64,000 bases of DNA from Terebella lapidaria (taxonomy: Eukaryota; Annelida; Polychaeta; Terebellida; Terebellidae), in NCBI GenBank assembly GCA_949152475.1, contig OX424563.1:10699001-10763000 (forward strand), read 5' to 3'. The notes under the pieces were generated by a model that was not told the DNA's origin, searched no databases, and saw only the letters and a list, made by a program, of their open reading frames with translations. How positions within the stretch are numbered: the stretch's first letter is position 1; every line of letters begins with the position of its first letter. This document shows, one piece after another, positions 1 to 64,000 of the stretch. Made by a program: the position numbers and the translations under genes.

Positions 1-150
1 CTTTGATTTTTCAGTCATCCAGTGTATATTCCCTTTCCGAATGAGTTGCACGTGTGTAAAATCCAACGTATACATTTCCAACTCCAGTCTCAGTGTATAT
101 TCAACGCTTATTCAAACAATACTATGTACACCATCCCATGTCATAACACA

Positions 151-2599
151 CTATCTGCATGCGTTTTGCATCATGTCCAAAAACTCTGAAAACAATCAAA
201 TATATAATAACACATATGAAATCGTTCATGAAAACAAAGAGTGTATTTGTACCTAATTTATTACTTCGGTTTTATCAATAAACACAGGGCTCAAGCCTCT
301 TTGTACCCACCTTCATAATCGACTTTGTTGTCACTATTCTGGTCAGCCATCCTTATCATCTCTTCAACCTCCTCGTCTGTTAATTTCTCACCCAGACTCA
401 ACATTGTCTGTTTCAGCTCCTTGTGTGTCAAATATCCATCACCATCCTTGTCAAACACCCTGTAAATATTGGCTTTCACAATAAATTAACCTTTTCGTAA
501 CATTTTGCTCACAATATCTGCTAACACGAAAAAGGCGAAATGTATATGTTGACATTAACAAAAGAAGAAAACAAACATATCTCCAGTGTGGATCCAGATT
601 TATATCTATCGTTGTGTGAGCTCAATTAATGTTCATTCTTCGGACGATAAATATCAGTAGAGACATTATCAGAACCTGAAGGCTTCCTTGATTTCCTCTT
701 CTGAGTCAGCTTCTCGCATCTTCTTGGCCATCATCTGCAGGAACTCGTCGAAGTCGATCTCGCCATTCCCATCCACGTCCACCTCGTTCACCATGTCCTG
801 TCCGGGGCAATGACGGCGACGTTATGATTTTAGTACTGTCTTACCTTTTTTTCAGAAAATTAAATGACGGTACTAAACTATGTTCGTTAACCAGGCGCGG
901 ATCTCCCATCAGGTTTGTGCAATTCGAACATCAATTAGCATGCCAAATTGTGTTTTGTGTTCTGATTTGCAAATTTCATGTTTAAGCTGAAATTTAGCAT
1001 TTATAGTAGATTGCCAACTTTTTCGATTTTCAAGATCTATAGTAGTCTGAATTTTGTGAAAAAAATATGGTTTCATGCCAGGTCATTCGAGATTACGAGT
1101 TGAACTTGACTATACCAGGGTATCAATTTACTGTGATATGTACCTTGAAGATTTGTCAAATGATATGTCATCTACACATCAAAATCGGCCTAAAAGCATT
1201 GAAAATCCCAAAATGTCCTCGGGGGGGGGGGGGGGGGGGCTTACCGAGCCCCTGATACCCCAGACCGTCTGATTTCACGTCCCCCTCGTTCGCCCAGTTC
1301 CTGGATCCGCCCCTGTTAACATTCCCTTTGCGTGTGCGGATGAGAACTAGACCTAAGCCAGCTAATATATACGTGATATCATAGAAATAGAGACTGTATT
1401 TCTATGGTGATATATACATGTATATCATATATGAAAAGATTTACAAGAAGCATAAACGGAGCAACATAGAAAATGGTGCAACATAGACAATTGGTGCCCG
1501 TTGTTCTGACAGGTAGATAGATGGAGCTAACTCACCTGTAGTTCCTCCTCTGTGGGGTTCTGGCCCTGTTCTGACAGGTAGATAGATGGAGCTAACTCAC
1601 CTGTAGTTCCTCCTCTGTGGGGTTCTGGCCCTGTTCTGACAGGTAGATAGAGGGAGCTAACTCACCTGTAGTTCCTCCTCTGTGGGGTTCTGGCCCTGTT
1701 CTGACAGGTAGATAGATGGAGCTAACTCACCTGTAGTTCCTCCTCTGTGGGGTTCTGGCCCTGTTCTGACAGGTAGATAGATGGAGCTAACTCACCTGTA
1801 GTTCCTCCTCTGTGGGGTTCTGGCCCTGTTCTGACAGGTAGATAGAGGGAGCTAACTCACCTGTAGTTCCTCCTCTGTGGGGTTCTGGCCCTGTTCTGAC
1901 AGGTAGATAGATGGAGCTAACTCACCTGTAGTTCCTCCTCTGTGGGGTTCTGCCCCAGGGATCGCATCACGGTTCCGAGCTCCTTGGCCGTGATCGTTCC
2001 ATCTCCGTCCTTGTCGAACAGAGCAAACGCCTCGCGAAACTCTACATCACGTCCGAGCAAACAACAAGATTTATCATTTAATATGTATGCTTATATTGAT
2101 GTGAATTACAAGGACATCGTCAATTGTAATCATAACTTATTTTGAATAAAACGATTCAATCATAGAACATGGCGCTCTGTTTATTAAGTATGTTGTTGTT
2201 GTTGTTGTTTTTTATATACAAAGTATGTTGTAAAATAATTAGGCCTATATATGTATATAACTATAAGCATGCATAATAATTACATCATGTAAGTGCCTTT
2301 CGCAAAATACTAAGTGGATATTCGCAAAACTAGTTCAAGTGCTTAGGTCATACAAGATAAGCACAATGAGATAAGAGGGACTAGCGACCAGCCATGTGCC
2401 TGTATTTCACGGAGTGAGTGAAGTACTCGTCATTTCGAATTGAGAACAGTTATTACATATAAACATTAAGTTTGTCAGTGATCAGATTTGTGAACAATGA
2501 TCAAATTTGTGAAGAATTCATACAAAACAGTTTTAAGAATTAAGACACCATACCTGCGATCTGCTCGTCTGTAAAATCCGTTGTTAAACTGATATCCAT
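151..2599 (-). CDS. calmodulin-like EF-hand protein, complete, 5 exons
   Basis: Ca2+-sensor protein of the calmodulin family. Coding exons on the minus strand are 2599-2554, 2041-1926, 797-676, 459-311 and 185-151, with consistent phases and GT-AG borders, giving 154 residues (calmodulin 149). The start is the ATG at 2599 in a purine -3 context; the product opens [15 protein letters not shown] and resembles calmodulin to its end. All four EF-hand loops keep acidic residues at positions 1, 3 or 5, and 12: [48 protein letters not shown]. The last 35-nt exon is essential: reading through its donor at 310 would end the protein after GGYKEA and lose the Glu at position 12 of loop 4. The tail ([11 protein letters not shown]) differs from the usual MMTSK ending, so this is a calmodulin-like paralogue rather than canonical calmodulin. 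Intron 2 holds a MITE and the 65-bp repeat. Confidence 0.93.
892..1315. mobile_element. MITE with TTAA target site in intron 2 of the calmodulin-like gene
   Basis: Terminal inverted repeats CAGGCGCGGATC (892-903) and its complement at 1304-1315 (one mismatch) are flanked by TTAAC at 887-891 and 1316-1320. A TTAA target is typical of piggyBac-type elements. The interior has a long G run near 1220-1239 and a segment around 1008-1040 shared with foldback elements at 36-37 kb and 50-52 kb. No coding capacity is seen. Confidence 0.65.
1503..1957. repeat. 65-bp tandem repeat duplicating an exon end and its splice donor
   Basis: Seven units start at 1503, 1568, 1633, 1698, 1763, 1828 and 1893. In gene sense (minus) each unit ends with 30 nt of exon 2 of the calmodulin-like gene followed by its donor GTGAGTTAG. 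The true donor is after base 1926. Identical decoys follow bases 1861, 1796, 1731, 1666, 1601 and 1536. An AG just before each 30-nt copy gives it an acceptor-like border. Confidence 0.95.
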
Positions 2600-3900
2600 A
2601 TCTGCAGTACGAAACAAATGTGTATGCGGGTTTGCCTCACATAAAGGCATATTCCATTTATAAGTCAAAATATTTGACTGGAATAAAATTCGAATAAATC
2701 AATTACTTACCGATAAATTGATTAATACTGGAATTGCAGTACAAATTATCGTGGTTCTTAATGAATGATCGAGTTCGCTCAACTCGTGTGACAAAGCATT
2801 TTTAAATGCATTGAAGACAACTTCCTTTCCTCTGTACACTCAAACTTGGTTTATGACCATCCAGTCTAGCTTAGAACGTGTCATGTCTCCGCCAGTGTGA
2901 CACACACGGATAATCCTAGAGGTCCGAGTGACTGTTATTGCTTCGCAGACAAGTGCAAAGCGACCGGTTTGTGTTGCTAAATATTTTATCTGTCATTGTC
3001 GATATGTTTACTCTATTTCTAAGAGCGTTGAAAAGCATTCGGTTGACGAGCACACATGTGCATGTGGAATATATCAGAGTCTTTGCGTGGGGGGTTCCTT
3101 CCATGCATTCAATCGCACACACTAAACCCACAAACTGAAAAAGTTTTTATGCTTGAAGACGATTAATTGCTAGATATCCATGGTCAGTTGTCTATCGAAT
3201 CTAGTCCAGTGCTCTGGAATCCTTATTTGTCCGGCCGATTTGAGTCAATACTAACAGTCATATGACCAATACCGGTAGTGATATCGATTGAAAGTGGCGT
3301 ACAATTCCAGGTTCAATCGAGCTGGAGAAAAGTCTCAAATTTCAAGTCCTGGGCTCTTCACCGAATGCCCTTGTATGTGCCTATGATTAAGGCCGAGCTG
3401 GTTTTGTGTGATCAAACGCAAACATAGATTGTGTTATCGGGAAACTAGTAAGTCGAAATGTAAATTCACATATACCCACTCAATGAAGCAAAGCCGAATT
3501 GCCCTTTAGGTAAGCTCCTAATATCGTGTTTACGGTCGCTGATACGTATGTTTTATCTGTCGCGCCATTCATTCCGTGCACGGAATATAGAAGTCAATCC
3601 TACCTCGCAGCCGTTATGTCTGATGTATTTGTCAACGACAACACATGGATGATAATAATATTGCACAACACATGATCAAAGCCAAGCAGATAAAACAGTG
3701 CTTTTCGTTGGTTTATTTTTCGTTCGTTACGATGTACATACAATTTGTAATAATCCCTCCATGGCGCAGCTTCTGAATTATTAAAGCTCAAATGATTCGG
3801 CAATGGAAGCCATCAACGACGATTATTATTGTGCATTACCATATAGACGGGGCTAGAATATAAGTGTACTGGATTATTTATGTTATTGATATTGGTGGAT
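2600..3900. other. no gene seen; 5' flank of the calmodulin-like gene
   Basis: The presumed promoter and 5' UTR of the calmodulin-like gene lie just above 2599, but no TATA box or other core element stands out. Short ORFs occur on both strands without splice-compatible structure or recognisable motifs. Confidence 0.4.
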
Positions 3901-3906
3901 ATGGTA

Positions 3907-4108
3907 GGCGGATCCCTGAATTAGAAGGGGGGGGGGGGTCCAGCTATCCGGTATGATGGCTCAGAGGCGCCATGAATTACGTAAATTTAGGTGCCCTGGG
4001 GTTTATCTGATGTATCCTGCGCAATAGTACGAGATGAGATCATTTATATCATGGAAGGGATCCCTTGCCCCCCCCCCCCCCCCGCCGGCCCCACAGTGAT
4101 CCGCCGAT
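3907..4108. mobile_element. short G/C-run element with GGCGGATC inverted ends
   Basis: GGCGGATC near 3908 and GATCCGCC near 4100-4107 bound about 200 bp that contain a G run (about 3928-3938) and a C run (about 4069-4083). The ends resemble those of the MITE in the calmodulin intron. No clear target-site duplication is seen. Confidence 0.4.
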
Positions 4109-4462
4109 GTTATCGTCGTTTGTATGACATTTCGTAACTGGCAGTTGATGTCAAGTATGTAATCCATGAATTCCACCAGGTCGCCAATACTATGGAGGTG
4201 CATGCTCAAATTCCATTGGATGAACGATGCAAGGTCCTATAAGCTGATAAAACAAATATATTTGAGTGGTTGGTACATGTATACATTACTAGGAAAGGTA
4301 TTCACAAAAGGCATTTACACAATTTATTTATCGATATATTGGTGCAGTGACCAGGTTATGCCCGAGTTGAATGGATTGTACATCCAAGTTATCAGCCATG
4401 CCCCCGTAGACAGACCATGCGTGGCTCAACTCATTTATGGCCCGACGTATAGCATTCCTTCA
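4107..4462 (-). other. possible orphan coding exons, unrecognised
   Basis: Two minus-strand stretches look like exons. One follows the acceptor ...CTTATAG at about 4236 and reads DLASFIQWNLSMHLHSIGDL onward for some 45 residues without a stop before running into a C-rich tract near 4085. The second, at about 4457-4350, contains AINELSHAWSVYGGMADNL and is open for about 40 residues, but its acceptor and donor are unclear. Residue composition looks protein-like, yet I do not recognise a family and cannot close the gene model. A small element with GGCGGATC ends (about 3907-4108) may have interrupted the first stretch. A decayed gene or chance are both possible. Confidence 0.3.
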
Positions 4463-4691
4463 CTGTGAACACAAAATACTGACAAAAATACTCGTATCTC
4501 TATGGGATTGAGTTCAGTGATGATAATTGATAACGGATAATGATAATATAAATATACGATCTCCACTTTCATACATGTATGATGAGGCTTCGATAATAAT
4601 TATCTTGTCATTCTCTCCATATTGGAGGCAATAATAACTTTGTTAGATTTAGATTGTCGTGTCCTGAGACTGGCGCATGTCCAACTCAGAG

Positions 4692-4942
4692 TAATAATAA
4701 TAATAATCAGATTTGTTTAACGACGGTCCATGATGATAGGCACTTCTGCCTGTCTTCCCCATCCCCCGTCGGGTGACAATTTTGAATTTGGAAAGCACAT
4801 TCGAATGGAGAAACCTTTGCGTTGCCAGGATGAAAACTCCACCTACTTTGTGCCGGTGACGGAGTTTGAACCCGCGTCACCTACCGCCTCTGAGCCTCTT
4901 TGCTTCAAGAGCCACCAGTCCAATCCACTCGGCCACAGAGGC
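4692..4942 (-). mobile_element. tRNA-derived SINE (tRNA-Ser/Leu-like head)
   Basis: On the minus strand the head reads GCCTCTGTGGCCGAGTGG from 4942. It contains an A box (TGGCCGAGTGG, 4935-4925) and a B box (GGGTTCAAACTCC, 4873-4861) at the spacing of a long-variable-arm tRNA. A body of about 150 bp follows and ends in an (ATT)n tail at 4707-4692. The anticodon stem is degenerate, so this is a SINE rather than a tRNA gene. Confidence 0.7.
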
Positions 4943-5264
4943 GGTTATAGTCTTGGGTGTGCAGTTGGATTCATTCATAGTTCGATGATACATGAATACT
5001 TACACTTCCATAATTAGTAGCCAATCATCAAAGAATGCCATATATTGCTCCAAAACGCAGTGATGCGTATCAGGTCCCACAAACAAACCGGGCAATGGGA
5101 CAGAACTGTGGTATTTTGTGGGATCTTTTCCGCGATTGCCAAGGGTGCGTGGCGTGTTGCTATGTCGTCGGAACTAAGAATTGAGTGTCAAAGTCGGGAA
5201 ATTCGGTTTGGAACTCGGAGTATTTATGTGTCCAGCTCAGATGCTCAGCTATGCACTTCGTGGA

Positions 5265-7713
5265 AGTTGGGTATCCAACTCAGATGATGGGTTTCCAATT
5301 TGGGGATCCGATGTCTAGCTCTGATGATTGAGTTTATATCTCAAGAGGCTTTGGTGTACAGCTCGGAGGATTGGGTGGCCAGCTCTGAGGATTGGCGTAC
5401 AGCTCGGTGTCTTTGAAACTTGGTGTAAGTTCTAAGGATTGGGTGTCCAACTAGGTCGGGGGATTGGGTGTCCAACTCTGAGGATTGGGTGTCCAGATCG
5501 GAGTCTTTGAAACTTGGTGGAAGTTCGAGAGATGGGGTGTCTAGGTCGGGGGATCGGGTGTCCAACTCTGAGGATTGGGTGTCCAGCTCAGAGTCTTTGA
5601 AACTTGGTGTAAGTTCGAGGGATTGGGTGTCCAGGTCGGGGGATTGGGTGTCCAGCTCGGAGTCTTTGAAACTTGGTGTAAGTTCGAGGGATTGGTTGTC
5701 CAGGTCGGGGGATCGGGTGTCCAACTCTGAGGATTGGGTGTCCAGCTCGGAGTCTTTGAAACTTGGTGTAAGTTCGAGGGATTGGGTGTCCAGGTCGGGG
5801 GATTGGGTGTCCAACTCTGAGGATTGGGTGTCCAGCTCGGAGTCTTTGAAACTTGGTGTAAGTTCGAGGGATTTGGTGTCTAGCTCGGGTGATTGGGTGT
5901 CTCACTCTGAGGATTGGGTGTACAGCTCGGAGGATTAGGTGTACAACTCGTGGGATTGGGTGTCCAACTCTGAGAATTTGGGTGTACATCTCGAGAGATT
6001 GGGTGTCAAGCTCGGAGGCCAGCTCTGAGGATTGGGTGTACAATCATGTGGATTGGGTGTACAATTCGTGGGGTTGGGTGTCCAGCTCTGAGGATTGGGT
6101 GTCCAGCTCTGAGGATTGAGAGTCCAGCTCTGAGGATTGAGAGTCCAGCTTTGAGGATTTGGTGTCCAGCTTGGATGATTGGGTGTCCAGCTCGGAGGCT
6201 TTAGTGTCCAGCTTGGAGGATTGAATGTCCAGCTCTGAGGATTGGGTGCCCAGCTAAGAGTCTTCGAAACTTGGTGTAAGTTCGAGGGAATGGGTATCTA
6301 TCTCGGGGGATTGGGTGTCCAGCTGGGGGGATTGGGTGTACAGCTCGGAGGATTGGGTGTACAGCTCAGAGAATTGATTGTCCAGCTTGGAGGATTCGGT
6401 GTCCAACTCTGAGGATTGGGTATCCAGCTCTGAGGATTGGGTGCCCAGCTCGAAGTCTCTGAAACATGGTGTAAGTTCAAGGGATTGGATGTCTAGCTCG
6501 GGGGATTGGGTGTCCAGCTCAGAGGACTGGGTGTACAGCTCGGAGGATTGGGTTTCCAGTCATGACGATTGGGCTTGGAGGATTGGGTGTCCAGCTCTGA
6601 GGATTGGGTGTCCAGCTCTGAGGATTGGGTGTCCAGCTTTGAGGATTGGACATCCAACTCTAAGGATTGGGTGGCCAGCTCAGGCGATTGTGTGTCCAGC
6701 TCGGAAATTGGGTGTCCAGCTCGGAGGTTGGGTGTCCAGCACTAAGGATTGGGTTCCTTGGTGTCAAGTCTTTAGTGTCCAGCTTTGAGGATTGGGCGTC
6801 CAGCTCTGAGACTTTAGTGTCCAGCTTTGAGGATTGGGTGTCCAGCTCAGAGACTTTAGTGTCCAGCTTAGAGGATTGGGTGTCCAGCTCGGAAGCTTTA
6901 GTGTCCAGCTTCAAGGATTGGGTGTCCAGCGTGGAGGCTTTAGTGTCCAGCTTGGGAAATTAAGTGTCCAGCTCGGAGACTTCAATGTCCAGCTTGGAGG
7001 ATCGGGTGTCCAGCTTGGAGGATTGGGTGTCCAGCTCGGAGGCTTTAGTGTTCAGCTCGGAGGCTTTAGTGTCCAGCTGGGAGGATTGGGTGTCCAGCTT
7101 GGAGGATTGGGTGTCCAGCTTGGAGGATTGGGTGTCCAGCTTGGAGGATTGGGTGTTCAGTTCGGAGGCTTTAGTGTCCAGCTCAGAGGATTGGGTGTCC
7201 AGTTCGGGGGCTTTAGTGTCCAGCTCGGAGGTTTTAGTGTTCATCTTGGAGGATTGGGTGTCCAGCTTGCAGGATTGGGTGTCCAGCTCGGAGGCTTTAA
7301 TGTCCAGGTCGGAGGCTTTAGTGTCCAGCTCAGAGGATTGGGTGTCCAGTTCGGGGGCTTTAGTGTCCAGCTCGGAGGTTTTAGTGTTCATCTTGGAGGA
7401 TTGGGTGTCCAGCTTGCAGGACTGGGTGTCCAGCTCGGAGGCTTTAATGTCCAGGTCGGAGGCTTTAGTGTCTAGCTTGGATGATTGGGTGTCCAGCTTG
7501 GAGAATTCGGTGTCCAGCTCAGAGGATTGAGTGTCCAGCTTCTTCAAAACTTGGTATAAGTTCGAGGGATTGGGTGTCCAGCTCGGAGGATTGGGTGCCC
7601 AGCTCGGAGTCTTCGAAACTTGGTGTAAGTTCGAGGGATTGGGTGTCCAGCTCAGAGGATTGAGTGTCCAGCTCGGAGTCTTCAAAACTTGGTGTAAGTG
7701 CGAGAGATTGGGT
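5265..7713. repeat. 21-bp minisatellite, left block
   Basis: Degenerate tandem units with consensus GATTGGGTGTCCAGCTCGGAG, about 2.4 kb. Some units carry a 27-bp insert (TCTTTGAAACTTGGTGTAAG and 7 more bases). Both lengths are multiples of three and the consensus has no stop codon, so long ORFs appear in several frames: DWVSSSE-type heptads on plus, LDTQSSE-type on minus. I treat these as repeat artefacts. The block ends exactly where the LINE-A tail begins and resumes near 13918. Confidence 0.93.
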
Positions 7714-8006
7714 AGACAAGACAAGACAAGAAGTTTATTTCAATTCCCTAAACAAAAATTTTATCACATTAGTTTATAATAGACGGATGGCACAATTGGG
7801 AATTGAGGACCAAACAATAGCGTGGGCTGTCTTCCTGTTTGGCCCCTTGTAACGAAAAAGAACATTTATGAAATCGAACAAATATTAATAAAATGGATCG
7901 AGACGAATACGTGGGGAAAAAATGTAAAAAAATGCAGACCCAAAAAGACCGAACATGTGGTATAATCTTGATTACTTCACTTGAAAGAACAGACGCGCAT
8001 TTACGT

Positions 8007-8119
8007 ATTAGTTAATGCCCGAGGAGCGCTCCATTACCTATTGGTATTGGAGACCGAGGGCAAAGCCCGAGGTTTCCAATACTAATAGGTAATGGAGCGT
8101 GACGAGGGCTTTAACTAAT
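8007..8119. repeat. 113-bp hairpin (foldback)
   Basis: ATTAGTTAA at 8007-8015 pairs with TTAACTAAT at 8111-8119. The arms continue inward through CGCTCCATTACCTATTGGTA-type sequence, giving a near-perfect stem of about 45 bp with a short loop around 8055-8072. A related palindrome (CTCCATTACCTATTGGTAAT) recurs near 9013-9043. Confidence 0.75.
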
Positions 8120-9080
8120 GTAAAGTCCACCACCCCCCAAAAATACCCCCCCCCCCCCCCACACACAATCACTATAGCTCAAGATGTACGAGTTGTAAAG
8201 ACGTGAGCACACATGTGTTATATCAGAGAGATACACGGGAAATGGTTGCATTCATTTCACAAACAAATGTTGAAGGGACAACATCGTATTGTTCAAGTGA
8301 AATTCATACTATATTTAAAATTTCACGGTACAGTATACTCCTCCTAACTGTGAAAGCTGATTGCAACCAGTCATGGATATGATTATAACTCGCAGGCATA
8401 ACTTGGGATAATCACAACGATTTCATGGATATTCCAAAAATTGGATAGCTTATATGCCACGATATAAATATATCTTGCAGGGACATTTCTTGTTTTGTGT
8501 TTTGATAATCATACACAATGCGATGGATATTGCGAAATTGGATATTCCTTCACATGAAACCAATGAGCGGATATTATCTGGATTTGTCGGACCAGTGTAA
8601 GTACCTTGTGCTACTCGTTCGATCCTCTATATACAATAAGGATTAAAAAGGTGCGAGACGGATTAAATGGTGTGTTTTCAGTGGACGAGTAGTATTACGG
8701 AGCAGTACAAGGTACCTGGACCAAGTAGGCTTTATGGGAGAAGAGTTTAAGCTTGAGCGCTTATATGTCAATTGCTATATGTCAATTAACCTTACGACGG
8801 TGTATGCTTTGACTTGTTTGTCCGAGGGGATTACTATTGTTCGGCAATATTCGTCCGAGGTGTACGCTTCACAAAAAATACTGCACCTACATGCATGTAC
8901 ACATGATTTAATCCCGTTGTGTTACAATCAATGAAGCGAGCAAAACTTCTCTCAATATTTCACAGTTGAGCTCAGCTCCAATATTACAAACATATCGCTC
9001 CAATTTTCGCACGTAGCTCTCCATTACCTATTGGTAATGGAGAGTAAGAACAATAGACTGATGTCACGGGTGGACTTTAC
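8120..9080. mobile_element. TIR-bounded segment in the LINE-A 3' region
   Basis: GTAAAGTCCAC at 8120-8130 is repeated in inverse at 9070-9080. The interior is AT-rich with a C run near 8146-8160 and no convincing ORF. It abuts the 8007-8119 hairpin, so the two may be parts of one element. No target-site duplication is clear. Confidence 0.4.
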
Positions 9081-9136
9081 GAGATATTCAAGTTCGAAAT
9101 TATTAAAGCACTTTATGTATAGTGAAATCTGATTGT

Positions 9137-10908
9137 CTAAGATGAGAAGCAATCGGGACACATAGGGTTATCGCATTTCGTAGTGTCGGTATAAGATGAC
9201 AATAACTTAATTTCATACGATCGTTTCAGTGTATAACGCGAACGAGCACGGCTTACTAAATCATACCATTTGTTCCAAACTTTAGGGAAATTATAAATAG
9301 GAAACCTTCTAGAAAAATTTGACTTACATCGGTCAAGATGTAAAAGATTGCACTGGCGCGTTAGGCGGTTGTTGACTATCTCGTTGTTAAACTTAAAAAT
9401 ATTATTGAAAGACACAGGTAAACGTTTAAGACAATAGTCATTCATGAATAGAAGAATCTGACATTCATATAAATCTTGCAACTTCAAAATACCGGATGAT
9501 TTGAAGAATTCGTTTGTATGGCTATTATAGGGTGCGTTGTGTATTAGTCGCATTGCACGTTTTTGAAGAATATTAGTGCGTTTAAGAGAAGATGAGCCGG
9601 CATTACCCCAGACGAGTAGACTATAATTTAAATGGGACTGAACTAGTGCGTGGTACAATGATACCCGACTTTCACGTGGCAAGAATCTTTTCACTTGATT
9701 AATGGCAAATATAGATTTAGAGATTTTATTGTTCACATGGTCAATATGATACTTCCATGAGTATCGTCAATCAATATGCCGAGAAACTTAGTGACAGGTT
9801 CTTCACAATTTGTACCTAGTCTATTTAGTGTCACATCATCAATTTTGAGACTCAAAACTTCAAAATTGAGTTTTTTCATGAACGGGGGTTCATGAGTTTC
9901 CCTGTCATTTTTGTTTTCTCTCACTTCGTATGCCTGATATGACTTTCTGTCCCCGGACTATGAGATTGGATAACGGACCCTGTTTTGTTTGCTCGGAATA
10001 CTTGATACTGGGTATTGATTCCACGTCTATTTTCTTTTGTGGGTTAATCACCATATATTTAGTTTTCTTGGCATTTAATGACAAACGATTGGCACAAAAC
10101 CAATTGAATAATTCGTTGATACTTTTGTTAGCCTTGGAGTACAGAAAATTAATATTTGAGTCAGATACGTACCTGGTTGTATCATCTGCAAAAGACAAAA
10201 TTTTACTTGGACATGCCATGTTTATATCATTTACATAAAGCAGATACAGCAAAGGACCTAATATTGACCCCTGGGGAACCCCACATGATATGCTAAGTGA
10301 TGTAGATTTTCTGTTATCAATAGAGACAAATTCTTTCCTGTTGGTTAAATAGCTGCCCAGCCAGTCATTGACGACTCCCCGAAGCCCTAAATTATTCAAT
10401 TTGTGAAGCAAAATGTCATGATTGATAACGTCAAAAGCTTTGGAAAGATCACAGAATACAGCCAACGTATATTCAGTTTTAATATTAACCTCGGCACAAT
10501 GATTTGTGAAATGAATGATGGGGTGAATAGTTTAATGTTTTTTTTCCGAAAGCCATATTGGTGTTTATATAAAATATCATATTTGTCCAGAAATAGGGTG
10601 ATTTTATTGAACATTAATTTCTCAAATAATTTAGAAAACGCAGGTAAAAGGCTGATGGGTCTGTAGTTGTTCAACGATTGTTTATTAGCAGTTTTATACA
10701 CTGGTATAACTTTTGCAATTTTTAATTGATCGGGGAATATACCTGTGCTAAACGATCTATTTATAATGTGAGTTAATGGTACGATAATATCATGAATGGA
10801 TTCTTTAATTAACGTAGTTGATATATCGTCATGACCGCAGCTACGCTTTGATTTTAGACCGAGTGCACTATTGATGATTGTTCATTCAGAAACGGGTTCA
10901 ATATACAT
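9137..10908 (-). pseudogene. LINE-A reverse transcriptase, frameshifted
   Basis: Non-LTR RT remnant in at least three frames. Recognisable blocks are NNYRPISLLPAFSKLFEK (about 10665), FCDLSKAFDVINHD (about 10450), GVPQGSILGPLLYLLYVND (about 10280) and the catalytic FADDT (about 10190); the C-terminal thumb-like region ends at the stop near 9137. One frameshift lies in an A8 run (minus) near 10540, another near 9760-9735. The upstream remnant 13889-13497 (PWIPSGFMTSSRNKARLLKR, then AEEFNKYFSQIG) belongs to the same reading. This copy cannot make an intact protein. Confidence 0.88.
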
Positions 10909-13390
10909 CATTTTGTACGATTTTCTATTTAATAACGATTTAATTGTAGCCAATTATAGCTACAAACAGCCCGTGAATCACACGTTCTGGAATGGGGTGC
11001 ATACATCCTACATTGATCACGTTTTTCTCTCGAAGTATTTTGCTACCCAACTTGTGCAATGTGAGATAATGAGTGAACTTGAAAATAATACGAGCGATCA
11101 TCATCCAATAAAAACAGTGTTATCTATCTCAGCTCAGCAGTCGGACACTTCGGGATCTTCAAACGTGCATCAGGGTGCACCATCCTTTCCACGAGTGAAC
11201 TGGTCTTGTCTGGATACGAGACAAAAATACGGTGAGCTAATTAAGGAACAATTAAAGGATGTGAGTATCCCCAAACTGGATAGTTGTGCAAATGACAATT
11301 GCATATTATCAGCCATTAACTCTTTGCATGATCAACTTACAAAGAGTATTCATGTGTCCTGTTCGGAACTGGGTAATTCAGGATATCAATCGAAGAGAAA
11401 GAAACAATGGTGGGACCCACAATGTAGATACGCCCGGGACAAACATCGCTTCTGGTTTCAGCTATGGAAGGTGAACGGACGGCCCAGGGACGGTCATGTG
11501 TACAAGTGTTATAAATACGCCAAAAAACTATACAGGGACACTTGTCGGAAAGCAGTAAATAACAAAATTGGAAGTGCATTCAAAGCAGTTGATCGTTTGT
11601 ATAAAACCAGGAATATAATAGGCTTCTGGAATCAAATCAAAATGACAAAAAACAAAACCGCTAATAACACGGGGGATATTGGAATGGATAAACTATATGA
11701 ACACTTCAGTGGTAAGTTCTCCGTTCTGCCTCAAAATCCCTCCAATATCATGTGCTCTTCTATGGATATTGTGAATGATAAATATGCGGAAATGAAAAAT
11801 GAGAAATTGGAGTCCTTTCTCTCAGTAAATCGCCTTGAAAAAGCTATAGCGAAGCTACGGAGAGGGTGTGCTCCTGGAATAGACGGTGTCACTGCTGAAC
11901 ATATCATATACGCCAAAGACACTCCACTTGTAACGTTACTGTCGGGTTTATTATCAATGTGTGTCCATTACGGAATGGTTCCGGACGTCTTCAGGCGGGG
12001 ACTCATGATTCCCATATTAAAAAAATCTAGCCTGGATCCGTCATCACCAGGTAGCTATCGACCTATAACGATATCAGTAACGTTTTCAAAGCTGCTAGAA
12101 ATGTATATACTCGAGGAATCCGGAGAACATACATTTCACGACCTACAATTCGGATTCGTGGCTAATCGGAGTACGAACATGGCAGTTGCACTTGCTCATG
12201 ATGTTGTGGATTATTGCACAAATAGGGGATCAACTGTGTATATGTGTGCGCTTGATGCAGAGGGCGCGTTTGACAATATCCCACATTGTGTACTATTTTA
12301 TAAGGCTTTGAAGATCATCCCGAAACCGTGCTGGCGAGTTTTATTCTACTGGTACAAAGGGCTATCGGCGCAGGTACTATGGAATGACTGCCTTAGTGAT
12401 AACTTAGCAATCGTTAAAGGGACGAGGCAAGGAGGTCTTTCGTCTCCCTTCTTGTTTAACATTATTTATCATGAGATGGTCGATATACTATCTGATACAA
12501 CAGGAGGGGTAAATATTGGTGGTCACAAGTACAATGTGTTCTGTTATGCTGATGATTTGATGTTGTGTAGTGTCACATCTACTGGTCTACAATCTCTTGT
12601 GAACGTGGCAACCAAATACATAGAATCTCATGGACTGAGATTTAACCCTAATAAGACCAAATGTATCACCTTTGGTCGGCGGACCTTAATGCCACATCCG
12701 ACTTGGTTTCTAAACGGGACTCCGCTCCATGAATCTGAAACCGTGGATTACCTTGGTGTGACCTTGGGTGATTGTGGTCAGTCTCACGTTGAGAACCGCA
12801 TGGCATCATGTCGGCGTGCCCTCTACTCGCTGCAAGGGGCAGGTCTCTCATCTGGTGTGATATCAGCAGACACGGTCAAATATCTGTGGAACTCCGCATT
12901 GCGTCCCGTACTGACCTACGGTCTCCAGTCGGTCTTTGTGCCCAATAGATCGCTAGACATTCTCGAGAAAATGCAGGGTCGTTTACTTAAAACAGCTCTG
13001 GGCCTAAACAAACTCTGCAAGAACACTCCATTATTAGACGCTCTCCGTATCCACAATATAAGGGTGTCCCGTGATATATGGCAGCTGGATTTAATATCAT
13101 CCTGTTTCAAGAACTCTCCGAAAGCGAAACATTTCTACATGAACGTTTTGTATAAATGCACCTCTGGACAACTTAGTAAGCATAATGACCTTTTATCACG
13201 GGTTAAGAACGTCTGTGCGGAGCGGAATATTTCCTTTGTGCGCTATATCCTGGAAGACACCTACTCAAAAAACTGTCGTCGAACAATCAAGCGATGTTTT
13301 AGCCACAACAATGGACTGTGCGACTCCATTCAAATGTGCCTGAACAGTCATGATACTGGAATGATTAATTTACTTTTATCTCCATTTTAA
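10909..13390 (+). CDS. LINE-B ORF2 fragment: endonuclease C-terminus plus reverse transcriptase
   Basis: The open frame runs without a stop to TAA at 13388-13390. It opens upstream at 10871, but those first dozen codons are antisense LINE-A and not part of this protein. Domains in order: the end of an APE-type endonuclease (YIDHVFLSKYF, then SDHHP near 11095), a linker, RT fingers (GCAPGIDGVTAEHI near 11865; SYRPITISVTFSKLLE near 12055), palm (ALDAEGAFDNIPH near 12250; TRQGGLSSPFLFN near 12423), the catalytic CYADDLML (about 12541) and a C-terminal region ending LLLSPF. The (AAAC)n tail and APE endonuclease exclude R2-type elements; the clade is otherwise unassigned. Because the frame is intact the copy is probably fairly young, but it lacks the endonuclease N-terminus. 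Confidence 0.88.
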
Positions 13391-13496
13391 TGAATAACTT
13401 ACTGTTTTACGTCATATGTATGTATGTATCTAGTGTGTGATCATTTTAGTTTCTCCATTTTTGGAGGTGAATCAATAAACAAACAAACAAACAAAC
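10909..13496 (+). mobile_element. LINE-B, 5'-truncated non-LTR retrotransposon inserted in LINE-A
   Basis: Opposite in orientation to LINE-A. The left junction follows ...TTCAATATACAT (10908). The right end is an (AAAC)n tail ending at 13496, after which LINE-A resumes with ATACTTTGC. The duplicated target is at most 2-3 bp. The element starts inside the endonuclease domain and carries a long intact RT ORF. Confidence 0.85.
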
Positions 13497-13917
13497 ATAC
13501 TTTGCATTGTGATAGCAGGCAAGTAATCAGTGAATTTGTTGGACGACTGTGGAACGTTGAGGCTTGTACTCAGTCCGATTTGCGAAAAATATTTGTTGAA
13601 TTCTTCTGCGATTAAATGTTTATCGGTTTCAAGAACATTATTAATTTGAAAAAGAGTCCGGAAGTTTAGAATCCCTTTTACTTCTACCGATTAAGTTGTT
13701 AATAATAGCCCAGGAGTTCTTCATATCATTCTTGTTCAGTTCAATCAAATCACGGTAGTACAGCTTCTTTAGTTCGCGCTTGACTTTATTGAGTAAGTTG
13801 TTAAATGTTTTATAGGCCGCAATATTAACAGCAGTTGGTTCAAGTAATTTTCTCTTTAACAATCGTGCTTTATTTCTAGATGAAGTCATAAAACCGGAAG
13901 GTATCCAGGGCTCACAT

Positions 13918-16095
13918 GCCCAGCATGGAGGATTGGGTGTCCAGCTCGAAGTCTTCGAAACTTGGTGTAATTTCGAAGGATAGGGTGTCTAGCTCGGGGG
14001 GTTGGATGTACAGCTCGAGGGATTAGGTGTCCAGCTCGGAGGATTAAATGTCCAGCTCGAAGGGTTGGGTGTACAGCTCGGAAGATTGGGTGTCCAGTCA
14101 TGACGATTGGGTACACAACTCGGGGGATTGGGTGTCCAGCTCGGAGGATTGGGTGTACAGTTCGGAGGATTGGGAGTCCAGTCACGACGATTGGGTGCAC
14201 AACTCAGCGGATTGGGTGTCCAGCTTTGAGGATTGGGTGTTCAGCTTTGATGATTGGGTGTCCAACACACAGCTCGGAGGATTGGGTGTCCTATCATAAC
14301 GATTGGGTATACTTGAGAATTGGGTTTCCAGCTTTGAGGATTGGGTGTACAGCTCGAGAGATTGAGTGTCCAGCTCGGAGGATTGGGTGTCCAGCTCTGA
14401 GGATTGAGAGTCCAGCTTTGTGGATTGGGTATCCAGCTCTGAAGATGGGGTGTACAGCTCGAGAGATTGAGTGTCCAGCTCGGAGGATTGGGTGTCCAGT
14501 TTTGAGGATTGAGAGTCCAGCTCTATGGATTGGGTGTCCAGTTCGAGCGATTGGGTGTCTAGCTCGGAGGTTTGGGTGTCTACCTCAGAGGACTGGGTGT
14601 CTAACTTGGAAAACTGGGTGTCCAGCTCTGTGGATTGGGTGTCCAGCTCGAGCGATTGGGTGTCTAGCTCGGAGGTTTGGGTGTCTACCTCAGAGGACTG
14701 GGTGTCTAACTTGGAAAACTGGGTGTCCAGTTCAGAGGATTTGGTGTACAGCTCGGGGGATTGGATTCCCAGCTTGGATGAATATATTCCCAGCTCAGGG
14801 TATTGGGCGTCCAGCTCAAGAGATTGAGTGTCCAGTTCGAGCGATTGGGTGTCCACCTCAGAGGATTGTGTCCAGCTCAGGGATTGGGTGTCTAGTTCAG
14901 AGGATTGGGTGTCCAGTCCAGAGATTGAATGTCCAGCTCAGATGATTGGGTGGACGGCTTGGAGGATTTGGTGACTAGCTTGGATGATTAGGTGTCTAGC
15001 TCAGGATATCGGGTGTCCAGCTCAAAGGATTGGGTGTCCAGTCCAGAGATTGAGTGTCCAGCTCAGAGGATTGGGTGTCCAGTTCCACGGATTGGGTGTC
15101 CAGGTCGGAGGATTGGGTGTCCAGTCCAGAGATTGAGTGTCCAGCTCAGAGGATTGGGTGTCCAGTTCAACGGATTGGGTGTCCAGGTCCGAGGCTTTGG
15201 TGTCCCGCTCAGGAGATTGGGTGTCCAGTTTGAGGGATTGAGTGTCCAATTGGGGGATTAAGTTTCCAGTTCGGGGATTGGGTGTCCAGTTGGGGGATTG
15301 AGTTTACAGTTCGGGGGATTGGGTGTCCAGTTGGGGATTGAGTTTCCAGTTCGGCGGATTGAGTGTCCAGTTGGGAGATTGAGTTCCCAGTTCGGGGATT
15401 GGGTATATAGTTGGGGGATTGAGTTTCCAGTTCAGGGATCGGGTGTCCAGTTCAGTGGATTGGGTGTCCAGTTGGGGGATTGAGTTTCCAGTACGGGGAT
15501 TGGGTGTCCAGTTGGGGGATTGAGTTTCCAGTTCGGGGATTGGGTGTCCAGTTGGGGGATTAAGTTTCCAGTTCAGTGGATTGAGTGCTCAGCTTACTTC
15601 CCGCCCCCCCCCCTTCCCCCCTTCACACTGGTACGTCATGATGCAATCCAAAATTGGGTGTCCAGTCCAGAGATTGAGTGTCCAGCTCAGAGGATTGGGT
15701 GTCCAGTTCAAGGCTTTGGTGTCCCGCTCAGGAGATTGGGTGTCCAGTTTGAGGGATTGAGTTTCCAGTTCGGGGATTGGGTGTCCAGTTGGGGGATTGA
15801 GTTTACAGTTCGGGGGATTGGGTGTCCAGTTGGGGATTGAGTTTCCAGTTCGGCGGATTGAGTGTCCAGTTGGGAGATTGAGTTCCCAGTTCGGAGATTG
15901 GGTGTATAGTTGGGGGATTGAGTTTCCAGTTCAGGGATTGGGTGTCCAGTTCAGTGGATTGGGTGTCCAGTTGGGGGATTGAGTTTCCAGTACGGGGATT
16001 GGGTGTCCAGTTGGGGGATTGAGTTTCCAGTTCGGGGATTGGGTGTCCAGTTGGGGGATTGAGTTTCCAGTTCGGTGGATTGAGTGCTCAGCTTA
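13918..16095. repeat. 21-bp minisatellite, right block
   Basis: Same 21-bp family as the left block (GATTGGGTGTCCAGCTCGGA and variants), separated from it by LINE-A. After about 15240 the units become GATTGAGTTTCCAGTTCGGG-like and shorter. A large segment ending in CTCAGCTTACTTCCCGCCCC occurs twice (ends near 15650 and 16145), each time followed by the same TTCACACTGGTACGTCATGA border, which shows a duplication of about 500 bp. Confidence 0.9.
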
Positions 16096-16149
16096 CTTCC
16101 CGCCCCCTTCCCCCCTTCACACTGGTACGTCATGATGCAATCCGAAATC

Positions 16150-18370
16150 TCAATTCGTCATGCAGGTTTTAAGACCAGATAAGCACCAATTCAGGTAGAC
16201 ACCAATGGCGCCAACAATTTCCCAAATGCCTTGCTTTCAGTACGCGAATTTCTATCCAGAACGATCCAAAGGATCGAAAAGGAGCATGTAGTAGTTTAGA
16301 TTGGTGATGTATAAAATAAACTTGGTAATCTCTCGTGAATTTTATATTTTGGCTCAAGAGCAGGACATTTGTCTCATCTGAGTCATCTCATGGAACTAAA
16401 ACAATAGTGCAAACGTGATATTGTGCTATTGACCAAGAAGCTGTGATTGAACTCTCAAATTAAATCGATAATTTATTGCATCAACAATATGTTCCATGTA
16501 CAAGATTTTATTTTGCATGTCGCAATAACAGTTTACAGAATATTATGCCATACAATGGGTGAAACATTCATACAGCCAAAACAATTAACATCATGTTTTA
16601 TAACACTGTCTTGTCCAGAGACTTGAACGTAAAACCCACCAAACTGCACCAAAAACATCATCACTTAATACCAGTTCAAGATAGAAGATGATCATCTTAT
16701 ATTTCATCTACACCTGCATCATCAGTTGACAAACCACACACGATTCATCAATGTCCAATGATACTCATATCACTGCTTCAAGTACATCAGACAGACTTGT
16801 TACAGAATTATGAACATATGGTATATCAGTTAGTAGTCTTTGGCAATCACATCTACAACACTCTTTCCTCACATCATTCCTGTATAAGATTCGAAATGAT
16901 ATTCTTGGGTTGTTTTCACTTGCTCACTGTTTCTCTCATGTAGATCCTTGATCGACATGAATTCACTTCTGCATTTTTATGGGGATTCTCTATTACAGCA
17001 AAATATGCGAAACAAATTGCCACAAAACTATGTTCAGAGTAACTGGTTTTCCATACACAATTATGTTCCCATAAAGTAAAGGATTATGCTGCTTTACCTC
17101 ATATGCTCTCATCATCACATCATATAATGCACTAGTTCAATTATATCAATTCGTGACACAAAAAATGTAACAAGCTTGAAGCTCACATTCCTTCACAAGG
17201 GCAAACTCAAACAGCAGTTCTGGATAAGTGCAGTTGCACATCAGACATGCAACACTGCCGAATATTCGACAGAATGTTGATGGTAGAAACAATGCGACTA
17301 GGTTGAACAGTATGTGGGATTGGCGGCCTATATCCCTGATACAAAGTATACAAGCACGAAAAAATTATAAATTCAACTGCTGAAAGAATAAGTTTTCCGT
17401 ATCTCAAAAATCGCCAAGTCAACAGCAAAGTGCAGAAATTAAAACACCAAAATTGAACATACAATTCCTTCAGAAAATAACTGCAAAAACAGCAAGCATT
17501 GAGGTGATCAGCAAGGTTATTCCAGGGCAAATGAGGTTTCATAATGTAATTGGGAACTTTCAAAGCAAAATATTTTGTTACCAATTTCAGCTGCTTTCGA
17601 GTGTTCCTCAAACACACCTTTCTGCGAAATTGATCAACATTTAGTTGGATGATTTAGTTGGATGATGAATCAGTATCAATTAAAAATGTATACTTAATGT
17701 ATGAAAAACAATAATTTATTGATATGGGTATATCACTATCTGCTATCCAAATTACAAATCTCATAATTTTCATACAGCTCCAGAAATATTGTCAACAATT
17801 CTTCTGCACACTTTCATGATAAAACTGATGCACAGCCGGTTATGAATGTTGTAGGACATCAATGCATTTTCAACACAGTGCCTTCTCAGTACATGTTGTG
17901 CTTTCGCCAATTATATTTTCTTTCATTGCTCTGACACTGAATTCTGGTCCAAAATTGTCCATCTCTGTGCAATAAACAATTTAAGTGCAAAAGAAAGGAT
18001 ATGTGCACTTCTGTTGATTTCTGCATGCACAAAAATAACTGTGCACACATTTATTTTACTCACATGTGCAATGGCTGTATATTGATTGCATGCACAAGGC
18101 AGCACATGTATAATATTTTTAGAGATTTCTGTTAGTTATCCAGCTCTTTTACAACCCTTTGTAATGTACAATCAGAGAAGATTGCGCATCAATGTTTCTA
18201 CCTCACTGTCATATCCAGTGTACATTGACTGCAGGAATAAGATTCAACAAGGCATAGTTAATAGCATGAAGCTGCAGACATTGTTGTCTGTTTAAATGTT
18301 TGCAGTAGCCATGGTAACAAGTTCACAGGAGGGGACACCAAGCCTCTGGGCCAGGTTTCTAAAGCCTTAG
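16150..18370 (-). other. probable long 3' UTR / 3' flank of CACUL1
   Basis: AT-rich sequence below the CACUL1 stop codon at 18371. AATAAA signals on the minus strand occur near 17716, 16505 and 16452. The 136-residue minus ORF at 17617-17207 has no recognisable features. The real polyadenylation site cannot be fixed from sequence alone. Confidence 0.4.
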
Positions 18371-21300
18371 TCATGAGCTGTAATTCTGTGGCACCATTCC
18401 TGACGATGGCAAACCTACAAAAGAAAAGGCAACACGGAATTTTTTAATTTGACATGAGCTGAAGAATCTGATAACATCCAGAAAGTCAGCTCTGGCAAAC
18501 ATGAGGTGTAAAATGAAATTTGCTCTGTTTTCTTTATTGTTTCTATGACTAAATCAAGCTTGCTATTTATTTATCACACTCACAAGGAGGATCCTCATCC
18601 CCTCGTCGTTTGCGACTCTGATCGCCCCTGAAAGTCCATAAATACAACATGATGGTTCTAAAACGTGAAGCATTGATTTCAAAGTCACAATTCTTATCAG
18701 TGTCACTGTAATTTTGATGAAGAAATGAATTTATTTATACATTCCCAATTGGGATATAATCATCATACAGTGTATAACAATTGGTCTGTGCATACATACC
18801 GTATATAGTCTGGATGTGTCAGCAAATCTCGCTGGATCTGTCTCGCCTCTTCAATGTAATTGACAAGTTCATTCTCAGAGCAAGGAGGCAGAACACTCGG
18901 CAGGTACTTGGCAAATAGATGTGGTCGCAGTTGAGCAAATTCTGTTAATTTCGAGTCAAAGAAAAATCAAAACTCATTAACTACTGGCGGTCATCAAGCA
19001 GATCCAGAATGAATGTTACTTAAAAGAGAATCTCATTTACTGGTAACGTCACCAACCTGGCTTTAAACCGTGAAGGTTTTTGACGAGGTTTGCCATCACT
19101 GTAGGCTGAATGGAGAACGGTTTTTGATTGGCCTCCATTAGCACAGCTGGAAAACACAGAATTATTCTATTAAATAGCACACAATAACAGAGGAGATGGA
19201 GCTTGATCCAACACAGATGGACCAGCATAACTAATAACCTGACTTGTAGTGACAGTGTAGAAAACACTTCCAAGATATATTATATAATCTGATATGCTAT
19301 ACATGTACAACTCCTACAGTTGTCAGAAAGCTGAGTTTATAGCAGTATAAGGAACATACTTACGTAACAGTGTTTGTATATGTTTGTCTGCAACATTTTT
19401 TACAAACAATTTTCTCAGCTCCGTATTCAGGTCTGTTTTCAATTTGCTCTCAATATAAAATCGATTCTGAAGAAGAAACATTCAATAAATTTTCTCATGT
19501 TATCAGAAACTTTTCACAGATGTTACAAGTTCATTTGAATCATTATGTCTCCATTCTTTGTACAATAAAAGAACAAAATGTACAAGAAGATTCTTAGAAA
19601 TACACACCATGTAGTTGAATATTGGAACAATGCCAGCCAAGGCCTGAAGATACTGGTTCAGGGCAAAATTGAACTTCTCAACGTACATTGTAGAATCTTG
19701 GATCTGTAATGTTCAGTGGCATAGGCATAGGTTATGTAATAGAACATATGTTATTACTGGACAATAAATCTATTAACCACCTATTATTATTTAATAGAAG
19801 CTCTTCGGTCGCTGACAACCGTGTGAAATTTCAACACAAAATGTACTAGTAAACAATTGTCAGGCCAAGAGGCAATGTGACTTCACAACATTATAAATGT
19901 ACAAAAAATTTCCAGATTGGTTGGGAAATTGGACTTGTATCTAAGTTATCATTAGAGGTGTTGTCAGCACAATAAACGTAAATCATCAACCTTCCTTTGG
20001 GGGATACAGCTACATTGTGCAAGTGCGGGAAAAATATCTACCTGGAGTTCAAAGCATAGACGTTCCAGGTGACAAGATATGCGTTTTATCAAGTCGCCAT
20101 ACAGTCGTTCAGAAAACTGTTTGCACACACATTTGTACACACAGCTGAAAAGCAAAATTAAAGACTTATATCGGAGTGCAAAATTCCTATATCGGAGCAA
20201 CATTCGTAAATACTGGGTATTCGAGACATGGCTTCAACTTAATGTCAGAGATACATACGAATTATATGGCACACACAATTTAGCATGATCATAAGCCATC
20301 CAATCACAGTATCATCTGTATGACACTTGAATCCATCGGAAGAATCATATATACGATTTTACTATACTATATCTTCTGGGTGGTTTTGCATTGGCAAATT
20401 CTCAAGGATAAAGGTGTCACAAGGGTCATTAACATACCTGTACATTTGTTCATACGAGATAGGAATGTAATCGCCAGGTGTCATCGTCAATAGTTCCATG
20501 ACGGCAGATTCCAGCTTGGGCCAGTACAGGTTTTCATAATCCTCCGCTGTGATACTCATCATCATGACTGTGAATTGGAACACACAAAATAGGTCCATTT
20601 AACGAAAGAGTCACTGATACAGAGGTCAGGCACGTGCAACTGGGTTATACAAACAGAGGTGTGTGTGTTTATATGTGACTACACTACTCGTTACCACAGA
20701 TACTTGATGTGTTGAAGAGCATTAACTGTGCAATAACACTATGAGCACTATAAGTGCGCATTCATTTACTGTTCGAGGGGCTGTGGTCAGTTAATACACC
20801 AGTTATTGTACCGGCCTACACTACAAAGTACCAGAAATTGCAACAGAGCACTGTCTGTAGGATATAGTCAGCAATTTTTATCCCCATATTATAACTTAGT
20901 CAAATCATGATGACATCTGTAACAGCTTGGCGGAAAAAGCCGTTAAAGATCTTGTCGTGTCAACTAGCATCTTTCAGGTACAAGTCTACCACATGATGAA
21001 GATTATAATAAAACGGCAGTCTGCACCAGCAAAGACGCAGCCTACGCTACTTCGTCTTTGCCTAAACATGCACATGAGTGCATTTCGAACTTTGGCAAAA
21101 TCATTCCATTTACAGGGTGAAGAACAGAGAATGTTTGTGACCAGATCTAAAAACCAGCAATTTAGCCTATATAGCATTGGGCTTTGTCCAATCGAAGCGA
21201 AGGTAGGAGATGAAACCGAAAGTAGTACTACGCACAGAGTTTTGGTAGATTGCGGATTTTTTTTTTTTTTGCTGGTACATAGACGTTTGCAGATACATGA

Positions 21301-23578
21301 AGCATGTGATCATCTTCGGAATGTCTTCCATAAAAATCTTCAGAACGTCTTCCATAGAAATGAAAGCGAAGTGAAATGAGTGAAAACTACCGTTATGTTG
21401 ATTTTCGGTATATCAAAGGACGAATACTGTATGAGAACATGTTCGAGTGGGCGAACAAGGATATAGCACTTTCATCGGAAGACATGTAGCAAAAATGTGA
21501 TTAATTGAGAAATGAATAACAAAAGGATTGATTGCAATATCCGCAGAGCATTTGGTAATTACTGCACACAAGAAATTTTCACAACACTCAACACAGTGCA
21601 TTGATCTACCTAGGGTCTATAGGTCTATGAAACATCAACGGCACTTCACATCACTGCCAAGATAGCATGACACGGAAACTTTGATAGGTCTACTTTCGCT
21701 TCGTCTTCGTCTTTGCTGAATACACTATTTAAAGCCTTGCGATGTCATCCGTATATGTACGAAGTGACGTGAATGTGTCGGCTGCAAGAGGTGATGGGAT
21801 GAATGGTTACCAGCAGGTTACCAGTTAGGCCTACTTTTGTACACAAACCGTCAATACAAACTTCGGAAGCTGGATCAAGCCGATTTCGCATTTCATTTTC
21901 ATAAAGTGTTAAAGGTACACATCTATGCTGCAGTATTAAAGTCGGCGTCATTCAACTCTGACCCACCGTTTTCTCGCGATAATTTAAGTAACTTCTAAGA
22001 TAGCCGCATTAAATTTTCACAGCTTCAGTAATTCATAGCGGCCTAAGTAGGTACAAAAGTTCAGAAGGATTGGACAGTGAACAAAAAAGTTAGCACATTT
22101 GGCCTATACATTACGTAATAAGAAAATGTCAAAACGTTATCTATATGAATGCTACGGGGTTGGCAGCAGTCCAAGGCCATATTTCAGAAATTTACACAAA
22201 CCGTGTATGAAAATGAAATGCGAAATCGGCTTGATCCAACTTCCGAAGTTTGTATTGACGGTTTGTTGTTTTCATTTGTGTACAGAAATTTATAGGCCAA
22301 ATAGGCCAACTTTTTTGTTTACTGTCCAAACTCTCAAATTTTATGACGAATCAGGCCCCTAAGCATAATGAACGCTGTTGAAATTTCAGAAAGGTAATGT
22401 AAAAATTGAAGAACTTATCGCAAAAAAACAGTGGGTTAGAGTTAAATGACGCCAACTTTAATTAATTCCCAAGCAATGCAAATGACATGAAATCAGGCAT
22501 AAATCTAGAATCTGGTACTCCATGATAGGCCTACTATTCACGTAATCGCATGATATGTAGTTGGCACGACACGCGGTGTGAAGCATGGTGTGGAGCACTT
22601 GCGCGAGACATATCGCGCCTTTTCCGCCAAGCTGTCTCGAACCGATGTAGACAAAGTACGTCTTTCGGGGATACCTGCTGAGGACCGCAGGTCCGAAAGA
22701 CGAAGTTCCATGCATGATAAAAAGTGTACCTCGATGCGAATGAAATCTATTCGCCGTTTGACACCTTAAAACATGGTGAAAACTAACGAAAATTACAACT
22801 AAACTTACCAAAATGGCTATGATAATCATTTATAAGTTGTTATCTGCACTAAAATCGCTGATTTATTATGTTTTACAAACATCTTGAATCGTTTGAACCA
22901 AAGATGCAAAATCTGGCAACTTTCTCGCTTCGATTCAATGGCGGTTTTATACGATGTTGAATCAAATCGAAACTGGCTTAGTATATGCGTTCATGTTGTT
23001 TAGCATTACGCAACACATTTTCCGTTTCGATTTGATTCTACACCGTATTTCTGTGTCACGGAGTTTATCGAGGAAATGGTGAAACCGCCATTGAATCCAA
23101 GCGAGAAACTTGCCTGATTTTGCCGGTTCAGTTCAAACGATTGAAAATGTTTGTAAAACACAATGAATCAACGATTTTAACACAGATAACAACTTTGAAA
23201 TGATTATGCTTGCCATTTTGGTAAGTTTAGCTGCAATTTTCGTTAGTTTTCACCAAGTTTTGAACTCTCAAACAGTGAATAGATTTCGTTCGCATCGAAG
23301 TACACTTTTCAACACGCATGGAACTTCGTCTTTCGGACCTGCGGTCCTCAGCAGGTATTCCCGAAAGACGTACTTTGTCTAGAACCGATGAAGCACACCA
23401 TGCCGAAAAAAAAGACTATTTATTCTAGACTATTACCCATGCTGCCTGGCCTAAGTTTGCGAAACTGTTCTGCTCTGGCCTGCTCAGTGTCATTCTTTTC
23501 CGCATTATTATCAGGAACGTTATGATGCACGTCAGCAGTGTTGCCCGTCTCAGAACTATCTTCCATAGGTTCCTCCAT
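18371..23578 (-). CDS. CACUL1: CDK2-associated cullin domain protein 1 (CACUL1), 9 coding exons
   Basis: Cullin-N-terminal-like protein; the vertebrate protein binds CDK2 and promotes G1/S progression. Exons (minus): 23578-23437, 20567-20438, 20144-20042, 19703-19608, 19466-19364, 19146-19057, 18941-18800, 18627-18584 and 18414-18371. All phases join, giving 297 residues (human about 369, mostly a longer N-terminus). Diagnostic stretches: [20 protein letters not shown] and PISYEQMYS in exon 2, [20 protein letters not shown] in exon 3, [19 protein letters not shown] in exon 4, [19 protein letters not shown] in exons 6-7, [11 protein letters not shown] in exon 7, and [12 protein letters not shown] in exon 8. 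Exon 1 is acidic, starts [12 protein letters not shown] in a good ATG context, and its single-base overhang fits exon 2. The last exon is short and less certain: without splicing at 18584, exon 8 would read a few codons to TAA. Intron 1 (2.9 kb) holds at least two foldback elements. Confidence 0.93.
20600..22638. other. intron 1 of CACUL1, proximal part
   Basis: Intronic, repeat-rich, no coding exon recognised. A segment near 21841-21912 recurs inverted at about 22200-22268 (both contain CCGATTTCGCATTTCATTTTC-type sequence). The ORFs here show no conserved motif. Confidence 0.5.
21938..22461. mobile_element. TIR element with TA target site in CACUL1 intron 1
   Basis: AAAGTCGGCGTCATTCAACT near 21938 is matched in inverse by AGTTAAATGACGCCAACTTT near 22442-22461, with CCCAC-CTG-TTTTC and GCGATAA matching further inside. 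TA flanks both ends, as for Tc1/mariner-type insertions. About 520 bp, non-coding. Confidence 0.55.
22648..23381. mobile_element. foldback element B, copy 1, with 9-bp target duplication
   Basis: The ends TAGACAAAGTACGTCTTTCG and its inverse bound 734 bp that are almost entirely two inverted arms of over 300 bp. The flanks GAACCGATG at 22639-22647 and 23382-23390 are a perfect 9-bp direct repeat. Long TIRs plus a 9-bp duplication match Mutator-like (MULE) non-autonomous elements. The small ORFs in the arms are mirror images, not genes. Confidence 0.85.
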
Positions 23579-23870
23579 ATTGCTTTATTGTCCTACACAT
23601 GCTATCATTGAATAGTTGAATATGCGTTGGAGGGATACAGACATTCAATCATGCAAAATATGTCTATTTTCAAACAGGGAACCGAAATGTTTTGACAGAT
23701 CAACAAAATAGTAAAATCCCAGGTTGACGATGGCGAATGCGCATGCGCTGAGATACTGGACTTCCGTTCTTCGATCAATATCTATACAACTTCGAAGTGA
23801 GGGTGAGAAGCGGACCTGGATTTTTGCCAGTAATTCCACTTCATAGATCGGCCCCTATAATAGGCGCCCT
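23579..23870 (-). promoter_or_regulatory. presumed CACUL1 promoter / 5' UTR region
   Basis: This is the stretch immediately upstream of the CACUL1 start codon. No TATA box is obvious. It is assigned by position only. Confidence 0.3.
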
Positions 23871-23939
23871 GTGTGTGTAAAAAAATACATACACACAACA
23901 TGCATCAAGCAATCTCTGTTCATGCCTCTGTCAGCCGTG

Positions 23940-24440
23940 TGGTGTCGTCCTTTGTCACCCAGAGGAAGGTCACGCCCCGGGGTCACGCCCAGTTTAGACC
24001 CGAACCTAAGATCCGAGGTTCAAACACCCCCGGCACACCGCGGCCCATTCCGACAGTCCAGAAGTCGTCCAGCCCACCAACGTATCACACTCAATTTGGA
24101 CCCAAACCCAAGACCTACAGTCCCTGCATCTCCTCTGACACTCCAACGGTACAACAATCCGGGAGTGCCCCATATCACCAACATATATTATCACACTGAA
24201 CCTTTACCCAGGACTTGCAGCGGCCCTCGCAAGGGCCGGACTCACGACTACTTCCACGATGTAAATCACCAAATCCAACTGGAATCGAACTGGATAGATT
24301 ACACTGCACCGTGGATGATATCCTTTCTCCAGTTAGACCAACGGATGATATCCATAAATCCGTATGGCCCTGGAGCCGAGCTCTAGCTTTGGCTCTCACA
24401 CGTACCCCTGAAACGGCAGCAACCGTCACTACCACTACTC
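23940..24440 (-). pseudogene. decayed LINE-like fragments with PHD-finger-like Cys pattern
   Basis: On the minus strand two adjacent readings, about 24240-24175 (CEGRCKSWVKVQCDNICW) and about 24130-24006 (DCRSWVWVQIECDTL, then WAAVCRGCLNLGS), resemble the C-x2-C ... W-x-H/Q-x2-C pattern of the PHD-like zinc finger found in ORF1 of some CR1-type LINEs. The pieces are in different frames with stops between them. Plus-strand ORFs over the same DNA are proline/arginine-rich and look like shadows. Confidence 0.35.
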
Positions 24441-25059
24441 CTTAGAACCAAGCTAGGGACCTTGACCATTCACGGAGATTACAAATGTCAATAACACCAC
24501 AACTAATGGAACGCTAGGAGTGGATTTTTACAATGTATATTTCAAGCCATTATCGACCTGATGACATCATGACATTTTAGCTGTACAGTGGTTACACCTG
24601 TTCGAAATCCCATAGGGTTTTTTTCAAGACATACTTATGACACGGATTACCCAATCTCCCACATAAACAGGAAGAGAGATCAAGAAGGAGTAGTCCTGCT
24701 CTGGAATGACATACTTAATTGATATCCTTGGTAATAGCTGAAGGATCCTGTCATCTCGTCATGATACACCTCAAGTGTTTACTTTGTCCTCTCACAGTAC
24801 TCGGAGCTTACTTAGTATTTGCCATGTGAAACTCTGTTGCTCAGTATACTGACGTTTGCTGTGAAGTGGAGGAACTGTTGGACAAACCTGGTAATGTAAT
24901 ATGCACACTTCGTTTTGTGGAGATTTCAATGTTTTCCTCCACCCCACCCCCCCCCCCCCCACCCGCCCCACTCCCCACATCAATTCTGGATCCACACCTG
25001 GCAAATTTCAAGACGATCTTTTGTCTCCCAACAGCAGTCCCGTATCCTCATGAGCATAC

Positions 25060-25320
25060 ATTCAGACCACACTGCTTTCAGTCTGATAAACTATGTCCTG
25101 ACGCATGTCTCCTCTAAGGTCATTACTGATATTGTGACCCCTTATTGCATCCTGAAAACTTCTAATTATGTCCCCATCATAACCATATAACAATCTGTAC
25201 TCCGACGACTGCACAAAGCGCTTCTAAATCCGCCGGCAGCTTTCCCAGCAGCTCCCCGACCGAACTGGTCCCGTGTTGCCGTCAATGAATACTCAAAGTC
25301 TGTGGAACAAGAGATAGCCA
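25060..25320 (+). pseudogene. possible LINE endonuclease / linker remnant
   Basis: The plus reading contains MSIHSDHTAFSLINYVLTHV (SDH as at the end of APE-type endonucleases) and, after a stop, PNWSRVAVNEYSKSVEQEIA running directly into the 28-bp array. This suggests an old non-LTR element in which the array arose. The match is weak. Confidence 0.3.
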
Positions 25321-26080
25321 GAGCCCTCCAGTGGCTAGAGCATATAGAGAGCCCTCCAGTGGTTAGAGCATAGAGAGAGCCCTCCAGTGGTTAGAGCATA
25401 GAGAGAGCCCTCCAGTGGTTAGAGCATAGAGAGAGCCTTCCAGCGGTTAGAGCATATAGAGAGCCCTCCAGTGGTTAGAGCATAGACAGAGCCCTCCAGT
25501 GGTTAGAGCATAGAGAGAGCCCTCCATTGGTTAGAGCATAGAGAGAGCCCTCCAGCGGTTAGAGCATAGAGAGAGCCCTCCAGTGGTTAGAGCATAGAGA
25601 GAGCCCTCCAGCGGTTAGAGCATAGAGAGAGCCCTCCAGTGGTTAGAGCATAGAGAGAGCCCTCCAGTGGTTAGAGCATAGAGAGAGCCCTCCAGCGGTT
25701 AGAGCATAGAGCGAGCCCTCCAGTGGTTAGAGCATAGAGAGAGCCCTCCAGTGGTTAGAGCATAGAGAGAGCCCTCCAGCGGTTAGAGCATAGAGAGAGC
25801 CCTCCAGCGGTTAGAGCATAGAGCGAGCCCTCCAGTGGTTAGAGCATAGAGAGAGCCCTCCAGTGGTTAGAGCATAGAGAGAGCCCTCCAGCGGTTAGAG
25901 CATAGAGAGAGCCCTCCAGTGGTTAGAGCATAGAGAGAGCCCTCCAGTGGTTAGAGCATAGAGAGAGCCCTTCAGTGGTTAGAGCATAGAGCGAGCCCTC
26001 CAGTGGTTAGAGCATAGAGAGAGCCCTCCAGTGGTTAGAGCATAGAGAGAGCCCTTCAGTGGTTAGAGCATAGAGAGAGC
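25319..26080. repeat. 28-bp tandem array, about 27 copies
   Basis: Unit AGCCCTCCAGTGGTTAGAGC plus ATAGAGAG, repeated with very few changes (AGTGG/AGCGG, GAGAGC/GAGCGC, one ATATAG). The period is not a multiple of three, so no frame is kept. CTCCAGTGGTTAGAGCA in each unit resembles the A box / D arm of a tRNA gene. There are no unique spacers, so it is not a CRISPR-like array. Confidence 0.95.
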
Positions 26081-26426
26081 AGCATTGGATCTTGTACAAG
26101 TCTTCATAACTATACAGAGAAACGCGTGATCCCGCAACGTCGATACGTGTTTACGGAATTCGCCTTACTCCATCAGAGGGTCAAGAATTGTCTCCGGGAA
26201 TGGAAACTTGGGAAGAATTGGGTCGCTCCTCTAGTAACTACCCTCAAGACTAGTAGCTACCCCAAGGACAAGCTCAAGTGAGGGACCCGCTCAGATAGGC
26301 TGAAATGTGAAATTCCTTTGATTGTTTTAGGACAATCAAACAATGATCAATATGATATCATGCTTTTGAAAACATAACATTTGGAAGAAATATTCTTCCA
26401 AATGTGAATTAATAATTTTAACCCGG
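26081..26426. other. no gene seen; flank of the BEL element
   Basis: Short open stretches continue from the 28-bp array for about 200 bp but contain stops. The last five bases, CCCGG, are the left target-site duplication of the BEL/Pao element. Confidence 0.4.
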
Positions 26427-26873
26427 TGTTCTGAAGAGTGTTAATGTATTTTACAGTTTTTGCCTCTAGAAACATGTGTCAAATATTTTAGATCCAGTCC
26501 CCACCCTATCAAGCTTCAAACAAATTCCTCCGTCTAGAATTTCTCAGCCCCCAGCCATAATTGTCGTCCGGATCCCAAATTTTATTGCCTGTGCATGACC
26601 TTTCCGGCCATTATCATGATTGAAACCAAACAACCCCCTTTCAATAGTGTACAGTGTGACAGAATTTTCATTCAGGATTTGTAGCTAAGCTTTTGTATTT
26701 TACAGTCAGTCTTCCACTAGCCATCAGTTTGATAACATCGTGCCAGAATATAGTAACGGCGGGAAAACAGTATTCTTGGATTATATTATTTTATGTTGCC
26801 TATTTACTATCGACATTAATAAAGGAATAATATCTCATCGAACATTTTCGTCTCGCCGTCACACACCGTAACA
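26427..26873 (+). repeat. BEL/Pao 5' LTR
   Basis: 447 bp. By eye it is identical to the 3' LTR except that it lacks 21 bp present there after TTTCCGGCC (about 26607). Confidence 0.92.
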
Positions 26874-27025
26874 TCTGGTAGCAGAGCGTGGTTCTTCATT
26901 CGTTGGATTATATGACTTCGTATCATATCCGGATTATTTTGACTGTTCGTGTCGTATTGGATTACGTGTCATCACTGACTGAATATTCGTGACATTTATT
27001 TCGTTCGTTGCCACTGTATATCAAA

Positions 27026-29773
27026 ATGGATGAATTGAAGAGTGTTCGACAACACAAGAAAAGGGCACTGACAGTCCGCATTAATGCTGTGCAGAGATAT
27101 ATCGCAGAACAGAGTGAAGTGGAATTTATCAAAGAAAAACGAGATGAACTGAAAACGTGTTTTTCCGACTTCGAGGACAGTCATGGCAGTATTGTTGAAG
27201 CTGCAAAGACCGATGAAGAGTTTGATGAACTTGACAAATATTTCGATGAGGTTCAGTCGTCATATGTACAGACACTGAAGGATATTACAGAACACTTAAA
27301 ACAAGAAGATGAGCCACAAAGCACAAGACCATCAACACCACGAGAGCAGCCCATAGTGTCTCCGATGAACATAATGAATCTTCCAAAAATCGAAATTGAA
27401 ATCTTCAGTGGTGATCCTCTCAGGTATCACACATTCATCTCGACCTTCGAAGAGTCCGTGGAGAGGTATTGTGAGGACGGCGGAGCACGCCTCACACGAT
27501 TACTACAGTACACAGAGGGGCCAGCCAAGGCAGCCATCCGAGCCTGTGCCATCACCGGTGGGGAGCGAGGATACAAGCAAGCTCGAGAAATCCTGGAGCG
27601 CAGGTTTGGAGACAAATTACTCGTGTCCGAGGCGGTGACTTCCAAGTTACGACGAGGAAGGCCAGCTCATAAGAGAAATGAGATCCAGGAGTTGGCTGAT
27701 GACCTCGCGACGTGCGTCATCACCTTGAAGGAAACCGGCAGGGTCAATGAGATTGACACGCAAAACACAATCCTAGATATCGTTGGTCGGCTCCCAAGGT
27801 ACGTCCAAAATCGCTGGCGAAATCATGCCATGGATATTCGTAGAGATGAGGGACTCTATCCGACCATCGAACACCTCGTGAGCTTCGTGGCAGATGTCGC
27901 AGAGGACGTCAATGATCCAGTGTATGGATACAAAGATGATTATACCAGGAACCAAAGAGTGAACACGTCCCAGTCACACAAGACTTTCACATCGCAAGGA
28001 CAAGCATCAGCTTCCCGTGGATACAAGTGTTTCGCCTGTGGTGAGTCGCATGGGATATGGGCCTGTGACACATTCAAATCAAAGTCAGTACAAGAGCGCT
28101 GGGACCTAGCTAAAGAACGTCAACTATGTTTCCGCTGTCTGGGGCGTGGCCATTCGGGCAATCGCTGCATGAAAAGCAGGGTGTGTGGCATAAATGGATG
28201 TCGATCAACACATAATCGCATGCTACATGAGGTGAGGGAAAAAGCAAACACCAATGTAGTCAGAGAGCCAAGCACCACGGAAGGGGAGAATGCCGAAAAT
28301 ATGACACTGGTGGCCAAATCGTCGGAGGCGCCATCCTTCGTCTCGTTCAGAACTGTGCCTGTATACCTGGTGAATGGCTCAAAGAAAATACGTGTCAATG
28401 CTCTGCTGGATGAGGCCAGTTCCGGTACATATATGAACGAAGACGTAGCAGCAGAGCTTGGCCTGTCCGGTGAGATAAATCCGTTGACAGTTAACGTGTT
28501 GGACGGAAACCAGACGAAATTGAGGACGATGGCTGTATCATGCAGTCTGCACAGCATTGACGGCAGTGTTCAACACCAGATATCAGCGCTGACAGTAAGG
28601 CGGGTCACAGGAAATCTGCAGGTCATCAACTGGAATGACAAAAAACATCAATGGCCACATCTTCGTAACATCAGATTTCCGGATATTGGTCGTCATTCGA
28701 CAATTGACATCCTGATCGGGGTAGATCACGCTGACCTACTCTACTCCAATCGGGACATTCGAGGACGTCCTGGGGAGCCCATCGCTCGACTAACACCCCT
28801 GGGATGGACGTGCATCACAGCGACACCTAGAGAACGTGACAAAAATCAGACAAACTTTGTATTCTTCGGAAAAGAAGTAGATGACCTCAGTACCATATTC
28901 CATCAGTACTGGGAAATAGAAGAGCCTGCCTTCATAAGCAGCATGAACGAAAATGACAAAAATGCAATGGAGACAGCAGAAAAAACACTATCCTATGACG
29001 AGGGTCGATACACAGTGGGAATACCCTGGAAGACAGAGCCGGAGCTGCCAACTAACAAAGATATGGCTATGAAGCGCCTGCAGGGCACCGAGAAGCTCCT
29101 GAAGCAGACACCAGAAGTGGCACAAGTCTACAACGAGACCATTCAGAGGTATGAAGAAAAAGCCTACATCAGAAAAGTGCCAAAGATTGAAGACAAAACA
29201 TCCGAGCCTTGGTACCTGCCTCACTTCCCCGTCATCCGGCAAGATAAAGAAACAACAAAGACCAGGATAGTTTTCGATGCATCTGCACGTTGCAAGGATG
29301 TATCACTGAATGACATGATATATCCAGGGCCAAAGTTACAGAATGACTTATCGAGTGTCATTCTGAGATTCCGTCGTGACCCCGTGGCCTTGATGTGTGA
29401 TGTACAGGAAATGTACCTGCAGGTCAATATGAGGGAAGAAGATCGTCGCTTCCATCGCTTTCTCTGGAGAGAAATTAAAGAAAACACAGAAGCTGACGTA
29501 TTCGAGTTCAATAGGCTGGTGTTTGGAGTCAATTCGTCACCGTTCCTGGCCCAATTTGTGACCCAACAGCATGCCAAACGCTTGGAAAATCAATACCCGC
29601 TGGCAGCTCAAACAGTGCTGTACAGCACCTTCATGGACGACAGTATGGATTCAGTGCCTGATGCAGATACGGCAATTGAAATGTATCATCAACTCTCCAA
29701 CATGTGGCATGAAGCAGGAATGCATGCCAGAAAATGCCTATCAAAGACCAATTGCAAAACTATGCCCCCTTGA
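27026..29773 (+). CDS. BEL/Pao Gag-protease-partial RT polyprotein
   Basis: The start is the ATG at 27026 (AAAATGG context); 915 residues. N-terminal coiled-coil-like, charged region (MDELKSVRQHKKRA); Gag core (IEIFSGDPLRYHTFISTFEE near residue 125); CCHC-type knuckles from about residue 335 (CFACGESHGIWACDTF; CFRCLGRGHSGNRC); aspartic protease motif near residue 460 (ALLDEASSGTYM, with Ala where Gly is usual after the Asp); RT from about residue 720 (RIVFDASARCKD, DVQEMYLQV, FMDDSMDS near residue 868). The protein stops about 45 residues after FMDD, so RT thumb, RNase H and integrase are missing. The frame is otherwise uninterrupted. Confidence 0.9.
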   Translation: MDELKSVRQHKKRALTVRINAVQRYIAEQSEVEFIKEKRDELKTCFSDFEDSHGSIVEAAKTDEEFDELDKYFDEVQSSYVQTLKDITEHLKQEDEPQSTRPSTPREQPIVSPMNIMNLPKIEIEIFSGDPLRYHTFISTFEESVERYCEDGGARLTRLLQYTEGPAKAAIRACAITGGERGYKQAREILERRFGDKLLVSEAVTSKLRRGRPAHKRNEIQELADDLATCVITLKETGRVNEIDTQNTILDIVGRLPRYVQNRWRNHAMDIRRDEGLYPTIEHLVSFVADVAEDVNDPVYGYKDDYTRNQRVNTSQSHKTFTSQGQASASRGYKCFACGESHGIWACDTFKSKSVQERWDLAKERQLCFRCLGRGHSGNRCMKSRVCGINGCRSTHNRMLHEVREKANTNVVREPSTTEGENAENMTLVAKSSEAPSFVSFRTVPVYLVNGSKKIRVNALLDEASSGTYMNEDVAAELGLSGEINPLTVNVLDGNQTKLRTMAVSCSLHSIDGSVQHQISALTVRRVTGNLQVINWNDKKHQWPHLRNIRFPDIGRHSTIDILIGVDHADLLYSNRDIRGRPGEPIARLTPLGWTCITATPRERDKNQTNFVFFGKEVDDLSTIFHQYWEIEEPAFISSMNENDKNAMETAEKTLSYDEGRYTVGIPWKTEPELPTNKDMAMKRLQGTEKLLKQTPEVAQVYNETIQRYEEKAYIRKVPKIEDKTSEPWYLPHFPVIRQDKETTKTRIVFDASARCKDVSLNDMIYPGPKLQNDLSSVILRFRRDPVALMCDVQEMYLQVNMREEDRRFHRFLWREIKENTEADVFEFNRLVFGVNSSPFLAQFVTQQHAKRLENQYPLAAQTVLYSTFMDDSMDSVPDADTAIEMYHQLSNMWHEAGMHARKCLSKTNCKTMPP

Positions 29774-30014
29774 GCAATTTGAGTGGACACACAATGGATT
29801 ATACGTATATTGACTTGCATGTGTCGTGATTTATGTGTTTGTTTTATTGCTTCATGTATGAATGTATGTTCGTAGCAATTATAGATAATTTTCATTACAT
29901 GTATGTTATGCTTAGGCATTTGATTACCAGTATTCGAAGTGTTTCGAGATATATGTATGTATTTTGTATATTTTAGTTAGTTTTGATTTTTGGTAAAATC
30001 AAGAAAGGGGAGGA

Positions 30015-30482
30015 TGTTCTGAAGAGTGTTAATGTATTTTACAGTTTTTGCCTCTAGAAACATGTGTCAAATATTTTAGATCCAGTCCCCACCCTATCAA
30101 GCTTCAAACAAATTCCTCCGTCTAGAATTTCTCAGCCCCCAGCCATAATTGTCGTCCGGATCCCAAATTTTATTGCCTGTGCATGACCTTTCCGGCCCTC
30201 AGGTCACGTTCCCCAGCCATTATCATGATTGAAACCAAACAACCCCCTTTCAATAGTGTACAGTGTGACAGAATTTTCATTCAGGATTTGTAGCTAAGCT
30301 TTTGTATTTTACAGTCAGTCTTCCACTAGCCATCAGTTTGATAACATCGTGCCAGAATATAGTAACGGCGGGAAAACAGTATTCTTGGATTATATTATTT
30401 TATGTTGCCTATTTACTATCGACATTAATAAAGGAATAATATCTCATCGAACATTTTCGTCTCGCCGTCACACACCGTAACA
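30015..30482 (+). repeat. BEL/Pao 3' LTR
   Basis: 468 bp, TGTTCTGAAG...CGTAACA. Carries the 21 bp missing from the 5' LTR (CTCAGGTCACGTTCCCCAGC plus one base). An AATAAAGG signal lies near 30426. Confidence 0.92.
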
Positions 30483-31240
30483 CCCGGCTTTTTCTGAAAT
30501 TTTGTTTATCCTTCAACGGACTTGTATGCATGTTTTTGATATGAGAAATATGGGCCTACAAATGTGTGCATACTCTAAACTCCATCCGTATTTGATTTTC
30601 GAATTGCTAGAAATAAGTTGGTTATTACTCTGTATAATATTGTATTTATACTATTCTGCACTATTCTCATTGTAGTTATATTCTATCTAATGACCATCAA
30701 TGTATATGCCATCAAATAAGCCAGAATCAGAGTCGACAGCAATTTGTTTGTATGTCTTCACATTTTATGAGCCTCATGTTGGTGACAAAAAAGACGGTTT
30801 GACATCTTACCAGACACATTGTGACACTACGAAATACATACTATTGTATATTATACCTAACCACCGCCAAAAATTATGTTGATTTCCAGTGAATGACCAA
30901 CAATCTCTCTCTATTTGAAAGTAAGAGCAAATTATGATGAATTTCTTTATTTGAATTTAAGAATCTCTTGTTTTAAACTTAAATGATCAATTTCTTTGTT
31001 TGACTTCGTCTATCTTCATCTTGATTTATACACGAAATAAAACTTTTGAAATGCATAAAACTTTAAAATGTTCAATGATTTATTTCGTGTATAAATCAAG
31101 ATGAATTTCTTTATTTGAAGTTAGAATCTCTTTCTTTTAAACTTAAATGATCAATTTCTTTGTTTGACCTCATCTATCTTCATCTTGATTTATACACGAA
31201 ATAAAACTTTTGAAATGCATAAAACTTTAATATGTTCAAT
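30483..31240. repeat. AT-rich flank with a 164-bp tandem duplication
   Basis: A segment beginning ATTTCTTTATTTGAA starts at 30941 and again at 31105. Each copy contains CTTGATTTATACACGAAATA. Between the copies the inverse (TATTTCGTGTATAAATCAAG, about 31081-31100) makes a stem of more than 20 bp with 31019-31042. The second copy ends at the 3' end of the beta-tubulin gene. No gene is seen in the rest. Confidence 0.8.
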
Positions 31241-31242
31241 GT

Positions 31243-31248
31243 TTTATT
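31243..31248 (-). terminator. polyadenylation signal of beta-tubulin
   Basis: AATAAA on the minus strand, about 115 bp below the stop codon, the first such signal after the CDS. Confidence 0.6.
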
Positions 31249-31362
31249 TTGCTCAAGATGGTATAAAATTAGTATAAAAAGGATTGACATGGCTTTTCCT
31301 GTGAACATTATCATAGCAAATTGGCACCAAAATGTTTATCTTGCTTTATCATCAGTCACTGT

Positions 31363-33452
<2,090 letters not shown>

Positions 33453-33551
33453 GTTGACTGAGTTATCTGATGATACTTTTAAACACGAGATATAAGCTTG
33501 TTCGATATGGCTGATGTGACCGCTGTGCAGGTGCGCGGTCCTCCCCGTCTC

Positions 33552-33557
33552 TTTATA
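33552..33557 (-). promoter_or_regulatory. TATA box of beta-tubulin
   Basis: TATAAA within GGCTATAAAGAGACGGGG on the minus strand, 100 bp upstream of the ATG at 33452. A start site about 30 bp downstream would give a 5' UTR of roughly 70 nt. Confidence 0.7.
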
Positions 33558-33559
33558 GC

Positions 33560-36070
33560 CGGGTCGTTGACAACGGTAACCAGAATCAATGTATTCATAC
33601 GCGTGAAATTCAAACGGTTATCATGTGCGGTGTCTGATTATTATGTCTAATTTTGTTATTTGTGTATATGGAGTTTGACTGTGGACTAAATTGGAGACCA
33701 TTCAATGAATTCAAACACGTTTTTAACGCCTTCTTTCCAAAATGTACGCGAATTATTTTCTTGATCGCCATGATCATTAACGGTTACTGAGTGCTTTGGT
33801 CCAATTGTTTTGCTAGGACTATAGACAGCTTGTCGCTAGGCAGAAATCATCATAACAAATGTATGGACACGTCTTGTCTTGACAACCAACGCAGTGTTGC
33901 TACAGTTGTTATACATCACACAATATATAAATCTACTGTAGGGGCTAGATGTATGCCAGGAACGCCCTCTTAATCCACACTCCTTAAGGAGATCTACATT
34001 CAGAAAAAGGCGCGGAAATATATATTCGACCTTAATCTTGTGAAGACCTGCAATGATATGTCCTATCTATCTATAGTCGCCCTGCGTCATACGTGCATGC
34101 ATATAGAGTGCGCACTTTATGATGTACATGTCAGTCCATCATTTATTATCTTTATATCCTATGAATTGTACATGGCGGAAAATCAGTGAAAATTAGAACG
34201 AAGTAGAGCACCAGCCAAGGTAGGGGGGGTGGGGGGGGGGGCGGATCGAGGGAATCAGTATGACCCGTGTCGGGTTGAGAGGGTTCGTGGTGAAAAATAA
34301 GACCGATGTTCACGAACCGGGCAGAAAAATTATGAAGACAGGCCTATGCCGAGATATTTTAGTTGGATAAAATTCAAGCCAAATTAAATATTATTATCAT
34401 TCAATAAGAATATTATACACACTGACTATTTGGTGTAATTCATGGAATATGAACGGTAGGCCTATCCCATGAAACTACCCAAAAATATTTTTGGAAAGTT
34501 TTGGGGAAACATTTTTGAAAACATGTTTAATTCAAGTTAAAATTCCGGTCCATCTCAGAATTCATGAAATCGAAGCATCAATTTGGGGGGTGGGGGGGGG
34601 GTGTCCCAAAGCTCCAAACAGGCGACGCTCGTCTAACTCTGGCAAGCGTATTCCATTCTCCCAAAGGCAGGGAATAAACATCGAAAATGCAGGTTCAGCC
34701 GTGGAGCAGGGTCAACACTCGTCGCTCGTGTCTTCCTCTCCATATCCTAACTAAGGCAGGACACAGCCACTCGGGTTCTCAACTTGGGACATTTGCGTTT
34801 GGGGGAGGTATAAACATAACTGTAACATTTATGTGAAATTCAGGCTAGAAAGCCATCATGCAGATGCCACCAGATGTTTGCATTTATCAGTGTATACCCA
34901 AAAAATTTCATGCCTCCCTCCCCCGCTACTGTTAAATGGTTGCGTCTTTTGATATTTCCCAGAATCTCTCCCCCCCCCCCCCCCCCTTGGATCCGCCCTT
35001 GTGAGGAACCGGGTAGGCTATTTTATAAATGTCTCTGACACACTTATAATAACCATACAAATTAACTTTCATGAGACGTGAGCCCAAAACGAGAATCCAA
35101 TTTTGCCCAAAAGTTTAAAATACCTAAAAAAATCTTTCAAGAGGGATGTATTTGTTAACTTTCTGATTTGCACGCTTCTTAAACTATTTATTTTTACGAA
35201 AAACACCCAATTCCTGAATTTGGCGGCTATTTTCTCAAAAACCATTCGGACAGTTTTGATATTTTTATTTTTGTTTTAAAAATCCCCATTTGTACCTTTG
35301 CGACGTGTATAAGTTTTTTTTGATTATTTTTTCAATTTTTTTTTTTTGGCCACTTTTTACTTCGAGCCATTTCCAGCAATTTTTATTTTATTTCGTCATT
35401 GAAAAATGTTATGGAGTTTCATCCACTTTTTAGTTCACTGTGGAATTTGTGTGTAGCATTTCAAGATAGAGCCTGAATATTGGCACATTCAAATGGGAAA
35501 CCATATTGCAGTTTTTCTTTTTTTTCGACCCTTCATTTGTTATTTGTCTATATTTTGTCTCTCTATTTATATACCAGTTATATGTAAAGTTTTGAATGTG
35601 ACATGTATCCAATTTGTTGATTTAGGCCTATGAATGCGTTCATGTATGTTATTATCATTCAGATGTAATGAAAAATATTATATAAATATATATATATATA
35701 TATTGCAGTTTCAGTGACCTTCAATTTGACCTGGAATGACCTTGAAACTTCAAAACGGACTTCTCTTCAAAAAACGATGATTGGACTTTGGCAGACATTT
35801 TTTTCAAAATCTTTTCAGTAACTTTTTCTCTAATTGATTTTTCTAATTGATAATTCTCTAATTAGAATATTCCATCCACTTTAAATGGGAGTTATATAGA
35901 GTAAACTGCTAGAACATTCAAGATATAGCTTAAATTTATGTCAATTAGCACATTCAAACGGGAAATCACGCTATTGTGATTTTAGTGCATACATGGTAGG
36001 CTCAAATTTGGCTTACCTTGAAAGATCAAAACAACAATTTATGTGAAGACAAAAAACAGTTTGCTGCTCA
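33560..36070. other. gene-free stretch with G/C runs and dispersed repeats
   Basis: No exon is recognised. G/C runs occur at about 34207-34240, 34586-34600 and 34972-34987, the last next to TTGGATCCGCCC as in the MITEs at 0.9 and 3.9 kb. Sequence around 35440-35500 and 35900-35975 (CATTCAAGATA..., CACATTCAAA-GGGAAA) recurs in MGAT2 intron 4. A TA microsatellite lies near 35685-35702. Confidence 0.5.
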
Positions 36071-36074
36071 ACTC

Positions 36075-36645
36075 TAAAGTCAAGTTCATCTGTCAGTGAA
36101 ACACGCTTTTTGGCCATAGTTTTGTTTTTAATAATTGAATCAATTTGAAATTATGTGTCTTAATTACGGGTCATACCACAAATTTTCACCAAATTTCAGA
36201 AATGTATCTGAGAAAATGAAAAAGTTGGGAATCTACCCCAATGTTAAATTTCAATACAAAACGGGATCGAATAAATTCTATCAAATTCAGGGCTATTATC
36301 TTGTTTATGCACGTATAGAATGAACCTAGTAGTGTTGAATTGGAGTCGCTAGACACAATCGGTATATATTAAGTAAATATGTTTATTTTGAAACAATACA
36401 TAACTCAAACATCGAACAAGAGTTGCTGTTTTTGTACCGACTCTGAAATTCCATGTTGAGGCTGAAATCAAACACTGGGATAGATTGCCAGCTTTTTTTT
36501 ATTTTTTGAGATAGAATTCTGAAATTCGGTGAGAAATTGCGGCATGATACCCAATTAAGACACACAAAATTTCAAGTTGATCAGATGATCCAAAGCGTAA
36601 ATGAGGCCAAAAAGCGTGTTTCACTGACAGATGAACTTGACTTTA
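36075..36645. mobile_element. foldback element D
   Basis: TAAAGTCAAGTTCATCTGTC at 36075 is matched in inverse ending at 36645; the arms continue through CAGTGAAACACGCTTTTTGG and, further in, through the shared AGATTGCCAACTTTTT-type segment. The length, 571 bp, is the same as that of element A. The minus and plus ORFs here (FSPNFRNVSEKMKKL; FSPNFRILSQKIKKS) are the two arms read in opposite directions. Confidence 0.7.
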
Positions 36646-37077
36646 TAGGCTACATTTCTCCGGTCCCGGGTCTCCGGTAACCTTTCTTGAACTTTGGGGT
36701 TAATTTTTTGACAAGGACCCACCAATCCAAATCCTGAAACTAAACACTATCCATCCAAAGCAACACAATTTTTGCGTGACGTTATGACTGCTTCTGTACG
36801 GTGATCATAACGGTCTCAGATGGCCATCATAACGTCAATAAACCCTATGACCGAAAATAATAGTACTCTCAGTACTCAAGAGATGGCGATGTCGTAAGCC
36901 TACACGTCACGCCAACATCACGCGAGAAAAAGCGATATTTTGGACGTCGAAGATCAACATTAGCTTCGTGTTGCTAAAATAGAATATATTTATGTATTGC
37001 AGCCAGTTAAAAGCGATTCTCCCGGAAAATACCGAAATGAATTTGTTATCTCGCTGGTATCTAACCTAGGGAGCTAA

Positions 37078-37102
37078 ATGGCAGCCGTGACTAGGTCACA
37101 AG
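37078..37102 (+). other. possible short first coding exon
   Basis: ATGGCAGCCGTGACTAGGTC plus ACAAG, followed by GTAAGC, reads MAAVTRSQ and then a strong splice donor, in locally GC-richer DNA. No downstream exon could be linked, because the 15-kb transposon nest begins 57 bp later. Speculative. Confidence 0.2.
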
Positions 37103-37692
37103 GTAAGCTACGGACGGTAGAGATAACCCTCTCACTTGACTTCAGACTTGGCAGCAGCTATACTCGGATTTTTCTAACTCGTTTACAGTTTTTCGCTAAT
37201 ATTTTTGTGATGCTAAACGCTATCGGTCTCTAACTTGGCATACTTCACATGGAAGTCAAACGGGAACTTTCTACCAAATTTCAGACAGCTATCGCGAAAA
37301 TTGAAAAAGTTGGCAATCTACCTCAATGTTAAATTTAGCTCTATTATTTATTTTCTGGGCCCGCACACAATTTTGTGCATTTGCTCGGTTTTGTAGCGGA
37401 GCAATGTTTCAAAATCAACATGTTTGTGTAGAATACACTCCAATGTATCTTCTGGTTCAAATTAACAAGAATATTTCGAATCCTGATGGGTGTAAACAGG
37501 ACCAATTCCTCGAATATGCTCAGATTCTCGAGATCCCGTTTTGGGCTGAAATTTAATATTGAGGTAGATTGCCAACTTTTTCAATTTTCGCGTTAGCTGT
37601 CTGAAATTTGGTAGAAAGTTGCCGTTTGACTCCCAGGTGAAGTATGCCAAGTTATAGACCGATTGCGTTTAGCATCACAAAAATATTAGCGA

Positions 37693-38197
37693 TGTTGTGC
37701 CATGCGGTTTTACGATATGGCCGAACGGTGGGCCGCAAAGCACACCAAGTTCAAGGGAAAAATACACAAAGGTAACTCACGCTTGTCAGTCGCCGTGCAG
37801 TTTCCCTCACACACACACAGCGTTGTCAGGTTAGCAGTAGCAGGCAGCTAGTAGACTCGAGTCTGTCCGCACGTGGAACTCCAGTCGTCTCACGTCCGTA
37901 GCCGAAGTCTGCCCGTGGATTTCTCTGTAGTATCTGCCCGTGATGAATAGACGCCCCGAACATTTATTGCAAGATGACCACTCCTATCTTGACCGGCGTG
38001 TTCACCGACGTGGAGACAAGTCACACAGGCCGGTTCACTGAGGCGTGAACAAGTCACTCGGGGATCTTCGTTATAGCCGAACCCGGCCGAATCAAGGTTC
38101 GTCAGTTTCCGGACTACTCCGTGATGACTGGTTGTACTTCTTGACTACACACCGACATCATAAATAATAGACATTTTTACGATCAAAATCTACAACA
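37693..38197 (-). repeat. Gypsy 3' LTR (left in window)
   Basis: 505 bp, TGTTGTGCCATG...ATCTACAACA as written on plus. Carries a minus-strand AATAAA near 37972-37977. Confidence 0.95.
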
Positions 38198-38215
38198 CAC
38201 TTCCCCTTTTTGAAG
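38198..38215 (-). other. Gypsy polypurine tract
   Basis: Minus strand reads CTTCAAAAAGGGGAAGTG immediately before the 3' LTR, the expected plus-strand primer. Confidence 0.8.
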
Positions 38216-38593
38216 AAACCCCCTTGATATTAAACATGTTGAAAGGATTTATTTGGTGATTTGATAAAAATAGTGTGATATGTATATTAAAACCAGCTTT
38301 TACGATGAACTTCACACAGAAGGGCTACGGGTTGTATACAACAACCTGTAGAGCCTTCTCATACACACTAACACACTCACAGCCACACAAGTAAACACAC
38401 AACTAAGATCAGCATTCCGGAAGCCTACCGCGAACACTAAACAACTGAAGCCACAATTTGGGAAGATTAATTATCCAACCGGAAAAACCTTAACTTGGAA
38501 TACACTTAAAACTACCCAAAACCCAACTCCACTTAACAGCGCATGTAAACCGGGTCGTATACTACGTCCTAATTCACATGCTTCCCAACCCGA

Positions 38594-40093
38594 CTAATAA
38601 TCTAACCGATAAAACTGGCTAGCTGCCCGGCGAGTCCGACAAACTACCAACGACAACGGGAGGTGCTTGATCCGGGCTACCTCAGTGGCAAATGGTTTCA
38701 GGCTCCAGGGACCAGTGGCCAGCAGTGGGGCATCACTTTCAAGTATGAGGCGATCAAGCGCACACTGCTGAACCACAGCTGCTGTGTCGGGGTGACTGAA
38801 GACCTTGGAACCGACCCCGATAAACAATTTGAAGGTCCGGGACCACTTATGGAAAAGCACGAGGGAACCACAGAAACAGTGAATATAAACAGGATATCCC
38901 TGGGGCAAAACATCTGTAGCGATACGGTACAGGTCGTCATAAGCGTCCCAAGAATCTTCCTTGTCTCGGCAGTGAAATACAACCGGGAGCACTTTGACCT
39001 TAGCAAGATCTAGAGCCTCTCTAAGATATCTTTCCTGTGCCGCCTTCTGCTCATCCGTGCGGTGCCTGGAGTAATCGATCCCGACCTCACCTATGGCTAC
39101 ACACTTAGGGTGATCAGCCAGCTGATGGAGCTCTCGAATAAGATCGGAACACGGACTAGATGCCACATGAGGGTGAACCCCAACAGAAACACTTATCTCC
39201 GGTGATTTATTCACAACTGACATTATCCCGAGACTGTGGGGAAAATTCAAACTCGCCACAAACGCAACCACGTCGAGGAAATTGGAATTCTGCCGACATA
39301 CACTCTTAGCGTGAGCCAGATCGCGATATCGGCTCGAAATCATCATCCGGTCGAGGTGACAGTGTCCGTCTATAGCAAGCAACGGGGGATCCGGGAAAAT
39401 TTTAACTTGACCCTGCCTCGAGACAGAAACGGCTAGACCGGGGTCTGGCAACAGCTGTACAAGTTCAAATAAGACATGCCAGTTCGTGAGCGATGATAAT
39501 TTGTTGGGAGGGCTGATCTGATACAGCGGAATAACATCCTGGCCGGTTCGCATGTCAAAAAGTGCTGCCATATCCAAATCAACAGACGAGAACTGATAAT
39601 TTTTTGGCGTAACGGGGAAATGAACCTGTGAATATTCCAACAACCCCTCATGACCTCCCTGAATACCCAGCTGACCTTCAAGAAATTCAAAGAATCCAAA
39701 CAAAAGCTTTAACCATAACTCGACATGAAGATCGCTAAAGTAGCCGTCGACAGGGTTATCGTCATGGCGATTGGATCCTGCTCCGTGTTTCATCCGGTCG
39801 AAACTCATGCTTCCTTCGCTGGTTTCACAAATAAAACAGGACCTATCGGGGAGCACATACCAGGGCAAATGCTTCTGTAGCGCATGTCTTTTAATAGACG
39901 TTCCCGCTGACTGGGTGCACAAAGGACAAGTTTTCTTCTTGTTTTTCGTTTTCTTGGAAGCCCCCTCCCCCTTCCTCTTCGAAGACTCCACCTCAGCCTC
40001 CTCCTCTTCCACGACCTGCAAAGGTTTCACCTCTTCCCCCTCTACCTCCTCTTCGTAATCAGGGACAAAATTTGCTTCGTCTTGGGAATCCAT
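38594..40093 (-). CDS. Gypsy third ORF: zinc fingers plus TatD-type nuclease
   Basis: First ATG at 40093 (MDSQDEANFVPDYEEE); 499 residues. Residues 1-40 are acidic; a basic KKTKNKKK cluster follows near 47-54 (possible nuclear signal). Two C2H2-like motifs come next: C56-x2-C59-x10-H70-x4-H75 and C86-x2-C89-x13-H103-x6-H110. From about residue 240 a TatD-family metal-dependent hydrolase: AIDGHCHLDRM (H244, H246), VGVHPHV, CVAIGEVGIDYSRH (E336), PVVFHCRD (H374), PVYIHCFCGS (H405), LILESDAPLL (D454). All six ligand positions of TatD enzymes are present, so nuclease activity on DNA or RNA is plausible. Residues 110-235 are unassigned. The ORF lies 241 bp below pol in the same orientation, with a splice acceptor 8 bp before the ATG. 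The closest animal family is TATDN2-like. Confidence 0.9.
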   Translation of the reverse strand: MDSQDEANFVPDYEEEVEGEEVKPLQVVEEEEAEVESSKRKGEGASKKTKNKKKTCPLCTQSAGTSIKRHALQKHLPWYVLPDRSCFICETSEGSMSFDRMKHGAGSNRHDDNPVDGYFSDLHVELWLKLLFGFFEFLEGQLGIQGGHEGLLEYSQVHFPVTPKNYQFSSVDLDMAALFDMRTGQDVIPLYQISPPNKLSSLTNWHVLFELVQLLPDPGLAVSVSRQGQVKIFPDPPLLAIDGHCHLDRMMISSRYRDLAHAKSVCRQNSNFLDVVAFVASLNFPHSLGIMSVVNKSPEISVSVGVHPHVASSPCSDLIRELHQLADHPKCVAIGEVGIDYSRHRTDEQKAAQERYLREALDLAKVKVLPVVFHCRDKEDSWDAYDDLYRIATDVLPQGYPVYIHCFCGSLVLFHKWSRTFKLFIGVGSKVFSHPDTAAVVQQCALDRLILESDAPLLATGPWSLKPFATEVARIKHLPLSLVVCRTRRAASQFYRLDY

Positions 40094-40114
40094 ACTAAGA
40101 TCTGTAATAAGCAA

Positions 40115-40333
40115 ATATTAACACCCCAAAGAAACCATGAAACAAACAAATCTTTTCCTAACTTAACGCCACCACCGAAGAGAGAGAAATATCATATATA
40201 CAAGGAACATGTCAGACAATATACCACTGTCTGAGAATCCTACCTTATTCAGTTATATACAAATTCCAAATAACACATCAGTGTGAACTGTCGGACAATA
40301 TACCACTGTCTGAAAGCTCAATTCTACATACAA
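40115..40333 (-). promoter_or_regulatory. pol-ORF3 spacer with palindromic repeats and splice acceptor
   Basis: Two near-identical 23-bp imperfect palindromes (TCAGACAATATACCAC...TCTGA) lie at 40212-40234 and 40291-40313. In element sense, TTTGCTTATTACAG ends at 40102 just below the spacer, a good 3' splice site for a subgenomic mRNA. A third palindrome copy is inside pol at 41964-41986. Confidence 0.5.
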
Positions 40334-43300
40334 CTAGGGCACATAGTCGCTCAAATAGGCAGGTTTTTTAACATTCCTTCCTACCCTGGTCTGCACACTA
40401 AATTCAGGAATACTGTCATCAGTACTATCATAATCACCTTCATCCTCTTGATCGAGATTTCCAAGTCCATATGGGATAGTCTCATTTAAATCCCCGGAAT
40501 TTGCTAATCCCTCGGAATTTGCTAATCCCTCGGAATCCGACATAACCAAAGCCGTGATGTTGTCCACAACTGCTTCGGATTCCGGAACATCAATAGCAAC
40601 ATCTTGTTCTAAAAGACTATGCCTTTTCCTACGTATCCACAAAGGAATATCCCGATCAGCACAAAGTTTAAGGTTGTCGTGGTGAAGAATGAAATTTCGG
40701 CGCCTGTCCTCAATTCGATATAATACAGGCGAGACGACCTTGGTCACTAGGAAGGGACCTACATAAATTGGCTTCAATTTAGAGCTTTCCCCAGTTTTAT
40801 GACTTAGGTCCAGCCTATAGACTAAATCACCCTTTTCATATTTCTTCTGATTTACTTGGCCCTCATGATACTTTTTCTGTCTTTCCTGGTTCCCTAGCAA
40901 ATGCTTCCTCGCCACGTCATGTGCTTTAGTCAGATTTTGTAACAGACCCTTCAGATAAACACCAACATCACCACCTTCTAGATTCACATTTGAAATACCC
41001 AACATCTCAGCTGGAAGTGACACTTCCCTACCCAGCATCAAAAAGTTTGGGGTATAACCAGTGTTTCGGTTAACCATACTTCTCATAGCCATACCCAACA
41101 GTGGCAAATATTTGTCCCAATCCTGCTGCTTGCCATCTAGGTAACACCTAATGGAGGACAAAATAACCCTGTTGTAAACCTCGACTTGGCCATTAGAGCA
41201 TGGACGATAAGGGGTGGTTCTGGTTTTAGTAATTTCAAGTATGCGACAAAGGTTCTGGAACAAACTTCCTTCGAAATTTCTGCCTTGATCTGAATGAATG
41301 AACACAGGAATTCCCAGACGAGAAAAGAAATTATCTACCAAAGTTTGAGCTACGACTTCCGCAGTCTGGTCCTGCACGGCATAACATTCAATCCACTTGG
41401 TAAATTGATCTACCACTACTAATATGTACTTATTCCCACGATCACTAACCACAAACGGACCTAGCATGTCTATATGCACTCTTTCCATAGGAACCCCTGC
41501 ACAAAAGGAACCTAAACTGGCCCGCGGTTTGCGAGTTGCTTTTTTGTTCTGATTACACTTGGAACAAGTTTTAACATATAGATCACAGTCAACTCTCATT
41601 TTATACCAGTAGAAATTTTCACGAAGTCGTTTCAAGGTCTTATTTTGTCCAAAATGACCTGCCGTCTTTGCATCATGCACAAGGAATAAGATCGGATCTC
41701 TTAAAGATAAGGGAACCACTAACTTCAGCCTAGTGGAATTATCACTACCCTCTACCCAATGGTAATAAAGTACACCGTCTCGTAATTCAAGTTGGTCCTT
41801 GTGTAGCCACAGAAATTTAGTCGCAACACCATGAGGGAATAAATCCTCCTTTGTCGGTATTTGACTCGACGCTAACCAGGTCATAATTGGACGAATACTG
41901 GGATCTGACTTTTGAGCATCACTGATTTCTTCTGGCGAGTACCCATGTGTGAGCACCTCATCTTCGGACAGTATACTACCGTCTGAAAAGTCAGAAACTC
42001 CTACATTACGCACTGCCAAAGGAACAACGTCATCAACCTCGATCTCAAAACGTTTCCATTGAGTATGCACTCTAGTACAGAAACTACAACCGCCACATGG
42101 AAGATCACTAAGACTTTCCCCTGCCCGATAGCAGTCACAATAGTCTATCGGATCGTGCCTCCTAGTGGGAGCATCCGCGTTACAATGTCTCTTTCCAGAA
42201 CGATGTATGATAAACATATCAAACTGGCTAAGCTCCTCAAGCCAGCGTGCGAGCTGTCCCTCTGGTTGTCGAAAACGAAGTAACCAAACCAAACTATGAT
42301 GATCGGTCCTAACACAGAATCTACGGCCTAACAAATAATGTCTATACTGACGAGTGAAAACAATTATAGCTAACAATTCTTTCCTCGTGGTACAGTACTT
42401 TCTTTGAGCCGATGACAAAACTTTACTTCCGAAGGACACTGGCTTTTCCACACCATCCTGTACTTGACTCAACACAGCACCTACAGCAATATTTGAAGCA
42501 TCAGTATCCAGAATGAATAAATCTGAAGAATTAGGGAAAGTTAAGGTAGGACATTCAGCTATCTTCATTTTGAGTAAATCAAAAGCTTGCTGGTGTTCGA
42601 GATCCCATCTAAACCTTGCTTTTGGACCTGTTAATCCATATAGACAGGCTGAAATTTCTGCAAAACCTTCCAGAAATTCACGATTATAGTTCATGAACCC
42701 TAAATACGACTCTACTTCCTTTCTACAGGTAGGTTCTGACCAATTCAAAACTGCATCAACCTTTTCATGCGTCATAGTTATTCCATCCTTACTCAGATGC
42801 TTCCCCAAGAAATTTACCTCATGTTGGAACAACACACACTTTTTGGGTTTCAGACGAAGGTTGTATTCACGGAATCGTAAAAGAACGGTTCTCAAATTCT
42901 CAAGAGCTTTCGAAAAGGTGTCACCCAGTACAATAACATCATCCAAATATGCTAGAGCTTCCTGCCACTGAAGCCCGTGCAGCACAAAATTCATGGCTCT
43001 TTGAAAAGTTGCTGGTGCGTTACATAACCCAAATCCCATGCGAACATGTTCAAACAACCCATATCTAGTGATGAATGCGGTTTTGTGCCTATCCTTGGGA
43101 TCAATACTAATCTGCCAATATCCAGCAGCTAAATCCAATGTTGAGAAAAATTCAACACCTCCAAGTGAATCTAAGCACTGCTCAATCAAAGGCAATGGGT
43201 AGGTATCCTTTATAGTCTTGGTGTTTAGACCGCGGTAATCTATACAATACCTAACTGACCCATCTTTCTTTCTCACCAAGACAGGCGCTGACGCCCACTC

Positions 43301-44585
43301 AGATGCTGAGGGTTGTATTACACCTATCTCTAACATTTTATCCAAGTGCGCTTTCTCCTCTTTTTCAAAACCTATGGGAGTCCTACGCATACGTTCCTTA
43401 ACAGGTTTTTCTGGTCCTGTGTCTATTTTGTGTTGTATGACCTCAAAATGACCCAAGTCAAGATCACTTTTTGCAAAAACATCAGCAAACTCAATCAGGA
43501 AACTTTTCAATTCACTTCTCTGCTGTTCATTCAAATTAATTGAACTCCGGTCAAACAGATTAACCATGTGCGCCGGAAGTTCCTGCACTACAATCTCCCT
43601 AACAACTATTGATTCAATTTGGTGATCGTCAACACTGAAGTCCAAGTCTTGAGAACCGGGGGGTGATACTACCTCCTGATTAACCAGACTTTTTCTCAAG
43701 CATGACTCTCGCCCCTCCAAAGCATACCCTTTACCTAAACTAGTGTCCACACAAGACCCAGGCATTTGAGAGGCGGATTGCGATACTGCACTCTGCTTTT
43801 CACACGCCCAGCTCCTGCCTGACTGTATACTAGGAGCGTCCAGCATTTCACTGACCGGCATGGCATTACCAACAAGACAGCCTCGCTTCAGCGTCCGATA
43901 ACCTAAGCTACAATTTATGACTCGGATATGTACTTCAGAACCCTGAAGGAGAACTCTAGGGATCAGAATCCCCGGTTGACTAAGAACAGGTTCCACTATG
44001 TGTGATCCATTACCTAGCAAACTATCTATTTTGGCCTTTACCACTTTCATGCTATTAGGTGGTATGACAGTTCGCTTGGACAATAGAACTGGCTTTAAAA
44101 TAATTTGACCAGCCATGCTGTTCTTCTGGATTGCTGGAACAACTTCTCCCTGTACTGCCAAGGTATTATTCCCCATGTTTATTGAGCAGTTATGAGCCTT
44201 CAGGAAATCAGAACCTAGCAGCAAATCTTCAGAAATGTTTGCCGTTATCATAGGCCAATTAAATTTCTGATTGCCCACTTCTAATTTCACACTACTAAGC
44301 TTATATCCCTTGGTCTTACCACCAAAAGCTCCTGTCATGCCTATTTCTTCTTTACTCTTTGTATCGAGAGACTTCGTTTTTAGGAATTTTTCATTGATTA
44401 TGGTTGCCTCAGCTGCAGTGTCTATCACAGCATTAATTTTCTGGCCTTCAACTTTCACTGGAATGACTAAGGTCCAACCCCAGTGTTCATTTATTTCACC
44501 ACTGCTAACGTTATGGACATTGCGGCCCTCAACACCCTTCGGAGCTGAACTTTGGGCCGAAAACCCAGCTCCTAAGCTTTTAACG
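40334..44585 (-). CDS. Gypsy pol: protease, RT, RNase H, integrase
   Basis: The frame is -1 relative to gag and open from just above the gag stop (about 44585), so pol is probably made by frameshifting. Residue numbers count from the KVEGQKINA stretch at about 44458. Protease DTAAEATI (Asp13); RT with RYCIDYRGLN (404), LDLAAGYWQI (441) and the catalytic YLDD (504-507); RNase H DTDAS (651) and RTDHHSL (718); integrase zinc-binding H928, H935, C965, C968 and catalytic D997 (VHIDMLGPF), D1057 (HSDQGRNFEG) and E1093 (SNGQVEVYN). A GPFLVTKV-type linker follows, then an acidic tail with duplicated EGLANSEGLANS and no chromodomain. The residues checked are all intact. Confidence 0.96.
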
Positions 44586-46761
44586 GACTATGAGGGGTGT
44601 CTGACTTCCTAGCTGGCGATGGACTACGAGATGTAGGACAATTTCTCGATATGTGACCTAGCTCATGGCACTTAAAACACTCAAAGTCTTGATGTGTTTT
44701 CCCAGACTGCTGTTTTTCCTCCATGACCCCCTTTTCACTACGTTTCGGGCACTCGCGGCTAAAATGGCCCTTATTCCCACAAGTGTAACATGTAACATTT
44801 GCTCGGGATCCTGGCGATGGAGATCTAGGACGGCTATCAATTTTTTCTGCTAGTGCCTTGGTGAGTTTCATCAAATCTTCTAGCACTCGGCCACTAACTT
44901 GAACAGAATCCTTCGTTGTACCTACATTCCTCACTGCAGGACCTTCAACCTCCTCAAATGACACCTGTCTACTTGACAAACTAGTCTTATAGCCCAAAGA
45001 ACGCATGTTAAACATGGAACGCTTTGCATGTTGTAAAGCTTTCTCAACTGTTCGAGGTTCTTTCTCGAAAACTTTTTCAGCTATATGTTTATCAGCTAAA
45101 CCCCGAATGAACACATCGACTGCTACCCCTTGTAGTGTACCACGAGCTGCACCAGGAAACCCTTCCTGACCTAGCTGGAGAACTCTATCCGCAAAATCCT
45201 CTAAAGGCTCATCTACTGTCTGTTTAGCACAGTACATTTCCTTCCTAACCGTTGCTGGTGGATCTCTCGCACCATAACGCTTTTTCAGATCAGCAATAAG
45301 GTCACGATAATTATGACGGACTCTCGTGGGTAGACTTTCAACAAAGTCGATAGCTTTATCCCTCAAACATGTTTTTAGCTTTTCCAATTTGGCATTATCT
45401 GTCCACCTGTAGTTATGGCTGAACTGTTTAAACTGGAAGTAGAACGACTTCCAACTAGCTTTGTCACCACTGAAAGTTGGCATTTTCGGCAAAACCGAAT
45501 CACCCTTACGATGGCGTGTACCATGCTCCCTGTCACTAACCCACTCCTCATCTGACGACGTATTTGGCCCACTATCATAACTTGACTGAGAACTTTCCTC
45601 ACGACGGCGAGCCCTCGCCCTCCTTGGAACATCATCCCTCTGCACTCTAACAGGACTCCTAGCCCGCTCCGCCGGCCTACTTCGCCCCCGTGGTTGACCT
45701 ACTCTCCGTTCCCTTCTTTCTCCACCAGACTCTCGATACGTTTCCTCAACCCGATCTGATTCATGAACCCCACCCAGAGGTGTTTGAACAGGGCGTACCC
45801 CCTCCCGCGGGTTCCAAGTCTGTTGTACCACAACTCGAGGGTACAAGTTGCCATCTGCCGGTTGTACTGCTGGATTGTTCATAGAAACTTGGTGGGCATC
45901 TAACTGAGACCCGAAACTTTTAAGTCTCTCTGGAGCAACAACTGGGATAGGATTTGGTCTTTCCCATTCCCCACAATACTGTCCAGAACGGTACGTTCCT
46001 CCTGCCGGATAAGATGAATCATCCACCCTCCCCCTTTCTAATGAGCGCTGCTCAACTCCTACTACATTTGAGAGAGTATGCCTGGTGATAGGATTACTAG
46101 ATTCAGAGACATCTGAGTTTTTACCTCCATAAACCCCACCATCAGGAAATGCTTTACTTACAACTTCATTTTGCCATTTCATGAACTCCTGATTCCTAGT
46201 GCGGGCTCTATCCTCCCATACCTGTGGGTGCCTCAACTTTAAAGTTTGAGCTTGTTTAGAATGAGTCTGCACTACATCCTCCTGTTCATTTTTACATGCA
46301 GTTAAGGGTGTAAACTCTTGTGTCAGATATTCACTACTTCTACGATCTTGCTGAGGCTTTATAAGGTTTAATTCATTCGTACGCTCTTGTTCAGATTTTA
46401 CGAAGTTTAGTTCGCTCCTCATTTCTTTTTGATAAGCCTTCATTTCCTTTTGATCAGTAGTCACGTTAAGAAGCTTTTCCTCAAACATTTCCATCATATT
46501 CAGAATTCTGTCTAATTTCCTATCCGTGTCACTAACAGGATACATACATGTAGTACTTTTTTCTGAAGACAGTGGTTTTATGACACCATTGTCAATCAGA
46601 TCTTGAAAGAAACGCTCACTCAACCCAGTAGCCTCAGCTAAGTTATTCAGGGTTACATCATCTTGTTGCAAATCCACTATAGCCCGTGCTCGAGCTTCAC
46701 CTATCTGTGGAATTTCCTTTAGTTCAATAACTGAAGCCGTCTCTAAATCGATAGGATTCAT
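44572..46761 (-). CDS. Gypsy gag with N-terminal helix-hairpin-helix-like motif
   Basis: 729 residues from the ATG at 46761. Residues 9-30 (SVIELKEIPQIGEARARAIV) match the helix-hairpin-helix pattern (E-L-x-x-I-P-x-I-G-x-x-x-A-x-x-I), a non-sequence-specific DNA-binding fold, unusual at the start of a Gag. A Glu/Lys-rich coiled-coil-like stretch spans about 85-145. The capsid-like core is near 430-610 (FSGDKASWKSFYFQFKQF; IADLKKRYGARDPP). Two CCHC knuckles: CYTCGNKGHFSREC (658-671) and CFKCHELGHISRNC (695-708). The ORF ends HSPLKA. Confidence 0.94.
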   Translation of the reverse strand: MNPIDLETASVIELKEIPQIGEARARAIVDLQQDDVTLNNLAEATGLSERFFQDLIDNGVIKPLSSEKSTTCMYPVSDTDRKLDRILNMMEMFEEKLLNVTTDQKEMKAYQKEMRSELNFVKSEQERTNELNLIKPQQDRRSSEYLTQEFTPLTACKNEQEDVVQTHSKQAQTLKLRHPQVWEDRARTRNQEFMKWQNEVVSKAFPDGGVYGGKNSDVSESSNPITRHTLSNVVGVEQRSLERGRVDDSSYPAGGTYRSGQYCGEWERPNPIPVVAPERLKSFGSQLDAHQVSMNNPAVQPADGNLYPRVVVQQTWNPREGVRPVQTPLGGVHESDRVEETYRESGGERRERRVGQPRGRSRPAERARSPVRVQRDDVPRRARARRREESSQSSYDSGPNTSSDEEWVSDREHGTRHRKGDSVLPKMPTFSGDKASWKSFYFQFKQFSHNYRWTDNAKLEKLKTCLRDKAIDFVESLPTRVRHNYRDLIADLKKRYGARDPPATVRKEMYCAKQTVDEPLEDFADRVLQLGQEGFPGAARGTLQGVAVDVFIRGLADKHIAEKVFEKEPRTVEKALQHAKRSMFNMRSLGYKTSLSSRQVSFEEVEGPAVRNVGTTKDSVQVSGRVLEDLMKLTKALAEKIDSRPRSPSPGSRANVTCYTCGNKGHFSRECPKRSEKGVMEEKQQSGKTHQDFECFKCHELGHISRNCPTSRSPSPARKSDTPHSPLKA

Positions 46762-47606
46762 CTTGAAATATTCTTGCTAATCCAAAAAAAAAAAAAAAAA
46801 ATAGTAAAAATCAGCGTGCAAAGAGAAAGGATAGACCTAAATGAGTTCTATACACAGGTTGTATACAACACCCTATGTACTTAACCCATAGAACTTAATT
46901 ACACTATATAAAGAAAGGTGCCAAAACTACTCAGATCATAATTTACTCCACTACACGATCACACATGAATTTTTTATTTTATGAGGGAACATAGCAATAA
47001 AACCATTTACTAGCTAGACAAGATATTTTCCAAAATTTCAGTTTTTTAAACTACAAATTTTTTATCACAGACTTATTTCAAAGCCAAATGAATTTGATTA
47101 CAATAAATAGTTTCTTGAATAACCACAAAGTCTGACAAAAAGAATCAGGTATACACAGAAACTCTTGAATCTATTCAATGTAAAATCAGTTTTGGGGCGT
47201 GAACTACACTTTCCGACAGTAACTTACTAGCTAAAGAGTTACATACACGCTAGCTTTACAATTATACGGACTGAAGAAAAAATTGCTTTGTTTGTTTTTC
47301 CAAAACTTCAAAGTAAATTGCAATATCTGGTCGTTTGACAGGTCCGAGTTCCGGAAATATTCCGAAATTAATGCACTAGAACAGCTGTCATAATCCGAAT
47401 GCTCAACTATCCGAATTTTAGGAGAACTGTCAACTTGCAAATAAACCTCAAACGAACAAAATTTTGCCTGAAAAATCACCTAAACTGACAAACTAGACTG
47501 CCGCTACAATCTACAACCAATTCCCTTGAAGAAATAAATTTCTGTCTACCAACCAAGCGCTTACGGTCAGTTCAAATTTGTTTGTGTCTGCACTTCTGAC
47601 ACCATT
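46762..47606 (-). other. Gypsy 5' leader and primer-binding site
   Basis: 845 bp between the 5' LTR and gag. Next to the LTR, after AA, the minus strand reads TGGTGTCAGAAGTG, close to the complement of a tRNA-Leu 3' end, the likely primer site. An A run (plus 46784-46801) lies just before the gag start. No long ORF. Confidence 0.75.
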
Positions 47607-48111
47607 TGTTGTGCCATGCGGTTTTACGATATGGCCGAACGGTGGGCCGCAAAGCACACCAAGTTCAAGGGAAAAATACACAAAGGTAACTCACGCTTGT
47701 CAGTCGCCGTGCAGTTTCCCTCACACACACACAGCGTTGTCAGGTTAGCAGTAGCAGGCAGCTAGTAGACTCGAGTCTGTCCGCACGTGGAACTCCAGTC
47801 GTCTCACGTCCGTAGCCGAAGTCTGCCCGTGGATTTCTCTGTAGTATCTGCCCGTGATGAATAGACGCCCCGAACATTTATTGCAAGATGACCACTCCTA
47901 TCTTGACCGGCGTGTTCACCGACGTGGAGACAAGTCACACAGGCCGGTTCACTGAGGCGTGAACAAGTCACTCGGGGATCTTCGTTATAGCCGAACCCGG
48001 CCGAATCAAGGTTCGTCAGTTTCCGGACTACTCCGTGATGACTGGTTGTACTTCTTGACTACACACCGACATCATAAATAATAGACATTTTTACGATCAA
48101 AATCTACAACA
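47607..48111 (-). repeat. Gypsy 5' LTR (right in window)
   Basis: 505 bp; I could find no difference from the copy at 37693-38197. Confidence 0.95.
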
Positions 48112-49845
48112 GCGAAAAAACAGTGTAAACGAGTTAGAAAAATCCGAGTATAGACAAAGTACGTCTTTCGGGGATACCTGCTGAGGACCGCAGGTCCGAA
48201 AGACGAAGTGCCATGCGTGTTGAATAGTGTACTTCGATGCGAACGAAATCTATTCGCTGTTTGAGAGTTCAAAACTTGGTGAAAACTAACGAAAATTGCA
48301 GCAAAACTTACCAAAATGGCAAGCATAATCATTTCAAAGTTGTTATCTGTGTTAAAATCGTTGATTCATTGTGTTTTACAAACATTTTCAATCATTTGAA
48401 CTAAACCGGCAAAATCAGGCAAGTTTCTCGCTTCGATTCAATGGCGGTTTCACCATTGCCTCGATAAACTCCGTGACACAGAAATTTGGTGTAGAATCAA
48501 ATCGAAACGGAAAATGTGTTGCGTAATGCTGAACAACATGTACGCAACACTAAGCCAGTTTCGACTTGATTCAACACCGTATAAAAACCGCCATTGAATC
48601 GAAGCGAGAAACTTGCCAGATTTTGCATCTTTGGTTCAAACGATTCAAGATGTTTGTAAAACATAATAAATCAGCGATTTTAGTGCACATAACAACTTGT
48701 AAATGATTATCCTAGCCATTTTGGTAGGTTTAGTTGTAATTTTCGTTAGTTTTCACCATGTTTTGAGTTGTCAAACGGCGAATAGATTTCATTCGCATCG
48801 AGGTACACTTTTTATCATGCATGGAACTTCGTCTTTCGGACCTGCGGTATGAAGCGGATTTACTGACAAAAATACAGGTCGTGTCGTTTTAGTTTGGTTT
48901 CGTGTGATGTGTCCGTTCGTACGCTGTTTTACTTTGAAATCGCATCGTGTTGGTTCATGGTTACGTGCTTCATTTTAACATAGGTTCGTGGGCGATGTCC
49001 TCTTTTCGTGAGTCACTTTGACACTAATTCGTAGGATATGTCATATCTTCATAGATCTAGTTGTCGTGAGGTACATATAGGCCTAAATATGCCATCTTTC
49101 CATTCTTTAAGTCACAATCTCGTAAGTCATTAAGACACTGATCACTGTTTCGTAAGCAATACCAATCTCCCGTGGTGCATGTCACTTCGTAACTAATTCC
49201 GCAGCGTAACACTGTCTCAGAGAAAGGACTACTTTGTAACACTCTCTGTTCGTAAGCGATCTTATCTCGTGGGCTTTGATTTGAACGAAAATGGAACGTT
49301 CTTTGGGTCATAATTCCCATCCCGTTTGCATTCACTGCTCTTAGATCCGTTATGTGCTGAGCTCTGCTCTATTGTGCAATATGGCTGGTCATTCATGCTT
49401 TATTAAATCGCGCTGATTGATTTCTGAATAGTTCATAATTAGCCATTGTTAAAACACGTAGCACATTTCCAAATCAAGCCCCATTAAACTGGTAGGCCTA
49501 CGTGATTTGAAAATTTGCAATTCGTGCAGCATCGCCCCCATTTGCAAATCACCCACATCACGCACACGTCAGCAATAGCAGCGCCCATTGGTACCATAAT
49601 CAGTGTGAAATCTTCTAATTGGTCAGACACATTGCATCCGGGGTGGGGTTCTATGGCCAAGTTTTTATGGTGTAGGACTTGCAGAGGAGTAAAGGGGGGG
49701 GGGGGGGGTTGGAGTGGGGTCATGCTACGTAACATAATTTGTTTGATAAAAAATACAATTAATCCCAAACTCGTACATGTATAAATCCAATCCATGTGCT
49801 GTAGAATTATCTAATATTTGATACTACCGGTATTTGAATGGTACC

Positions 49846-52020
49846 TATACTCTAATTTTTCTAACTCGTTTACATTGTTTTTCGTTGATATTTTTGTGAT
49901 GCTAAACGGTATCCTTCTATAATTTGGTATACTTCACCTGGGAGTCAAACAGCAATTTTATGCGAAATTTCAGACTTCTATCGCGAAAATTGAAAAAGTT
50001 GGCAATCTACCCCAATGTTAAATTTAGCCGTGTAATTTTTTTTCTGGGTCCTCATAAAATCTTGTACTTGGGCTCGTCTTTGTAGGGCTAAAAACGTTAG
50101 AAATCAACATGTTTGTGTCGAATACACCCCACTCTGTCTTCTGGTCCAAAATTACAACTAGATGCTTCCAGTCGCCTACGACCGCTTGGGTGTATCCCCC
50201 GTAGCCCTATCATTCCTTTTGCCCCAAATATATTACATGTACTAATAAGTGTGAAAAACTAGAACAAGGGATAGAAAAGATTACCAGAGAAATGTAAAAT
50301 CTTGGGCCACAACTGTTCTTTTTTCCCACCAAAATTGCTGCATTAATCTTTCAAGGTTATTGAAGGGCGATTTCAAGATCACCACTGAAACCACTGCATA
50401 TGAATGTCCATTTCGACATGTTCGATAACAAAAACGAAATCACAGCCAGATCAAACTTTTCACCTAAAATTATATTTCAACTCAGGATTTTTGACATACT
50501 TGGTTCCAAGTTGAAATTAAAAGTAAAAATTGACCAAAACTGCATTTCAAGATCATGAAATTGGAGCCAGATCGAACTTTTCACCATAAGTTATATTATC
50601 AACTCATAATATGTGACAAACTTGTTTCCAAGTTGAAATTCAAAGTAAAAGTTGACCAAAACTGCATTTCAAGATGACGAAATTGGAGCCAGATTGAACT
50701 TTTTACTATAAGTTATATTTTGACTCATAATATGTATCAAACGTGGCTTCAAGTTGAAATTCAGAGTAAAAGTTGACCAAAACTGCATTTCAAGATGATG
50801 AAATTCGAGCCAGATCAATGTTTTAGTAAAAATAATGTTAACTTATTCAGTTACACCCAGATATCTCAACTGGACAAAATCTTTACCTTGTTGAGCTCAA
50901 TAATAAATGTTTCTCGTCTTAACTATTATTATTGATATCAATGATAGATTTAACTAGCAAAAATAATGTTAACTTATTTGGTTACAGCCATAAAATCTCT
51001 ACTGGACAGAACCTTTACCTTGTTGAGCCCAATAATAAATATTTCCTGTCTTAACTATTTTTATTGTGGTCAATAATAGACTTAACTAGTAATAATAAGG
51101 CTAACTTATTCGGTTACACTCATGAAATCTGTACTGGACAAAACTTTCACCTTGTTGAGCGTAATAATAAATGTTTCTCATCTTAACTATTTTAATTGTG
51201 GTCAATAATAGACTTAACTAGTAAAATTAAGATTAACTTATTCGATAATATCGATCTGTTTTCACTAAAAACATCAGTTCTCTATTCTGAACAAGAATGC
51301 AGTGCTATTTGTTTTCCTAGTACAGGGTATTGGATTGATCACAGATGTTCAAGTCGGCATTTTAATGGTCGTAATAAGTTAGTCCGTTAACTAGTTAATA
51401 TTTATTAGATCATTCTGAAAAACGCTAGGTTTCGTGTGAGGCCCTTTCTCTTCGAGTCTGTGCGATTTCATCATCATTCATTGAAAACTCCCACCCGTAG
51501 AGCGTTCACAAGCCATGTGTGTTAAACAGGCTAATTTGAGAACAAAATGTGTCGCCAATCGGCCAATTTTGTTGCTATGGCAACCAAAATCGATTGGTGT
51601 CGGGATCTTACCATAAGATGTGTCTGTATAAAAAATTATTAGAATCGGTTAAGATTTGCAACCTGTAGCGCGTTCACAAGAAAGTGTCTGCGGACGCGGA
51701 CGCGGCGGCGCGACGAAGACAAATCCATAGTATCCGCCGAACTTCGTTCGGGGGATACAATAACATTTGAATTCTGATGGATGTAAACACGATTAAATCC
51801 TCGAATATGCTCAAATTCTCGAGATCCCGTTTTGGCCTGAAATTTGTCATTGGGGTAGATTGCCAACTTCTTAAATTTTGTATATAAAAGTCTGAAATTT
51901 GGCATAAAATTGCCGTGTGATTCATAGGTGAAGTATGTCAAATTATAGAAAGATGACATTTAACATCGCAAAAATATCGCCAAAAACTTGTGTAAACAAG
52001 TTAGAAAAAAATCATTTTAT
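49846..52020. mobile_element. element A-like foldback, copy 2, with internal insertion
   Basis: The left arm (TATACTCTAATTTTTCTAAC, about 49846-50160) and right arm (about 51755-52020) match copy 1 at 37159. Between them sit 1.6 kb absent from copy 1, starting near 50165 and ending in CGTTCGGGGGATACA near 51757. The far right end has diverged and no target duplication is found. Confidence 0.65.
50430..51260. repeat. two adjacent tandem arrays (about 121 bp and 131 bp)
   Basis: CAAAACTGCATTTCAAGAT recurs about every 121 bp (50535, 50657, 50778) over 50430-50830. TACCTTGTTGAGC-type units recur about every 131 bp (50885, 51016, 51148) over 50840-51260. Neither is coding. Confidence 0.8.
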
Positions 52021-52828
52021 AGTGCATTTTTCATGATTATATTATAACATTCATAAAGCCGATAAGCGTGAAAGACCAGACATATATTGCACAATGGAGC
52101 AGAGCTCAGCACATAGCGAGAAATCTAAGAGCAATGAATGCAAATGGAATAGGAATTATGACCCAAAAAACATTCCATAATAAATCAAAGCCCACGAGAT
52201 AAGATCGCTTACGAAGTGACATGCACCACGACATGCAGTGTCAAAGTAACTCACGAAAATATGACATCGCCCACGAACCTATGTTAAAATGAAGCACGTA
52301 ACCATGAACCAACACGATGCGACTTCAAAGTAAAACAGCGTACGAAATGTCACATCACACGACAACATGACCCAACACAATACGGCTTTTCAAAAATAAG
52401 CACGATGCGACTTCAAAGTAAAACAGCTTACGAACTGACACAGCTCACGAAACCAGAATAAAACGATACGACCTGTATTTTTGTCACTGAATCCGCTTCA
52501 TACTGCGGTCCTCAGCAGGTATTCCCGAAAGACGTACTTTGTCTAGGCAGCAGCCTGAGCCCTCATGCCCCGGCCCTGGGCCTGTCATTCATTGACCGCA
52601 CTGCACTGTCAGTGTCATTGATCATTTATTAGGCCATATTGTGATATTGGTCCTGCTTATTTCGGACGTTACTGTTTTAACTGAATAACTTAAAAGCCTC
52701 GTCATAATGTAGCTGGATCTATTTCACGAGTGGTGATGATTTATTTTAGTGGTCCAACGATTAGAGAAAACTGTACCGATTAGTCGTTGCCCTCTAACCG
52801 AAACGTAACCGATTACTCGTACCAATGC

Positions 52829-53786
52829 CATGAACTTGGGGTCGATTACATTGAGTATTTGTAATCGATTACACATTTGAAAGTAATCATTTGTAATCAG
52901 TAATCATGTAATCAAAACAGAAAGTAATTGTAATCAAAATTACATTTTGATTACTAGCACATGGACACAAACCATAACTCACATGAAAATATTTACAGTT
53001 GTATGTGGAGCTCTAAACTTTCACTGCCATACGATGAACGTTATCAGAATCAATACAATAGCCATTTATCTTTCATGATTTATATAATTTTCCTTGCTCA
53101 GCATGCTAAAAGCCATAAAACTGGCCAAATAGACTGGATGCTGAATATCAATGACTGCCAGCAATACAATCAGACTGGTAATACTACTAAGCTACTAAGT
53201 GGCTAAAAACACAAACTCCTATTGTCTTTGACCACTCCAATGTGTGATTGCACAATCACTCCTGCTGGGTCCGACCTGATTAATGTTATCACAAGGTCAC
53301 AACAAAATGCAGGTTCCAGATACATCTATGAGGGTAAACAAGTGTAGCGCTAATCAGAGTTTCGTGCACACAGCCTAAAAACACATGTACCTGATCATAA
53401 TAGTCAAATGTACATTTTTTACACCAAATAAACTAAACTAAACTAAGCCATACAATGTTTTTTCACAAGGAATAAGAAATATATATTTGTTGGTGATGAT
53501 TTGTGATTGTATGAGTTGGTAATATGTCTACTGTAATATGTCTACTGTAATATGAACCATTTGAGCTACATTTTGAGTAGAATATCATGTTACAACATAA
53601 TATAGCTTTGGGAAGTGTCCTTTCATAAAGTAATTGTAGTTGTAATTGATTACTTTGCAAAGTAATTGTAATTGTAATCAATTACATTCAAAATAAATGT
53701 AATTGTAGTTGTAATTGTAATCATGAAAATCAATTGTAATTGTAATTATAATCGATTACATTTACATGTAATCAACCCCAAGCCTG
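52829..53786. mobile_element. foldback MITE with CTTGGGGT-GATTACA ends (hAT-like)
   Basis: ACTTGGGGTCGATTACATT near 52834 and the inverse of CAGGCTTGGGGTTGATTACA ending at 53786. The arms are filled with GTAATC/GATTAC and TAATTG simple-repeat-like sequence. The CAGG start resembles hAT termini, but no 8-bp duplication is evident. Confidence 0.6.
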
Positions 53787-54318
53787 TAGACTGGTACACA
53801 AATTAAAAAGATCAAAGACAATGTTACAATGAGTGTGAGGCAAGTAACCCATAATCACAGGCTGTCGGTAAGATCCGTTGGATTTCTCAGTGTTTTTTGG
53901 CGATTTTGGTGGGCTTTTATTCTCGAGAAAAAAAATTGCTATATCGAACTTGGAGTCACGATATATATCGATATGAAAATTGGCATCGATATGCCACTCC
54001 TAGTCCAGAGACATATACTGATTTGTCTACTACAAATCATAGGCCTATTAGGGCCTAATACACATCATATAGCTAACAAGAGGTTACATCTGCATTCGCG
54101 CCAAATTTTTATCGAACGATAAAGATCCTATATAGATCATTGGCTCAGGGAATGTTATTTATTTCTTATCTAGATATATTTATCTAGCGTGGGGCTATGT
54201 TTTGCCATCGATGACGAATTCTACATGGCAAAATCGCCATCCGCCCAAGTGGATATATTTCTGGTACATTCCAGGATAGCACCTTTGAACTGGCATGAAT
54301 CCACAGGGATCACCAGTA

Positions 54319-55227
54319 CAGTGTACTCTGTATAAACCGGATCTCCAGGGGACCAGGGAAAAAATCCGGTTTTGACAGAGCGCCGGTTTATCAAGAGTCT
54401 GAAGAGAGAGAACATCGGTCATCTCACCCAACCTGCAGATACCGTCCGACTTCGTTTTTCACTGTTGTACTACATACCGTAACTAAATACCTGCCAGCTA
54501 TTTCAAGTACATGTAGTTACAAACTTTCTGGACATCGGCGTAGTTATTAATATTATGTTATTGGTAATAGGTCGGATCTGTATAGATTTATTGCAGAACA
54601 TTCAAGTAAATAATTTGAGTCAATTGATTATTAATTGTAGGTTTTCTATTAATATCATTATCATCTTGTGCTATTAGCATATCTCAAAAACAATTGCAGA
54701 ATATACATAGTGAGACAAGATTGCATGATGTCATAGAATTGTTGTTTGCGTCTATAGCATGCGCTGATTAATAATCACTTTGAACAATGCATGTCACCCT
54801 AGTGATGAGCTTGCAATTTACTTGAGAAATCATGTCAGGTAAATCATGCATTCTTCAAACAACCCCTAACTGACAAAGTTTAGTTGTTGTTAATTACAAT
54901 TTGTGAGCGCCATGTTCCTGATGCTGTTGTGTTTACAAAGACGTGTTACTAAAGCACAGCCTTTGACATCGGTCTGTGATCCGATGAAGTGTGGCTGATT
55001 GCAATTTAGACGTCGCAGTTTTGAATTATTGGGGTAACGCCGGTTTGGACAATACGATATGGCCGGTTGGGTCATAGGAATAGGGCCGGTTTTCAGAATG
55101 GACAACATCCGGTTTATCGAGAGTTGCTTACTGAAGAAACAAAGGGGAAGAAATCGGGACCTGAGAGGAACGCCGGTATGGACAGAATTCCGGTATATAC
55201 AAGAGCCGGTTTCGGCAGAGTACACTG
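54319..55227. mobile_element. Tigger/pogo-like TIR element, TA target
   Basis: CAGTGTACTCTG at 54319-54330 and its inverse at 55216-55227, both flanked by TA. AAACCGG blocks follow each end and similar motifs (GCCGGTTT, ATCCGGTTT) repeat inside. CAGT starts and TA duplication fit pogo/Tigger elements. Non-autonomous. Confidence 0.7.
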
Positions 55228-55229
55228 TA

Positions 55230-57429
55230 TATGATTTGCCGTTTTAGGCCAAAGTTATCTGATCACGTCAAAATGGGATGTTCAGATAAACAACCTAACT
55301 TGCATCAGTAGCACAGTTTCTCCAGGTATCAACTATCAATTCAAGGAAAATCAGCAGGACAGTCCCGAGTACGTTTGCTTACCCAATACTTGGAACTTCA
55401 ACAGTGTAAACTCTTTTATGGAAATGAGACAGTGTCAAATATATATACATGTATGTATTGTCATTCATGTCAGACTGCAAGATGAATTTGTCATTTTTAT
55501 TCTGTGTATACAGTGCCTCCAAAAAACAGTTTTTTCTATTTTGTGTTTAAAATTAGAAAAATCGTGCAAAACAAGTATTTACAACAACGAATTTGTAGTA
55601 CTGAATTCCAGAACCTCCAGTCACACTTTGGACCCTTTCTGTCTTTTTGAAGGCACTTGAATTGCAGCATACTCTGATGCACTGCCAGTAAAGGTATAAA
55701 TGCATGTGCACTTTGAGTTAATGCTTTGCAAGCACATGAATGAAAAAGCCTTCCAGAAACCATCGGATACAGAGGATGAAAATCATATGAAAATACACAG
55801 TGACTCTGGTGGGAAAAAAATATACATGTACGTCCTTAGTTGTATATTATGTATAAGTAACTGCATTCATGAAAATGCTGAGTTAATCAGAGCGGAATTG
55901 CGCTCATACAACAAAAGATAAAAAACATATATATTTGTTTATCATAAGAACCACTGCGTGTCACCAGCATGTGACATGTACAGTAGATCCTGTCTTAAGA
56001 CCATCTCAAGGGATCCCCCAAAAGGTGATCCTAAGTGACAGGTGGTCTCATAGAAGGCTCATTTACGTAATAAGAAAACATTTTTGGGACCAAGCAAATC
56101 ACCTCTCTCATGACAGAATCCATTGTGTGTTAAATGGAGATTTTAAAGGCATGAGCATGTAACAATTATATACAAATACATGTATAAAATTGTGTTCCAT
56201 GCAAATCGAATAATCAATTGGATCGAATAAAAGTCAGTATTTCACTCAATTAAATACTCCACTCAATTTTATTTCCACATTTAACATTAAACCAAATAGA
56301 AAGAACATAGAGAATAAGTTGCTTTGTCAAAATCCGAAGTGTCACTGATCCCAGTCAAGATTATATGTAATATTGCTTTTAAATTATTCTACACGTGTGG
56401 TACATGTGAAAGAAAAAAACAGTTACAAAAAAAGAGTACAGAATAACCTTGTAGATATAAATAATTGTGAACAAACTTTACTTGGTGATTCGCTGAACTG
56501 CAAGATGAAACCATTGATGCGGATATAATTTCATGCAGTGCTGTATCTAAACTACCGGTAATCCACATTTTCCCAACTTTACATCAGCATGGTCAGATGA
56601 CAGTGGACTGTACATGTACATTATAACAATAGTCAATATTGAGCCATGCTTGAATATGCTAAAACCACATGTTCACATACATACATGTATATACATGTAC
56701 ATGTGTAATTGTATGCATTGATTGTTCAAAGTGTTTGAATATTTCGGTCATTATGAGAGAAAAACCCTAAACGTGAACTTCTCGATTCATGATTGTTAAT
56801 CATATTCTGACATGATACAGGACCTCATGTTTAATTAATACAACAACCATGGTACAGTTGTCCTGTACATGTTTATACATATGACCACATTGTTGAATGA
56901 TGACACATGGTGATACAGGTACTCAAGCTGTAATACAGTCGGGAACACTTTCGGGCATTTTAGTCATATACATACGTCTATTGTCCTGCTATATACTGTA
57001 AATTTGTCTATACTGTGTACTTAACATTACGTATGCATGGTAAAGTTTGTCACATTTACAAATTAGTGGGGAGAACAAATTTCACGACCGCATAGTTCAC
57101 CACATCGAATATAGAATGTAAGCTGTATGGTATTTGTTTGCTTTCACTGTTTAGTTTCTCCATCCAGTCTGTATGCTGAAGAATCGTACATGTAGTTTGA
57201 GGTTTACTCTCGGATGATAGATGTTTGAATCCACAATTTGTATGATGCTATCATTCAGGGCAAGTTCACAAGTAGACGAATATGTTTGAACATTGTTTCT
57301 CAAAGGAATACATGTGGCTAATTTTCACTATATGTATACAGTTCAACAGATAGTAAATGTATAATAACCATTGTGCTCAAATGTAAATATGTAAATTTTA
57401 TTGACTGACTCTCACCAGAGATTGAAACG
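55230..57429. other. no confirmed gene; one Tigger-like remnant
   Basis: A plus reading from about 55244 (SYLITSKWDVQINNLTCISS) to 55330 ends at a donor-like CCAG/GTATCA, and another near 55738-55815 reads AFQKPSDTEDENHMK; both could be exons but are unsupported. CAGTAGATCCTGTCTTAAGA near 55981 with an internal near-inverse resembles a Tigger-type end. TACATGTA motifs are frequent. Confidence 0.3.
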
Positions 57430-57623
57430 TACTGTAAAACTACTAAATTTGGCGGATTTGGCGTTAGGGGAAAAACCGCAAAATTAAATCGTCCGCCAAA
57501 TTAACTAGATATATGTTGAGAAATATAAGTCGATTCAAAACCGCCAAATTAAATCTCCGCCAAATAACGTGGGGCTCAAAACCGCCAAATTTAATAGCCG
57601 CCAAAATTAGTCTTTTTACAGTA
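57430..57623. mobile_element. 194-bp MITE with TACTGTAAAA ends
   Basis: TACTGTAAAACTACTAAATT at 57430 and the inverse of TACTGTAAAAAGACTAATTT ending at 57623. The interior is built of repeated TTGGCGG/CCGCCAAA blocks. Non-coding. Confidence 0.8.
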
Positions 57624-57780
57624 TTAGTGTGACATTTGGGTGCTTCTACCGGAAGAAGTTGTGAACTATATACCGCATCACAGGTGGTTCATTTCATGAA
57701 TGTATTTCATATTATGATACATATACAATTATACATTGATATCCTGTGGAAATCTAGTGCCACATGCTTTATTCTCACAG

Positions 57781-58787
57781 GATATAAGACACATATTGAA
57801 ATTGTACTCTGTCCAGAATCAAGACTGGTTGTTTGTTCGACATCATCCAAAGTCAAATTTCACAGGTGCAGAGGTACGTTCATCAAACATTCTTGTGGTA
57901 CACGTAAAACAGATTGACTGCATACATTGTACATGAGCATACAGTATACACAGTAGTCTTAGGGTCATGCGTATGGAAGGATACTTTCTGTGAAAATTAT
58001 ACCTAGGGCTAATAGAAGGTTACAGGAGAAATTTCTTGACTGAATTGACAGTTTTGACCTTTCAATGTCATTGAAGGTCATTGGCGCACAGTCGGGATAT
58101 TGAAGGGCAATGGAACTTATACACTTTGTAAAGATGCAATATGGTGAGTCTGATGCATAAGTTTGGAAAACAAATTATCAGACAGATTTTGAGAAAATGA
58201 TTGCCATAATTGGACATTTATTGTCGAAAATTATCGAAATGTGGATTTCTGACCATATAATATGCTTTGCATTGATCAGTTATTGTGACACCTGTGCATA
58301 AACATATGAATTGCCACATATTTCTTTATACTAGTATGCATCTTTGCCTGGTATCGGGTTTCTTTCGATTTGAAATTATCATTTTATCTGGACACCACCT
58401 GCCGCTGCGTCATTTCATATTGGCATCAGGTGTAATAGTAAACCATGTTGTTGTATGATAAAATATTAGTATCATCAATCAATCAGTTGCTTCCATGCAT
58501 TTGTATCTCTATTTTTCCCTTAACTGATTGAGCAGCACTAAGGCAAACTCTAGACTCTACGGGAAACAAATTGCTTTCTACGATATGAATTGTATCAAGA
58601 TGTTGTGTTGGGGAGGAAAAAACTCAATGTGCCATTGAATTTTTGTTTTCTTCGGACTTAACAGACTGGATGGTGCAACAAGCACAGATGGTATTTTAAT
58701 GGCCGACACAAAGAGAACCATTGGGACACTTTAATAGATAAATATTTGGAATCTGGTGGCCAGTTGCTTGGAGCTGTTTGTATCTAG
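57781..58787 (+). CDS. two 3' exons of an unrecognised gene
   Basis: Exon 57781-57873: acceptor TTTATTCTCACAG, 31 codons in phase 0 (DIRHILKLYSVQNQDWLFVR, then HHPKSNFTGAE), donor GTACGT. Exon 58665-58787: acceptor TTCGGACTTAACAG, phase 0, reads TGWCNKHRWYFNGRHKENHW, then DTLIDKYLESGGQLLGAVCI and TAG. The phases are compatible, so they may be the last two exons of one plus-strand gene, though an exon between them is possible. The composition (Trp, His, Cys in a compact pattern, strong splice sites) looks like real protein, but I cannot name the family. 5' exons would lie upstream in DNA where I find no firm candidate. Confidence 0.45.
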
Positions 58788-60650
58788 AGGATCTTATCAT
58801 TGGATAGTTCACTCTATCTATTGGGCAAGTAACTATTCCACATAGAAACAGGTTGTTTCATGGCATGTGCTTGTTACTCTTCAATTATCTATATTTCTAT
58901 ATATATGCATGTCTTGTATGAAAATGCATAAATTTGTGGTGTACACATACTGGACATTTTACGGTCAGTTCTGTTGGATACTAGTGCTTCAATCAGTGTT
59001 CAGATAATTATGGCGAACCATCAGAGCGTATAAAATGGAAAAAATGCTGGTATCTAGTATTACTAGTATTTTATTACTAGTATTTATTATTTTCATGTAC
59101 ACAATTACCATATTACAGATAGTTATAAAACATGAAGATATTTGCTGTTATATTGTAATTTTCAAGATATATTCTTATGTTTTTATCACACAGTCTTACC
59201 AAACATTATTCATCATGATAACATTGGGAATGTTTCTGTTCAGTTGTACATGTATTTAGTTGTACAATTTCTGATTATTGGCTAAAATTTTGATTTCATA
59301 TTAGATATGAACTCAAATCTGATGACTCAATTGATTTTTCTTGCAAACTGATTATGGCTAAAAGTACCATGACGTTACCTTATTTACGACCATTGTGCTA
59401 AATATTATTATCATGTCAATAAACCCACTATTATCATAGTGAATTTATCAGATATCATGGGAAATTATAGCCACATCAAGAATGTATTCACTGTGCGTGC
59501 ATCCTAAAAAAATTTGTTGCAAAATGAATTGAGAATTAACTGGTGACGTAATGATGCCCCATGTAATTTTCTCGACATCAAAAACAAGAGCTGATCAATA
59601 TAATTGATGTATAGCATACAAAAATGTCACAGTCTATGAACATACATTGTATTTCATTATGTAAAAAAAGTAATAGAACAGGTGGATAAACATTTTGACT
59701 GTCATATCATCAGTTATAAATATCGCTTGAATGTGCAATTGATGTCCAATACTGTATTGTGTGTGTCTATCTGACGCCCCTGCTGTTGCGATGTTTGTTT
59801 GGATTGCATCCTGCTCTCCACAGAGCATGGTCAATGACGTCTGTACGGACGCGGCCATTGATTGATTTGAATAACCATCCTGTCCCCAGGTGGCAGTTCT
59901 GCCTGCTGGCATACATGTAACATGTAACATGTAACTGACGCTGAGCAGATGTCAATATGAAGAAAGGTTATTCTAAATCACTGGCATTATATCATCCGTA
60001 GTTATGTCAAGTACAAATAGTTCTTTCTTGCTCGGGGCTCTGGAGGTGTTATTTTGTGGAAGGCAGACCTACATGTTCTGATGTTCGACTGACATGTTGA
60101 AGACTTTTTCTCCCAGCTTATTGGATACAATAATAAATAACATTGTTGAACAGTTTGGAACAACACAAGTGTCGTTTTACACATGGTCACATGATACATC
60201 TATGTGATATCATCAGTTTGATTGTTTCATGTCTGGTTTAGTTGTGTACAAAAGTACACTTCTGTACCACCCTGTACAGTTTATACATGTATACTTGTAT
60301 ACACACAATTCAACAGTGCCTCAAGGGTACACATGCAATGCACATTTACTCACGGTAAATCTATTCCATATCATGGTTCAAAATATGGTTTATGTATGAT
60401 TTTGTAGGTACGTTGTAAATATTTTACTGAATTCATATATATATTATGTTGTTGACTAACTTGTTCATATTCGTCAAGTTGATCATTTTGATATGGAAAT
60501 TGGAACCAGTCAGAAAGAAGAATATTGCATTTGACGATTTTATATTTTTACCACCATGACCACAGAAGTTATAAAATAAGTGTGATTAATAATGATACTA
60601 GAGCCAATGTACAAATTATAATACTGTAGTACTGTATGTCTCATCTTTTC
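58788..60650. other. intergenic or 5' region of MGAT2
   Basis: AT-rich with TACATGTA-type motifs. A CpG-containing, GC-richer island at about 59770-59900 ends in CCCCAG/GTGGCA and might be a 5' non-coding exon or promoter of MGAT2. No coding exon is recognised. Confidence 0.3.
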
Positions 60651-60923
60651 AGACGAAGACCCGAGGATTTGATGGCAGCTGTCTCCCATAAGGACCTCAC
60701 AATGATTCCATAGAAACTAAAACACATCGATTCCCCACACATGTCCAAGTAATTCATCATGATCCTGTTGAAGATACCCTGTGGTCCAGAGTGATCCAGT
60801 GATGTGGACCTCTTTGACTTTGTCCGAATGCCGTGAGTGACTACACGGAGTTGGTCGATGCTCGTGGTCGCCGCCCTCTCGTTTCTCTACCTGGCGTTCA
60901 TCCTCACCTTCCTCTCCGTCACG

Positions 60924-63384
60924 ATGCGAGCGACGCCCAAACGTTTCGTCAAGACCCTTTTCCTTGGCTCCTTCCTGTGTTTCGTCGTTATCAATATGAA
61001 CCTGTTCCTTCACACGGGCACCGAGGAGGTCATCTATCCAGGGCCGGACGGCCTGCAGGCACCTGGGGCCCATCCCCGCGAGTCGGAACCTGTTGTCATC
61101 AACCGTAGTCACCTGGGCGACCTGACTCTGGAACAGCTCCAGAACCTCTCCGCGGCCAACTTCTCCCTCGACAAGTCTGGTGGCGTCCAGAACCACGAGG
61201 AACGAATCCAAGATCTCAACCCAAAACTCGTTGTGCCTGACAACTACCGAAACATCTCGTTCTTCAACAAGGAGAAGGCCGTGGGCTACGTGCCCGTCGG
61301 GACGGACATCAACAAAATCAAGGCCTACATTCATGAGGCTAACCAAAGGCAGCATATCCTCAACCTGGACAAATTTGACCTTCTTGGCAGTGACAATGCT
61401 ATTGTGGTCATCATCCAAGTACATAACCGAATAGAGTACCTCAAATACTTGATAGACTCCCTGGCCAAGGCCAAAGATATTCATCAAACACTGCTGATTT
61501 TCAGTCATGATTTTTTTGACGATGAGCTTAATCAACTGGTCCACACTGTGGACTTCTGTCCAGTAAGTTTGCTCAAGATTTAAATTATTTGATACAGAAT
61601 GGAGTATAATCTAGACTAATACTCAGAGGATTGTGATCATTAGGTCTGTTCTCCATTACCTTCATAAATCATTGCTTGGGTATTCACATTGAGTAAGACT
61701 TGTGAGCTTTGTGAATATATTCACGTTAACTTGATATGCATAGTATCAATATACTTAGACATTATCCTCCTCGCTGTATCAATGAATGGATTATTGATCT
61801 GTTTCAGGTGATGCAGATATTTTACCCTGTGATGATGCAGCTACATCCCAATGAGTTCCCGGCCGAGAGTCCCGCAGACTGTCCTCGTGATATCAAGAAA
61901 GACGAGTCAGTTCTTCCATTCTTGTTAAGAATTTATTGGCTCATACTGCAATGATATAAGCAGTTTTTTCAGCAAAACTGTATCAGCTTATAAAGGATGA
62001 AGATCAGTTTTCAACAATTTATTTTCTGTTTTCACAGAGCTGTCAAGCTTGGCTGCATCAATGCTGAACATCCAGACAAGTATGGGCACTACAGGGAAGC
62101 CAAGTACACTCAGACTAAACATCACTGGTTCTGGAAGGTTAGTCACATGGATACAGACTGACTCTCATGGAGCATTCACTTGGTATAATATATACATGTA
62201 GTTGCATTTATAATAGGTTTCATGTTGCACGTCAGAAATAAGCTGTAATGAATTTAGTTTTCAAGAAACACTCGTATTTGAAAAACTATGGTAATTCAAC
62301 TGTGACCCTTAACAGTAAATTTGAAGTATAACACTGATTCCAATATGCTGATATTAGTTTTCCACTTACTACTGATGTCATCAAACATTTGCGTTGACAG
62401 TTGAACCACGTGTTTGACCACCTGTCCGTGACACGGAACTTTAACGGCCCAGTGCTATTGATTGAGGAGGACCACTTCATGGTGCCAGACTTTGTACACA
62501 TCCTCCGCAGCATGTATCGACTCAAAGACCAGTGAGTTACCGTGGTGATTTGTGTCGTTGAGAGGTGTACTGTGTGTGGCACTGACTTCAGTACAGTCAG
62601 AGCTCTTTCTTGGTCAACAAAATATATCTTGTTGTAGAGTTGTCGAGTGATTAGTGTCATAGAAACTATATATTATGTAATACTTGGTTTGTGATGTTGA
62701 AAAATTGGAAACATAGCACCAAGGGTGCTCTAGCTTACCGGCAGTCATGTGAATCACATAGAATATTGAATACATATAAATTTTTCACTGATGTTAAAAT
62801 CTATATGTTAAAACATGTGCGTAAATGTTGATAGAAACACATTCTCTGTATAGACTATAATACGAAATCAAGTTACATCTTGAAAGATTTTTTTCGTTAA
62901 TGACAAATTTTCACAGACAGTCGATTCAAAGGCAACAAAAGTTATACACATCACCAAGGTACATAAGGATAATCTTATACATGATTTTGAGAAAAACTGT
63001 CTGAATAGATTTCGAGAAAATGGCCACCAAAGGCAAAATTCATTGTTTTTTCGACAAAAAAAGGTCGTTTTGACCTTTCAAGGTCATTGAAGGTCAAATT
63101 CAAGGTCACCGCTCAAACCGCAATATATGATTTCCCATTTGAATGTGCCAATACTTAGGCTCTATCTTGAAGTGTTCTATAAGATTACTCTGCATAGCTC
63201 CCATTATGAAGGAAGAATTGGCCCCAAGGGCCGGTAAGCTAAAAACGACTTCCGTATGTTTGAATATCACGTACATGTATATGAACTCGAACTCGTCTCA
63301 CCACGCAGGTCCTGTAAGGATTGTACAATATTCACCCTGGGAACCTACGACAAGAAGCCAACTTACCATGCAACTTCATCTAAA
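60924..63384 (+). CDS. MGAT2: alpha-1,6-mannosyl-glycoprotein 2-beta-N-acetylglucosaminyltransferase (GnT-II), partial, 5 exons
   Basis: Golgi enzyme adding GlcNAc to the alpha-1,6 mannose arm, committing N-glycans to the complex type (GT16). Coding exons: 60924-61562, 61808-61905, 62038-62137, 62401-62531, 63309-63384, all in phase; the 3' part lies beyond the window. An acceptor at 60652 opens exon 1. I prefer the ATG at 60924 (A at -3), which gives a 10-residue basic tail (MRATPKRFVK) and one membrane anchor, the usual type II layout. An in-frame ATG at 60858 would add a second hydrophobic segment. Then a stem with NxS/T sites, catalytic-domain hallmarks VQVHNRIEYLKYLIDSL, LLIFSHDFFDDELNQLVHTV, LHPNEFPAESPADCPRD, LGCINAEHPDKYGHYREAKY-TQTKHHWFWK, the metal-binding acidic motif EEDH (exon 4), and FTLGTY. 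Vertebrate MGAT2 has an intronless CDS. Confidence 0.95.
62731..63241. mobile_element. TIR element in MGAT2 intron 4
   Basis: TAGCTTACCGGC at 62731-62742 and GCCGGTAAGCTA at 63230-63241. The interior contains TTTTGACCTTTCAAGGTCATTG-type sequence near 63070, also seen near 58055, and a CACATTCAAA-GGGAAA motif shared with 35.4-36 kb. No clear target duplication. Confidence 0.55.
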
Positions 63385-64000
63385 GTAAGTGCGGAACCCG
63401 CAATAAAACACCAGTCATACTGATGAACATGATGGTAGCTGGAGTTTGTCAGTTGACAACTGATCAATTTGACGAGTTGTATGAATATAGATGTCAATGT
63501 GATGTTGTTGGTGATTTACGAACAATCTGCAATTCAATGTCAACACAAATATTTAATGTTTGAAAAACCTGTGTATAACTTCTTGCAGTGTATTGATTTA
63601 AAATGTTTTTAGTTGCCAGACTGTTTGGTCACCACTCAACTGCTGACACAAGTCTGTTTAATAAGGTTTCATTTGCACATTATTTTCATTCTTGTCACAG
63701 TGTGTCGTATCGCATCTTGCAGTGTTTAATATTTCACCATATGTACAAGTTTTTTATTTTTCGTACCTACTGCTTCCAATCAGAACTATGTTAGATTTTA
63801 TTGGTATCAATTCAGCCAGTTTGCTGGCAATATCCGTATGGGTATGTTTTATCGTGGTATATTCCAGTATAGTTATTTCCCATCAGACTTAGAAAGCCAT
63901 GGGAATCCACGCTTGTCTCTCAGTGAAAAAAACTGTAATTTGCAGCATCTAAACCTGCTATGTATCGCAGCTTACTATTCTGCAAAATAATATTCACAGC
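63385..64000. other. MGAT2 intron 5 (partial)
   Basis: Sequence after the donor GTAAGT at 63385. No next exon is found before the window ends. Confidence 0.6.

What the first reader, a model, noticed from the sequence alone, without database searches (positions are those of the whole stretch)
38594..40093. Young Gypsy retrotransposon carries an intact TatD-type nuclease with zinc fingers
Seen: an uninterrupted 499-residue ORF inside the LTRs, in pol orientation and in the env position, with two C2H2-like motifs and every TatD metal-ligand position kept (H244, H246, E336, H374, H405, D454). Known: TatD enzymes are metal-dependent nucleases and animals have TATDN1-3; Ty3/Gypsy elements normally need only Gag-Pol plus sometimes Env. 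Inference: the element captured a host TATDN2-like gene and keeps it under selection, perhaps to process cDNA or R-loops, to degrade host or rival nucleic acid, or to aid integration. The zinc fingers and basic patch would direct it to nucleic acid in the nucleus.
Basis: partly seen in the sequence, partly recalled or inferred. Interest (0 to 1): 0.9.

Follow-up and report, generated by a model that had tools for sequence, protein, structure and literature searches.

The report
Jumping genes carrying a TatD nuclease
A branch of virus-like jumping genes in this animal genome carries its own DNA/RNA-cutting enzyme of the TatD family, apparently taken up long ago and kept in working order by natural selection, even in copies that have lost their own copying machinery.

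Summary
The window holds a young Ty3/Gypsy element (37693-48111; LTRs 505/505 identical; 4-bp target duplication) with gag, pol and, in env position, an intact 499-aa ORF: an N-terminal double zinc finger plus a TatD domain (Pfam 9e-40). It is not a one-off: the 761.6-Mb host genome gave 152 TatD matches. In 35 of 36 loci read, gag or pol lies upstream in the same orientation. Thirteen families, 27-56% identical, keep all six TatD metal ligands and, in 13/13, a splice-acceptor-like YAG just before the ATG. RT and TatD trees share 6 of 7 splits. A listed TatD follows 54 of 61 RTs of this clade and 0 of 33 outside it. So probably one ancient capture, then co-descent. Within-family dN/dS is 0.10-0.18 in four families, uninformative or weak in three, the window's among them. 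One family lost pol, has at least 11 copies, and still shows purifying selection on TatD (P=4e-7). No paper found reports it; the nearest precedent is the DEDDy-exonuclease ORF3 of rotifer elements. The role is inferred: an auxiliary nuclease acting on the element's own nucleic acid, or counter-defence.

The parts
37689..37692 (.). Target-site duplication GCGA, left copy
   Evidence: read; the same 4 bases follow the other LTR
48112..48115 (.). Target-site duplication GCGA, right copy
   Evidence: read
47607..48111 (-). 5' LTR (505 bp, TG...CA)
   Evidence: 100% identical to the other LTR
47588..47604 (-). Probable primer-binding site just inside the 5' LTR; resembles a tRNA-Leu 3' end (tRNA name recalled, not tested)
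   Evidence: sequence
47222..47230 (-). Candidate splice donor (CTA|GTAAGT) in the leader before gag
   Evidence: pattern scan, one of several donor-like sites; weak evidence, no transcripts
44572..46761 (-). gag ORF, 729 aa, with two zinc knuckles and an N-terminal helix-hairpin-helix (below Pfam's cut-off here)
40334..44458 (-). pol ORF, 1374 aa: protease, RT, RNase H, integrase (open frame reaches back to 44587, overlapping the gag stop)
40102..40115 (-). Candidate 3' splice site (TTTGCTTATTACAG) 8 nt before the TatD ATG
   Evidence: a YAG lies within 11 nt of the ATG in 13 of 13 families, background 0.34, P 9e-7
38594..40093 (-). ORF3: zinc finger-TatD protein, 499 aa
39764..39928 (-). Double zinc finger (C56-C59-H70-H75; C86-C89-H103-H110); no Pfam model passes its cut-off
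38609..39373 (-). TatD_DNase domain with all six metal ligands
37693..38197 (-). 3' LTR (505 bp)

Best explanation
SHOWN by sequence: a clade of Ty3/Gypsy LTR retrotransposons carries, in env position, an ORF3 encoding an N-terminal double zinc finger joined to a TatD-type metal nuclease domain with its active site intact. INFERRED with good support: it was captured once, before the clade diversified, and has descended with pol since; it is kept by purifying selection. INFERRED with moderate support: it is expressed from a spliced subgenomic mRNA as env would be. INFERRED, mechanism: the zinc finger and basic patch bind nucleic acid, and the TatD barrel trims or removes RNA or 3' ends in the element's own replication or integration intermediates, acting preferentially on the copy that encodes it (for example carried with Gag and its RNA). 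That would explain why a family that lost pol, which other copies can supply, still keeps gag and TatD. My confidence is about 0.85 for capture and selection together and about 0.4 for the mechanism.
For: Intact TatD domain and fold. Six of six metal ligands in 14 of 14 proteins; seven of eight zinc ligands in 14 of 14 and H103 in 13 of 14, although the 13 families share only 27-56% identity. gag or pol upstream in the same orientation in 35 of 36 loci. A listed TatD within 9 kb downstream of 54 of 61 RTs at 56% identity or more to the window's RT, and of 0 of 33 RTs at 52% or less. RT and TatD trees of 10 families share 6 of 7 splits; no random tree of 20,000 shared more than 4. Distinct-change dN/dS: 0.14 and 0.15 (two halves, L011 family), 0.10 (L041), 0.13 (L021), 0.18 (pol-less family), each with P below 1e-4. 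Eleven copies share one pol-deletion junction. YAG before the ATG in 13 of 13 families.
Against: No transcript, protein or activity data. dN/dS is uninformative or weak in three of seven families: 2 syn/5 nonsyn (window), 2/5 (L025), 8/12 with P 0.085 (L031/L032). Copies were taken from a list ranked by TatD score, which favours intact TatD. Related Gypsy RTs of the same genome have no listed TatD, so it is not basic replication chemistry. TatD branches are about three times as long as RT branches (medians 0.79 and 0.26), as expected also of a counter-defence gene. With a polypyrimidine demand only 8 of 13 families have a splice acceptor (P 0.001). On the TatD domain alone the AU test does not reject grouping the window's gene with TATDN2 (p 0.17). 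Two of the six shared splits have low support in both trees.
Confidence: 0.5

Rival explanations
1. Counter-defence: the nuclease destroys host small RNAs, R-loops or silencing intermediates, or rival nucleic acid, so that the element escapes restriction.
For: Clade-specific among the RTs examined; evolves about three times faster than RT; the animal relative TATDN2 is reported to be an RNase that removes RNA in R-loops (PMC10707325, passages read).
Against: A diffusible product supplied by full copies should let pol-less copies lose TatD, yet they keep it. No target is known.
Confidence: 0.3
2. The protein serves only as a nucleic-acid-binding or packaging factor in env position, and catalysis is irrelevant.
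For: The zinc finger and N-terminal stretch are as conserved as the TatD domain (mean pairwise identity 37% and 35% against 36%).
Against: All six metal ligands are invariant in 14 of 14 proteins, the others being 25-33% identical to the window's, which a binding-only role would not demand.
Confidence: 0.12
3. A host gene caught by chance in a few recent copies (hitchhiking), without selection by the element.
For: Window family: dN/dS uninformative and 2 of 7 paired-LTR copies damaged in TatD.
Against: Thirteen families, congruent trees, dN/dS 0.10-0.18 in four families, relatives from other samples inside the clade.
Confidence: 0.03
4. The gene acts at integration: it processes flaps or gaps at the new insertion, or directs it, through its zinc finger.
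For: Basic patch K39-K54 next to a zinc finger; bacterial TatD enzymes are 3' exonucleases (recalled); Gag carries a helix-hairpin-helix, a DNA-binding motif.
Against: The target duplication of the window copy is an ordinary 4 bp; no target-site preference was tested.
Confidence: 0.1

Closest known systems
Bdelloid rotifer Juno/Vesta LTR retrotransposons with DEDDy-exonuclease ORF3 (Rodriguez et al. 2017, PMC5408684; abstract and passages read)
   Same: Nuclease-type ORF3 after pol in an LTR retrotransposon; a Cys-His-Cys motif is noted in two of them; ORF3s are said there to be expressed from spliced messages
   Different: Different enzyme (DnaQ-like, not TatD); at least two acquisitions there, probably one here; no significant departure from neutrality reported there, strong purifying selection here; 'tatd' occurs 0 times in that paper
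TatD / YcfH / TATDN1-3 nucleases (Pfam PF01026)
   Same: Full domain, predicted fold and six metal ligands
   Different: Joined to an N-terminal zinc-finger and helical region without a Pfam model passing its cut-off (6 families and 4 environmental proteins scanned); encoded by a retrotransposon; 31% identical to dolphin TATDN2
TR-GAG and other non-autonomous LTR retrotransposons (search listing only; meaning recalled)
   Same: Copies without pol that keep gag and spread
   Different: Here the pol-less family also keeps a second ORF, TatD, under selection
Ty3/Gypsy errantivirus-like elements with env (recalled)
   Same: Third ORF after pol with a splice-acceptor-like site
   Different: ORF3 is an enzyme-type protein, not a membrane glycoprotein

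Membership tests
TatD nuclease family | Pfam TatD_DNase over the curated cut-off, full length | tested here: met
   137 bits against 27, profile 1-252 of 253
TatD nuclease family | Six metal-ligand residues | tested here: met
   present in the window and in 14 of 14 aligned proteins; their role as ligands is recalled
TatD nuclease family | TIM-barrel TatD fold | tested here: met
   predicted model, residues 321-450 pLDDT 84-97, the first part of the barrel mostly 63-89; PDB ranks 1-14 are all TatD enzymes
TatD nuclease family | Metal-dependent nuclease activity | not testable with these tools
   needs protein
Animal TATDN2 | Orthology to TATDN2 | tested here: inconclusive
   bacterial-type TatDs form one side of a branch (99/95), leaving TATDN2 with the retroelement clade; TATDN1 and TATDN3 were not in the tree; AU test
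Ty3/Gypsy LTR retrotransposon | LTRs (TG...CA) and short target duplication | tested here: met
   505/505, GCGA
Ty3/Gypsy LTR retrotransposon | PR-RT-RH-IN order in pol | tested here: met
Ty3/Gypsy LTR retrotransposon | Placement in a named lineage by RT tree with reference elements | not tested
   no reference elements at hand
Retroviral/errantiviral env | Env glycoprotein family match | tested here: not met
   Pfam gives TatD only; the model has a TatD barrel; no transmembrane predictor was run
DEDDy ORF3 of rotifer elements | DEDD exonuclease domain | tested here: not met
   Pfam gives TatD only

The most novel reading that the evidence does not exclude
TatD nucleases form an ancient, widespread class of selfish-element enzymes in animals: a retrotransposon clade is defined by a zinc finger-TatD gene that acts in cis, or against host RNA-based silencing, and many genes annotated as 'TATDN2' in invertebrate genomes are copies of it.
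Probability: 0.35. Interest if true: 0.8.

Novelty: new variant of a known kind. Interest (0 to 1): 0.64.

Why it matters
Accessory enzymes in LTR retrotransposons are known, but their benefit to the element has been hard to show; the rotifer study reported no significant departure from neutrality for its ORF3s. Here one enzyme marks a clade, has descended with RT, shows strong purifying selection in four families, and is retained by a multi-copy family that discarded pol. That makes the question 'what does an extra nuclease do for a retroelement?' directly testable. It also suggests that TATDN2-like gene counts in animal genomes may include transposon copies.

Tried and rejected
Rejected: chance ORF; host gene beside the element (it lies inside the LTRs in the window copy, follows gag or pol in 35 of 36 loci read, and 7 paired-LTR copies exist); env; recent private capture. 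Selection in the window's own family could not be shown. A second pol-less locus (C12:11631856) was tested for spread: its junction occurs once only, so it is a local deletion. Pol-poor loci C3:12355580 and C11:24567799 were not tested for spread. Scans of viral contigs: with the window protein none; with the profile three distant TatD hits of 25-27% identity, not followed. Of the 7 clade RTs without a listed TatD, one has a degraded TatD (L070), three show none in the 1.6 kb read (L069, L071, L072), three were not read.

Literature: of ten searches, six bear on TatD in retrotransposons; one search is a weak test and searches had other ends. None of the listed papers reports it as far as I looked: passages were read in PMC6962438, PMC5840709, PMC7545183 (its 'TatD' hits are the gene name TaTDP1), PMC5408686 and PMC5133447; the other listed papers were seen as listings only. 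PMC6338049 on accessory domains was read in part 1 of 4. Only open-access papers are held; Repbase and subscription papers were not searched.

Rows dropped: one search left L010, L012, L026, L038, L044, L061, L062 out of the alignment (broken, shifted or partial); L038 and L044 came back. The L011 family counts use 9 of 11 related loci (without L010 and L012). L032 is N-terminally incomplete. and one search scored only about 8000 candidates each, so missing relatives mean little.

Full report
OBSERVATION. The ORF lies on the minus strand, ATG at 40093, stop at 38594, 499 residues. Pfam gives TatD_DNase at 9.2e-40 over profile positions 1-252 of 253. Of the 15 PDB sequences matched at E 0.001, 13 carry TatD, TATDN, YcfH or YjjV names; the other two are an uncharacterised metalloprotein and a 3'-5' exonuclease. 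An AlphaFold model (mean pLDDT 71; residues 321-450 at 84-97, the first part of the barrel mostly 63-89, residues 1-50 under 50) matches TatD enzymes of bacteria, humans and Entamoeba at PDB ranks 1-14. The surrounding element is complete in outline: LTRs 37693-38197 and 47607-48111, identical over 505 bases, 4-bp duplication GCGA, gag 46761-44572, pol 44458-40334 with protease, RT, RNase H and integrase.

COPIES. The host genome is a 761.6-Mb assembly without a name. A six-frame Pfam search gives 152 TatD matches, 150 of 216 candidates being scored; some matches are pieces of one locus. The window's LTR has 35 matches, of which seven pairs at about 9.9-kb spacing are whole-length copies. Five of those seven have a 507-codon open TatD frame; one lost seven codons' length including metal ligand H405 (L030), and one keeps only part of the domain.

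NEIGHBOURHOOD. I read 36 TatD loci from the upper part of the TatD list, chosen to cover different families: 20 stretches of 10 kb and 16 with separate TatD and upstream pieces. At least one gag or pol piece lies upstream in the same orientation in 35 of 36; RT itself was seen in 18 of 20 and 8 of 16. The exception is L010.

CONSERVATION. One protein of each of 13 families plus one environmental protein (P0002) were aligned. Families share 27-56% identity. The six TatD ligands are kept in 14 of 14; zinc ligands C56, C59, H70, H75, C86, C89 and H110 in 14 of 14, and H103 in 13 of 14. An N-terminal motif PDY[EDQ]E is present in 12 of 13 families. The N-terminal half matches no Pfam family at its cut-off in the 6 families scanned.

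HISTORY. The RT and TatD trees of the 10 families for which both were read share 6 of 7 splits; 20,000 random trees shared at most 4 with the RT tree. Two of the shared splits have low support in both trees; the four well-supported TatD splits all occur in the RT tree. Among the 94 RTs scored for the window's RT (of 10,755 first-look candidates), 61 are at least 56% identical and 33 at most 52%; a listed TatD lies within 9 kb downstream in 54 of 61 and 0 of 33, and one more of the 61 has a degraded TatD. In a tree of 40 TatD domains the retroelement and environmental proteins form one side of a branch (99/89); the environmental proteins are mixed among the families, and a clade of this genome's 13 alone is rejected (p 0.001). 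So diversification is older than this host lineage, if those environmental proteins come from other hosts; they bear no organism names. TATDN2 is left beside the retroelement clade when the tree is rooted on bacterial-type TatDs, but TATDN1 and TATDN3 were not included, and the AU test does not reject grouping the window's domain with TATDN2 (p 0.17). The shared zinc-finger half argues against a separate origin.

SELECTION. Counting distinct codon changes: L011 family (9 copies) TatD halves 15 syn/7 nonsyn each (omega 0.14 and 0.15), against gag 9/12 (0.40), protease 7/17 (0.75, not different from neutral), RT-RNase H 11/12 (0.33), integrase 14/11 (0.23); L041 family (3 copies) 16/5 (0.10); L021 family (5 copies) 12/5 (0.13). 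Uninformative or weak: window family (3 copies) 2/5, L025 family (2) 2/5, L031/L032 (2) 8/12 (0.48, P 0.085). The loci were ranked by TatD score, which biases towards intact TatD, so the comparison with pol should be taken loosely.

POL-LESS FAMILY. The locus C2:43184073 (534-aa frame) has a gag ORF, an ORF that by eye is the tail of pol, and an intact TatD ORF, but no protease, RT, RNase H or integrase hit. Eleven copies span the whole deletion junction at 94-100% identity. Sister copies, about 80-84% identical there, have an RT between the two sides, for example at C17:9267462 and C2:3892130. In one search, eight of the eleven have a TatD open frame of at least 523 codons (one of these, L038, is frame-shifted near its start), two are shorter without stops in the domain, and one has a stop. 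Among four of the eleven copies (L036, L037, L038, L044) TatD shows 24 syn/13 nonsyn changes, omega 0.18, P 3.7e-7 against neutrality; their gag pieces have too few changes (2/4). Since these copies share the junction, the changes probably followed the loss of pol; exchange with pol-bearing copies is not excluded but should have left blocks of much greater divergence. TatD was therefore still selected in copies that would have to borrow pol. A similar deletion at C12:11631856 is a single copy.

EXPRESSION. A YAG lies within 11 nt upstream of the TatD ATG in 13 of 13 families, against 34% of positions in the same loci (P 9e-7; the distance limit was set after looking). With a demand for a pyrimidine tract it is 8 of 13 against 20% (P 0.001). 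A GTAAGT lies in the leader of the window copy and of L053. This resembles env expression by splicing, but no transcript was seen.

MECHANISM. The catalytic set is intact and old, so the protein probably cuts nucleic acid. TATDN2 is reported as an RNase acting on R-loop RNA (PMC10707325, passages read). Retention in pol-less copies favours action in cis or with Gag; absence of listed TatD from other Gypsy RTs and fast divergence favour an auxiliary or counter-defence role. I put own-intermediate processing at about 0.4 and counter-defence at 0.3.

KNOWN. Nearest is the rotifer DEDDy ORF3 (PMC5408684, abstract and passages). The six literature searches that bear on it found no TatD in retrotransposons in the held library (listed under Tried and rejected). 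The giant squid genome paper lists a TATDN2 among non-Hox genes in its Hox cluster (PMC6962438, one passage), which could be such a copy. I file the finding as a new variant of a known kind.

Noticed in passing
window 46603-46755 (-); L053; L058: Gag of this clade begins with a helix-hairpin-helix motif (HHH_3 1.2e-6 and over the cut-off in L053; below the cut-off in the window and L058), unusual for a Gag as far as I recall.
   Followed up: partly
window 37193-37336 and 37549-37692: Inverted repeat arms of 144 nt, 95% complementary, ending exactly at the 3' end of the element: it inserted at the edge of a hairpin-forming repeat.
   Followed up: no
L049+L064+L033 (G000:C3:12351330-12356420): Local tandem duplication: the end of gag and the start of the TatD ORF occur twice before one full TatD ORF.
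   Followed up: no
L071 (G000:C8:9896300-9897900): An open frame of 278 aa on the opposite strand to the RT, which looks like a fukutin-related host gene (name by recall), lies where TatD is expected downstream of a clade RT.
   Followed up: no
giant squid Hox cluster (PMC6962438): A gene called TATDN2 is listed among non-Hox genes in the cluster; it may be a TatD-carrying retroelement.
   Followed up: no
window 27008-29773: A 921-aa open frame with CCHC and RT-like stretches, probably a separate BEL/Pao-type element (by eye).
   Followed up: no
window 5341-7724 and 14100-14945: Long minisatellite-like arrays open in several frames on both strands.
   Followed up: no
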